Origin: Astropecten irregularis
Taxonomy: Eukaryota; Echinodermata; Asteroidea; Paxillosida; Astropectinidae
DNA length: 64,000 nucleotides
Assembly (NCBI GenBank): GCA_963971285.1
Contig: OZ020253.1
Coordinates: 18,798,528 to 18,862,527, forward strand
Direction: 5' to 3'
The notes below the pieces were generated by a model. It worked only from the letters and a program-made list of their open reading frames with translations. It searched no databases and was not told where the DNA came from. Shown here piece after piece: positions 1 to 64,000 of this stretch; position 1 is the first letter of the stretch, and each line of letters opens with the position of its first letter. Both the position numbers and the translations under genes were made by a program.

Positions 1-599
1 CTTAGACATCCCTGTTGTCCCTTCATTGCTGCATGCTGCCCTCTATCACTCAGATCACCACTTAGTACAGGTGTTTTTTCCTTTCCTTTTCCAGTTTCCC
101 AAACAAACTTTTAAAAGTCTTTCTCTGTTCCTCTGGAAAAATTGCGTTGAGGATAAAATAATATATTGAGACACTGAATACCAAAACTACTGTAAGCGAT
201 CTAAGAAATAATACTGATGTGAAAAACAGCACAATAAATTAATGTGAACATTATTAAAAGAAAACAAGCAAGGCACACAGCAAGAAATAATTGACAACAC
301 TTTTTAATTAATCAATTAATTAATTTGATAACCAACAGCAGATAATTATCTGACAATTACAGGTGTCATGAAAAATAATTAACTTATTATAATGTAAAAA
401 AGCAAAAATTCAGTCAATTGTCATAAGCTGACAAAATCATAATTACGCTTTTTTTTATAGTCTCCCCAAAAATCGTGTTAAAACTTAAAAAGAAAGAAAA
501 TGGATGCAATGTATTTTTGAAGATGGTCAGGATTTTCTGATTGCAAAAAAAAGATTTTCCAAACTAATTCGGTGCAGGTTTTGTCATAATGAATAGCCC
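1..599. other. Upstream flank, no gene seen
   Basis: AT-rich sequence with runs of A and T and a short TTAATTAA-rich tract near 303-325. I see no exon, repeat copy or RNA gene here. It lies upstream of the probable promoter of the EGF/LamG gene. Confidence 0.5.
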
Positions 600-1045
600 C
601 CTCTTTCGACGGGTATTACTTAGTTGATAAAGTCGCAGAAAGTTTCTCGCACCCGTACCCCACGCGTTTGTTGTACACTCATAGCATTCATTACAACGGT
701 GGAGAGGAACCGGATTGCGTGAAGGGATAAATACTTATACAATTTGCACCTGGAATGCTCCAAAAACCACAAAACTAACTTCTTTGTTTCCTCTACGAGA
801 CTCGTGGTGAAGGATGTAACTCGTATCCTCGTTCTTCTCGCGTATTTCTCATTTTTCGTGGACGGAACAACCGGTAGTAACGAAGGTCTACTCTCTGTGG
901 AAGTTTGTACGGAGAACACCGAGCAGGTGTAAAGGTAACCGGCCTAGTCACAGCTCTGTTTGCCCGGCGTCTGTGCCTCGGCTCGCTACGGTGTTCGTTG
1001 CCCAGGGAAATTCTCTTGTGCTTCACCACACCATAGAACATAACA
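600..1045 (+). promoter_or_regulatory. Probable promoter and 5'UTR of the EGF/LamG gene
   Basis: This stretch is clearly richer in CpG than its surroundings (for example near 630-665, 830-890 and 960-1000) and runs straight into the start codon at 1046. A weak TATA-like ATAAATA lies near 727. If transcription starts near there, the leader would hold a short upstream ORF (ATG at 754) and a start-stop pair (ATG at 814 followed directly by TAA), which could dampen translation. The start site itself cannot be read from the sequence, so promoter and leader are not separable here. Confidence 0.45.
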
Positions 1046-1124
1046 ATGGCTGGATTTTCTTGGTGTTTCGTGGCGTGGATGATGCTTATGGCCTCCGTGG
1101 TCAGTGCTCAAAGAACATTTCCAG
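1046..1124 (+). CDS. Exon 1: signal peptide
   Basis: Encodes residues 1-26 plus the first base of codon 27. The start codon has A at -3 and G at +4, a strong context. The peptide is a typical signal sequence: a hydrophobic core (FSWCFVAWMMLMASVV) and a likely cleavage after SA, before QRTFP. The exon ends CCAG followed by the donor GTAGGA, in phase 1, which matches the phase 1 entry of exon 2. It is too short to stand out as an ORF. The calling evidence is the signal peptide, the start context, the donor and the phase match. I cannot exclude another first exon upstream. The next exon is 17.5 kb away, and such a long first intron is common in animal genes. Confidence 0.8.
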
Positions 1125-2639
1125 GTAGGAATTCTTAGCTCAGTTTTCCAAATTCGGCTAAATTCATTTTACATGTATTTCATGATGGACTGGATTGATC
1201 GAAGAATTTCTGTAGGCCCGCCAAATGACAATGAATGATGAAGTCATGCAGTAGGCCTAGTATGTGTGTTCTTCTTTCTATTGGTTGACGAGTTATCATA
1301 AAATTGGTATTAATCATTAATTAATTAATTAATTAAAGTAAAGTTAGTTTTCAGAAATGTCTGAAATTCTTTATTTCCTTTCATTTTCAGTATTTTTTTT
1401 TTTTTTTTGGGGGGGGGTTCAGTCTTGTTTTTGATTAAGAAATGAGAATTAACATGGAGGAATAAAAGCTTAGGCTTACTTTTACACAAAACTGGTTGAA
1501 TTGTTCACACTTCTAGTCCTAACAATTGCCAATTGGCCCGATTGGTGTATGATTTATTTGTGATCACGTACATACGTTTGTGTCATTTTGTGGCAAATTT
1601 CATGACATCAATTGATGCTCTGCTATAGCGGCAATTGTTTTACAAAATCCTTGGGAAAACAAGTAGAGACGAAATCGTATGGGAATAGCAATACATGTAC
1701 CAACATGTGATTAAAAACATAGAAATTTGTTTTGTGTAGGTAACGAACAAGTTTGTTTTACAATGGAGCTATAAAAACTGTTTTACAACAAATGTCTTTT
1801 AAGTACTACATGTACATCATACATGTACTTTGCACTACTGTTGAATTTTGAAGCCAGTGGTAAATTGAACAGGTGTAGTTCTAATTATTGTTAAGTAAGT
1901 GTAGCCTACTTGTAAAAAAAGTAGATGGGAAAAACACATCTTTGCAACTGTACACTCAGTCATGTGTGCTAAGAAGCTGTACTGTAAAGTACAGGTGTAC
2001 TTATGTTGCAACAATCCGTAACTTGGTACATGTATGTACATGTAGGCCTAGTGGCCTACTCACAAAAAGAAAATCATACCTTCCCCATTTTTTCGCCGGA
2101 AATTCCCTGCTGTCATTGGTTTTGTGGTACGTGCATACCCTTCCATTACCACCTGTTGATTTCAAATTCTTTGCTCAATATATCAATTTGTGGTCTTGTT
2201 AAGGCTCACAGCACATTCATGTGGATTTATACAACACACTGTGGTATTTGATGGACCCACTCACTGTGTATTTTTGCTTTTTTGTGGTTGATTTTTTTTT
2301 GGATCCTCTGAAACATTCCTCACAAGTTTGTGACCCACCATGTAAATCCCTTCATGTTGCAATTGTACAGTACGGTGAGTACCGGTATGTGTACACTGTG
2401 CATACATGTTGGACTAGCCTACATGTACATGTAATGTAGACATAAACTTCTGTAGAGTTAATTGTCCTGAATCCATCCCTATTGACTGGGAGATGAACAA
2501 ATGTAAACATTCCAAACACATTCATGCAAGCTGATATTCAACACAGTCTTATAAATTCATAAAATACCCACGGAACATGCAGTTTTTTTGCAAGAAACAG
2601 GCGAGGATGATGGTTACCAGTCAAAGTGTCAAGTTGACG

Positions 2640-2835
2640 AGGATTAGGTTGGCATTAACAATTCTTTCCCCAAACTTTCACCTCTGGGGTCCAGGGTTCA
2701 ATCGTCAACCAGGCCACTGTCAGTATGTGAATCAAGTTTTTACTCCCTACATTGTGTTTACTCAAGACTCATCAGAGGTTTTTCTCCCACAGTTTGTAAA
2801 ACTGTCTTCCGTTAAGTTCTGTGTCATCTCCTAGG
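2640..2835 (+). repeat. SINE-2 (tRNA-derived), diverged copy
   Basis: Holds TTGGCATTAACAATTCTTTC, then CACCTCTGGGG and CCAGGGTTCAATC, and further on a TTTCTCCCACAGTTTGTAA segment. The same order occurs in the better copies at 31783-32049 and 36380-36642, read on their minus strand. It is degraded, with a weak B box. Confidence 0.5.
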
Positions 2836-3038
2836 TGACCTTACTGAAAATAAGGCACAAGACTTTCGGAGGTTATTTTGCTAAGAGATACATGTGTGAA
2901 AGGATTGAAAAACCAAAAACCAATTAACAATTCCTTAACAAAACTCTTGAGGGAACATATCTAGGAACATCTAGACAAGTAACAAACAGCATGTAAACTG
3001 CTCAATAGTGAAAATAATTAATAACCAGAAATATAAAA

Positions 3039-3149
3039 TGCTTGGAGTTAGTACGGCCTGACATTTCGATCCTACCAGGATCTTAATCAAATCCTTTGAT
3101 AAAAATCCTGCTCAGGATCAAAACATCAGGCCCTCCTAACTCCAAGCTT
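3039..3149. repeat. Family A inverted-repeat MITE
   Basis: Arms TGCTTGGAGTTAG...GGCCTGAC and CAGGCCCTCCTAACTCCAAG face each other around two GATCCT-AGGATC units. Confidence 0.7.
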
Positions 3150-3857
3150 AAAAAATTATATCTTAGTTTAAATAGACTTTAGAATCTAATTTTATCACCA
3201 AATCAGCCAATCTTTGGAAATCCACCTGTAAACGATTCCTGGTTAACATTACTCTAGCAAGATGATTATATGTCAGCTAGCCAGTAGGCCTACCTGATTG
3301 TATCTTCATGCACATGTTATGATGTTCGTACGCGTATGTAAGCCCAGATGTATTTATGTAGTACACACACCTGTGTACAATATTTATCACCGTTGCATTC
3401 CTTCATTTTTTTCTCTGAAGTGATATGGCCGAAATTGCAATTTCCTTAATTTGATTCTGTCGTGACTGGACCCCACATTTTTTGCCATCCAGGGATATAT
3501 CATTTTTTATGGCGGTCGGAATTGGTTGGGATAATTTGATAGAGGGAAGGGGTCATGAGGTTGGAAAAATACCGAGCAAGATTTTGGTTAAAATGACTCT
3601 AGCGGTAATGTCGGAAACTCCTAGCTTGTAATGGCCCAAACATATGGTTGCCGGAAACTACTAGAGGCTTGGGCTGATTTATTATTTCCTGTATTCTTTT
3701 TTTTTTTATTGGGGAGGTCTGTTTTTTATTCTATTTTATTTTTTTTTTGTAATTGTAAACAAGTTGTTTATAAATTTATTTGTTTGTTTATTTATTTTTC
3801 AAGTTTTCTTTTTTCTTTATTGTAATTTCTTTGAGGGGGGACAGCTTACTAGCTTAA

Positions 3858-4126
3858 AGGTACTATACATACTTTGGTAGCATACCAAAACTAAAATGTT
3901 CACAGATTTACCTATAACTTGCAGGATGTAAAGACGGTGATGGTAGAAACATACATGTACCATTAAAATCTTTCTGCCAGAAATGTTGTATTTATCCAGA
4001 AAAGAGTTTTTCATGGTTTTCTCAAGAATTGGGCACCGTACGGTATGGGATGGGACTGAAATTTCACAGATGACTGTAACTGTATTTTCCTTGATATCTT
4101 TGACAAAAACCAAAGTTTGATATTAC
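3858..4126. mobile_element. Family C element with TTAA target site
   Basis: Begins just after TTAA (3854-3857) with a form of AGGTANTATCATACTTTGGT. The core has TTCACAGATTTACCTATAAC, then GGTGATGGTAGAAACATAC and GTATTTATCCAGAAAAG. The right end (ACCAAAGTTTGATATTAC) is decayed. Confidence 0.65.
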
Positions 4127-4949
4127 TTAGCATTTCTAACTATTTCTAATGCTTTCACGTTTTGACCATGTAACCTTTTAAATAAAACAAGAAAAGAAAA
4201 ATGGATTGTCATTTCTTTTTAGAAATTGAGGGAGATCTGACAAGGATCAAAACATTCTGGCTTTTCTAACTCTGAGGATGGTAAATTATTTAAAAATTAA
4301 TTGGTAGCACAAAATAAAACAGCTTTGTAAGTAAATTTTATTTAGCCTTGTAATGTAAGCCAAGTCTGTCAAGTGAGCATTTCAATACTACAATGCATTT
4401 ACAATGTATGGAAGTAAGGCAGAGGGACAAATACTTACAGTAACTGGTGACTGCATTGCTTCGGGAATGTTGCCTACTTGGCTCGAGACTTCTGCGATGC
4501 ATATTGCCATTGGCCAAGCACCAAAATGGCTCCTTGACATTTGTAAACATTTACTAATGACCGAGGCACTGTATTGCTGCATCACTTCAGAATAATTGGG
4601 CAGTTGTGAATTTGTCGAGTCTCGGTCACTCCACTTGCCTCCCCTCTCGAGTCTCAACCAGAATGATCGTGAATTCATGAAAAAATCGGACATGACGAAA
4701 ATATCGTTGGTTGGTCTGAAATAATTAGGCTACCAGTTGGAATTAATCATTAGGTCTAATCGAAATTATCATTAACCCTAGAAATTTAGAAATTGACGTA
4801 GCATTGTAAACATTATGCCTACATGCCGTTGTGCATACATGTCTATTGCGTTTTTCTGATCCAATTGGCAGGAAGTTCATCCAGCAAGAACCGTCATTTC
4901 TTAAGTCAAGGCATGAGGATCATTTGAAGGGGCGCCAAGGCAATGGCTG

Positions 4950-4970
4950 GGGGGGGGGGGGGGGGGGGGG
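4950..4970. repeat. Poly-G tract
   Basis: A G run of about 20. Shorter runs occur at about 1409, 8774, 17764 and 25553. No gene is near. Confidence 0.85.
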
Positions 4971-5579
4971 CAAGCGAAGGCGACTCCAAGTACAACAAAG
5001 GCATTAAGCCCTCTCATTGCCCCTGGCCACAAAGTTCACTGCTTTGTGTTCAAACGAGCCTTTTATGCAAAGCTCAAAACACCAACACTCAAAAGTCTCG
5101 ATATAAAGCCTCTCACAACAGTAAAACACTGATTAACCATGACAGTGTTTTTCCAAATTTTGTTTGCACTTTCTACGTCCACCCAGACAGTATTGTTGAA
5201 ATGTCAAATCTTAGAGTAAATGGCCACATTTTAGGGTCAATTTCTTTATAGTGTGCACTGTGTAGTGCCAACAGATCAATTACTGACCTTTGCGGAGCAT
5301 GTTTTATGGCCCATTCACCTGCTAATTAAGCCAAAGCAGGGAGTTGTTTTTCTGCCAGCCGGGTACCGAGGTACTGACAGCGAGTTTGTGTCTTTATCCG
5401 TCAATAGTTCTACTTTCACGTTAGAATCAATGACCTCATATAGCCCAAAGCATTAAGATTACGGAATGAGCAATATTGTACAATTTTCTCATTTAATGTT
5501 TCATTTGATTGGAAATCAAATTGCCACATGATTTTATTTCATCATTCATGTGCAATCAAAAGCACTTTTACCATCCAGT

Positions 5580-5822
5580 GGCCAATTTCATGGAGTTGTT
5601 AAGCACAAAAAATTGCTTAGCACAAAATATTTTGCTCATTAAAACAAACCATCATTAAAAATTCCATTTGATATTCATGGTCAGCGAAAAGCAGCCAAAG
5701 AACAATCACAAGTACATGTAATACACAATACATGGACATTTGGTTTTTAATCCTGTTTTGACTAAGACAGAAATGTCACGGTAAGCAAATTTCTGTGTTA
5801 AGCAGGGCTGTAAAATTGGCCC
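5580..5822. mobile_element. Family F TIR element
   Basis: Ends GGCCAATTTCATGGAG and GTAAAATTGGCC face each other, with TTAAGCAC- and TTAGCAC-type motifs inside. It matches the copies at 13191 and 15826. Confidence 0.65.
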
Positions 5823-6002
5823 TATAGTGCTGATACCGTGTACACATCCGCGATGAAGGGTTAACCATAATTTGAATAATGAATAAAAATCACCCAGACA
5901 AAACCCTGTAACACTGATACAGTGTATGTAATTACAGTACTCATTGTGATATTGGATTCAAATTAACCCGCTGACCCTAGCTATTGTACATGTACAGTAC
6001 AT

Positions 6003-6095
6003 AGCTTGGCACTCCAGTTGGTACTTAAGGCATCTACACTAGTAGTAGAGGGTCATGGGTTCAAATCCCACCCTTGCCAGCAGAATAATTTGTTT
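6003..6095 (+). repeat. tRNA-like SINE fragment, third type
   Basis: An A-box-like TTGGCACTCCAGTTGG and a perfect B box GGTTCAAATCC are spaced as in a tRNA-derived promoter. It is not clearly homologous to SINE-1 or SINE-2. No cloverleaf acceptor stem could be drawn. Confidence 0.4.
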
Positions 6096-7147
6096 ACATG
6101 TACATGAGCTCTCAAAATCGTTGAGCATGCATTCAAGGGATAATACACGTCAGTGAATTTTTTTAAGCAATTTGATCACCACAATATAAAATCGCAATTA
6201 TAACTGCACAGAAGATGTACATATACTGTACAAGTGTACAGTACCTACAAACACAACATTTTATACAATTTTGGAATTGATTTTCTACTCGACCAAATTG
6301 CAAAGCAGAAATCATCACTAAACCCATAGACTTATTCACTTCATCAGTTTTTACATGCAATGAAGCTGAAGTATGTATGTTCAGTACGCACATGTATTCA
6401 CTGTACATGTACACGGGTCTGTTTTTCAGAACAGAGATAGAATACATTGTCAACACTTGTCTAATGTGATGTGCATGTATATTTAAAATGGTATATAATT
6501 GGCTTTCAACGATGACAGCTCTAGGCAAGATACCCGCTCCGTAACTGTCAATTATGAAAAATGTATGAATGTCCGTGAACGAACGAACGAGCGAGCGACC
6601 GAACGAACCGGCGCATTCTCTTCATGTTTTTCCTCGGCCCTCTTGAAAATTTATTAACAGGATTACCATTCCTTGGAGCTGGGGAGCCCTGATCAGAAAC
6701 TAAGCCCGTTGTAATTCAATCTCCATTGCCGACCCTTAGTGAAGCTGGAATCCTTTGCACAATACACACTGTCCCTTTGGAATATCACCCCGGCTAGTCG
6801 GACGGAGTTCTTCCAGGGGGTGAAAGTGAAATCCTTCTGCCTAACGTGCCGCCGGGGTGCAGCTCATAAATTGTGCAAAAGTTTGTCCAGTATAGGGACT
6901 GGCTGCGGACTCGTATGAATAACATACAGTATGTACTTACATACAGTGTTTGTATGCCGGCAACTCGGACTACAGTATAACGAATGTGTAGGCCTATACA
7001 GTCATTTTATAGGAAAAGGCTAGTAGGACTTTCTTTAACCATCTGCACAGTGCACTCTACAGTGGGTCATTCTAGTTCTACCACTTTTACAATGTGGGCT
7101 TAGGGAACTTTTATTGTCCATTTTACATTCACTGGAAAGTCCAGTCA

Positions 7148-7298
7148 GGGGCGGATTTTACTAACGCTTTGCGATCATCGCTAAAGCCCAAATCCATCGC
7201 TTAACGGAAAATTGCTACGCAAAGTGGCATTCGATTCTCTGAAAAGCGATGGATTTGGGCTTTAGCGTTGATTGCAAAGCGGTAGTGAAATCGGTCCC
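7148..7298. mobile_element. Hairpin MITE with GGGNCGATTTCA-type ends
   Basis: Two arms of about 55 bases pair with each other (CTAAAGCCCAAATCCATCGC against GCGATGGATTTGGGCTTTAG). The outer ends GGGGCGGATTTTACTA and AGTGAAATCGGTCCC are imperfect complements. Confidence 0.75.
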
Positions 7299-7332
7299 AA
7301 GTCTCCATAATGTAACTAAACTGAAAATACTT

Positions 7333-7470
7333 ATAATTGACTTTTAGGGCGTTAGGGACACCTCCAACATAATGATAAGGCTGGATATATTAGCTCCAAA
7401 CTACAACAGCGCCGGTACGGTATTCCGGAAGTCGCTGGTTCGAATCCCACTCCAGTCAATTTTTTTTATA
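7333..7470 (+). repeat. SINE-1 (tRNA-derived)
   Basis: Contains the family leader (TTAGGGACACCTCCAACAT), a tRNA-like head, a B box (GGTTCGAATCC) and the tail CACTCCAGTCAATTTTTT. The A box is decayed (ATATATTAGCTCC). Confidence 0.65.
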
Positions 7471-7807
7471 TTCAATCAATGACTGAAAGAAGTTTGCGAT
7501 TGAGTTCTGTTTGGGACTTGGGGTCGGCAATCACAGTGGCAATTACAGTGTGGATTTCCGATTGATATACCTGCTAGGCAGAACTAGCCCACGTCACACG
7601 TTTGTTCAGGAACAAGCGGAAGGAGCTTTTTAATACACAGGACCGTATTAATCTAAATTGATGAAGATCTTGTTTAATACAGACTGTTAGCATGAGGTGA
7701 CTTGTTTTTATACAAGTTTTGATTGATCTGACGTTCGAAAGTCTAGACTTTGTCCCGGTTTAGCAAGAAAATAAATTAGGCAACACCATATAAAAACAGT
7801 ATAAATT

Positions 7808-7926
7808 GTTTGGAGTTAGGAGGGCCTGACTCGATTCGATCCAAGATGCGTCAGGCCCTCCTAACTCCAAGCAAATTTCAGGTCATTATTTTGGCCAATG
7901 AGCAGTTTGCAGCAGTTTATTACTTG
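7808..7926. repeat. Family A inverted-repeat MITE
   Basis: Short inner hairpin with arms GGAGTTAGGAGGGCCTGA and TCAGGCCCTCCTAACTCC. It is followed by the family tail GGTCATTATTTTGGC, then GAGCAGTTTGCAGCAGTTTA. Confidence 0.75.
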
Positions 7927-9195
7927 CATTAACAGTAAATTGTGGCGTGGTTGGCCCACAAACATAATTTCTTTGAGAAAATCAATTTTCTTTCAAATTA
8001 GGGTAATGAATAATGATTTCTTTTTAAGATACGAGGAAACATGTTTCCATTTGACTAATTGGCCTTCACCTAGACCTACGGTCTCCGTAGATCTAGGTTT
8101 CATTAATTCTGTCTACTCTTAGTGACTTACTAGAAACTGTAATAAATACATGTATCAATGGAGTAGCAAGATATAAAGCCGTTTGGTACCCATCACATAA
8201 ACACAACACAGATGCACCTCACGACACTAGATGCAATTCAACCGTACTTAATCTGGATCTAATTTGTTTCTTGCCTGGATCCCGCTCATGTCAATATCGT
8301 GCAGTATTCCGAAACTCCCGTGACATTTCAGCAAATTGAGTCAGTAACTTAATGTACGCCGTTCGTTAGCCTCCTAACGAATTAAACAATATTGATTTAT
8401 TTTTTCTACTCATTCCCCTCCCGACCGGCTGGAGGATTAATTAACGACCGGTCTCTGTGGATTCGGTCTTGTTTAAGCCATCCATGACTCTGGTTTTATC
8501 AACAAACCAGACCTGCTTCTGTTGTTTTTTTCTGTCCGAGACAAGTTTTTACCCTGGAAAAATTTGAACCTGGGAAATGAATTTTATTCCATTAACTGCT
8601 TCATGCAGGTATTGACTCGTATCAATGCAATGAAGTTGGGCAGGTGTAGGCCCTACTTTAATTGGGCATAATTCGTGTTGATGTAATTGTTTTCTGTTTA
8701 TGTATGACATGTAAATGTACCATCCACAACGATGCAGGGTACAAGTGTTCGCAGGAAGTCATTATGGGAGTGTGGGGGGGGGGGGGGGGGAGGTGGTTAC
8801 CCATCTGGTTTAAGTTGGGAATTTAAAGTGAAAGGCCAAGTGGAGAGACAACGCAGTTGCACAAACTTAGTCATGAAGTGATGAAAGCCACATTGAATTA
8901 TGAAATCAGAAAAATGAAGAAGAACACAAAAATAGCCAAAACAATACAACAAAGTTCGAACATACATGTAGCACTTTCGCATATTTCTGTCAGTTGTTGG
9001 GAAGGCATTGGCAAGTCATGTAGGCGTGTATTTCTATGTTTCATCCGCCCTGGCTGCAGTTCCCTCTCTTCTTGCTTGCTGACATTCCTCTGTGGCCTAA
9101 TTATAGGCCTAAACAAGACTTGAACTGAAGCTATGCATGGACGGTGGAAACTTGGTAGGTTTGCGGTACGACCCCATGCATGGAGGTTATCTGTT

Positions 9196-9290
9196 CTGTG
9201 AGAATGTGTGGTTCTGAGAAGAACCGGTGGTATTATCTCGACGTTTCAAACAACGTGCTCTGTTCGTCCTACAGAGAGTGACTGGTTGCC
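9196..9290 (-). repeat. Covarying hairpin motif, copy 1
   Basis: Minus strand: stem GAACA and TGTTT around the loop GAGCACGT, then GAAACGTCGAG. It is followed by a second small hairpin (GGTTCT...AGAACC). Confidence 0.5.
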
Positions 9291-9969
9291 TGACTTTGAT
9301 GACGCTGAATATAAGTTTTATAGGCCTAGATTGTACTATTGTTTTGGTTCTGAACCACTGCACCACATTCTAAGTGCTGTAGCTTAACCGAGTTTGCCGC
9401 AAATTTTGCTCGTTTCACCTCTATTGAAGACAAGGATGTAAAGCATCTCTCCCTCCATAGCAGAAGTCCAATTTAACTTGCTATTTTGAAGGGTCGTTCA
9501 ATAGGCAACTGAAGGTCACTTGGAGCCATTTGACAAGTTATAGCTCCATCGCAGGCAATGAGGCATACATACCAATTTTTATTACTCAGCTTGCAAATCA
9601 TTATAATCAATAGGCAGTGAGTCAGTCTCTCATATTACCTAGATTTGTACGTGTACCTCCACAACAAGTCAATATTACAGAATGTTGCGGTGTAGGCCCT
9701 ACATGTACGTGTTTATGTGGCGAACGATAGACTCTAGAATTGCAGGAATTACTCTATGGTTGAACCATGCCCTGCATATGCCCTTGATGTACAGCACGTA
9801 CAGCCTTTTACTGGATCTAACTTTGTACTGTTGTAAATAATATCATAAAATCTTTTGTGTTTGAATAGTTTGAATTTAGTGAATTTTGCGTGTGTCTACA
9901 TAAATGGTAAGCTTGCAACTTGCAGGCATACATGTACATGAAACTCCAAAGTAAAGTATGTCATGGCAA

Positions 9970-10160
9970 ATGCTTGAAGTTAGGAGGGCCTGACATGTTT
10001 CGATCCTAAAAGGATCTTTCTGAAAGGCTGCCTTAAGTAGCCTTTGACAAGTTTCAATCCTGCTAGGATTGAAACTTGTCAGGCCCTCCTAACTCCAAGC
10101 ATTTTATATATTTCAAGTCATTTTGGCTGATGAGCAGTTTACAGCAGTTTATAACTTGTA
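9970..10160. repeat. Family A inverted-repeat MITE
   Basis: Both arms and the tail are present, with three internal GATCCT/AGGATC-type units in inverted order. It has the same tail ending in CAGCAGTTTATAACTTGTA. Confidence 0.75.
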
Positions 10161-13100
10161 AATGTCATAGCAAAACAGTTTTGCAGGAAACAACAAAACT
10201 TCAAATATTTTTTTACACAGAAAAAAGTACACTATACGTGTGCAAATCCTACCCTGACGTAAAATAAAGGACCATTTTGCAGTTTCAACTGCCATTGCAA
10301 AATAAACAGGGGAAAAAACACTTAAGTTGTAATCTTTTCAGTTTCATGATGGATTGTATTCTTTACATTTTTGTTCCCTCTCTTTGTCGCTAGACCAGGG
10401 GTCCCATTCATCGCCCATTATGGTCCTTTACACTTGACTGACCCAGAGTTGTAAGCTCACCACAGCCTGTCCCCGTAAATCCTGAGCAATATTTTCCTTC
10501 GTATTGTGCAAACTCAAGACCATGTCTAAGTTACAACACATCAACTTCACAATGAGAGCCGTAAAAAGGTTTTCGCCGATTCCTTTTTCTTTTGTTGTCA
10601 AAATCCCGGTGCCAAAAGGTTTCTAATCCTCCGTAAAGTGTTGATTTTTTTTTTCATTTCCACCAGATGAAAACTTCTAACAATCCATCTCAGTAGGAAA
10701 GTTCCGTTGTTCGTTGATGGATCTGTCAAGGGGCATTATGTCAGCTGTTCCCACAGTTTCCATGCCGTTTGGCTCTTTCAATGAAAATGTAAATAACGAA
10801 AACCTCGCCGAACCTTTTTCTCTGGTGTCAGTCCACTCACAGCTCACGGTAATTGAGCTGGTAGAATCACCCATTGATGTCAACGTATTCACCGCTCTCA
10901 TGCCTCATAAATTATATTTTTCAATAATAATAATATTAACAAAAAGATATTGTTGCAGTTTTTCGGGGGGAGGGGGGAATTGTGTAAATTTCTTGATGCT
11001 TTCTTTGACTCTGGCACTCCCTATTTCCATTCCTTTTTTATAAAGCGCTGTTCCCATCAAACTTTTCTTCGTAGAATTCGCACTGTTAGTGTTAGGTTCC
11101 CGAAAAACTTCAGAAATTACAATGCAATCTCACTGCTTTGGTGCTTTGATTTTAAGCGAGCCTGACAGCAATTGTGAAAGTTGTTCCAGCTCATTGCCAT
11201 AGTTTTGCAGCACTTTTAAAAATCTGTTAAAAACACATTTCCAAATTGTCAAGCTTGTTCAACCCAGGCATTAGGGACTACGAGTCCAACAAGTAAAAAT
11301 ACCTACCCGGTATTTTTTGCGACAGAAATACCAGCATTCCAGTGTTTTAAAACCAAGTTCCATTGATTCGATATATAAAATGTTATCATTTTTCTTAATC
11401 TTATGTTCATTGTTGCTTAATAACAGAACAAAGGTATTGTGTTGCTAGGAAACAGATTATCACTGCATTTACTGCTGATGCACAGTGTACATGTATGAAC
11501 TAGGAAATTGGGATCCTTACAAGTTACATAGTTTGCTAGTATTAGGTTATGAGTTTCGGTTTTGCCCACCATCGATAAACAAGAGGATTATTTCACTCAA
11601 AACAAACAGCAGTTAGTCAGAGTGGTGGCCAAGTTTTTCAGGGGTTGAGAATTAGGTTAGAGGAAATGACATCAAATAGAATACTGGTACTCATTATTGA
11701 CTGTGTAATTGGGCCAATACTACAAATTTGCCCATTATGATTGCTTTTGTACCATATTAGGCTCCGTCGAGATTACGGGTAGGACAATTGATTACATTTG
11801 TAATTCGCTGACTCTATCCAAAAGGATTTTTGTACATGTAACTTAGCCATGAAAATTAAAGGAAATGCTCTAAACTTGCAGATAATTGGCTCAGATGGAG
11901 CTGAACTGAAAATAGGACCTCAGTTTTATTGATTTACACACACGTGTGCAACAGAAACACATGTGGGCCGGATTGAATGTCTGGAATTTTGGTGCAAAAT
12001 AACATCAAGTCACCTGTTTCACCACGCCCGCCCCGTTCACCCGAAAAATTCCTGAACCTGCTAAACGTGAACTGCCCTGAAGGTATTTCCCCCTGTCTTA
12101 CCTGTGATCCTACATCCTGGTCGCTGAGAACTTGAAACACGGATACAGTGCACTCCGGCTACACTTGATCCACAAGGGGCTCAGGGGACAACCAATGTTA
12201 ACAAATGCACCAAGACCTCTTACTCCGCTGGTGCTCCGTACCCCGGGGCAAGTCTGGGACTGTTTTTCTCACACTCCAGGTGAGGGGAGAAAGGGTTCGG
12301 ATGCTTAAACCTCCAGTAATTCCACATTCAGGTGTTGTGGTTTTAGGTGTCCAGTTCCCCAGAGTTTGGGATCATTCGTTGATATGTAAATCCAAAAACC
12401 TGTTAAAGGTGTGTTGCCTGTGTTTTTGTGGGACAATTTCTGGATACCTGGATTACCTGCAGGGTGGATAAGGTTAGCAATAAGCATAGCAATAAGGTTA
12501 ATCTTAAATATGAGTGAGTCTTAATTGCTAAGCAATGTGTGATGTCACAATGCTGATGACTACAGTGATATTGACAACTCAAAGTTATGATTTTTTAGGG
12601 TTTTGTGAAATTGGCCCCAGGGGATTTGGATCTTTAAGAATAGGATTGAATAAAATGATGTGGGCTTCAAAATGCCATTACCTCGATTACTCAGTTATAT
12701 ACACTGTGCAAGTGTGCATTGATATTGAGACACAGTCACTGTTAAATATAGTCAGCCTCAATTCCACAAATTCCCCAAATACTGAAAGATGACGTATGTC
12801 CGTAGATTCAAGAGGGTCTGGTGAAGGGGAAGGGGGGATACCAAGTAATGAATAGATAATGAATTGAATTTGTGTTTTAAAGCGTTGCTAAAGTCATCAG
12901 CTTTCAGTTGTCACTTGGCAATAAATTAAAAGCTTTTCTTGCCGGCGGCCATGATTTATGTAGGGGCCTATCCCTCCCTGCTCGGATCCTATTGATCCCA
13001 CATTGGTCATGAATAATACATATAGACCGATCTATCGCTAGTCCAACTCTACGCCATTATACATGTATGCAAGTGTACATTATACAGTCAAGTGTGATTT

Positions 13101-13190
13101 GTCATGTCATAATTACATTTGCATTAATGATGCATGAATACAGTACATGTACATCCATCTCTCATTCCCTACAAAGCACATAAAACCTTT

Positions 13191-13430
13191 GGCCAATATC
13201 ATAGAGCTGCTTTTAAGCACAAAATTTGTTTTTGAAAGCTTGAAACGTTTTCCTTGATCAAACAGGATTACCAACCAAATTTTCAGTCATGTTTTATACT
13301 GCTTTTTGGGCCATGCTGAGCATAACATTCACAAGGAGTTTTGGCTGGCATACTGATTTTATTTACCAAAGTTTTTGGTGCTTAAGCAAATTTTGGTGCT
13401 TAAATTAAGCAGCTGTATGAAATAAGCTCC
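13191..13430. mobile_element. Family F TIR element
   Basis: Starts GGCCAATATCATAGAGCTGC and ends AGCAGCTGTATGAAATAAGC. It has the family's TTGGTGCTTAAGCAAATTTT inside. Confidence 0.65.
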
Positions 13431-13538
13431 ACGTTCAGCTGGTTCTAAAAGTAAAACAGCAAGATTTTTTTGTTAATTTTGATCAGATTTTTTCAGAGAC
13501 CAACACATTTTAATAAAACGACTTCCATTTTTGTTTTA

Positions 13539-13640
13539 GCCTTTGAGAAAGACCCTGCTAGGATCCAAATGTCAGGCCCTTCTAACTTCAAGGATTTTCA
13601 AGTCATTATTTTGGTCGATGAGCAGTTTGCAGCAGTAAAT
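13539..13640. repeat. Family A half element
   Basis: Only the right half: CTTTGAGAAAGACCCTGCTA, the GTCAGGCCCTTCTAACTTCA arm and the GAGCAGTTTGCAGCAG tail. Confidence 0.65.
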
Positions 13641-14084
13641 TTTCATTAAAATAGACCTTATCTTTGAAAAGAGTTTGTTCTTTAAGCCACTCTGTTATAC
13701 TGACATAATACTGACCGAAACACCCCATGGGTCTGCGTTTCATAAGGAAGGCGCCCTTAGGCTTGTTCCAGTTCCAAAATCAAATTGTGGGGTTGCTGCT
13801 CACACAGTGCAATTGCATTTCACCTGTGGGAATTGTAGTCACAGGCTTGAATCTAGTCCACTGGTGGTAGGCACTTGTCTACGGATACTGGAGAATTGAA
13901 AGTTCATTTTGAGGCTGATTGCTACAAATTGACGGATCCAGATCTTTTTATTCAGCTGTGTTCGCATGGGACTCGCTTCAGTAAAAAACAAACTCTTGTC
14001 AACTTAACCAATTTAGGCATCTAGGGATTCTAGGGACAGCCGGTAAAGTTCCTAAATTCTGTTGTTTTAGTCGGAGAGCCATAC

Positions 14085-14411
14085 GGTAACAGAAATCTTC
14101 ACAGATTTACGTATAACTTACAGGGTATAAAGATGGTGATGGTAGAAACATATCGTTAAAAGTTTTCCTTGCCTGAAATGCTGTACTAATTTATCCAGAA
14201 AAGAGTCAAACCAATGACCAAAAACAATTTTGATCTTTAAAAGATAACAAATTAATAACAGTGTAAAGATTGTTAAAATACTGTGGCCGTTTTTCACTGT
14301 TTTCTCAAGATGTGGACACCGTATTGGACTGATATTTTCACAGATGATTGTTACTGTATCTTCTTGATATTTTTGCCCATGAATTTGCATTTCTTTGACG
14401 AAAACCAAAGT
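14085..14411. mobile_element. Family C element, decayed ends
   Basis: Shares the core (CTTCACAGATTTACGTATAA, then GATGGTGATGGTAGAAACAT). It ends in CCAAAGTATTTAA. Confidence 0.6.
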
Positions 14412-14815
14412 ATTTAACCACAAATATTTGATTGTTAGATTAATGATTAATCAGTTAATGAATTACTTGCTAAGTTTCCACACTAAAATAATTAACAAAA
14501 GCCTCTCAAGTGAAACAGGGAAATCAAAACTAACTTTATATGATTAAAAGGATTTCATACATGTAGGATCTATAGTAAAGTGTAATGGTTCTTGTTCGTT
14601 CTCTAGCCGAGAACTTGTCATTTGCGTGAATCATCCATGTATTGAGTTTGAAATGGGAATAAATTGGTATTAAGTTAATCATTCAACACCAAGTAATGAA
14701 TTAACGGGTCAAGTTTAGGGAAGGAATTGGTGTAGGAGTACAACGTGTCAGTCTGCACTTTACTCACACTCTACTCTGCTGCCTCGTGGAGGCAGGAAGG
14801 AAGGACTTCCTCCAT

Positions 14816-15345
14816 GGGTACGTTCAGACTGCGTGTTAAATTTGTTTTTAAACAACAGTTTTAACCCGATCAGTTTTAGCAATATGTGTCTGGACGCTCT
14901 AAAACAGTTTTATATCTACTAAAACCGATCGGTTTTATCCACTGCTAAAACAAGTTAAAACTGCTCGGGAGGAGGGTTTAGCACTTAAAACCGATGGAGG
15001 TTACTGCTAAAACGTTGTTGGGACAGAATAACTTTCCATCATCATGTTTCAGTGCAGAGAAGCCTGACAGCTGGTTACGCAACACCTGTTGTGGCGCACT
15101 TGTTTATATTCAACACACATATAAATCCGCGCGCTTTATTTTATAACTGGAAGCCCGTACTGGGTCAAGGCACAGAGCATGTCCTCTTAAAGCCAAAAAT
15201 AAATCCGATCTGTTTTAATTTACTGCAAACAGTAAAACGACTTTTTAACTTTTAAAAACTAATTTTAACTTAACGACTTACCCCCCATTGTTGCCGAGCG
15301 GTTAAACTCAATTGGTTTTAAATAAAATGCTGTCTAAACGGATCC
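14816..15345. mobile_element. MITE rich in TTTTAAAAC-like motifs
   Basis: Ends GGTACGTTCAGACTGCG and (reverse complement) GGATCCGTTTAGACAGC are similar inverted repeats. Many AAAACCGATCGGTTTTA-like motifs lie inside. No coding region. Confidence 0.55.
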
Positions 15346-15825
15346 ACTCTCTCCAGCTAGACTACATGTAGCAGCATCAGCATTCCAGAGTCTGTTCTTA
15401 TCAGCCTTTGTAATGCAGTTAGTGTTGCCATTAATATTAGCATAACATGACTTGTAGATAAGATGTCAGTGTTTGATTGACACTGCAAACAAGTCACTTC
15501 CCTTCCAATTAAAGGTGTACACTAACGGCATTTGCATGTTATTGCAGGTGGATTTTAGTACATGTTGGCTTATCATGGACAGGTGTAGCTGAGCTTTTGA
15601 TTTATAGACCTTTTCAAGTAGGAAGGAGGATGGTAATAAAATGGTCATTATACTGAATCACAGAATGAGATGGGGCTACTGGTGCGGCTACAGAACTGGA
15701 GTTGCAGGTGTCATGGAATAGGTTGTTCAGCTTACGCCAATGTCTGATAAGTTTCATCACAGACATTAATTCGGACATCTAATCATTTCGGGCAGTGGAG
15801 TTTGTAACACCAGTGCAACCACCCT

Positions 15826-16067
15826 GGGGCCAATTTCATAGAGCCGCATAAGCACCAACATTTGCTTAAGCACCAAAAATGTTGGTAAATAAAATAATTA
15901 TGACAGCCAATTCGCCTTGTGAATGTTATGCTCGGATAATGGTCGAATACAAGTCAAAAGCACCAACATCATATGATAATTTGGTTTGATATCTGGTTTG
16001 TTCAAGGAAGATTTTTCATGCTGTCAAAGCAAATTATGTGCTTAAGCTGCTCTATGAAATTGGCCCC
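15826..16067. mobile_element. Family F TIR element, best ends
   Basis: Starts GGGGCCAATTTCATAGAGC and ends GCTCTATGAAATTGGCCCC, a 19-bp terminal inverted repeat. Inside are TAAGCACCAA motifs. Target duplication is unclear, perhaps CTG. Confidence 0.75.
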
Positions 16068-17890
16068 TGGGCCTTACACCTCTGGAGTCAGGTGCTGGTG
16101 TTTTCATTTTTATATCCACCTTGAGTTGTGTTTATGTTTAGTCTAATGTGGACAGGCTGAAGGAATCCATAGCCTAGAGGAAAGAAAGTCAAGGGGAGCT
16201 GCCTGGTTATGACCTCAGTATCAATACTGTCAGTCTCCTTAATGCCAGGGTATAAACTGGCATTAGGGTCATCAGTGAATGAGGTGTTTGCTCTTTGGTG
16301 GAGAGGTTGATTGACTGAGTGACTGCTAATTAGTCTACATTTACCCAGGGTCAGACTTCTGACTAGAGGGCTGGTAGCCTGAATGTCTGAGAGCAACCTG
16401 GTCCAGGGACAAGACCTGTTCTGCAAGTCTTTTGTGAATGCCTGCTGAACTGTTCTTCATCTGGGAGCTAGAGAGGGAGCATAGGGGTGCTCCCAAGTAA
16501 ATAGTTCCAAAATCCACCCGCCAAGCTCATTAATAAAAGTTAAGCACTCAATATATTTTAAATAAGAGAGTTGTGAGAGCTATGAAAATGAAGGATTGAA
16601 GAAATATGGCACTGGACCTCCTGCCTGGACTCTGGGCTTCCATTTGTGACCATTTTTGTTGCAATTGGGTGAGAAAGTGGGTCTTCTTCAGCTGCTTTAC
16701 AGAGGGATGTTTTTTTGAAAATGGCTTCTTTGACTGGAGTGATCCATACCTTGTTTTAGGGGTGGTCAGCTGAGAATGAGTATATCTCAAAAATTCAATG
16801 TTCACCCTACCATAAAATGAAAAGAAAATAAAAGGTGACATGTTCATCATCATTTTTCTGTGCAACTTGAACAGCTGTGAGAGTTATGTATATTTTTAAA
16901 TGATTTTTGAATTTTGAGAATTTATCACTATTGTCTATGGGAGTTTATTTACTTGGGTGCAACCATAGGGCAAGGAATGGTTTTGTCAGGGTTTGTGGCT
17001 GGTTGTTGTTTGTGGTCTGACCATGGAGCTGTTTGGAGACCTCTCTATAGTCAGACTGTTACTGTATCTTGCACAGTTGGACATTCTCAAAGCCGTATTC
17101 ATTTTAACAATGAGTCTTCTTCACAATAGCATTCATGCCTTTGTCTGAACATCCTTACTGTATCGTCTGAACCTCTTGGGTTACATGTGTACATGCAATG
17201 ACAGGGATCATCTACATGTATATGGAGAATCTGTACCACAGTACCTGTTAGTTAGTTTAAATACTTAGGGCCTATAATGTAGCTTTGTAAACCCTTATCT
17301 GGAATTCGCAATCTTTTGAATGGTTTGAGCTTAGCAGAGGTGTAGAAAGGTTTCAGGTCTTTTGAATATAGTTCTGATGACTCATCAGGCCACTGAACAG
17401 GTTTAGTTGAATAACTCAGTATTATACCATGGAGCTATAAAACTCCAAAAAGACTAAGGTAGTATGAGTATGTATGGAGTATGTATAATATTGAGTTATC
17501 TGAATATTATCAGTGGATCACCATCTGGTTTTTAGTTGAAAAATCTATTAAGATTAAACTGAAGTTTACCCAAGCTGATTACGTTGAACTGACAAAATGA
17601 CTCACTGTTTACTAACCAAAATTACTCATTTGCAGACTGTATTTTTATATTTTTATTTAAAAAAAATCATTATAGGGAATATTTTTATTTATATTTATTT
17701 ATTTTTTTAAAACATTTTTATTGTTTATTCATTTATTTTCTTCTTCTTTTTTTTTTTTTTTTTTGGGGGGGGGGGGTTTCTGCATAGACAAAAGAAGAAT
17801 TTGTTCTGAAATAAGAAATGAAGTGAAGTATGAAAATATACAATGACATAATGATAATGTTTTATATACAATGTAGGCCCTATTATACAA

Positions 17891-18046
17891 ATAATGAATG
17901 TTTATGAGTGGAATGGAAAAAATAATTTCATGAGGTGACAGATGGACTGTTCCATTTCACGAGGCGAAGCCGAGTGGAATGGAACAGTCCATCTGTCACC
18001 GAATGAAATTATTTTTTCCATTCTACGAATGTGAAACATTCATTAT
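17891..18046. repeat. Long perfect-type hairpin of about 70-bp stem
   Basis: A near-perfect inverted repeat centred on GAGGCGAAGCCGA. Arms include ACAGATGGACTGTTCCATT against AATGGAACAGTCCATCTGT, and outer AATAATGAATGTTT against AAACATTCATTATT. It is an almost continuous stem. Confidence 0.8.
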
Positions 18047-18415
18047 TTGTTTTATATAACATCTAAGTAGATCTTTGTCATTTGATTTTGATTGGAGGAT
18101 AACATTTTAAGAGTTAGCGAGACAAAAAAAGCTTAAAATCTTGGAAAACTATGCTCTTATTACAGTAACGCGCGTTGCACACCAACGCGTACGCGCGCAC
18201 GCAGTGACAAATAAATGGAACGCCGCTTGACCAATCACGTATTAGAGTCCCTGGCGTGCAATGGTACAAATCGGATGGCACCAAAAATGCACGGTGGATG
18301 GAACAAATTTCAACGGTTGTGACGTAAGCCATGAATTGGTATATTTATCACATATCACGTGACATACAATCCTCCAATCAAATGACAAGGATCTACTAAG
18401 GTGTTATATAAAGTA
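18047..18415. repeat. Inverted pair with CpG-rich, promoter-like centre
   Basis: Arms TTATATAACATCTAAGTAGA and the complement of ATCTACTAAGGTGTTATATA enclose a GC-richer core. The core has CCAATCACG (18231), TGACGTAA (18320) and TCACGTGAC (18355). It ends about 210 bp before exon 2. It shares the TTATATAAC-type edge with the adjacent hairpin, so the two may be one composite element. Confidence 0.6.
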
Positions 18416-18623
18416 CCGTGTATAATTTTGAATGTTACATGTATCGTCTTCCAAATTCCATCTTAGACTTTTTTACCCATTTTTGTTGTTGTAGCAATTG
18501 GTTGAAAAATGAATTCATTGCAATTTTCTTTTACCGGTAAACCAAACTGATTATTCTCTCCAAATTCTAATAAATTTGTTCACATTTTCCAATTTTTTCC
18601 AAATGTTTGTTTTCCTTTTGCAG

Positions 18624-18752
18624 GAAGTTGTGATATGTCGCATCCCTGTTCGCAGATCTGCACAAACATGCCAGGCATGAATCGTATCAAGTGTGAGTGC
18701 GAGTCTGGTCATATTCTCACAGCTAACGGTTTCTTCTGTATCAGCGAAAGCG
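18624..18752 (+). CDS. Exon 2: LDL-receptor-type EGF domain
   Basis: Encodes residues 27-69, a single complete EGF module. Six cysteines sit at 29, 35, 39, 50, 52 and 65, with the pattern C-x5-C-x3-C-x10-C-x-C-x12-C. The HPCSQICTNMPG motif is typical of LDL-receptor and fibulin-type EGF modules, where the chain after the third cysteine carries N-x-PG. The acidic D/N-x-D/E calcium-binding start is absent, so calcium binding is doubtful. The acceptor is a long pyrimidine run ending in TTGCAG and the donor is GTAAGT. Both edges are phase 1, so the exon is a symmetric module that could be skipped or duplicated without breaking the frame. A TTAA-flanked repeat begins only 34 bases after the donor. 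Confidence 0.9.
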
Positions 18753-18786
18753 GTAAGTCCACCTTAGCACGCTTCTTGTGAATTAA

Positions 18787-19136
18787 AAGTATAGTAGAGG
18801 ATTGGTAACATACCCAAACAGAAATGTTCACAGATTTATGTATAACTTGCAGGGTGTGAAGATGGTGGTGGTAGAAAAATGGCGTTAAAATATTTCCACC
18901 TGAAATGGTGTATTTATCCAGAAATTAGTAGAACAATGACTGAAAACAGTTCTTGGGGTAAGATCAAAACCATTTTTTATGTTTTACAAGAAAAATTGAG
19001 TCGGGACTTTGCTATTTAGCTCAAATTTTGACAGGTTTATTAGGGCCTATTTCATGTAGGCCTAGATACTGTACATTCTGGATTTGACAAAGTGTGAGTG
19101 CTTTTCTGTGACCTTTACCAATCATGTATTATACCT
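18787..19136. mobile_element. Family C element next to exon 2
   Basis: Flanked by TTAA on both sides (18783-18786 and 19137-19140). The ends AAGTATAGTAGAGGATTGGT and (reverse complement) AGGTATAATACATGATTGGT form imperfect inverted repeats. Length is 350 bp and there is no coding region. Confidence 0.75.
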
Positions 19137-20369
19137 TTAACGGAATTTCGGTTTCGGAGTTTCGGACCATTTTCAGTTTAAACCTGTGTAGTATGAACGC
19201 AAGGGGTTTGGGATGAAAAATTTAACTCCCGTTGTGACCGCAAAGGGTAGATCTTTTTCGGTCTCCAGATTACTGTGTGTGAATATAGCCCATGTGCCTG
19301 TGGAGAGACTGGGTATTCCAGATTAACATTGTAATTTATTTCTATCTAGGCCTTTAATTGTATAGATGGATTGTGTGTGATGTAAAAAACGAGGGAAAAA
19401 TTTGTCATCTTTATGGTGTGACTGTGACGACAATGAAAGTGCTTTTTTGGTGCGTAACTTTGCGTCAAATGCTGGTTACGTCTTTCCATTACCAAATTTC
19501 TTCTGTGATTGGTCAGTGAATAACTTGGAATGCGTTGATGATTAGATAGCATGACGCAGCTGAAACGCGTAAAAGAAAAAACTTTCACAAAGAAGGCGTC
19601 AGTTGCAAAATCGTCTATTGTATGAAGGTTATGTGCGTTATCGGTTTGGTAAGTTAGCACACTGTACTGTAAAGTAAAACCAAGTGTTTTTGTAGAAAAT
19701 TCTACGTTGGTTCATGGCAAATGTTACTATTTGTAATTTTTTTTATGTATTGCACAATGCACATGTATACATGTCAGTCTGCCAATTGTCCTATTCACTC
19801 TAGTTCTGTCAAAGTAAAGGTTCAAGTCGCAGACATCTAAACATCGTTCCCAATCCATTTGCCAGCCAGCCAGCCAGCCTGCAAACTGCAAAATCTAAAC
19901 AACTTTTTGTGTGTGTGTACAATACAATTACAAGTCTAGTTCAAGTGGAAACCGTAATAAAGTTACAATGTGCGTGGAGGAATGTCGATGGTGAATGGCA
20001 GTAACTTAATATGGGCGGGAGGAAGTTGACATCCAAAAGGAAACACTGTGCATATTTCATGTTTTCCCAATAAGCAGGAGACCATGGACATCCACTGCTG
20101 CTAGACCACTTGACATACCTTTCCTACTGAAGCCAAACATGGTTTATTTATACTGACAATGGCAGGATTTATAGTGGACCCCTTTGGCTTATTCAGGAGT
20201 ACCATTCCAGGAGGACTGTACATACCCTCCTTTGAAGTTACATGAAATTTCTTTCTTTGTGTTGGTTTTCTTTCTCATGTGAACTAATCTGAGTACATTA
20301 TTTTAGCCTAATCATTCAATAACCACAAGGGAAACTGAGTGGATAATTTTATGACATTGCCATTGGAAA

Positions 20370-20505
20370 GTGAACAAAGACAAATTGACTGGAGCAGGAT
20401 TTGAACCAGCGACCTCCGGATATTGTACCGGTGCTCTTACCAACTGAGCCATCCAGCCCTATGTTGGCGGTGTCCCTAATAGTAAATTATCTTTGTTTGT
20501 TTGGC
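20370..20505 (-). repeat. SINE-1 (tRNA-derived), best-preserved head
   Basis: Read on the minus strand it has an A box (TGGCTCAGTTGG) and a perfect B box (GGTTCAAATCC), with a CCGG...CCGG anticodon-like stem between them. The leader (CTATTAGGGACACCGCCAAC) precedes the head. It cannot be folded into a full tRNA because the acceptor ends do not pair. Confidence 0.75.
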
Positions 20506-21606
20506 AGTCAGAAGCTGTGAAACCATGCACATACTGCTATATCCAAAGGATCATTTAAGATGCACAACATTAGCAATGCTGCAACCTGAGAAACAGTACG
20601 TCTACATGGAGATCACTAAAAGACGATATGTTTTTTTATCAGATTATTATTTGTTGGTTGTTAATATCTGGCATGTGTGGCCATCATGATTGTTTCAATT
20701 CTGTGATAAATCCACCCTGATTTAGATTAGCGATCGTAAATTTCACTCACAACATCTGAGCGTCATCTTTGATCAGATCATGGGAGAACCAGTAGACGGG
20801 CTCAACAGGTCTGGTGAATTTTGGTCCAAGACTAGTCAGACAGGCGCACAACTGAAGTCACTTAAGAGGGCATTATAAAAGCCGTGTGATGCTGTTAATG
20901 TCGCGTGACGACAACGTAGCCTGTCGGAAATTGGGCGGCATAAGCAGAGCCTGAAACTGAAAGTCAAATTCACCCCGTCAGTTCATTGTAACAGATTTCC
21001 TGACCTAGATATAACTTCAGCTCAGGAGGTACATGCTCTAGCCCCCATGTGAATACCAGCCAGATTTGCATTATTTTTATGACATTGACAGACGCCTCGC
21101 AGCCCCTACCGAGGGGGTAATTACCGAAAGGGCAGCTCTAGAAGCTGGCTGGCCCCTCCATCCAACAGCATTTTTGGCAGCATTTGCCACCTTCAAATTC
21201 CTTTTGTCATGGTGTGAATTTCAGTCTGGCCAAATTGTTGTCAAGGTAAGGAATGCCAAGGGTAGAGCCATAAAAAGTTGAAAGCCTAGAGTGATATAAG
21301 GCATCAATTGGCAGCACTGATGCCCTTAAGGGTAGTGGATATTGATATAGGTTGAAAGAGAAAGAAAGAAAAGACACAAATTATACCAAATTGACACATT
21401 GAACCAAATTATCCAGGTATGATGTCACTGAGTTATATGTGGCTGGATCGCATATTTGCTGGACATTTCAAGGTTTCTAGTCTTCAAATCGGCTCTGATG
21501 AGTGATACATGTGTAGACACTTTCCAGAGAAGCTTTTAAGAAGAAAAACACAAAAACAAACAATTTCTTTCCTCTAAGAACAAAGATGATTGAACAAAGA
21601 CATTAT

Positions 21607-21752
21607 GAACAAAGTTAATTGACTATTAGGGATACATAACCAACATACTGTAGGGCTGGATAGCTCAGTTGGTAAGAGGGCCAGTGTGGTATTCAGGAGG
21701 TTGCTGGTCTGAATCCGGCTCCAGTCAATTTTTATTTGTTAACTTTTCAATG
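21607..21752 (+). repeat. SINE-1 (tRNA-derived)
   Basis: Leader, A box (TAGCTCAGTTGG), a B-box region changed to GGTCTGAATCC, and the tail CCAGTCAATTTTTATTTGTT. It faces away from the opposite copy at 20370. Confidence 0.7.
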
Positions 21753-23092
21753 TTTATCCTCTATACAAACGCTCTGAGAAGCCCAAACTTTCATCACACC
21801 AATTAAATAGCTGGTATGAAACTTTAGGTATGAATGCAGCATGCATGCAAATTTTCCTCTGATCAGCTGATTTCAGCTGTTTGTGTTTCTGCAATGGCAA
21901 TAAATATATACTCTTTATAGTGGCGTAATTGTTGGCTGTGCATTGTGTGAATACGTAAAATTTTATGATGTCTGTGAATTGTAGTAAAGCCAGATTACCC
22001 GGTAATACTTTTATTTATTTCTGGGAACTGCGATACAAAGCGAATTTTGATGACGCAAACAATAAATAATCGCTGCTTTTTCTATTGTGACGGAAGAAAA
22101 TTTGCTTCTTTTCCTGGGCTATACAAAGCTTCCTCGTAATCCAAATTGCATTTAGAGTATCATACTTCAAAAATGCACTTCAACACTAAATCTCATTCTA
22201 TTTGGATACTTTGTGGCTGTGTAATCTTTTAAAAGGAGGGGGGAAAATGTCAAATATTTTGAGGTTTTTTTCAGTGGCGGTCTTCCTTCAAGCATGGAGA
22301 CTTTTTACAACAACAAAAAATGCTGGAAAAGAAAGAAAGAGAGGAATTTGTATGTCAGTTGGACAAAACAAGTCAGCGTTGGCGCAACACCATACAAATG
22401 ACACAGTTTGATACATGTAAATACTGGTAGGGCCTACACATGCTGTATAAATAATGTGTACGAACATGTTTAAACAGCCTTCCAAGTTCCAGCCTAATGG
22501 GAGAAATTGATGACTTTCTTATGACAGCGCCTTTAGAGGAAGGTCTTTATATGGGACCTAGGGATTGGGGAGGGGGGTAATAGTGTATGAGGGGGGTAAA
22601 ATAATGTCAGTGCATCCGTTGTAGAAGTATTGATCGGCATAAAAACCATTTGTTCATGCACAATATCCAGAGGAAACGTACAGTGCATCTTACATTGTAC
22701 GAATCACAGTTGACCTGCTCAGCAGGTGATAAGCCCACAAAATGTGTGTTAATAATTGAGCGGCCAGCGGAATAATATGGACCACTCTTTCTTTTAAAAA
22801 GATCCTCTCTTTAATGTCCATCCCGTGAAAAGAATTTGGAGCAGGCAGGTGCAGACTGAGCATGGCGGAGTCCAGGGGGAGACTTGTCACGCCATTTTAT
22901 TGGATTTTTATAGGAAGTTTGTCTGGAGCTCTTTTAATATTATCCAGACGGAACTCCTGTGAAACATGGACATTCCTTTGGAATGAATTCACCCGAATAC
23001 TATCTGTTCCAGATAATCAAAAACATTTTGTGTGAACGAGACATGGACACAAAAATGTTAAATGTATTAATATTAATCCTGTCAACTCAAAT

Positions 23093-24110
23093 GATAAACT
23101 GCTGCAAACTGCTCATCAGCCAAAATAATGACCTGAAGTATAGGATGCTCATAGTTAGGAGGTTGTGCTGTTTGGATCCCAGCAGGATCTTTTTCAAAGT
23201 TGGCATTATTAATCCTAGCAGGATCTTTCTCAAAGTCTTAGACCAAGACATGTTGGTCCTAGCAGGATCTTTCTCAAAACCTTTGACATATCAGTCCTAG
23301 TAGGATCTTATTCAAAACCGTAGACATTTTGGTCCAAGCAGGATCTTTCTCAAAACCTTAGACATTTTGGTCCAAGCAGGATCTTTCTCAAAACCTTAGA
23401 CATGTTGGTCCAAGCAGGATCTTTCTTTAAAACCTTAGACATTTTGGTCCAAGCAGGTTCTTTCTCAAAACCTTAGACATTTTGGTCCGAGCAGGATCTT
23501 TCTCAAAACTTAGACGTGTTGGTCCTAGCAGGATATTTTTCAAAACCTAGACATGTTGGTCCAAGCAGGAGCTTTCTCAAAGCCTTCTTGACATGTTGGT
23601 CCTAGCAGGATATTTTTCAAAACCTAGACATGTTGGTCCAAGCAGGAGCTTTCTCAAAGCCTTCTTGACATGTTGGTCCTAGCAGGATATTTTTCAAAAC
23701 CTAGACATGTTGGTCCTAGCAGGATCTTTCTCAAAACCTAGACATGTTGGTCCTAGCAGGATCTTTCTCAAAGCCTTCTTGACATGTTGGTCCTAGCAGG
23801 ATCTTTCTCAAAGCCTTCTTGACATGTTGGTCCTAGCGGGATATTTTTCAAAACCTAGACATGTTGGTCCTAGCAGGATCTTTCTCAAAGCCTTCTTGAC
23901 ATGTTGGTCCTAGCAGGATCTTTCTCAAAACTTAGACATGTTGGTCCTAGTAGGATCTTTCTCAAAGCCTTCTTGACATGTTGGTCCTAGCTGGATCTTT
24001 CTCAAAGCCTTCTTGACATGTTGGTCCTAGCTGGATCTTTCTCAAAGCCTTCTTGACATGTTGGTCCTAGCTGGATCTTTCTCCAAGCCTCCTTTCCCTG
24101 AGCATTATTA
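23093..24110. repeat. Family A element expanded into a minisatellite
   Basis: Starts with the family A tail in reverse (AAACTGCTGCAAACTGCTCA, then ATAATGACCTGAA) and the arm TTAGGAGG. It then holds about 24 tandem units of 36-42 bases from about 23160 to 24105. A typical unit reads GACATGTTGGTCCTAGCAGG then ATCTTTCTCAAAGCCTTCTT. At 23513-23700 two variants alternate, giving a roughly 77-base higher-order repeat. The unit is the internal GATCCTAGCAGGATCTTTCTC segment present once or twice in other copies. Confidence 0.85.
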
Positions 24111-24576
24111 ATCTAGCCTAGGATTTGTTTGCATGGTTCTTATTTTATTGATATGCTGTACATTTACAAATTCCTCAGCCTAGCCTTAAGGTTAACATTT
24201 ATGGGAACTTTTATTGTCGTTATCGGGCATCGACTCTGAATTTTATTGGAATGTCAACTAAAGTCACATACTCACATTCTAGCATGACTACAGACAAACA
24301 TTGTTAACATCACACTCACATGAGAGTGTTGTTTTCTAGATAACCTTATATCTGCTATCAGCAGACTGGTCACAGCTCGGCTCCCAGGCCAGCAATTGTT
24401 TAAAATTCACAACACGTCCCTGAAAATCCAGACACTTTTGTCATTGTGTGCGTGTGTGTGTTTTGCAGTATGTGGAAATGTCAGGCTTTTGTGAGCATTT
24501 CTGCCATGAGCTGCTGTTTCAACCTCCCCCCCTCTCAACTAATTGGAGGTAAATACGTTGTATGTCAGATGCAGGT

Positions 24577-26703
24577 GGGCATTTCCATGAAAATAGGGAC
24601 ATGGCCTTAAAAATTGAAATGGCATTTCTCATTCCAAATGTCATCTTAACTTGTTGTACATAACCCAAAGTGTATGGAAACGACAAACATTTTTCAAATT
24701 TATTTCCCATTCCCCCCAAAAATCATGAATACCTCTGTGATACTCTCCGCCCAAATATTGTGTTAAAATAGTGCAAATATAACAACCAGTCATTTGCTTT
24801 ATTTGCTAGTCAGTATTCAATGGAATTATTCACTTTTGTATTGTCAGATATGTAACCTTTCATATCCAAGTAATTGTATTTATTCATCTTGCTCATAGAA
24901 GTTAGCAGAAAATCTTAAAATTGGTCTTTCGGGCTATGTAACGTAAGTTACCAAAACATGCATTTTTTCACATCACACATTTATTTGTTGGATTTGAAAT
25001 CTGGCAATTATTTTTCTCCTCCTTCTAAGCGTCACAAATAAAATAGAAACCATGGAAAATACCAAGATGTACCCACATAGGAAAAAATAGCTGCCAAAAT
25101 CTGTAACGTAAGTTACCGTGTAACGAAAGTTACCCAAACGTAACGTAAGTTACTGTCCCAAACCTAAGCATACGTGTATATAATGCTCATGACTTGCATT
25201 AAACTTAATAAATAGCAACATAAAACAATAGAAGGCAGTGTTTAGAGTAGATTTCCCCCTCAATGTAACCAATTTACTGTTACTTCAAACATGTTTTCTA
25301 TTTTTAGAACACATACGTAGAAAATGTGTACATGGAACATGTATGTATGTAATGATTATCACTAAGACAAGAACTGTTTTTCGGCTTATGACAGCTTCTA
25401 GCTTCTTTTCATAAATTTCCTGCTTTGGTGAGTAAGAAATTTCATGTATTGTACAATTATGCTGTATACAAATTCATTATCTTGCACTTTTAATTATTAT
25501 TTGGGGATGATTTAGCATAAAGGATAGTTTTATATCCTATGTAATTTTTTTTTGGGGGGGGGGCATTTAAATTCAGGGTAATTTGTTAACAATTCAATCA
25601 CATTTTGTCATCAAATGTCTTTAGTAGATTCAGCACATCTTTTTCAATACATTTGAAAACAAATCTTAAATTTCAAATGTCAGTTTTTCTTTTCTTTCTA
25701 CAGAGCCAAAATACCTCCAAGTAAGCATGCTTAATTATCAAGCACTAAAAAGCCCAGTGTGGAAATTACAACAAGAGGCAAGCTGCTCATGTATGGAAAT
25801 GTGCCAATATGAAAGAGAGAGGAATGGGTCTTAACATGTTCCAGGGCTAAAAGAAAGAGCATAGAGAGGAGAGAGACAACCAGGCAGTGAAATTGCTACA
25901 AATTGTGACGACTTATAGAGGAGATACTGAGAAGGCCTAGAACAAATGCAATGCCCATGGGAAAGCCACTGCACAAGCTCAATACCTGGTGAATGCAGTA
26001 TTCGGCAATGGGACATTTATGTTTTTCAGGAATCTTTTTAAATACTTGTATAAACTAATTGTACATGACCATGTCAGTGAACGACAGGTTCACATGCGCA
26101 TACTACATAATAATATCCATTTTAAATTCAATTTCTTTTAAAATTAAGTTTCCACTCAATATTTTATGCAAATTTAATTGCCATCATATGTCAAGAAGAC
26201 ATTAAAATTAATTTTGCCAGGAAAAGCAATTTGATTTTAAATAAAATTTGTGAATTCAAAGCATTTCATGCAGTTTGTTGTTGAATGGACAAACTGTAAC
26301 GTAAGTTACCGTAACGTAAGTTACCGCTATTTTAGGTTATATCACCAAAATCGTAAAATGGATTTTCCTTCATACCCTATTTATTACTAGTTAACATGCC
26401 AACAAACAAACAGCATTTATTAATTTTATTATTCCATGTGCAGTATGAGGAGACTTTTAAATCTAGTCTTTCCAAAAATAACGTATGTCCTTTTCATGTA
26501 ACGTAAGTTACCAAAGTTTGAACCATTGTCACTCAAAGAAAAAAAAAAGCTTTCTAGTTTGTTTTCATATGTTCCACCAACCTATGTTATAGTGTTCAAA
26601 TAATAAAAAGTCTGACAGTTGAAACTTATGCAATCAGTTGTGAGAGTCATTTGAGTGTACTAAAACCCCTAAAAATGTAACGAAAGTTACCGTGGAAATG
26701 CCC
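24577..26703. mobile_element. Family D 2.1-kb element with eight palindromic 15-mers
   Basis: Starts GGGCATTTCCATG and ends CGTGGAAATGCCC, so its ends are short inverted repeats. A 4-bp direct repeat AGGT flanks it (24573-24576 and 26704-26707). Inside are eight copies of GTAACGTAAGTTACC or a one-base variant: 24938, 25103, 25120, 25140, 26296, 26311, 26498 and 26677. They are clustered toward both ends. No coding region is present, so it is a non-autonomous DNA transposon. The 4-bp target site fits groups such as Sola, Chapaev or Ginger; the group is not decided. Confidence 0.75.
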
Positions 26704-29249
26704 AGGTCGTTCACCTCAGCTTGCCTTCGCTGTCTTGTATAAGAAACACTTAAAGAGTGATTCATCGCATTAAAAACAAATTAAACAACCTTTCCGGAAC
26801 CCTGGACATACATGTACATGTGCATTGTTGGTCTGTAAAAAGAATTCTTGTGCGTGTGAAATCCATATAGGCCTACATGTACAGTAAGTCTACAACATAA
26901 ATGAAAATGTATACATGTATACTGTATTCCATGGATCTAGTACATCACGACACAGTCTGACACTGACAGTAGTTGGCATCATGCAGTTAAGTCACATTTG
27001 TTTGGCCATTCTCTTAACTCAGTGTCGTTTTTCTTTTTTCTTTTTTATTTGAGAATGACAACTTTTAGTTTTAATCTCTATCTCAGTTTAGGCCTATATC
27101 TTTGTCAACTTTTGTATTGTACTGGGTTTGGAATTAAGATCAAATGGGAGACTTTGGAGTTCTGTCTTCGACTTGATAGCGCACGCGCACAACAACACAT
27201 ATGCATGCTAACAATTGCGTGCGCATGCTCAGAGCTAGCAAAAAGAGACTTCAGTCTGCTGCAGCCAACGTCTAAAAAGTCTCCCATTCAGAATTTAACA
27301 CCAGCTTCATGTGTATCCACCTATCTCTTTTTGTTGAATTATTAGAAAGAATTTACTAAAAAAAAAACCACCACTTCATCTACCAACTTCGGGGCCAAAT
27401 TTCATTGCTTTCCAAACCAAATTGAACACCGTGTCAACGGGGTGTTAAAATCTTACAGTGTGAACACTGATCAAGACAGTCACTTTTATACGGGTCAGAC
27501 CTTACCCATGTACAACCAGGGAGATATTTTTGTAGTGTGAAAAGGTCTGATGACCTAGGAGCTTGACTTCCTAGCTCCTTTGGTATGAGGGAGGGAGGGG
27601 GATGGAGGGGGGTTGAACAGGTTTGGTCAGCCTGGAGGCCAGTGCACAAGGCATTGCTAATTAGCAACATACCATCATGGTTTCACTTGTCCTCTAGTCT
27701 AAACATGCCTAGCCTGTGACCTCACGCCAGGCCATACATTGATGATGATGACATCTTCATCATCTTGTCAACCTCCTAAGGTAACCCCATCCAGCCAGTA
27801 ACCCCCACCATGTACCAGTGGCTCCAGGTTTCACTTTCCTGTTTGGGCTAGGTTGGTCTGGTTGGTTGCAGGCTTGACTAGACTTCATTCAAGTCTGAAA
27901 GTTGGCTGTCCATTGGCTGCAGTACATGTGATCCACTGATTGCTTTTTGATGAGTTGAGATACACGTACTGTAGGCTAATAACACCAATAATCAAGGATG
28001 AGTACTGAGGGAAACATTCCCTTTACTGAGTCACTGAGTGATCTATTTTTATTAACATTCTCCAAACCAATGAACTTGAAATTGACATACATGTATGTTC
28101 ATAATGAGAGCATTCTCTGTCTTCTACATGTATTAAAATATGGACATTAAAATTGTGTCTTTAAAACTACAGCTGATACCTTAGGGAGATAAGAAAGTGC
28201 TAGTCTCCCTAACTTCAGATGTCTCCTGAATGTTCACTTTCAGACGTTTAAATACATATTATGGGTCAGCATTGATGATGATTTTATACTTTTTCTTGTA
28301 AAACGTCAAGCGATTAGCCTACCTAACCTACCTGTGACATTTTAGAAAATCCTCAGCCACTATGTACCTACTTTTTATTTTTTTAAGATTATAGAGCCCC
28401 CAAAACTGGGCACCCTCTGCTTGCTTAGCACTGGGGTAGTATTTGGATACCCTTTACAATACTTGTGCTTGAACTTGAAGTAGTTGGATAAAATATAGAA
28501 TCATGACCTGAAGCCACAGCCAAAGCTGATTGCTTTGAAAAGGGCCGTAGAATTGCAACACTTCTGTCTCGATATGTCAAAAACCCTGACAGATGTCCCC
28601 TAGTTGGACAACCTCCCCTGGTGGGACAATAAATTCATTTCAAGTCTAATCATCTTTGCAATGACCATGTGGCCCAGTGCGATGGTAACTGGAGTAAAGT
28701 TTTCAAGCCTTGAATCAAGCCTATTCCAAGTCACCTTGTGACTTCAGCCAGTCCAGCATTCTTAGCATGCCATACAGTCTTGAGATGTTGCTCATGTTTA
28801 AACTGGAATCAAGGCACTGTGCAGGCAAGGTTATACTGTGGCCTGTTTGCTGCCCTAAGGGCAGGGCTCTCTAGTTGATATTCTCACTCCCAAGAATGTT
28901 AAAAATAGCCAATTTGTACACATTGCTCACTTGGAATGCATGGTCTATGTGTAATATCACCCCTCATGAAACCCAAAGCCAAAATAAAAAGTTTAGTACA
29001 TGCTAAGAATTAAAATTAACTGAATGATATTAATAAGTAGGCCTATATGTAGGGCCTAGGGTATAATACAATGTATAAGTTAATTGATGTTTCAATTCTC
29101 AAGTGTTGATGAACAGGTCAACTTCTCTAGTTGAGTGAAGTAAAGCTTGAGTTTGGTTCCACTTGTCACCCACTTGACTAACCATGAAGCTCCTCCGTGG
29201 GCTTTACTTTACCTTATTACCATAGATAAGATCCATCATTGTTTAGTTG

Positions 29250-29385
29250 CAAGTAATAAACTCCTGCAAACTGCTCATCATATAACCAAAATATTGACCT
29301 GAAATATAAAAAAAAAAAAATGCTCGGAGTTAGGAGGGCCTGATATTTCGATCCTATAGCAGGATCTTTCTCAAAGAAAGTCTAG
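29250..29385. repeat. Family A half element
   Basis: The left half only: AAGTAATAAACTCCTGCAAA tail, GGAGTTAGGAGGGCCTGATA arm and one AGCAGGATCTTTCTCAAAG unit, with a 13-A run inside. Confidence 0.7.
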
Positions 29386-30763
29386 TTGCGTTCACTTTCA
29401 TTATGATGAGTTCTTGGATCATGAAGAAAGTTGATATTTTCCACAAGCAAACGTCTGGCCCTTTTTCCTGTCCTGAGTACAGTTTATGGTTTCTGAATGT
29501 GGACCATTTTCTTCCACTGACAATTTAGGCCTACAAGATTTCTTGTTCAAAAGGAAAAGTTGCGAACTTAATAAACACTTGTACACTTGGCAAACCACCA
29601 TCAGTCATTCCATATTTATGGCGCAGAGAGAATTTTAGAAACATTATGACAGTGAAAGGAGACTCACACAACCCAACAATACACGCACCTGTTGTTGTAC
29701 AGTACAGGTGTATGCTTTGAACACCACAAACGTGACTCCAACATGCACTGGTATGTCAGTCCTGACGACTGCAACCTTTTCACAAATTCAGAGAATCCAA
29801 ACTGCATAGTGTTAGGAAATTCATTTATCAATAAAATTGGATCTAATTGTCAGCTGTGCATGTATGTACATGTATTATATTGATCTCATGTAGGTCGGTG
29901 GGTTGTTAATTTTAAGTCGTGTTCATATTAAAGTAAATGCTTGAATGATTACACATTTTAAGTTTTGAACAAGATTATGATAATCAGTTCAGTTCAGGAA
30001 TTTACTAGCTGGATAACGAAAATCCATTTTTTTTTTTTTTAATTGGACTGTCCATTTCTCAACGATATTGACAGAGAATGATTTTACACTCAAATAAAAT
30101 GAGGCGGCGTGCTGTTGTGGTGTTCAAGTCCTTTTTCAGGCATTTTTTTTTCAAAGCACACAGACACTTTGTTCAGATTTGGGCAAGTTAACACAATGAC
30201 TTCCATTGTAATTGAGGCTTTGCTTCTCTATAAACCAAATAATGCAGTTTTTCAGTGAACGATGTGAAATTTGTTTTGCGGAATGTCTTCTGCAGAATGT
30301 ACACCTAACAACAGTTTTTAAGGACCATTTATCTATTGTAGCTGACCTCTCAAGCTAAACGGCTATACAGGCATTATCTTTTTTTGTAAGTCCCAGGACT
30401 AGTTTCTACTGGGCATATACTTCATGTGAACTGAAGTGCATGTGAAATAAAATAATGGTGCCAACAATTTGCTGTGAACAAATAGCACAATTTGGAATCT
30501 CAGCTCAACTGTCTGCAAACATTTATTGCAAACATCCAGTAGAGACTTAAGTTTTGCTTTTCATGATATATTTGCCGAGATGTCTGAATGGGAGTTCCGT
30601 AGTGATAAAATCATTGTGTTTCAGTCAGTCTGTAATTCATTGAGGTACAAACTGCATGAACTGCGCATCCAGTTTGTTATGTATCTTTGTTGTTGCTCAG
30701 CTCGATGCTAATGTGCTAATGATGTTATAATTAATTAATGCTCTGTGTTTTATTCATCCGCAG

Positions 30764-31318
30764 ATGACACAATCAACATTGATGCAGACTCCAAAGATAC
30801 CACGTCTCCGGCTGGTGAGACTGAAGATTCAAATGATAATCAGGGCTCTGGGGTTCAGGAGAGCGGGAGTGGAATGGACGATGGGGAAGGGGACTCCGGT
30901 AGCGGGGAGGAGGAGATCCTCGTTCCCAGCCCAACAGCTCCCTGCGAGCGCTTTGACTGCCAGAACGGCGGGACCTGTTACATAAATGTGACAGTGGACA
31001 AACCCATGTGCCGGTGCGCGGAGGGCTACGAGGGAGTCATGTGTGATAAACTTGCAAAGGTGCCGGTGACAGATCCCTGCGACGGACTCGTATGCGAGAA
31101 TGGCGGCTCGTGCGTCGCGACTGAAGGATTGGATATAGGAACGTGTCTCTGCCTCGAGGGTTACGAAGGCAAGACGTGCGACATGAAGGTAGAGATGCCA
31201 CCGACTTCGTGCGCCGACCTTGACTGTGAAAATGGCGGCGTTTGTTACGTCAGCAACGAGATGAAGCAAGCCATGTGTCACTGCCCGCTGGGGTTCGAGG
31301 GAATGAAGTGCGACCAAC
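30764..31318 (+). CDS. Exon 3: acidic Ser-Gly linker and three EGF domains
   Basis: Encodes residues 70-254. Residues 70-120 are rich in Asp, Glu, Ser and Gly, with Ser-Gly pairs in acidic surroundings, the usual context for heparan or chondroitin sulfate attachment. Three EGF domains follow, with cysteines at 130/135/141/152/154/163, 175/180/186/197/199/208 and 219/224/230/241/243/252. The first two have CQNGGTC and CENGGSC, which fit the O-fucose consensus C-x4-S/T-C; the third has CENGGVC and loses it. An N-glycosylation sequon is at Asn144 (NVT). The acceptor is CATCCGCAG and the donor is GTAAGT; both edges are phase 1. The exon is far more GC-rich than its introns. It is unusual that three EGF modules share one exon, since EGF modules are often one per exon. 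Confidence 0.93.
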
Positions 31319-31782
31319 GTAAGTACTGTCCATGTATAAAGTGACCACATGATGTGAAGTGTCCAGACTTTTTGCAAGTTGATAAGAATTGAGAATGACA
31401 GGCACTCCGGGGTCATTTTGGCTAAATGTCAGAGGGGGAGGCTAGGAAGACATGTTTGAAGGAACTTTACTTGTACTCTTCGTGCAGTGTCTGTCTGGGA
31501 GTTATCGGGATTCTCTGGCTTGTTCCTGGACAGAGCGGACAGAACTAGGGCAATTTTATGGCTCGTGTTAATACTAAATTCTAGCCTTGTGATTCAATCT
31601 TCACTTACTGGGTCAGCGCCAGATTTCTACAGTAGGGCTCCTAGTTTTGCGAGAAATTGTTCCCGACTGCAAATTCCTCCTTTATCCACGAAATAAATTT
31701 ATTATTAAGGATCTGGTAAGCACAGAATTGTCTTCTTCTGTAACAAGTGGTGATTCTACATTTACAGAATGTATTATTATTT

Positions 31783-32049
31783 TCTTCTGGTAATGAAACC
31801 AAGGATTCCTCAAAAGCACCATAGGCACTGTAGCTCAAAAGCCTGATGAAACCTTTTATGATGAAAGATGATGAGAAGAAGATACAGTTTTAGAGGTGGG
31901 AGGAAATCCTCAGAGTAATATTCTGGGTTAAACCCACAGAATCAGGTAGGAACTGAAAACCCAATCCTCTTGTGGACCAAGCCGGACTTGAACCCGGTCC
32001 GCCAGAGGTGGAAGGCGAGGAAAGAACCGCTACACCAACCTGACTCCCC
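31783..32049 (-). repeat. SINE-2 (tRNA-derived)
   Basis: On the minus strand it starts with a tRNA-like head. There is an A box (TTGGTGTAGCGG) and a B box (GGTTCAAGTCC) about 40 bases apart, then a body ending near the TTCTGGTAATGAAACCAAGG side. It is homologous along its whole length to 36380-36642, which shows that it is an interspersed element and not a tRNA gene. Confidence 0.75.
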
Positions 32050-33023
32050 CTAGAAGCAGAGCCATAAAATTGGGCCCTGTTTTCCAAGCTATGCTCTACA
32101 TGTATGTATTGTAATCTAGGCATTAGCCTGTGTACATCCAATGTGTACACATATGTACATTTACTGCATTTGCATACAATGAATTCCACTTTTCCAGTTA
32201 CACTGGCTAACAAAGAAGCTTATTTTAGCCAGAGGCCTTTGAAAAAATTAACATGTTAATTCATGATTTTGCCCAATGTTCTGTGTACTAAGTTTGCACA
32301 TGTGTACATGTTGTCGAACCGTCGTCCAGTGACACCAGTTGACAATTATTCAGAACAAAAGGCTGGCCTTCGTGTACATCTTTGAATTTTTTTGGGGTGA
32401 TTTCTCATGGAGAACAGAGTTGTTAGTCTCATGCAGAAAAGAATGTATTCAAAGAAATCAAACTTTGTTAAGTGCAATAACCTTGACCTGAGTATCAGCT
32501 CACAATGGGATCCTAGTGAAGTGTAACAATTGAAATTAATTTTACTGCCTTTCGAACAATAGAGTCAACATTTTTTTCTTCAAAACTTAAAAATAGCATC
32601 ACGCAGCTGCAGAATATAGGCCCAAATTGCAGTGCTCTGACTACAGCCAATTTTTACGTGTGAATTTTTACAAGTTTACTTCCTTTACTTGAAGATATTG
32701 AAAATTGAATCACGTATTTGATATATCGTACACGATCAAAAATTCATAAATATCTGCCAATATTTTGTGATGTGCGATGTTTGCACATCACAAATGTACA
32801 CACTGTAAATGATGTGTGATACATCGTACATCACAAATCTGCACATATTTTCCTTGTGTGTTTTTCATATAATGTGGCATGATTTTTCTGAATACTCCTT
32901 GTTTGCTTAGTTACTGTACAAAAAACTCAAGTGAAATGTAAACAAAAAGTTATTCAAACAGCGGTCAACTGCCACGACATGTGCAATAAGTGGTTGTGAT
33001 TCGTCCATAATGTCATATGTTAA

Positions 33024-33393
33024 AGGTACAGTACAGAACTGGTGACATACCTAAACAGATATTGTGCACAGATTTAACCTACTGTACATGTACATGTATC
33101 TTTCAGGATATGACAGATGGTTGTGGTAGAAACATACCATTATAATATTTCCCGCACCCAAAATGGTGTATTTATCCAGAAAACAGTTTTGATCTCGGGG
33201 TATAAAGATCAAAACCATTCTTTATGTTTTATAAGAAAAATTAGTTGGTTTTTCGCTATTTTCTCGTGACTCAGATGTCCTATTGAGCTCAAATGTTCAC
33301 AGGTTTATTATTTCATGCACATGTATGCTGGATCAGACAAAGTGTGAGTGCTGTTCCATGACCTTTACCAATCATGTACAGTACTTTACCCGT
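33024..33393. mobile_element. Family C element
   Basis: TTAA flanks at 33020-33023 and about 33394-33397. It shares the core block with GATGGTTGTGGTAGAAACAT and the CTTTACCAATCATGTACAGT end with the copy at 18787. Confidence 0.65.
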
Positions 33394-33987
33394 TTAAACA
33401 TATATTGACTTGAATCATCCCTGCCACACAAGTGATGTTGCTGCATTACCCCTTACTGCCAAGTTTGACAATATTGTATGGTTGTGGTTTGACCGTTCCG
33501 TAAATCTGTTCACTCTGCCATGATAAAATTTCAATTAATTATGAACCGAGTCAGTCCCGTGCTATTAATAGATTCACATTACCAGAGAAAGCTGAGTTTT
33601 AAGACCATTCATTGCATTCATGCAGTGAAATTAAATCTTAAATCGTAATTTATAATAATCCATCATAATGAATGAATAGGTACCGTTCATGTGACTTTCA
33701 GGCGGACCATTGATAATGATGACATCAGAGTTTACCATGGCAACTAAATGCTTTGTGAGAATTTAAAGCGAGTGGAATAATAGACCTCTGAAAAGAGAAT
33801 AAGGGGAAAACAAGTTAAATCATGACTCATTCATTTGAGGATAACATTGTCGACTCTAGTATTTCAATTCTCATCTATTGGTTTTCCTTACAATATTAAT
33901 TTAAAAAAAAAATGAACAAATATGTACATGTGTAGGCCTACATGTTTCCATTATTATTGAGTCACACAATGTATACACTGTACATAT

Positions 33988-34145
33988 GGACATTTCCACG
34001 GTTTTAGAACATTTTGTAACATAAGTTACCACTTTTTTGCAAATTTGCATGCATTCCAAGGACCCATAAATGGTATACTTGCTGATTCCAATAAAACATT
34101 TTCTAATTTTGAGTCTTTTCAAGATTGATCAATGATCAAGGACTG
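33988..34145. mobile_element. Family D fragment
   Basis: Begins GGACATTTCCACGG and has TTTGTAACATAAGTTACCAC near 34015. It then shares TTGCATGCATTCCAAGGACC and GAGTCTTTTCAAGA with 36285-36719. The right end is missing. Confidence 0.6.
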
Positions 34146-36284
34146 GGTCAAATTCACCAAACAGCTCACTTACATGTAATGTACCATTGCCCGTATGTAC
34201 AGTACATACTGCTATAAAGTGATTGCACAGTATGCCTACACCCCAGAGTTGACTTAACAAAGAAATCAGGATATACTGATTCACATAGTCATAGACCTAA
34301 CAAATATAAAGGCCAAACTTCAAGTGGTTCCGGGAGTTTGGGCTCTCCAAAAGGGATGTGGCACCTCCCTCTTTTACAAAAAATCTAGCCACTTTAGCAG
34401 ACACTGTCTAACTTATTCAAAGTCACTCAGAGATGTGATACTTCAGATTTTTAATCTGAATTCTGAATTTTGGTTTAGATTTTAATGTTACTCAGAATTT
34501 CAGCTTTTTTGTACCCCTGCTCTGTACAAAAGTATAGGCACTTTTAAATTTCAGCTTTTTCCCAGATTGTTCTTTTCTCACAATTGACTAAATTATAATT
34601 TTTTCGGCCAAAGATTTGAGCTGGTACTGTACATGCAGTTTGAATGTGGTTTATGGGAATACTGCTCATTCATTGTTGAATCCCCCAAAATGCAAAGAAT
34701 TTGGCCCTGAAATTTGTTTTGTCTGAAAAATGGAGCTTTGTTTTCAATTTCTTTTGTCTATTGAGTCTGAGGGTGTCTCTAGTATTGTTTTTATATTTGA
34801 AATACAAATATGTAACATTCATCATAAGAACCATGGCATGTATTTGTACACATGTACTTATTTTTATCGTAATATTCCGTCTCATCTCAGTGACATTCAT
34901 CTAGGCTTGTGATTGATTCCACGGTTTTATATAGGCCTAAAATACCACAAGATGTACAAAATTCTACAACAAATTTTCAACACTTGTGAAAGGTACTGTA
35001 GTTTGAGAATGCCTTGATACAGTAACACATGTATGTATGTTGCTTGCACTGTACATTTATTCATTCTCCCATTGAAGGATAAAACAATAGATTAATTCAT
35101 CCCCATTGTATCAAGGTTTACTCACCAAGGATAACAGCTAATCTTTTCTGAATATTCAACTTAAGAATTACACGTTGGCCTAATTGATCAGATATCTGAG
35201 CTTCTTGCTCTTTTTAAATTGTTTTTTTTTTATAAAATCAAGTGTTGTACCGGCACAAATTTATTGAAACTCAAAAATACACTTTTAAGTTAACATTTAT
35301 GAGCATGTTGTGTCACAACACGGAAGTGTGGGGGAAAGCGTGCTTTTGCACGGCCCATCAAGTTAACGTGAACTTGTGAATGTAGCCACCATTCTTACAT
35401 CCACCCAGCATTCACCGGCATTTACATCGTTATTTTTGAACAGCTAACATGTTTTGACAGGGTGAAAAAGGCAGGGGATTAGTGTCAGGCCTGGCTTGCC
35501 TCGACTGCGTCTAGGGAGCCAGTCGGGCCTGCCAGTTTCACCCCCGCCCTTCTCTCCCTGTCGAAGGAGCAGACAAAACCTCCTTTTTGGCCCGGCCATT
35601 GTTAAGTTTCTGCAATTGTTTGCTGTGGCTGGCAGTATTCTTGCCGTGTTGCTCTCGTATTGTCCAAAAGTGGGTCTTGCTTGAATGGGACCGGACTAGT
35701 CTGCTACCGGGCTATTCCGCTGGGGTCCACGGGTTCATTTTTTTGACCAAGATTGAACTTTGTTTTTCTTTTTCACTCTTCTTGAATAAAGAATAATGTT
35801 TTTCATGGGTACACTGTACATTTAACTCTACTCCAGTTTATATGTCAACTCAAAGAGTGTGCCCGGGGCACCTAATATTTCATATTCCCAATAGCTGCAT
35901 GCACATTTCTCTGTGCCAACCAGCCTTTTTTTAAATGAACACTTGAAAAACGAGAGGTTTCCAAATGCTAGCTCAGAAGAGCACAAATGTTTGTCTGACA
36001 TTTTTAAATGGCTGGGTATTTAATGACATAGTTTTTTAAATGTTTAATTCATGTGTAAGAAGATGATACACAAAATAAATTGTTAGATCGTGACTAGTAC
36101 ACATTGTACCTAGGTTTAGGAACAGTTGTAAAAAAAAAACAGAAACAAAAACAAATGGCATTGAAGAAGGAGTTATGATACATCTAGGAATATTATCTGC
36201 CTGGCCTCTCTGACTCAGAGCAATGAGTTAATAAATTACAGCCTATTCCAGACTACCGCTCCATACCGTGCTAATTCATCATTT

Positions 36285-36719
36285 GGACATTTCCACGGAT
36301 TGATGTCTATTTTGTAACGTACCTCTTTGATTTGCATAATTATTTGCATGCATTTCAAGGAACCATAAGTTATTATTTATTCATTTCTGGTAATGACACC
36401 AAGGATTCCTCAAAAGCACCCTAGGCACTGTAGCTCGCAAGCCTGATGAAACCTTTTATGGAAAGATGATGAGAAGAAGATTCAGTTTTAGAGGTGGGAG
36501 GAAAACCCCAGAGTAATATTCTGGGTAAAACCCACAGTATCAGGTAGGGAGTGAAAAGCCAATCCACTTGTGAACCGAGCCGGACTTGAACCCGGTCCAC
36601 AGAGGTGAAAGGCGAGGAAAGAGCCGCTACGCCAACACTGTTCTTAATTGGAGTCTTTCAAGAACGATTAATCAAGGAATACAAGTCAAAGTCTAATGTA
36701 CGTTACCGTGGAATTTCCC
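36285..36719. mobile_element. Family D short element interrupted by SINE-2
   Basis: Starts GGACATTTCCACGG and ends GTTACCGTGGAATTTCCC. It is flanked by the 4-bp direct repeat ATTT (36281-36284 and 36720-36723). About 263 bp of it is the inserted SINE-2, leaving a core of about 170 bp. Confidence 0.7.
36380..36642 (-). repeat. SINE-2 (tRNA-derived), nested in a family D element
   Basis: Second long copy of the element at 31783-32049, in the same orientation. It interrupts a family D element: the sequence on both sides (36285-36375 and 36645-36719) matches parts of the D copy at 33988 that lie next to each other there. The SINE is therefore the younger insertion. Confidence 0.75.
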
Positions 36720-37138
36720 ATTTGCATTGCTGAGTTGAAGGGGCAAGATTTGTACATATAACTACTTAATACTCATGTACACAAGTATGAGTAAGACGCT
36801 TGAAACCGAGAAACTTAAATTTGCTTGAGAAAATCAAGTTTGCTTTTTGTGTAATAGGGTAATACATGTATGTACGTAAATGTATTCATGTGTAATTTCT
36901 TACAGATTGTGTGAGACCAAATATATCGTTTGTCTAGTCCAACTAGGCCTAAATCTCAGTTAGGAGGTAAAGATAAGTTAACTTGTAATGTGAGTGAACA
37001 GGTTATGATTTTGATAAATTTTGAATTCACACTCTAGGGTGAAAATCAAGCGATCTGTTAACGTTAAATGGGCTGCATATAAATGATAGCGGACGACTAA
37101 AAGCGTCACTATACAGTGCAGTCAAACGTTATACATCA

Positions 37139-40100
37139 GGGTCATTCCGTGTCAAATCAACCAATATCCTGAAAATTGTTACGGGTCACCTCTCCGATTT
37201 GGCTGAAATTCATTTCTAACAATCATCTATATATATAATGAACATATGCAAAATAAAAAATTTCAACTCCAAGTCGTTTCGGAATTAGGGCCTGTCAAAG
37301 TGGGCGTGGTATCACCCTTTAAAAGCGCATGATTCGCATCATTGAAGAAATTGCGTTTTGAAATGTTCTGAAGAGCACTTTTAAAATAAGATACAAAGCT
37401 AAAAACTGGTACCCAGGGTAACTTGCACTCAAGGAACTCAAATCTGGCCTTAAAACAATTGTATCTAATCCCCCTTTGTCGCTACAGGCAGCTCAAAAGA
37501 CAAATTTATTCTGCGGAACTAATTAATTTCCATTTTCAGGCCCCCCTTATACTCAGATTGATGATCAGAAAAGCTTCATATTACATATGTGTATTATAGA
37601 GGTACATATGGTCACCCCTAAGCAAGCATATTGCTCTTACACATTCAAACAAAAATTGGCAATGCTCCAAAGTTGGTTCCAGACAGAAAATATCGAAAAA
37701 ACGCAGAAATTCCCGGTGACCTTTGACCTAGGCAACACTTACCCACCAACTTGAAACTTGCACTATTTATTTTTACATGTCTGATCTACCCCTGGACCAA
37801 ATTTGGTTTTGGAGACTCTTCTCCTTCATGGTGAGACAGCATTTCAAAATTGGGGTATTTTGCCCATTTTCGCAAATCATATCAGTGCTTAAGGATAGGC
37901 CCTATGCACATGCATGGAGGAAGGATCTTTCCATGGAATTACTTTGTCTTTATTGATCCCAAAGTGTTGTAATATGAAAAATACATCACTCTTGTCAGAA
38001 AACAAGGATTAAATTTGATCTTACAGGTGTTTTAGGTATTATTTGAAGATACATACAATGTAGGGTACACAAAATGTGGGCGTGGCAACCCCCCCCCCCA
38101 AAAAAGTGTGTTTTGTATTAAATGTCCTGTACCTACAGATACAAATCTGGCCTCAAAACAAGTGTATCCTACCCAAGAAACAAAGGGATATAAAAGTAAA
38201 GAACTTTTCTCTATAAAAATTAATACAAAGCAGTGGTGTAAAAACACCACAGCTTTCATTGGATACAATAGGCCTACAAAATGAGAATTAATACACAAAA
38301 TAACAAGAGAAAAGGGAGGGATCCACCTTTTAGGCCAGATTTGACTTATCTGGGTGCAAGTTACGTCAAGAGTGATGTAATTTTCATATTAAAACACTAT
38401 GGGATCAATAATGACAATGCAGTTTTCCATATTGCATATATACATGTATAAGGGCAATTCTCCATGGGAGAGGAAAAAATGTCAAAATTAAATCTGTACA
38501 TATTGAACCTTTTTTGTACTTTTACCAGAACACAATTAAATGGGGAATTCAGATCAAAAAACGAAATTGCCAAAAAATGTAAATTTGGGGTAAAAACAGT
38601 GGTTTTTGCAATATATGATTAAAAACGTGCAGATTTGGTAAAAAAATTATTTTTTGAGTATATTTACCTGCTGAGTTACAGGGAAAAGGTTTGATTTATT
38701 TTATAATGTTACATGTTAGCAACATTACTGGGGGTCATAAAAATATATATTATAAATATATATATATTTATATATATAGTGTAGGCTTCAATTTAAAAAT
38801 ATCAATTTTAGCACGTAATTCCGTTACCGAAAAAATGGCAAAAGTTACTTATTTCACAGACTTTCTTGATTTTTTTTCTTGAAATCATGGATGTTAAGAA
38901 GGGCCCTACTATAAACATGAATGAAAAATTAAAACTTAAAAAAAATAATTTCTTGGCATTTTTCCAAGTGGTAACGGAATTACGCAACGGTAACGGAATT
39001 ACGGTAACGGAATTACGCATGCACAAAGTGTATACATTTCCATATACATAACACACAGTTTAAGTTTACGTGGCCAGAGCATGAAGATGTTGAATGTTAT
39101 TGTGACAGCAACCATCACATTGATCCTACCTGAACCCCAGATGGATCTAGACACATCTCTCAATCTACAACATCCAGTAACCATGGTAACTGGTGTTGTT
39201 ATCCACAGATTGGTACAGTCTTGTTACATTTTCCTTTTCAGAGATGCCAACCAGTACAGTTTGAATGTATTTTGCACGTTGAGCTATTGCAATTTTTCAG
39301 AGTAAAGTATGATTTCTGGTGGAAAAACACATTTACTATAAGTATGACTCTTTAAAATGTTCTAAATTGCACAGTTTAGAGCATTTCCCATGTGTACAAC
39401 TATTCCAAGTACACTTTTCTCTCTCAATTCAGCTGCATTTTCAGGTAAATACTATTTTTGCTTCGAAAAATACTGTTACTCTGTCGGGCACATGTACACT
39501 GTATGCCTACTCTTTTTGTGGGCATACTGTAGGCTGCCATCTCTGATTGCTGATCTGAAATTTTTAGAATTCTGTGCATTTTGATAAAATGCTGTTTTCT
39601 GAATGAAGTATAAATTAAGCAAATCCTTAACTAAGCTTGAAACATACTACACCATGCATTGTTTCCATTTGCGTGATTATTAATTATTAAATCTTTAATA
39701 CATTTTTTAACATGGAACAAACCACAGAGTCAAAAGACATGACCAAGAACCAAGCAAATTTGAAACATAACATGCAGTTCATGCATTTGAAATATTTCCA
39801 TTTAAGGCCAGGACACATTAGAGGCAGTCTTATTTGACAATTTTGTTTTCTTTTGCAAGATTATCAATCCATTAAGCCCGTCCTTATATTAGGCCTAATG
39901 CTACCAAAAGTCAGCCAGGGTAAAATTCTCAAACTTGTATAGTGGTGATGTAGGCAATCCTGTGATTGGGCAAAATGTAAAGAGTGGGGCTCAATGTATT
40001 AGTCTATTAATTGGGCAAAATTTAAAATCTTTAAACCAGCAATTGTACCAGCAATGCAGTCATTACCCGACTGCATTTCACCTTGACCTTTGACCTACAA

Positions 40101-41475
40101 AACAAAGCCTAGACATGTTTAGGCCTAAAATTACATTTTGATCTGTTAATTTTCACCTAGCCTATTATGTACATACATGTAGCTTTCCCCAGTGCCATTT
40201 TATAAACCTCTAAAATTTGTATTTTGATGAGTTAATGTTGAATTTAATGTTATGTATTGCGTTTACTGTGTAAACACTATGGCGTAATTCCGTTACCGCC
40301 CAGCCGTAATTCCGTTACCGTGATTAAAATGCAAATTATGAAAAGAGTGATTATTTTTTCAACTTTGCTCTGCATTGTACTTAACAATACCCCTGAACTC
40401 TACAAATAACAGGTAGTGTCCAATTTCAAAATTTCAGAACTTCAGAGAGTTTTATCAATTTATGCAGGAACTCAAATATGCTTGTCCTCGGTCCGTAATT
40501 CCGTTACCGATATTAAGCTCCGCCCCTTAAAGGGTAATCTTTTGGGAATTTTTTTTTTGTAGGGGTCTATCAATTCTATTGGGTCTTGGCTCCCTTTCCA
40601 TGTTTAGATTAGTTGTCTAGCATAGAACATATTTTCTTGGGAAAGAATAATCCCTGACAAAGTGACAAATGGGCGTAATTCCGTTACCGAAGAATCGCCC
40701 ACAATACCTCCATGTGCATAGGGCCTATGCTTAAGCATTGATGTGATTGGCAAAAATGGGCAAAATACCCCAATTTTGAAATGCTGTCTCACCTTGAAGG
40801 AGAAGAGTCTCAAAGACCAAATTTGGTCCAGGGGTAGATCAGACATGTATAAATATATAGTGCAAGTTTCAAGTTGGTGGGTAAGTGTTGCCTAGGTCAA
40901 AGGTCACCAGGAATTTCTGCGTTTTTCCGATATTTTCTGTCTGGAACCAACTTTGGAGCATTGCCAATTTTTGTTTGAATGTGTAAGGGCAATATGCTTG
41001 CTTGAGGATGACCATATGTACCTCTATAATACACATATGTAATATGAAGCTTTTCTGATCATCAATCTGAGTATTAGGGGGGCCTGAAAATGGAAATTAA
41101 TTAGTTCCGCAGAATAAATTTGTCTCTTGAGCTGCCTGTAGAGACAAAGGGGGATTAGATACAATTGTTTTAAGGCCAAATTTGAGTTCCTTGAGTGCAA
41201 TTTACCCTGGGTACCAGTTTTCAGCTTTGTATCTTATTTTAAAGGTGCTCTTCAGAACATTTCAAAACGCAATTTCTTCAATGATGCGAATCGCGCGCTT
41301 TTAAAGGGCGATACCACGCCCACTTTGACAGGCCCTAATTCAGAAACGACTTGGAGTTGACATTTTTTATTTTGCATATGTTCATTATATATATAGATGA
41401 TTGTTAGAAATGAATTTCAGCCAAATCGGAGAGGTGACCCGCAGCCCCATTGGTTGATTTGACACGGAATGACCC
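37139..41475. mobile_element. Family E 4.3-kb foldback element
   Basis: The left arm (37139 to about 37945) and right arm (about 40670 to 41475) are long inverted repeats that match almost base for base over about 800 bp, apart from small gaps. The ends are GGGTCATTCCGTGTCAAATC and its complement. A 4-bp direct repeat ATCA flanks it (37135-37138 and 41476-41479). The middle has eight copies of GGTAACGGAATTACG or its complement at 38814, 38970, 38989, 39003, 40283, 40305, 40494 and 40674. A second, older inverted pair related to the arms is nested at about 37925-38480. No coding region is seen. Confidence 0.85.
38736..38779. repeat. AT microsatellite
   Basis: A run of ATATAT and TATATT repeats inside the family E element. 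Confidence 0.8.
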
Positions 41476-43571
41476 ATCAATACATGACTACGTAAGGAAC
41501 CAAACACTCAAGTGTAGCATTGAATTCACTTGTGCAAGTTGCTTGCCAAACCCCAAGATTGCGGGTCACAGGTTCAAAGCTAGCCCCTGGCCTTTCATTG
41601 TGACAGGAGGGTTTATAAGACACTTAACCCCCTACCTATTCAGAGCTCCATATGTGTCATGTTGCATTTACATGTACAGTAATGGCCGCTTGGTGTGTTC
41701 AGATGGTGAGGCGACGTCACACCCTGTTGCTGTGACAATCTTGAACTTGCTACAATACTTCATGCATACGGAATGAAGGCTCTAGTAAATAAGTAACTCA
41801 CTGCAGTTACGGTACATTAGTTTAGCCAAGCTGGCCGGGATCTTGATATGATAAAGTACCCCTAGATGCACTTGCTGTACAGTTGATGCTTTGTGCATGA
41901 ATAAGACTCACTCGAGACTCTTACCACTCACATTTTCAATGGGTGTGTGCATTTACAATGTACGGTACATTTTTACAGTACATCTTCCCCAAATAAGTTC
42001 CCATTTGTATCATTAAACCAGAGTATTCCTTAACCTGGGGCTGCCTTGCCTCCGGCGGGTAACTCGTTGCTGATTCCCACTACTATACGGGCACTGCCCT
42101 CCGTCATCAGAAAGTAGTCACATCATGTCATGTAATACATCATCTGTCTCAAACCTGAGATTGATCACGGAAGTCTAATAACCCTGCTCGGTTTCCAACT
42201 TTCCCACCCCCTACACTAACCCCAGGTTTCTCCTGTTAACCCTGAGATCTACATCTTTAACCCTTAACCCTGCTCAGAATCGGGAGAGTATGAAATATTT
42301 GGTTTTCCTAACCCAGCAGAGATGCAACTTAAATCAGATTTTAATCTGAAATCAGATTTTTTTTCGCTCTATTTTCCACCAATCTTCTGTGGCACTATCG
42401 TGCGGCGTTTCTACATGCAACATAGAAATGACATAGACAGTCATTTTCAGATTGTTTTGGCATCTAGCTAGTCACATCTCTGACCCAGGGTAGAAAAATG
42501 GTAGTGTGAACACTCCCACTCACCAAGGATTAAGTCTTGCCATTCACATTTTTGTAGTCGTATGTATTTAGAGGGCATGGGAAGATGGCCTAAAGTGAAG
42601 CTGATAACTCTTGATAACCCAGATTCCAGTTCCATCCATGGGACACCTCTGGGATGGTTTCGGGTTAGCCTCCTTTCCAAGCCGCTGTCTCTTGCATTAG
42701 CCTCCTCCTCAAGAGTCCAAATCCCAATCCACCGAGTGCAAGTCACGTACATCGTGACTCAGCCCAAGTCATCAGTCACGAAGGTTGGGCCTGAATCTAG
42801 ACAATTAACATTCAGGCAGGGTTTTTTTTCTCCATGACAATTCGGCTGGCATTTGGATTTGATGATTTTTTTGTCTTTCTCCAATTGGTAAAAAGCTTCT
42901 CGTAAATTCAGAATTCGTAAGCAAACAAAATACGGTTTGAACAGTTGATGTGTAATGTCTAGGATTGGCAATCTATAGTGTGAAGTGCTGAAGCTCTGTT
43001 TCATAAGAAGTAGTTTGGAATCTTCTTCAGATAATGATCTCCAAAAAACTATGGAATTATCCATAGAGAATATGTATTTTCATCATAATAAAAATCACTC
43101 AGGAAGAACAATATTCTTTCCAAGTCCAAGTAGGAATATCATACAATGACAATGATCTTATAGTTTATTGAAAATTAGTGTGGCAATTCCACAGTACTAA
43201 CATATGTTACCTGTTAAGTGGCTTTGACCTATTCCTTGATCAATCATTCTTGAAAGACTCCAATTTAAAAATGTCTTATTGGAATCAGCAAGTAAACCAC
43301 AAATGGATCCTTGAAATTCATGCAAATATGCACAAAAAAGAGGTAACTACATTACAAAATATCCTAAAACTGTGGAAATTCCCCCAAAAGGAATTTTCAC
43401 AATATAATTTAGGAATTATCTTACATTTAGGAACAAACAATCTTTCTGAGTCAAAGATAGGAAATATGATATTGATAATAATTGTCTAATCTGTGATGCT
43501 GTCTCAATTTGTGTCAATTTCCCCTCTTCAAAATCTCAACTTATTTTGTAATTTTCCTTCTCTCTTTGCAG

Positions 43572-43773
43572 CTGTTGCCATCAGATTCCCCAGCTTCCAG
43601 AGTCATTCCTACATGGAGTTCCCAACTCCTCTGGGCTTGTACCGTACATTCCAGATCAGACTGGACTTCAAGCCTGAGTCCCTGGACGGGCTCTTGCTCT
43701 TCTGCGGAGAGCAGGACAACGCGGACAGCGACTTCTTCTCACTCGGACTCGTGGATGGCAAGATGAAGTTCAT
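43572..43773 (+). CDS. Exon 4: first part of laminin G domain
   Basis: Encodes the end of codon 255 through the first two bases of codon 322. The sequence opens a LamG beta-sandwich: IRFPSFQSHSYMEFP, then the hallmark strand FQIRLDFKPESLDGLLLFC, then DFFSLGLVDGKMKF. The spacing matches laminin G domains of agrin, perlecan and pikachurin. The cysteine after LLLF is not usual in agrin LamG1 but, as I recall it, is found in pikachurin. The acceptor is a strong pyrimidine tract ending in TTTGCAG, and the donor is GTGAGT. It enters in phase 1 and leaves in phase 2. The exon is clearly richer in GC and in C-ending codons than the intron around it. Confidence 0.92.
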
Positions 43774-43861
43774 GTGAGTTTTATTTCATTGAAGATTCGA
43801 TCGTGGAATAACCATTAGGGAAACTGACTGGATTAATTTTAGGTTATTGGAAGTTTTAAAA

Positions 43862-44265
43862 AGAAATGTTGACTGGAGCGGGATTCGAACCTGTGACACC
43901 GGTGCTCTACTATCTATATGTATATCTTAAGGATCATTTACACGCAACATTAACCTTCAGTGCTGGAAATACAGCAGTATGTGAGAGAAGGGAATGGATT
44001 ATTCATTGCTTTAAGTACAGATAAGGAAAAAGGTGATCAAAGTCATGCGATGTCGTAATGCTTGTAGCGACGTTTCGGCTGCTGAAACTGCTAGGCTTCA
44101 TCAGGCAACTGATGAGTACAATATGAGAGGTTTCATGGCTTCTGACTCAGTGACTGGCAAACAAACAAAAATAATTTGGGATGCTACCAACATAGGGCTG
44201 GGTAGCTCAGTTGGTATCGCAGGTTCGATTCCCACTCCAATCAATTTGTTTATTATTTTGTAAAT
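43862..44265. repeat. SINE-1-like composite with opposed tRNA-like ends
   Basis: The left end (43870-43915) is a minus-strand tRNA-like head with a GGTTCGAATCCCGCTCCAGT tail. The right end (44155-44250) is a plus-strand head with AGCTCAGTTGG and GGTTCGATTCC. Between them is a GTTTCGGC...TTCATCAGG segment (44072-44104) also seen, deleted, at 49687-49735. The unit lies directly downstream of exon 4. Confidence 0.55.
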
Positions 44266-46774
44266 GTTAGATTCACTTCCACTTGCCTGTGAAAGGCAGT
44301 TGGGATACTTGATTCACAAGGGCCACTTAAATGATTGCTTGAAAAAAATTGACAGGAATGAGTAAGTGGCCAGAATTGGCAGGTGGCTTTAGATTGTGCG
44401 ATTATCACAATGGATTAGTGGCCACAGTGGACAAGAGGTGAACAAAAGGGATCGGTGCCGAAAACGGCCTGCAAAACTGCTGCTGTAGCGCCGCAATTGC
44501 AGCAACATTTGACAGATGTAGGCACAATGGAATATGGTGGTTGCAGTTGACAGGTAGACGAGATTTATTACTCCATGGCCACAAGGAATAACATGGTACT
44601 TTATGAACTTTAGGCCTTTTCAGAAGCCAAAACAACCAGGTGCCCATAACAGATGGGCTTGAAGCCAGGTGTCAAAAAATGGCAGGACAGTAACCAGTGG
44701 CCTTATTAGACAAATTATTAGAAGAATGGCCGCTACTATTGTCCCAAACTTCATGTACTGTACAAGACCTGGGCTGGATTTCACTAAACACTAAGTCTTT
44801 AGATGAGTTGTCAATATCACCACAGTTATTTGTATTGTGACACCACACTTTGCCTAAGATGGATTCACATTTAAGGTTAGTCTTATTGTTTCGTGAAAGA
44901 GAAAAATTTGAGATACTGGTAAATCGTTGGTTTTTTTTGTACCAATTGCGAAACAATGGTAATCAAATAAGCAAAGCACAATAAACTACATACACAAAAC
45001 TTGATACAACTGCCATGCGCGTATATTTTGTCTAAAAATATTATTGACTACAGAAACTGTAACACTCCCTGTTTGTACACAAGGCACAAGAATCTATATT
45101 CAGCTTGTCACTTAGTGAGGGATGAAGAGGCTAGAGTTCCCAACAAGAAGAAACAAGTCCATGAACAAATAAACGGCCAAGCCGGCAAGGGGGAGACTTG
45201 GGCCCCAAATTCTGGGTTGTATAAACACCGAATCCCAACAATATTCATGCTTTGACATGCCACTGTGGCTGGCCTGTGTACGATTTAACAAAAGGGTTTT
45301 CCAGACCCAACCTGTACAACCAGAGCACTCCAGCCTGGCCTTAAATATCCTCTGATCCTTTACCATAATAGCCACAGGCCTCTCAGACATTGTTACCGAC
45401 CAAGAGCGGGGGTTGGAGGGGATACTGTTACTCTTATAAGGAACGAAGCCGTACAAGTGCTCCCGACGGGACTAGCAGATAACATCGATGACATCAGCTG
45501 AAGATAAAGCATCCCCATCGAGAGCCTTTGCACCTTACCGTAAACACCCACCACTGCACCGCCCGGGTGCCGCCGGACCAACCGGGGATTCATTTCTTAA
45601 GAGTCCCCTCATTCCAAGTCTTTAATAACGTAATCCGATAAAAATGGGGCTATTTAGCGGGAAAGCCTGCCCTCAGGGGTCAGAGGAACTAGATGAAGTT
45701 TTCGGAGACTGTTACAAGAAGCAAAAGGAAAGATGTCTGTGGGCATTGACTGAGGGACTTGGCGGTCTGATTGCGACAAAATATTGCTACAAAATGAAAC
45801 ACTCTGAACGGATTTCATATCCTCTCCAGGGGGTTTTCTCCTATCGGTCGATTAATCGGCCGCCAGATCGGCCACTAAATCGGCCACTAAATCCTCCTCA
45901 TTTCCCACCTCATTGTTGACGGATTCTGATAGTGGAGCTTTAGAGGGCAACCTGATTTTCTTTCATTCACTGTTCCAAATTTCTGTTTCCGTTTATTTGA
46001 TTGATAGACGCAAATATGAAACAAATTTATTTGGTATCCAAAGATCTTTATCAAAATCCGTTGCAAGGAACTCGGGCGTATTGCGGCGGCTACAAATAAT
46101 GAAGATTTCCCTTGACGTCCTTCATTATTTCATTTATTTGGACAGTTGGAAGAAATATTGATCAGATTTGATTTGCCCAAAGAAATCTACTGATTAAAAC
46201 AAAATGAAGAAATGTCACAGGGCAAAAGGCATTAAAGATGCACTGCCCAGATTTTGCCCAATTTCAGCGTTTTCATTTTAGCAGCAAAAAAGTGCACACA
46301 CTTTACATCACTCCTCAGATTTTGTGTTTTGTTTTTAAATGCGATATTAATTCAAAAGCTTGTATTTTTCAAGACTTTGAGCAAATAACCTTTGTATTAT
46401 TTCACTTTTTCATTGTTAAATTTGATAAAAAAATACAAAAACATACAAACAAAATATTGAATTCATTGTCGCGTTTCCTTACATGTACATGTATTTGCCA
46501 AATTTTAGCATCACCACTCAAAGGCAACAGATCACAAACTTAGGGACATACAGCACAGTGAGCACACATCCTTTTTCATACACTGTATGACATGTGGGAC
46601 TGTAGCACATAATTGTTCCTGTTTAAGTGGAGAAAACGTCAAACCACACAAGCACCAGCTATAGTCACAATTTTATACAATTTCTAGTTTTTTCTGATCT
46701 ATTTTCTTTTAAATTCCTGCTAAAAATATACTGAACATGGAAATAATAGTTTTAGTATGAATAGAAAAATAATA

Positions 46775-46905
46775 AAAACCAATCAAAGATAATTGACAGT
46801 TTGGGACAAGTCTGCCAACATAGGGATGGATAGCTCAGTTTGAAGAGCACTGCTAACAATTTCCCTGTGGTCTCAAATTCCAATCCTGACTTTTTTTCCA
46901 CCTTC
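46775..46905 (+). repeat. SINE-1 (tRNA-derived), decayed
   Basis: The leader TCTGCCAACATAGGGATGGA and the A box TAGCTCAGTTTGAAGAGCAC are clear. The B box has decayed to CAAATTCCAATCC. Confidence 0.6.
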
Positions 46906-47552
46906 CAATGAATTACATGTAAAAATACATTACTAAGTCTTAAAAGAAAATTGAATCGATTTAGCATTCAGACCGTCATCATTATGGGTGTGAGATCAGC
47001 GGTCTGAAAAGGAAATGAAAACATACAGTCTCCCTTTGAGGTGCAAATTACAGCTAGGCAGATGACGTTGCCTGCTCACCGTTGCTGCTAGCAGCTATTT
47101 TCCAATTTACTTCCTCTCTATCCTCGGAGTGACTACGGATATTATCCTCACCTCCCCGGGTCACCCCCTACCGCTGCAGATTCATTTATCTGGTTTAATT
47201 TAGCTCAGGGAATCTATTGATATTTCAATGAAAGTGTCCGTTACCTCCAAGACGTCACTTGAGGTCGCTGATGAGTTTGCGGGCGGATCTTCGGCGAGGA
47301 GAAAGATTCCAGTTAAGATAGTTTCAGGGCGGCTTCTGGGGGCTAGAGAGACATCCTAGTGTTTTGCTTTCTGTTCTCGAAGTCAGGTCCTCAAAGGAAA
47401 ACAATTTCATTCATCAGTTCAGGAGAACTTTTGGACCAATACCCTCTTAATAAGTTAGATTTAAGGCTATGCATGGCAGAAGTACATAAGGTAATTGATT
47501 TTGTTTGCAGTATTAACACCATGAGACATAAATTATACTCTTTTTATAAGTT

Positions 47553-47613
47553 GGGTGGCTCTAAAAAGAGCTGGTTAAACTTGTTTCGGCCATTGTGCTC
47601 TGGCTGTCTTCAG
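47553..47613 (-). repeat. Covarying hairpin motif, copy 2
   Basis: Minus strand: CTGAAGA, stem AGCCA and TGGCC (one mismatch) around the loop GAGCACAA, then GAAAC. A second hairpin (GGCTCT...AGAGCT on the plus strand) follows. Confidence 0.5.
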
Positions 47614-47836
47614 AAGAATGCTGAACTCTCTTTTTAATAGAGGTTGTGCATCGCAGGTTGTGCTGACGTTTTGAAAAAGCCTAGAAATATCTCTTAGCTA
47701 GAGTTGAAATCAGAAGTTGAAAAAATCCTTCTTTGGCAGATGTGCCAGCTTGTATTAGTTGTAAAGTGACAAAGTTAAGTAATAGGTTTTGCGGTAACAC
47801 CATGTGACATATATTTGTCTCTATTGTGAGTGTGGG

Positions 47837-47897
47837 GTGGCTCTGAAAGGAGCTGGTTAACTCAACGTTTTGGCCAGTATGCTCTGGCCGTCTTCAG
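47837..47897 (-). repeat. Covarying hairpin motif, copy 3
   Basis: Minus strand: CTGAAGA, perfect stem GGCCA and TGGCC around the loop GAGCATAC, then AAAACGTTGAG. A GCTCC...GGCTC second hairpin is present. Confidence 0.55.
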
Positions 47898-49294
47898 GAG
47901 AATGCTGCAGCTGTGAGGTGGAGACTGGACTAGTAGTTCCATTGCAGACCTGGTATAAACTGCTGTAAAGTGAGAGTTTAAGAGTGACATATCATTCAGA
48001 ATGTGAACATTTTGAGACAAAGTTTTAAGTTGGATTTTCAAAGATGAAACTCCTGCAAATTTTCCTTGCCATGTCTAGTCGATTACAATTCTTGAAGATT
48101 TCAAGAAAGATAATCTGAAAATCAATTTGTTTTATGCAAACTCTCCACTAATCATTGACAAGACTGATTGCCTGTTTCTGTCAGTCGTAGTCTTCTAAAG
48201 ATTATGCCACCCGTCATATTTACAAACAGGATGATTTAGGGCGGGAACTTCGGACCATGGTACAATGACTTCAAGATCTGTCTGGTCTAGTCATTGATTG
48301 ATTGCCACATTGCTGGAATTTTACTGTCTATTGGAGAAGTCTGCCAAGCAAACAGTATGCATATTTTCATCAAGGAACCTAACATGCATGAACTTGTCCT
48401 TATAAATTCTAAATCCTCTCGAGAAAGTTCTCAACTTTCAACTTTTTTCATGCTGTGCCTATTTACATCCTAAGTGATGCTTACTCCTTTCGATTTTCTT
48501 TTCTTAAAGTTTGTTGCGGAGTGTTTGTTTGTGGTTGAAACAGCTTATCAACAAAGAGGGTAATTTGTGAGGGATTCATGGAGTAGTTGCCAGACTAGTT
48601 AAATTTTTAATGAGGTATTGGCCCAAGATTCATTCAGGGAAAACTGGCTGGTTGGTCCAGTATTTTGTCTGCGTTTGTGTTTGTTGTGTGCTTGGATTAG
48701 TGTGGATTATGGCCATGCATGATGACTCCATTATTCCCACTGTCTTGAATCATTCCCATTTACTTAATAAGGCCAGGGGGTCCTCATAGGCACAAAGGTA
48801 CAGTCTACCCCGCTCTGAGCCGTCTTTAGACCTCACCTCATTGTGCTGCCTCCTCTGACTAGAGTTTAATCCTAATCTCGGAGATAACAGCATCTTGAGA
48901 GAAGCTGAAGACCTGGGATGCCACAAAGGATCGTCTTTCCAGGTGAATTCACTTCAATTCCTCATCTGAGAGATTGTTTCTGTTCTACGCTGATCGGAAT
49001 GAACAAGATGTACTTTACCTGTCTCAATTGAAGCTTACCGTCAAAGGCTTAGTTAGGAAGGAGTCCCGCCCCATTTCCTCTTAAGCACCACCTCTCTTTT
49101 TCAATTTATTTTTTTTTTGGCTATGCTGTCAGTGATTTTTTCAAAGAAAGATTTGAGGCTTTGCATGGTGACAATTGGTATGTGGATAGGTTTGTGGAAA
49201 CACCCTGTAATATTTGTTCGTCGTCACTTTTCGTACTTTAATAGTTTTTGTCAATCTATCCACCAGTCCAACACCAAATTTATTTTTAAAAATA

Positions 49295-49405
49295 CAAGTA
49301 ATAAACTGCTGCAAACTGCACATCAGCCAAAATAATGACCTGAAATTTATGCTTGGAGTTAGGAGGGCCTGACTCATTTTGATCCTAACAGGATCTTTAT
49401 CGAAA
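49295..49405. repeat. Family A half element
   Basis: Left half: AAGTAATAAACTGCTGCAAA tail, GGAGTTAGGAGGGCCTGACT arm and one AACAGGATCTTTATC unit. Confidence 0.7.
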
Positions 49406-49484
49406 GTTATTTTATTTAAAAAAAAGAAAGAAATGCTTTTATCTCAACCCTTTCCTTACCATGGGAAATTTGATCTGACAGCAC

Positions 49485-49735
49485 ATTGAAAGATGAACGG
49501 AGAAAAATTTACTGGAGCGGGATTCGAACCTGCGACCCAGAATTCCGTACCGGCACTCTATCAACTATCCAGCCCTATAATGGAATGTTGGCGTCGAGTC
49601 CTCCATGTCTAGGTTTGTGACAGAGTACTTACAACTTATATGGGCTGAGTACTGCACTGAGGACAAGTACATTTGTTGTGCATTTGTTGCCTGATGAAGA
49701 CTAGCAGTTCCAGCAACACGACATCGCGTGACTTA
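49485..49735 (-). repeat. SINE-1 head with associated body segment
   Basis: A minus-strand tRNA-like head with GGTTCGAATCCCGCTCCAGT at 49500-49575. A body-like piece follows at 49687-49735 (TGCCTGATGAAGACTAGCAG), shared with the 44072-44104 region. Confidence 0.55.
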
Positions 49736-50708
49736 GAACACCTTTTTGCCTTATCTGACAAGTACATTGCTGAAGAGTCCAAGTTGAGTGCAGCGCTGAG
49801 TTCGAGTATCAACGTCCGATTCCACGTCCGAGTACATTCACACTACCAATTCATTACTAAAAGATGCAGTTCATCACAGTTGTCGCAACTCTCTTTTTGT
49901 CGAACTCTCTACATGAGAAAACTCTTTATAAAGGTGCTAACCCATCACCCCCAAAAATTAGTACGACCAACCCCAAAATTGTAACAAAACAGCCTCAAAA
50001 TTCCCACAGCCAGCCTGTCATTCACTTCTCCAACCATCCCATGACTGCCACACTCTCTCTCGCTATTCCATTACCGATTTTCTTTCAGTCAAAATTGATT
50101 TTAGACAAGTGCTTCAGGCTCAAACCTCATGACATGCATTGCAAAGGTAAAAAACTATTTTTTAACACCAGACTAATGGGGGTGAAAGGAATTATAAATG
50201 GATTATATCACAAATAGAAAATGTACATTTACTGTAAATGTGTGAAATATTGTGCACGCCTTCCCTGTGGCGCTTACATCCATCAATCGTAGATGTATTG
50301 TTAAGGCTTCATGCGTTGGGAAGTGCTTAAGTAATTGGAGTCACACTACTTCGTTTCCACTTCAAGGTGAATCGTGGCTTAAATTGTGGAAGATTTTCTT
50401 CAAGTGATTTTATTCGGCGGAGAAGGGTATTCACTGTAGGAACTGCACGTCAATGTTTCAGACGACACCCGTGGGCGTCCAGTGTGTCATCATCATGGTA
50501 TGACGTGGTACGAGCTGTTGTGTTGACCAGTTGTGGACAGGTCAGGCCGGTGCTTGGCAGCTGATGTAACCCACACAGCAGGGGTCACTCTCTGGCCGGC
50601 TGACGTCTGAAAACCCCACGAGCTCCATTTCGGTATTCCATCCACAGCATCATGTGTTATTGCATCGTTGGTGCCTTGGTGGCTCTTGTGTTTCCATTTC
50701 CAAGTCTC

Positions 50709-50750
50709 CTGATGATGACTAGAGCAGGCTAGTCGAAGCGTTGAGACCTT
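50709..50750 (+). repeat. Covarying hairpin motif, copy 4
   Basis: Plus strand: CTGATGA, perfect stem GACTA and TAGTC around the loop GAGCAGGC, then GAAGCGTTGAG. The second hairpin is not obvious. Confidence 0.5.
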
Positions 50751-51892
50751 ACGAGAAGTGCAAATGATTCTTACATGGTGTTACCCAAACCGATCCACAT
50801 TTCCAAGTTTGTTTATCAGCATTTTGTTTATGAGCTGGACCGGCAAAAGAAAAGCATCATCTTAGCTATGTTCCGCCCTTAGCTTTTTTGTTAGAGGCTG
50901 AGCAGTGCCTTTTTTTGCCACTTTCATGAGCTTTGGGTGGTCTTGTTGGGTGATCTTTTTGTTTTCAACTCATGGGATTATGAATGGACCTATACAAGCA
51001 GGACAATGGACATCTTAACCCCCAAAATCTTCTTTCCGAGTCCGCATGACAGAAAAAAAATTCTCCCTCTGCGTCGTAATTAAAAGTCAAAGGATCAAAC
51101 ACGTGGCAATAATTGGGCGTGAACAACTTTTTTGCCTGGATTGTGAATCAGGATGTCATGCCAATGTTACCCCTGAAACATTTGATTGACTGCTCCATGT
51201 GAAATTGTGAATGTTCACCTATGTTCTCCATCCCCCCCCCACTTCTTCTCGTAGCCGTGTACAAAATGCTCCTTAAAAAGGTCTTTATACTGCCAAAGAA
51301 AAACTAATTAACTCATTTCGCCCGGAGGCTGTGTTGGTAGTGTGCCAAGACCAGAGGGAAATGACCTGCCTGTGCCCAGTGAGGTGCATACATGTACGAG
51401 AGAAAACATTCAAACTTCTGGTCGTCTAAAGAGTTCAATGGTGCCGAAGAAAAAACAGGAAAAAGAAGGCAGAGTGAAAAAAAAAAGACGAAGTCAAAAA
51501 AAAAAAGGCTACAATGTTATCAAGCAGAACAGATGTCACAGAGGCCTGGTAACGGCCCAGTTTCTGGTAATCTGGAAAGGTCAGGTGCACGTTATTAAAT
51601 TTGGGTGTGCCGGTAGGCCTGGTTTGATATGAATATTACTCCCTGCAGGGATAGGGGGCAGCACTAAGGCTGCCATGTGGGTCGTACAAGGTCATCTTTC
51701 AGTTTAATGTATTATTTAAATTTATCAGTGTTTGGGCTTGTGGTGTTTGGCTCTCTACCGGGGAGCGATATCTACACGTTCCTTGACAAGTTGACATGTA
51801 GGTAGCTTTTTAAAGGGATGCTGCGGTGAAATCAGGCTAATTTTGTGGACTTTTCACTTCTAGTTACATGTAACCTTGGTACATGTATTTCT

Positions 51893-52006
51893 TGGAGGGC
51901 GTAATGTTTTGATTCTACCAGGATCTTTCTTTAAACTTTTGAGAAAGATCCTACTTGGATCGAAGCAGCAGGCCCTCGCCTAACTCGCATGTTACAGATT
52001 TCTGGT
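51893..52006. repeat. Family A, diverged copy
   Basis: Two facing ACCAGGATCTTTCTT and GAGAAAGATCCTACTTGGAT units, with a degraded CAGGCCCTCGCCTAACTC arm. Confidence 0.6.
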
Positions 52007-52670
52007 CATTTTTGGGGGTTTATTTTGTTTAATAGTCAATTGTCTTTGTTCGTTTGGCAGTTAGAAGCCATGAAACTACTCACATAGCGCTATATGCCAA
52101 GGATCGTTTAAGATACGCGCAAACTGAGAAACTGTTATTATCTATCGCAATGTTGTGACATTGTCTGATATTGTAGCGTTCTTTGCATAATATCAGAGGA
52201 TATCAACACTTTCAGGATTGCTTCGGATTTCAAGAGACAGCCAGTCTCCGATTTCAGCCACAGAAAATACATCATCAGAAACCACACTCCATCGTTACAC
52301 CAATCTACTCTACAGTTATATTGCAAGGCTTGGAACACACTATAAGTTATTGGTGTTTGTGCTGAAAGTGACCTATAAGAATGATTAACTGCCGTAGATA
52401 TAAATGCTTTTACACCAGGCAATAAATTGACAGTGAATTGGTTTCTTTCATCAGCTGAGCATTTTTTAGAATTCGGGCCCGCTTTGTTGTCTGGTGGCTG
52501 GCTTTATTGAGCTGGCATGTATACTTGTATAGCAAACTTTTCAATTGGATGCTGAAATGTAGGACTTATCATAGAATCATATTAGCGACTGATTGATTGA
52601 ACATATCAAACAGATGATAGCCATTAGACTAAAGCTTGGATTTGGTGAATAAATGGTTCTAATATAAGAA

Positions 52671-52790
52671 GCCTTCGATAAAGATCCTTCTTGGATTAAA
52701 ACGCGCCAGGCCCTCCTTACTCCAAGCATTTTATAAATTGCAGGTCATTATTTTGGCTGATGAGCAGTTTGCAGCAGTTTATTACTTGTA
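52671..52790. repeat. Family A half element
   Basis: Right half with AAAGATCCTTCTTGGAT, the CAGGCCCTCCTTACTCCAAG arm and the intact tail to TTTATTACTTGTA. Confidence 0.7.
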
Positions 52791-53994
52791 TGTCTAAGAA
52801 ATTGCGAACAGTTCTATTATTGCCATGCCACATGAGGTGACTTTTACAGGAATTTTGAAGGTAACCAACTATACCGTATGCAAGAGGGAAACCTTGCTGT
52901 ATAAAATTAATTTCTTTGACAAAAACCTAAGTATGAAGTAACCTTTGATATTAAAAGCACATTATGTTCTCACTTGGTGTAAGATGTATGAGACAGCTCT
53001 CTACAAGATGTAGCACATCTAGGTTGACAAGGTATCATTGCAAATGCACATTACTAATGGTTAGTACATGTGCATGTGCTTTACCCATTTCAAGTCCCTT
53101 CTACATGTAGCTTAAGGTCACTCGGCACACCCTCATGATCCATTACTTTCCCAGCTTGGTTACTTTAACCACGGTCTGGGTTAATATTTTTTCGAAGTCC
53201 AACTAGTGCAAATATCAGCATCATTTATTTCCAAATTTAACTTTGCTTTTTCAGTCTATTCCAAAGATGTTTTGACAAATTGAAAAAAGTTGGAACTGGA
53301 AACAAAAATGTGCATTTTGTGGAATTCAAGATTTGTACAAAAATTGTAATGTTATACAGCTAGTGCTAGTTGAAAATTTTACCATTTCCCAAAGACTTAA
53401 ATTGCTTTAAACCTGCAGATGCATTTATGATCTGAACTTTTTTGAAAAACATTTTCCTATTGGTTCAGAAGTTTTTGAATTCAATTTCAATTTTCTATCC
53501 CAAATACACAGGCCAAGAGATTTCACATAAAGGGGGGCAAAATATTAGCAAGGTGATACATTTGGGAGTTGGAAGAGTTTTCTTGTAGTAGTTTGAAGTA
53601 CATTGTAGGCTAGATGTCTCTTTTACCTCAAGTTGAATCTGTATCTATATTACCAACATGTATCACCTGAGATATGGAACATTCCTGCTAGTGATATTTT
53701 GCAAGCATATGGTCTGTACCGCTGATTGATGATACATTGTCAGGTGGTCCCTATGGATGCTTCCTCCCTTAATGTCATATTATACACCTGCTGGTCCATC
53801 CAATGCAATCAGGGTATTGCATTGCACATTCTACCCTAATGAACCGTTAACCATGTTAGACATACAGCATGACACTTGCCCCCCCATCAGATAGATAACT
53901 ACCGGTTTGACCCAGATTTTCTCTCCCCCTCTTCTTGAGTTGTGCTTTCCTAGCTCCATGTTTTTTTTTAATGCTGCTCATGAAACGGAGTGCC

Positions 53995-54385
53995 CACAAT
54001 GTGAAATTGTAAATGATTGTTTCCAAGCCTTATCACACTGCAAGCTTTCAACCTGGGGCGGACTCCATTCCTACCCTGGGTTGAAATTTGATTTTTCAAC
54101 CCCGTGTTCAACCCAGCATCTTTTCACACTTGCCTCTCGCGAACCCACCTTCAACCTATGGCAAACTCAACCCGATTCAATTCACACTGCCTTTATGAAC
54201 CCAGGGCGAAAGTTTCAACCTGGGGCGAAAAATCTCAACCCTGGTCCGGAGCAGGGTTGACTTTAACCTGGGTTGAAGTCAATCTCGGGGTTGAGGCGGG
54301 GTTGAACAATTTCCAGTGTGAATCACCGCCGATTTCAAACCCGCGTCAACCCCGAGATTTGTTCAGTGTGAAAAGGCCTTTACTT
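53995..54385. repeat. Element rich in GGGTTGA/TCAACCC and TTCACACT motifs
   Basis: Many copies of CAACCTGGGGCG, CAACCCCG and GGGTTGA in both orientations, with CACACT and AGTGTGAA marking its inner and outer parts. A related but weaker stretch is at 27420-27555. The outer boundary is unclear. Confidence 0.45.
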
Positions 54386-54484
54386 GCCTTTCCGGTTTCC
54401 CTGGTCACTCTGTCCCCTTTGTTATGATCCTCTCATCCATTTATGTGTTTCTCTACTTGCATATTCTTGTCTTCTTGTCATTTA

Positions 54485-54607
54485 GCCTTCGATAAAGATC
54501 CTGCTGCTAGGATCGAAATGTCAGGCCCTCCTTTAATTCTCAAAGCATGCTATTATTTCAAGGCTGAATTTTGGTTGGTGAGCAGGTTGCAGCAGTTTAT
54601 CATTTGT
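54485..54607. repeat. Family A half element
   Basis: Right half: AAAGATCCTGCTGCTAGGAT, a TGTCAGGCCCTCCT arm and the tail with GAGCAGGTTGCAGCAGTTTA. Confidence 0.7.
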
Positions 54608-55292
54608 ATGAATTGTAAATGTAATTATTTGCTCTTTGTGATTTTTATACCGTGTTAGCTTTTGTGTACAAAGGCAAGGAATTCTGTAAACTAATGAAAT
54701 AATCTCATCTGAATTTTGACCCATTGTGGATTTTTGTGTAACCAACTTACCAGCTTACAAGGATATAAAGCAGATGAACATCGTGTTGAACAACCAGTTA
54801 AGTGATAATACAGACCACAGATCTTACCCGCATTTCAAAGCAGTATGAAGCTACCATATGTGTATGATCTTTTCACTTTAAAAAGTAATTTACTGGTGGA
54901 AGAGGGGTGAAAAAAAAAAAATGAATTTCATTTTGCGGTTGCATCTGGAATAGATCAAGACCTTTGCGCTACCGTGTTCAGAAGTGCCGCCTCACCTTTG
55001 ACGATTGGAATAAAAATGACATAAACAGAAGTTGATTGCAAGATAAACTGAACTACTTTTTCTGTTGGGGCCAGATTTATTCCCACGGGGGTTCAGCGTT
55101 GGAAGTCCGATTAGGCTACTGTGGAGCTTGGCTATTCTTTTTTTACAGAAATGTCTTCATTTTTTTTTTATCTCTGAGAAGTTGTTGGGAGGCGATTAGT
55201 GCTGTCTTGTTTGTTGAAGGGCTCCCAGGTCCCGGGTGGTTGCCCTCATCATCATGTGCCATCTTCTAAGGTGAAGGTTATGGTTTATCCAT

Positions 55293-55319
55293 TCATGGAG
55301 GTAGTTCCTACCTCCATGA
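55293..55319. repeat. Perfect 12-bp hairpin with 3-base loop
   Basis: TCATGGAGGTAG, loop TTC, CTACCTCCATGA. It ends 185 bp before exon 5. Confidence 0.7.
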
Positions 55320-55504
55320 TCCATCTACTTATGTTTTTAACAGATCTTTACGCATCTGTGTAGGATGTTGTTTGCTCTCCAAATCTTGGTGTCATCACTC
55401 CATATTTCATCTCCGCCTTCCTCTTGCTCTTGTACCTTCAGACCTGCCGTTATCATATTATTGATCAAAATCGTACATTTTCTCAATTTTATTCCCTCTC
55501 TTAG

Positions 55505-55652
55505 GTACGAACTGGGTGGTACAGCCCCAGGGGAGATCACCAGCACTGTGGTGGTGTCTCTGGGCAAGTGGCACACCGTCACGATCAACAGAGACAACTG
55601 GGACGGATGGATACAAGTGGATGAAGAGAAACCAGTCAAAGGAAAGTCCAAG
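55505..55652 (+). CDS. Exon 5: middle of laminin G domain
   Basis: Encodes residues 322-371. Joined to exon 4 it reads KFMYELGGTAPGEITS, then VVVSLGKWHTVTINRD, then WDGWIQVDEEKPVKGKSK. The GKWHTV segment is the conserved G-x-WH-x-V strand of LamG domains, and the D...VDEE..V part is the following hairpin. The acceptor is CCCTCTCTTAG and the donor is AAG followed by GTTAGT. It enters in phase 2 and leaves in phase 0. Both neighbours fit these phases, so the exon cannot be skipped without a frameshift. Confidence 0.92.
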
Positions 55653-55770
55653 GTTAGTTCTTATCATTCGCTTGCTTTTAAAGATGATTTAAGTGAATCT
55701 ACGTAGTTGGAGACTTTTTAAACATTTGGTAGCTGTTGACAGAAGGGCAATCATGATGAAGCTTTGTGTC

Positions 55771-55830
55771 TACAGTGGAATGCCACTATACCGAACATTT
55801 GGCTATACCGAACATCACCCATTGACCTTG
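55771..55830. repeat. pogo/Tigger-like end fragment
   Basis: TA followed by CAGTGGAATGCCACTATACC and GAACATTTGGCTATACCGAA. This resembles pogo-type ends (CAGTGGAA...TATAACGAA). No matching opposite end or transposase was found. Confidence 0.5.
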
Positions 55831-55964
55831 ACCCTGACATTGCAATAAACTGCATTAATGATTGGATAAACCGCAGGATATTTCACTTGGTTTTATTACC
55901 AAATAGTACAACAACCTTTAAATCCAACTGCTACATTTTGAAAATAATTGTCAAAAAGCCATAA

Positions 55965-56030
55965 GGGAAACTGGCTGGTTTGAATCCCACTCCAGTCAAT
56001 TTTTCTTTGTTCCCTTTTCAATGACTTAAA
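55965..56030 (+). repeat. SINE-1 tail fragment
   Basis: Only the 3' part remains: GGTTTGAATCCCACTCCAGT followed by a T-rich tail and TTTGTTCCCTTTTCAATGA, as in other copies. Confidence 0.6.
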
Positions 56031-57184
56031 AATACTTGAGTAGAGAATGCAGTAGAACTGCTTTAATGGAGTATGCCATAGCAACAGCACAAAATATGGC
56101 TCATCCCCATTTTTGATTACCGCTGTTGTAAAACAAAATGTGGAATGATTTCCAATGACGGACAATACTTGACACGCCCTGTCTACATACCCAATAGGCT
56201 ATTGGACTGGTGCACATACACACAACAGGGCATTTTGATTGGGACGTTTAAGGCACGTATTAACCCAAGTTCCAAACAGCCGAAAATTTTAGTTAATAAT
56301 TATTTGTATCCGGTAACTTAGCTCTTGAAGGAAATAACACTTTTTCTGTATTGTCCATCGGTGGAAATCTTTTCTAAAATGAATTCAACTCCCGAATCAT
56401 ATTTGTTTTTGGAGCAGTTCCAAAACCTGGTGACTACACATGATAAAGCTTCCATGAGTGATGGAAAATCAGTCTGGCCTTCCCAGAAAAGTTCATTACA
56501 CAATTTGCAAGACTGTCTCCAGCCCAAGTTCCCACTCACAATTATTCAATCATTGCCAACTACCGTTGCCATGCAGTCTGTGCATTTGTAACCATTAAAA
56601 ACCACCAAGAAAAAAAAACGCACTATGAATTACGGGTTATTTGTTGCATAATTCGGAAAAAAAGAAGAAAGAATGAAGGCTCGTACATTTTCTACAAGCA
56701 CAAATGTAGGCTACTGGATGAGTCACTTTTTGCATTATTTGATGCTACTTTCTCTTTCTCTGCGAAAAACCGCAGTGTGTCATTGATTTGAATAGAGATG
56801 CTAGCTACATTTTCATTGCAGCACAACAAATTTCATGTAAATTAGTGATAGGAGCAATAGACTGTGTTTTCAACTATTTGTTTTTTGGCTTTGATTTTGC
56901 AATAACAGATTTATGGGTAGCATTTGTGGTATTCTTCAAAAGCATGCAGTGTGTATTCAGTATCATGACATTAAATTAATACATGTTAAATGTTTTGACA
57001 AATCCTTTGAAAGAAATGTTTGGGTATTAAAAGCAAATTTTACATTTTATCAGTCTGTACATTAATGTTTTACAGTCATTATTCAGTGAATCAACATATA
57101 TATCGACAAGTTAAGCAAGAAGCCATAAAAGAAGGAATCGCAGAGAATGAATTCATTTTGAAATTGAATGATCATAGATTCTAG

Positions 57185-57407
57185 GAGTCTTTCGGAAAGC
57201 TCGGCTCCGGCTCAGGCTCCGGCTTCATCTCTGTCATCCATATGCTGAAAATATAGGTTGTGGATTTTCATTCAAGCTGAAGCTCTGTTTTCTTTTTCAA
57301 ACCAGAGAATCTACTTCCGAACCGCAGCCAAATGTCTTTATTTTGATACCCGTAATTCACGAAATGAAGCCGGAGCCTGAGCTGGAGCCGAGCTTTGAGA
57401 AAGGCCC
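57185..57407. mobile_element. TIR element with GC-rich GGCTCCGGCTCAGGCTCC ends
   Basis: The left end has AAAGCTCGGCTCCGGCTCAG and the right end, reverse complemented, has AAAGCTCGGCTCCAGCTCAG. The inverted repeats are about 40 bp. The AT-rich interior has no ORF. Confidence 0.75.
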
Positions 57408-58369
57408 TTGGGCAGTCCTCAATGTTTATCCAGACGTTAACGAGAAATAATGATGATGATGATTATGTATTTGCTTGACTAGCACAGCTGCTCTCCAAAT
57501 ATCAGTTGGGAAATGTATTACGATTGTTGACGATAGAATTCATAAATGAACAGGCACAAGTCACGTCAAACAGCAAGCATGCTACACAGGAAGCTGTACG
57601 TCTGTGCAAAGTTGCAATTAGCGTTAGCAGTGGGACGATCGCATGTAAAATGTTTTTACAGACTAAAATCTAATATTCGTTTACAAATTTTCAGGGATGA
57701 GATTTCTCAGATTAAAGTCTGATTTCAGACTTTTGTGTTTTGGATTTCAGACTTTTTTTCCTCACAGCCTGTGTACAAAAGTATAGGATATTTTCAGATT
57801 TCAGACTTTTTATGCTCCCTGATAGCTGTTTTCAGACATTTTTTTCATTGGTCAATCTTATCCCTGAATTTCCCAACCAAAAATCAAAATATTGAAAATT
57901 GTAACCTACCATTTCTCAGAGATATTCAATGTACGATGGCAGTTTTCTTAAACTTATGTAGATGATGAGACCTTTATAATCAGATTGTAGACCTCAGCAG
58001 ACTACAACTCAGACATCTCATGGAGATAGAAGCAGTTGTTACTAGTTTTATTTGCCATAGTTGGCTTTCAAATAAGTAGGTTTTTAATGGCACTTATAGA
58101 TTTCTGATTGAAAATGTAACCCATCTTTTTCCCCCACTTATTACGTTTGTTGGGAATATAGCATAAGCGAATGAAGGTAACATATTTCATGTGATGTGGA
58201 TAGTGTGGTATGATTTGTTTTTGTAATCCAAATTTGAGGATTGGTTTTACTTCTTGTTATATTGAGAGAAATGTTTTATTTGTATACCTTTTCTTTCCTA
58301 TATGTCTATTTTTTTAATGGGGTATTATTGCTGGTTTTTGTCATATTAATAATTATGGTGTTTGGATAC

Positions 58370-58940
58370 CATTACCCATAGTGTACAAATACCCAGTGTA
58401 TAGTGTTCCGGTAACCATTCTGTAGTATACCAATACCTAGTGTATAGTATACCAGTACCCACTACCCAGTGTAAAAAATATGGGTGCCCAGTGTATATTA
58501 TACACTGGGCATTATGTATTAAATACATGTGTACATCGGTACCCAGTTTATAGTATACCAATACCCAGTGTTTAATATATATCGATATCCAGTATATTAT
58601 ACCGATACCCAATGTATACATGTACATGTAGTATACCGATACCCAGTGAATAGTATATCGAAATCCAGTATATTATACCGATACCCAGTGTATAGTATAC
58701 CGGTATGGTACCCAGTGTATATAATATGTATATACTGATACCCAGTGTATAGTGTACTATAGCAGGACTTGAGTGTAAAACATATCGGTACCCAGTTTAT
58801 AGTATACTGATACCCAGTGTATAGTTTACCAGTACCCAGTGTATAGTTTACCGGTACCCAGTGTATAGTGTACCGGTACCCAGTGTATAGTATACTGAAT
58901 ACCCAGTGTAAAGCATTCTGGTACCCAGTGTTTCAGTGAG
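58370..58940. repeat. 22-nt minisatellite
   Basis: About 25 imperfect tandem copies of a unit close to TATAGTATACCGATACCCAG plus TG. Some units are spaced irregularly, so the array has had insertions. Confidence 0.85.
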
Positions 58941-59273
58941 CATGTACCCTGTGATAAACACATACAGTAAAATTTCTACTAACAATCTGAACTGACTAAA
59001 ACAATATATTATATGCAATGACTATATTGAATCATTGATTTATTGCGAGATTCTCCTAATGGTGAGTACAGCATAGAACATGTAGAAATGTTGATAGGCA
59101 CACTACAAGCAGGAGAGATACATGTAATTAGTATTTCATTACTTGAGGAAATTTGTTGTGAATTTGTTTGATAAACACTCATATCAAAGCCAGAACTTAA
59201 TGACTATTTCCTTTCAAATAACAGCACCATCTCCCCTTCTGTTCGCTCGCTGATGAGAAAAATAAAAACAAAA

Positions 59274-59424
59274 TTCTTGAAATTAGGAGGGCCTGATGTT
59301 TCGATCCATGCATGATATTTCTCAAAGGCTGAAAGCTTTTAGAAGCCTTCTAACTCCAAGCATTTTAAATATTTCTGTTCATTTTTTTGGATGACGAGCA
59401 GCTTGAAGCAGTTTATTACTTATA
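59274..59424. repeat. Family A inverted-repeat MITE
   Basis: Both arms, degraded, around ATTTCTCAAAGG, with the tail ending in CAGTTTATTACTTAT. Confidence 0.65.
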
Positions 59425-59556
59425 AGAAGAAAAACATGTTTGGATTGTGAACACTTTACAGATGGAGATTTAATTTATTTGGACGTGAAGAAGAAGACCC
59501 TCATATCAAACAAAATAAGCTGTGTAAACCACATACATGTACATTGTAGCCTACTC

Positions 59557-59711
59557 GGGGGTCGATTTCAGCAAACTCATCGTAACTTACTATCAATCGT
59601 AGGACTGATGACGCATTGAAGCCCTACGTGGGATAGGCCTACTATGATGGGTTATCCTTCGTAACTCAAGTTACGATCGATCGCAGGGCATTGCTTCGTG
59701 AAATCGACCCC
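59557..59711. mobile_element. Hairpin MITE with GGGNCGATTTCA-type ends
   Basis: Ends GGGGGTCGATTTCAGC and TCGTGAAATCGACCCC are inverted repeats. The inner arms TCGTAACTTACTATCAATCG and the complement of ACTCAAGTTACGATCGATCG pair imperfectly. It shares the end signature of 7148-7298. Confidence 0.7.
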
Positions 59712-60104
59712 GGGGCTGTTGTTAAATGATTGTGTAAATATTACACATTGTTTAGACTACTAAGTGCTTAGAATTGGTTAATTGCCATAGAGTGGAGGGT
59801 GTTTATGTACAAGCAGGCGTTGTATTTAGACTATGGACATGCTCATGTAATTTAAACAATACGCTTATGTTGTAGGTCTCGGGGTAGGTAGTTAGCGACC
59901 ATGGTTCGTTCATGTTTCCCATGTAAGCCTACACTACTGCGTGTGTATACATGTAGTTCGTTATTGACTGTTGCCTTATTAGGCTCAACAGACTGGAAGT
60001 GAATCAATACTAATGTTCCGTGCCGTGCTTGTACAGCATACGAACTGACAATATCTCTGCCTGTATCTTGAACACAATTTTTCTTTTAGGTTTTTCTTGA
60101 TTAA

Positions 60105-60459
60105 AGGTAATATCATACTTTGGTTTTTGTTGAAGAAATACAGATTCATGTGCAAAAATATCAAGACAGATACAATAACAGTAATCTGTGAAAATTCAGC
60201 CTCATACGGTGCCCACTTTGTGAGAAAACGGTAAAAAACGGCCATAGTATTTCTTAAGCCGTTTCTCTTTTATTTTTGATCTTTAAAAGATCAAAATAAT
60301 TTTGGTCACTGGTTTGACTCTTTTCTGGATAAATACAGAATTTCAGGCGGAAACATTTTAACGGGATGTTTCTACCATCACCATCTTTATACCCTGTAAA
60401 TAATAGGTAAATCTGTGAAGATTTCTGCTTCGGTATTCTACCAAAGTATGATACTACCT
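60105..60459. mobile_element. Family C element, best-preserved ends
   Basis: TTAA duplicated at 60101-60104 and 60460-60463. The terminal inverted repeats are AGGTAATATCATACTTTGGT and (reverse complement) AGGTAGTATCATACTTTGGT, differing at one base in 20. TTAA targets are typical of piggyBac and Kolobok transposons; the AGG start fits the purine start of Kolobok. No transposase is encoded. Confidence 0.8.
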
Positions 60460-60818
60460 TTAATATTAAACCTGCGTGTGCTCTTACAAATTGTGACTTG
60501 CAAGCATCAAATTACAGTAAGCAGAGGAATATCAGTTCGAATTCATTTCCGTTTTGATCGTGAGTCATTGTCGTAAGGAGTCTGGCCGATTGCTTTGAGA
60601 GATTCAGCAAAGATTCGGGAAAAAATGTTCAAAAACATGGAAATTGGAAACAGAAAGGGATGACTGAATGTAGACTGGAACCTGGAACCTGTTCAGGATT
60701 TTGTAAATCTGTAAAGTTCCTTTGTTTGTACATGTACACCACCCTTGCCAAATGTACAATGTACACTTGTACAGGTACACAGCCACGATTATCTCTCCCT
60801 CCATGGGTTTAAATACAT

Positions 60819-60900
60819 TACAGTGGAATACCGCTTTAACGAACACCTCTATACCGAACATTTGGCTGCAGCGAACATCATCCTTGGCTCTCAATGTTTT
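60819..60900. repeat. pogo/Tigger-like end fragment
   Basis: TA then CAGTGGAATACCGCTTTAAC, and ACCTCTATACCGAACATTTG. It is homologous to 55771-55830 over about 70 bases. Confidence 0.55.
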
Positions 60901-62688
60901 GTTGACATCAGTGTATACATACAAACTTGCTTACCAACATGACCAAATTGATCAGAAAAGAATCCATGTACATGGATTAAGCCCTGTTTTCGTGATATTT
61001 GTGTACTACAAAATGAAGCTCTCTCATTTGGTTATATTTTGTTATTCCTTAATTATAGACAAAAGTCTTTCTAATTTGAATTCAAACAGAAAACTTGCAA
61101 AACTGTCTTGTCAAACTTCACAAATGTGTAATTCTATCACCTCAACAAAAAATCACAATAATTACACGTAGGCCTAGCTACAATGTACATATATTTCAAA
61201 ATTACTTATCCCCCACAAAATCCCCTTACCTCTGGTAAAAAGTGACCGTGTGTTAATTTTGAGCTGTGAGCATGTTCAGTGCAAGGGACTGTTTCTTCAC
61301 ACGTTCCTTATAAACAGTGTACAGGTATGTGCGTGCCGCACTTACCTTGTCACCTTGTCGCGTCTGCCAACATGACCTTGTACAGGTAATGCGCATGAAA
61401 TAAAAAAAAATGTAAAAAATAAATAAATTTGTGGGGCCTACTGCTTGAAATTTCCAATAGAAAACTGACTTGCACGACGGATCCTCATTGCAATTACAAT
61501 ATTACAATATCGCAACAACAAGCAGAGGCATTTTAATTCGTCCTAAATGAATTACGTCCGTGGAATATTCAACTGTCAGTTGCGAGATAAGAGCCGGTTA
61601 ATTCAATTACATCTAAAATGTTTGAATCATTCAGAAAATGCTGTGCGAGCTATATGTATATGTTCGTCAGTGTCGCCACGGGAATGCATGTCTAGATTTT
61701 TGTTGAAATGTGACCTTTTGTTGTGAACGGAGACCTATGCATTAAGCAATAATTACGGAGGGATTCCTGATCACGATACATTACTAATTCATTGGCTTCT
61801 TCTGGGATTATTATTATTTTTCCGTTGTTTTATTTTTAAAGAGCTTTTCAGCCAGGTGTTAATTTTTCGTCTTTTGTTTTGATTTTAAGATTTTTAGTTG
61901 TAATAGGTGTCGCCACAAAAATTTAGGGTCAACATTTTCACCATGTAGTTTTTTTGAAAGTGCTTTTTGAAAAGTGCTTTTTGAAAAGGACATACCTTTC
62001 TTGCCATTTCTTTTTGGAAAGACATTTTTTAGGGTTTCAGAAGTTATAGTTTTCCAAATAAGAAATGGTGGAATAGATATTGAATTTCATTTAGTTAAAA
62101 AATCTCCTGAAGAATGCTGGAAATTTCTGAGGTTTAAATTTTAACCTCTTGGCAAAGGCACATGAAAGACAGAACATGGACGGACATAATCATACGCAGA
62201 GCTTTAGCCTTACTGCAGCAGTGGAGGCAATGCTCTGTTTTCCCGTCAAATGCTCCGATAGACAGTTCAGTTTCTCTCATATTGTTGAAGGAAAATTAAC
62301 AAAGGGAAAAATTGCTTGGCACCTCAATGAACAAAGTTCCTTCCTGTAATATAATAGAGAGTGATAGTATTCAGGCATGCAACTTTTCCTTGGATCAGCT
62401 GATTTCCTCTTTTTTGCACTTCACTCTTTAGTCTTATGCCATTGAAAAGTGAAAAACACTGTACAAAATATGGTAAAGATTGGAATTTTGGGGTTACTGA
62501 AACAACAGGATTATTTTCACAAAATAATACTGCAGTAGCTTCTACTGTTCGAAAAATGAGGTTTTAAACTTTAGGCAAATGTTCCTGATTCCTAAAACCC
62601 TTTTAAATTTCCTCTTTTTTTGTGTGGAAAGTCCAAGTTGCATGCGTGAGTATTGAAGAGGGTTTTACTTTGTGTACTTTTTCTTCAG

Positions 62689-62875
62689 GGGTTGTACTCC
62701 AAGCTGAGCCTGCGAAGCCCCCTCTACCTCGGTGGTCACAGCAACTTCACGGCCCTCGGTGAGACCGGCTTCACTGCGGGATTCTCAGGATGTGTGGAGA
62801 GACTGGTCATCAACAATGCAGAACAAGACATGAGACAGGAACCAAGAGGGATTGCAGTCGGCGGCATGGACGTGG
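62689..62875 (+). CDS. Exon 6: last part of laminin G domain seen in the window
   Basis: Encodes residues 372-433 plus the first base of codon 434. It carries GLYSKLSLRSPLYLGG, the conserved LYLGG strand of LamG, then GFTAGFSGCVERLVINN, the conserved F-x-GC-x-x-x-L-x-IN element. The cysteine in FSGC normally pairs with one just after the domain, which must be in the next exon. A glycosylation sequon lies at Asn390 (NFT). The final DMR...GGMDVG resembles the end of pikachurin's first LamG, which is followed by an EGF domain. The acceptor is TTTTTCTTCAG and the donor is GTAGGT. It leaves in phase 1, the usual entry phase of an EGF exon. Confidence 0.92.
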
Positions 62876-64000
62876 GTAGGTATTAATAAGCGGCAGAAAT
62901 CAAACAAACCCGTAGAGATTGCACAATCGCAGTCTACCCCCACAATTCATTTTAATTTGACGTAAATATGTACGGTTTGTCTCCCCCTCCACTATCCTCG
63001 AAAATCTGCACAGTATGGAAATATAGCAAAATGACATTTTACGCAAAATTTAATCGTCGTGAACTTTCGGTTGACATATCGCAAGAAAGCAATTTCATCA
63101 TTGTGTCATTAGGGAGCAATTCAAAACAAAATATCTCTGATTTATTTTCTGATGAAAAAAAAAAACCGAGAGGTTCCAACTTTGGGAATCATAGCCACTC
63201 ATCTGCGTACTTGTCGTCGTAAAATTTGTTTCATAGCGGAATCACGTGGGTAGACGTTTGTAACTGATGCCCGGTCACACGGGCGAATGATGAACTGTAG
63301 TGTACACCCGACACTCCAAATGCACTTAAATCCTCGGCGTAATAGGTTTGCCAGATCGAGGTGTGGATGCGATACTGACTGTAAATTGGACTAACAGGAC
63401 TATGTGCAGAACGTGGAGTAAACTGAAACTTGATGCAGACCGTGAGACTGATAAACCTCCCCCTCCCTTCTCCCCCGCCCCCTCCCCCCCTCCCCCTCCC
63501 CCGCCCCCTCCCCCCTCCCCCTCCCCTGGCCCTCCAGCCCAAAGTAAAATCTGATCCATTCCATCACTCACTCATGCTTAGCCAGATACTGCTTGCTGGA
63601 AATCCAATAGTTACATTTGCAACAACTGGTGGGGTTTGATGTACTGAGTGGTCGAAATGTTTCTGGGTTTTTTTTTGCCTTTGATAGAAGCAAAATTGAG
63701 GAAGGCCAAATTCCCAGACAAAATGCTTGGAGGGGCAATTTGTATGTATTGTCGGCACACAATAAAGCAATATAGCACTACGTGTCGAGGTGAACAATAT
63801 ATTGCTGTACAAATGATAAATGAATCACATTCCTCACGGGATCAATTCCATGACTTCCAATCTAAAAGAATTCTCTTCCAGTCTATGAAAGCTTTTATGA
63901 AAGCCATATTGTTCGGCACAGAAGATTCGGTTATAGAAAGTCCACATGTGGGTGAAAACCTTCCAACATTCTTTGATAATTCTCAGGGTTAGGTGGGTCT
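62876..64000 (+). other. Start of intron 6
   Basis: Begins with the donor GTAGGT. A pyrimidine tract lies at 63455-63535. No further exon with LamG or EGF character is visible before the window ends. Confidence 0.6.
63455..63535. repeat. Pyrimidine tract
   Basis: About 80 bases of C and T only apart from two G, mostly CCCCCTCC-type repeats, on the plus strand. Confidence 0.85.

Follow-up and report, generated by a model that had tools for sequence, protein, structure and literature searches.

The stretch of Astropecten irregularis DNA analysed here (64 kb, hereafter the window) carries at 37139-41475 a composite of two nested elements, a 2.08-kb host foldback with long inverted arms and a 2,249-bp guest transposon (family A) that bears all eight copies of a short motif. 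TSD stands for target site duplication and TIR for terminal inverted repeat in the following list of features.

37135-37138: left TSD of the outer foldback, ATCA
37139-37912, plus strand: left arm (long TIR) of the outer foldback, terminus GGGTCATTCCGTGTC
37913-38451, plus strand: unique loop of the outer foldback, shared with the 2.1-kb copies
38448-38451: left TSD of the inserted element, ATAA, the last 4 bp of the foldback loop
38452-40700, plus strand: inserted family A DNA transposon, no coding capacity detected
38452-38463, plus strand: left TIR of family A, GGGCAATTCTCC, with a short hairpin CTCC-ATG-GGAG and no adjoining site
38814-38829, minus strand: site 1, CGGTAACGGAATTACG on the minus strand, about 364 bp from the left end
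38969-38984, plus strand: site 2, 15 of 16 letters exact
38988-39003, plus strand: site 3
39002-39017, plus strand: site 4
40283-40298, minus strand: site 5, about 404 bp from the right end
40305-40320, minus strand: site 6, about 382 bp from the right end
40494-40509, minus strand: site 7, about 193 bp from the right end
40674-40689, minus strand: site 8, inner edge of the right TIR
40689-40700, minus strand: right TIR of family A, GGGCGATTCTTC on the minus strand, site 8 next inward
40701-40704: ACAA, right TSD of the inserted element, where the foldback copy L009 has ATAA
40711-41475, minus strand: right arm of the outer foldback
41476-41479: right TSD of the outer foldback, ATCA

A foldback and the transposon inserted in it

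The outer element begins with GGGTCATTCC at 37139 and ends with GGAATGACCC at 41475, with ATCA on either side, and its termini and flanking direct repeats lie where the initial annotation had placed them. The arms, described there as about 800 bp long and matching nearly base for base, are indeed long and inverted, but they measure about 770 bp (37139-37912 against 40711-41475) and are 94.6% alike over 774 aligned columns, with an ungapped block of 731 bp that is 96% complementary. Both the foldback and the inserted family proved to be multi-copy when other genomic copies were sought, and TIRs with a TSD of fixed length at independent insertions were found for each of them. Exact 4-bp TSDs flank 13 of the 14 two-ended foldback copies, the window included, while seven further regions with a single end stand outside this count; a mutated end was seen in one copy (L010). 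The duplicated targets are often not AT-rich (TGCT, AGAC and GTGT among others). In the 100 listed of 330 places, closely facing outer ends, read by eye, lay 120 to 3,153 bp apart, and a 5.6-kb copy (L020) is without a frame of at least 150 aa.

An empty site for the inserted element was also sought and found in L009, a near-identical foldback copy elsewhere in the genome (98.7% identity to the window over 151 bp to the left of the junction). This copy reads CATGTATAA-TACCTCC across the junction, where the window has 38452-40700 between CATGTATAA and ACAATACCTCC, and the flanks are fused exactly with a single ATAA. The target ATAA was duplicated at the insertion and now stands as ATAA on the left and ACAA on the right, one substitution apart. 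The foldback arms and loop have no match within the regions L029-L062, which include copies of the array-bearing elements, and the exact 15-mer is present in none of the 20 fetched foldback regions. Hence, the array and the arms, proposed earlier as one layout, belong to different elements, the array sitting in a separate inserted transposon, and the 4.3-kb foldback of the initial annotation is real in its arms but is not a single element. That the array belongs to one 4.3-kb foldback, of which the 2.1-kb copies are internal deletions, is hardly credible at all: an end of the insert within about 10 bp of the right-arm start would fit a deletion too, but the exact joining of the L009 flanks with one ATAA, as expected of an empty site, and the independent copies of the 2.25-kb block, which are bounded by TIRs and 4-bp TSDs of their own and lack foldback arms, already refute it. 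Caution is needed with such loci, as what appears at first look to be one composite of motif array and long arms may be two nested elements.

Both elements are best read as non-autonomous cut-and-paste DNA transposons. No transposase domain was found in the scanned translated ORFs of the A copies and their relatives, no listed stop-to-stop frame in L029-L048 exceeds 168 aa, and no autonomous partner was found. The widest end pairs picked by eye as possible autonomous A elements (L049 and L050, about 5 and 6 kb) were found to contain mid-element insertions and no transposase domain; an ORF of L049 matched a poxvirus protein family at 14.4 bits against a cutoff of 23.4, which was taken as chance. 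ORFs of the outer-copy regions gave a NACHT domain, a sulfotransferase domain or nothing, and an IP_trans match in L054 lies outside the element.

The motif array and its conservation among family A copies

The family A TIRs are 12 bp long (GGGCAATTCTCC/GGGCGATTCTTC) and of the GGGC... type. Around the first listed places of the 16-mer CGGTAACGGAATTACG, 20 regions (L029-L048) were fetched and compared by blastn, of which 16 contain a full or near-full A copy, one a 505-bp copy with both ends kept (L047) and two a partial or cut copy (L029, L037); L048 gave no blastn match. The 4-bp TSDs of A were exact in 13 of 18 cases, with one mismatch in four and three mismatches in one, and moving one flank by 1, 2, 3 or 4 bp as a control left 0, 2, 0 and 1 exact of 16. 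Genome-wide, the left-end 22-mer occurs 56 times against 0 for its control, and the right TIR with its site, at up to 3 mismatches, 72 times against 1.

Eight exact copies of the 15-mer GGTAACGGAATTACG, the number originally reported, are present in the window at 38814(-), 38970(+), 38989(+), 39003(+), 40283(-), 40305(-), 40494(-) and 40674(-). Three sites of the left group do share one orientation as described, but there is a fourth, oppositely oriented left-hand site at 38814; the term near-palindrome holds only weakly, since the self-complementary part of the motif is limited to GTAA-N5-TTAC. The extended 16-mer corresponds to the inner half of one of the two family A TIRs, and the sites lie about 13, 193, 382 and 404 bp from the right end and 364, 519, 538 and 552 bp from the left end. 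At up to 3 mismatches it has 10 matches in the window, whereas 100 dinucleotide shuffles averaged 0.12 and never exceeded 2. Exact matches genome-wide number 305, and those of the reversed control 3.

Comparison of the 16 full A copies revealed that the columns of the eight sites differ by 0.89% substitution against 3.58% elsewhere. Only 18 of 2,248 circular shifts scored as low, all of them lying between -8 and +25 bp from the true position. In six 16-mer sites the difference in CpG columns is 1.2%, against 6.2% elsewhere. For distinct indels per kb, the right array has 9.6, the stretch between site 1 and the left cluster 7.1 and the middle 95. Exactness of sites was lost in four of the 16 aligned copies (two sites in L032, one each in L036, L044 and L045), so some sites are dispensable.

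Shared site positions and exchanged motifs in families B, C and E

A second element of the window belongs to family E, which is represented by this one copy, and family B is represented by two copies in full (L051 and L054).

24577-26703, minus strand: family E element, 2,127 bp, TSD AGGT at 24573-24576 and 26704-26707
26296-26690, minus strand: right-end sites of family E, 14, 193, 380 and 395 bp from the right end (26677, 26498, 26311, 26296)
24938-25153, minus strand: left-end sites of family E, 362, 527, 544 and 564 bp from the left end (24938, 25103, 25120, 25140)

The families use different motifs: the A element has eight exact A-type and no B-type motifs, while L051 has seven and L054 nine of B type and both have none of A type. 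The positions of the sites are shared. At one end they stand at 13/193/382/404 bp in A, 13/189/389/403 in B and 13/195/386/407 in C, the E distances (14/193/380/395) being counted one base further in; at the opposite end they stand at 364/519/538/552 in A, 361/532/546 in B (L051) and 362/527/544/564 in E. The geometry of B and E agrees with that of A to about 15 bp with a different motif, and among 200,000 random placements for each family, those as close to A numbered 0 for B, 0 for E and 11 for C. The E sites of the other end are oriented opposite to most A and B sites, and the E motif is nearly self-complementary.

Across families, the DNA that separates the sites is at most weakly similar. 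In five of 15 between-family comparisons no more than 24 of 300 single-letter shuffles scored as well (C-E 3, B-E other end 5, A-C 6, A-E 19 and A-E other end 24), which points to a likely weak residual homology, and the common geometry may in part be inherited rather than selected. L052, L053 and seven of the eight short fetches (L055-L062) have the TIR-adjacent motif, but the stretch examined contains no clear array; secondary matches in L056 and L059 all have 2-3 mismatches. With so many related ends lacking a clear array, not every member needs one. Near-constant site positions in three kinds of element, each with its own version of the motif, suggest a fixed docking layout for the transposing enzyme.

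A putative transposase-binding array and its relation to known systems

These elements are probably non-autonomous transposons with asymmetric ends that carry a positioned, putative transposase-binding array, one of them nested in a foldback. The transposase-binding array of the initial annotation, assigned there to the foldback, fits the inserted element instead, and this reading is favoured because the motif lies within the TIR, is conserved and keeps its positions across families. The other role suggested there, an origin of hairpin RNA, gained no support. A 2.08-kb foldback with a 4-bp TSD was struck by a 2.25-kb family A element, also with a 4-bp TSD, whose asymmetric array has four sites directed inward from one end and a further four about 360-550 bp from the other. 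In the proposed mechanism, an element outside those found here would provide the transposase in trans; this enzyme, or a partner DNA-binding protein, would bind the TIR-adjacent site and the array, which would position several subunits and join the two unlike ends before excision. Such a role in end assembly would let selection hold the motif and its positions in copies that still move, and a change in binding specificity would shift the motif together at all sites.

It is conceivable, if doubtful, that the geometry itself is the selected feature, a fixed docking ruler outliving the motif and most of the DNA between sites. Its steps measure about 165-200 bp, close to one nucleosome repeat, with tight pairs 14-22 bp apart, and in families B and E each of the 7-8 positions has a motif different from that of A; the sites might lie on successive nucleosome linkers and the ends be assembled on chromatin. 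If true, the whole cis array would change in concert with its binding protein.

We consider it unlikely that the motifs are sites of a host regulator, such as a Myb-like protein, serving expression or heterochromatin rather than transposition. The motif includes TAACGG, which resembles a Myb site, and conserved sites reach 550 bp inside the ends, but the motif is part of the TIR and differs among A, B and E in TIR and internal sites alike, and a site change in one family only is unexpected for a host protein. Even less probable is a functionless array, in which A and E would each stem from a single recent master copy and the repeats and spacing would simply be inherited. The low divergence of A (mean 3.5% from the majority letter) and the weak residual homology would suit this; however, divergence at the sites is about a quarter of that in the remainder of these copies (about a fifth in CpG columns), the indel density of the array stretches is about one tenth of that of the middle, and the geometry persists between families that are barely or not alignable elsewhere.

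Multiple transposase sites in a transposon end have been described before; what is unusual, to our knowledge, is that different families retain a single array layout but have exchanged the motif. The presence of A, B and E in one genome offers a test of spacing constraint independent of sequence specificity, and of whether all array sites switch specificity together.

The ends and motifs were searched as 9-15-letter text strings in the PMC literature, and among the papers listed none is on a transposon by title; of those listed for the strings of 9-13 letters, none shows the 13-letter end. A name in Repbase or Dfam is possible. Membership of both elements in the Sola superfamily, as non-autonomous forms moved by a Sola-type transposase, is a real possibility, at somewhat less than even chance. 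Their 4-bp TSDs agree with it but are shared by rival superfamilies, namely Chapaev, Academ and Ginger. Sola elements are described with 4-bp TSDs, their TIRs ranging from 11 to 1,124 bp (PMC10741241), and Sola2 Fanzor elements have TIRs of 12-13 or 21 bp and TSDs such as ATAT, AAAT and ATTT (PMC3627910). The likeness, above all to Sola2, thus covers the 4-bp TSD, the short or very long TIRs and AT-rich targets for part of A, whereas a subterminal array of the A kind is absent from the Sola descriptions examined (PMC10741241, PMC3627910). The three Sola2 targets make up six of the 13 exact A TSDs, the other seven being ACAT, ATGT, ATTG and TAAT; most foldback copies, B (L054, TCCA) and E (AGGT) do not follow AWWT, many foldback TSDs are not AT-rich (as TGCT, AGAC and GTGT), and no Sola transposase was found in the ORFs scanned.

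In hAT and CACTA elements (Ac, En/Spm), non-autonomous copies likewise have a short motif repeated in the subterminal region of either end, but the repeat positions are more irregular and the TSDs are 8 and 3 bp, respectively, against the 4 bp of A and the outer element. The Tn7 family and phage Mu, with their TnsB and MuA site arrays, resemble the array elements in sequence layout, having asymmetric ends and several copies of a short motif, there bound by the transposase, at set positions. They are prokaryotic, the Tn7-type TSD is 5 bp and their sites are packed within roughly 150 bp, whereas here the sites reach about 400-550 bp from the ends, at steps of nearly 190 bp. In VchCAST, too, it matters where the sites lie relative to one another (PMC10201428).

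The outer element shares long inverted arms, a variable middle and a lack of detected coding capacity with FB, Galileo, Tetris and the sea urchin TU. Its 4-bp TSDs, however, differ from the TSDs of about 8-10 bp of TU, FB and Mutator-type elements, that of TU being about 8. Tetris TSDs are given as 8-10 bp, and Galileo is reported to have additional transposase-binding sites in its TIR repeats (PMC4079207). Unlike in these foldbacks, the array described here lies in another element beside one arm and not in the arms.

Two elements, one inserted in the other

The 4.3-kb structure, interpreted in the initial annotation as a single foldback transposon, consists of two nested elements. Its coordinates were correct, with ends GGGTCATTCC/GGAATGACCC at 37139 and 41475 and ATCA flanking both, and the long inverted arms are present, at about 770 bp rather than about 800 bp and with 94.6% identity. 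Eight exact copies of the 15-mer also occur in the window (with up to three mismatches, its 16-mer form gave 10 matches, and 100 shuffles gave at most 2), but they belong to the inserted element, here called family A, and not to the foldback.

Features of the window:
37139-41475: outer foldback element
37139-37912 and 40711-41475: its left and right arms
38452-40700: family A element
9186-9230, minus strand: histone 3'UTR stem-loop (Rfam match, 35.3 bits, cutoff 34)
20386-20458, minus strand: tRNA (Rfam match, 53.8 bits)

The exact 15-mer was absent from all 20 genome regions fetched around foldback copies (L009-L028), and several of these regions match the window as far as about 38443-38451 and then continue directly at about 40703. 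In the cleanest empty site, L009, the left side was 98.7% identical over 151 bp and the junction read CATGTATAA-TACCTCC, whereas the window carries CATGTATAA, then 38452-40700, then ACAATACCTCC. The insertion thus comprises 2,249 bp and duplicated ATAA; of the two ATAA copies, one is now altered at a single base. The point where the foldback loop meets the right arm is no more than about 10 bp from the family A element (38452 / 40701), a proximity that may be coincidental or may reflect a preferred target.

The outer family is independent of family A, because it has its own 16-bp end, found at 330 places versus 0 for the control (genome-wide counts were taken over 476 Mb in 168 contigs), and exact 4-bp TSDs in 13 of 14 two-ended copies. 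The end is mutated in the L010 copy, and a single end is visible in 7 other regions. These TSDs differ from the 8-10 bp TSDs of Mutator-type foldbacks. Once the insert and a single TSD copy are subtracted, the coordinates give the foldback a length of 2,084 bp. Divergence is about 5% between the two arms and about 1% between the window copy and L009 compared arm for arm, so the likeness of the arms does not appear to be maintained by conversion. Five outer copies (L023 and L025-L028) retain left arm and loop, the right arm not being found in the fetched stretch; arrays with alignment offsets that point to a 19-bp minisatellite border these copies.

Family A and its motif sites

Family A was sampled by blastn in 20 regions around the first listed 16-mer places (L029-L048), and 16 of them held a full or near-full copy. 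The copy in L047 measured 505 bp and retained both ends, those in L029 and L037 were partial or cut, and L048 gave no blastn match. L048 contains a relative of the array elements, old and degraded, which carries a short inverted-repeat insert at 1797-1992. The foldback arms and loop found no match across L029-L062. TSDs beside GGGC...GCCC were exact in 13 of 18 scored copies (window, L046 and L047 included), with one mismatch in four and three mismatches in one (L044); when one flank was moved by 1, 2, 3 or 4 bp, 0, 2, 0 and 1 of 16 remained exact. Genome-wide, the exact 16-mer occurs 305 times versus 3 for its reversed control, and the left-end 22-mer 56 times versus 0. No transposase domain was detected in the scanned ORFs.

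The right TIR of family A reads GGGCGATTCTTC, then GGTAACGGAATTACG; its inner half is therefore site 8 (numbered from the left), and the remaining sites are internal repeats of that motif. Among 16 full-length copies (window and 15 loci), difference from the majority letter was 0.89% in the eight sites versus 3.58% at other positions, and all circular shifts of the site mask scoring equally low lay -8 to +25 bp from its true place. CpG columns differed by 1.2% in the six sites for which the majority sequence has the exact 16-mer and by 6.2% elsewhere. Against this conservation, one or two sites are no longer exact in 4 of the 16 copies. Non-site divergence was 4.0% from left end to site 1, 4.1% in the middle and 1.6-3.0% between sites, so some conservation extends across the entire right-hand array stretch. 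The number of distinct indels per kb was 9.6 in the right array and 7.1 between site 1 and the left cluster, versus 95 in the middle and 33 from the left end up to site 1.

Similar geometry with other motifs

Searches for related ends revealed a wider group (site plus right TIR, 72 versus 1 in the control; TIR plus GGTAACG, 258 versus 0). Family B is represented by L051 (1,362 bp, TSD with one mismatch) and L054 (1,534 bp, TSD exact), in which GGTAACGGAAGGAC occurs exactly 7 and 9 times, respectively, and the A motif is absent; the 15-mer form of GGTAACGGAAGGAC occurs 14 times in the genome and its reversed control 0 times. Family E lies in the window itself, about 12 kb from the family A element.

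Related features of the window:
24577-26703: family E element, 2,127 bp, TSD AGGT/AGGT, eight copies of GTAACGWAAGTTAC
23213-24091: tandem array immediately before it, 40-bp unit, about 22 copies
36719 (minus) and 43181 (plus): related ends flanking the foldback, with a one-mismatch TIR and a GGTAAC-like or similar motif; probably array-less members

The family E 15-mer form was found at 416 places versus 6 for the reversed control; the first 100 of these include at least four more clusters with family E spacings, and many of the rest are single, array-less ends among them. Many other ends of the group (L052, L053 and seven of the eight short fetches) had a TIR-adjacent motif, but no array was clearly recognizable in the part examined; L061 (family C) was the only short fetch with one.

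Site positions from each end (E site-end positions are counted one base further in than those of A, B and C)
A: site end 13/193/382/404; other end 364/519/538/552
B: site end 13/189/389/403; other end 361/532/546 (L051), 361/527/549/720/734 (L054, extra duplication of about 185 bp)
C: site end 13/195/386/407
E: site end 14/193/380/395; other end 362/527/544/564

Random placement of sites fitted A as closely as observed in 0 of 200,000 trials for B, 0 for E and 11 for C. Since the C motif is close to that of A, family C supports the geometry and not motif switching. The DNA between sites is at most weakly similar between families: none of eight comparisons in a first set stood out from shuffles (at least 27 of 300 as good), and 5 of 15 in a second set, evaluated with single-letter shuffles, stood out somewhat (3, 5, 6, 19 and 24 of 300 as good), which makes distant common descent likely. 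Transposon ends with multiple sites are already known; among the papers listed by narrow text searches of the literature, none showed shared geometry with an exchanged motif.

Classification and possible role of the array

The foldback and family A, each with 4-bp TSDs, are both non-autonomous TIR DNA transposons. For both, short of an assignment of membership, the best lead is Sola, owing to its 4-bp TSDs and TIRs of 11 to 1,124 bp (PMC10741241) and the AWWT-type TSDs described for Sola2 (PMC3627910).

The proposal of a transposase-binding array in the initial annotation agrees with the conservation, position and family-specific motif observed here, though the array is not part of the foldback; that a protein binds the motif, which protein this is, and synapsis of the ends are our inferences. 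The main rival is binding of the motif by a host regulator; the fact that TIR and array change motif together, family by family, argues against it. The putative binder is most likely the transposase or its partner protein, and the array would place several of its subunits on two unlike ends. Further transposase sites have been reported in the TIR repeats of the foldback Galileo (PMC4079207). The proposed positioning resembles that of Tn7-like elements, in which TnsB sites position subunits and their relative position is reported to matter (PMC10201428).
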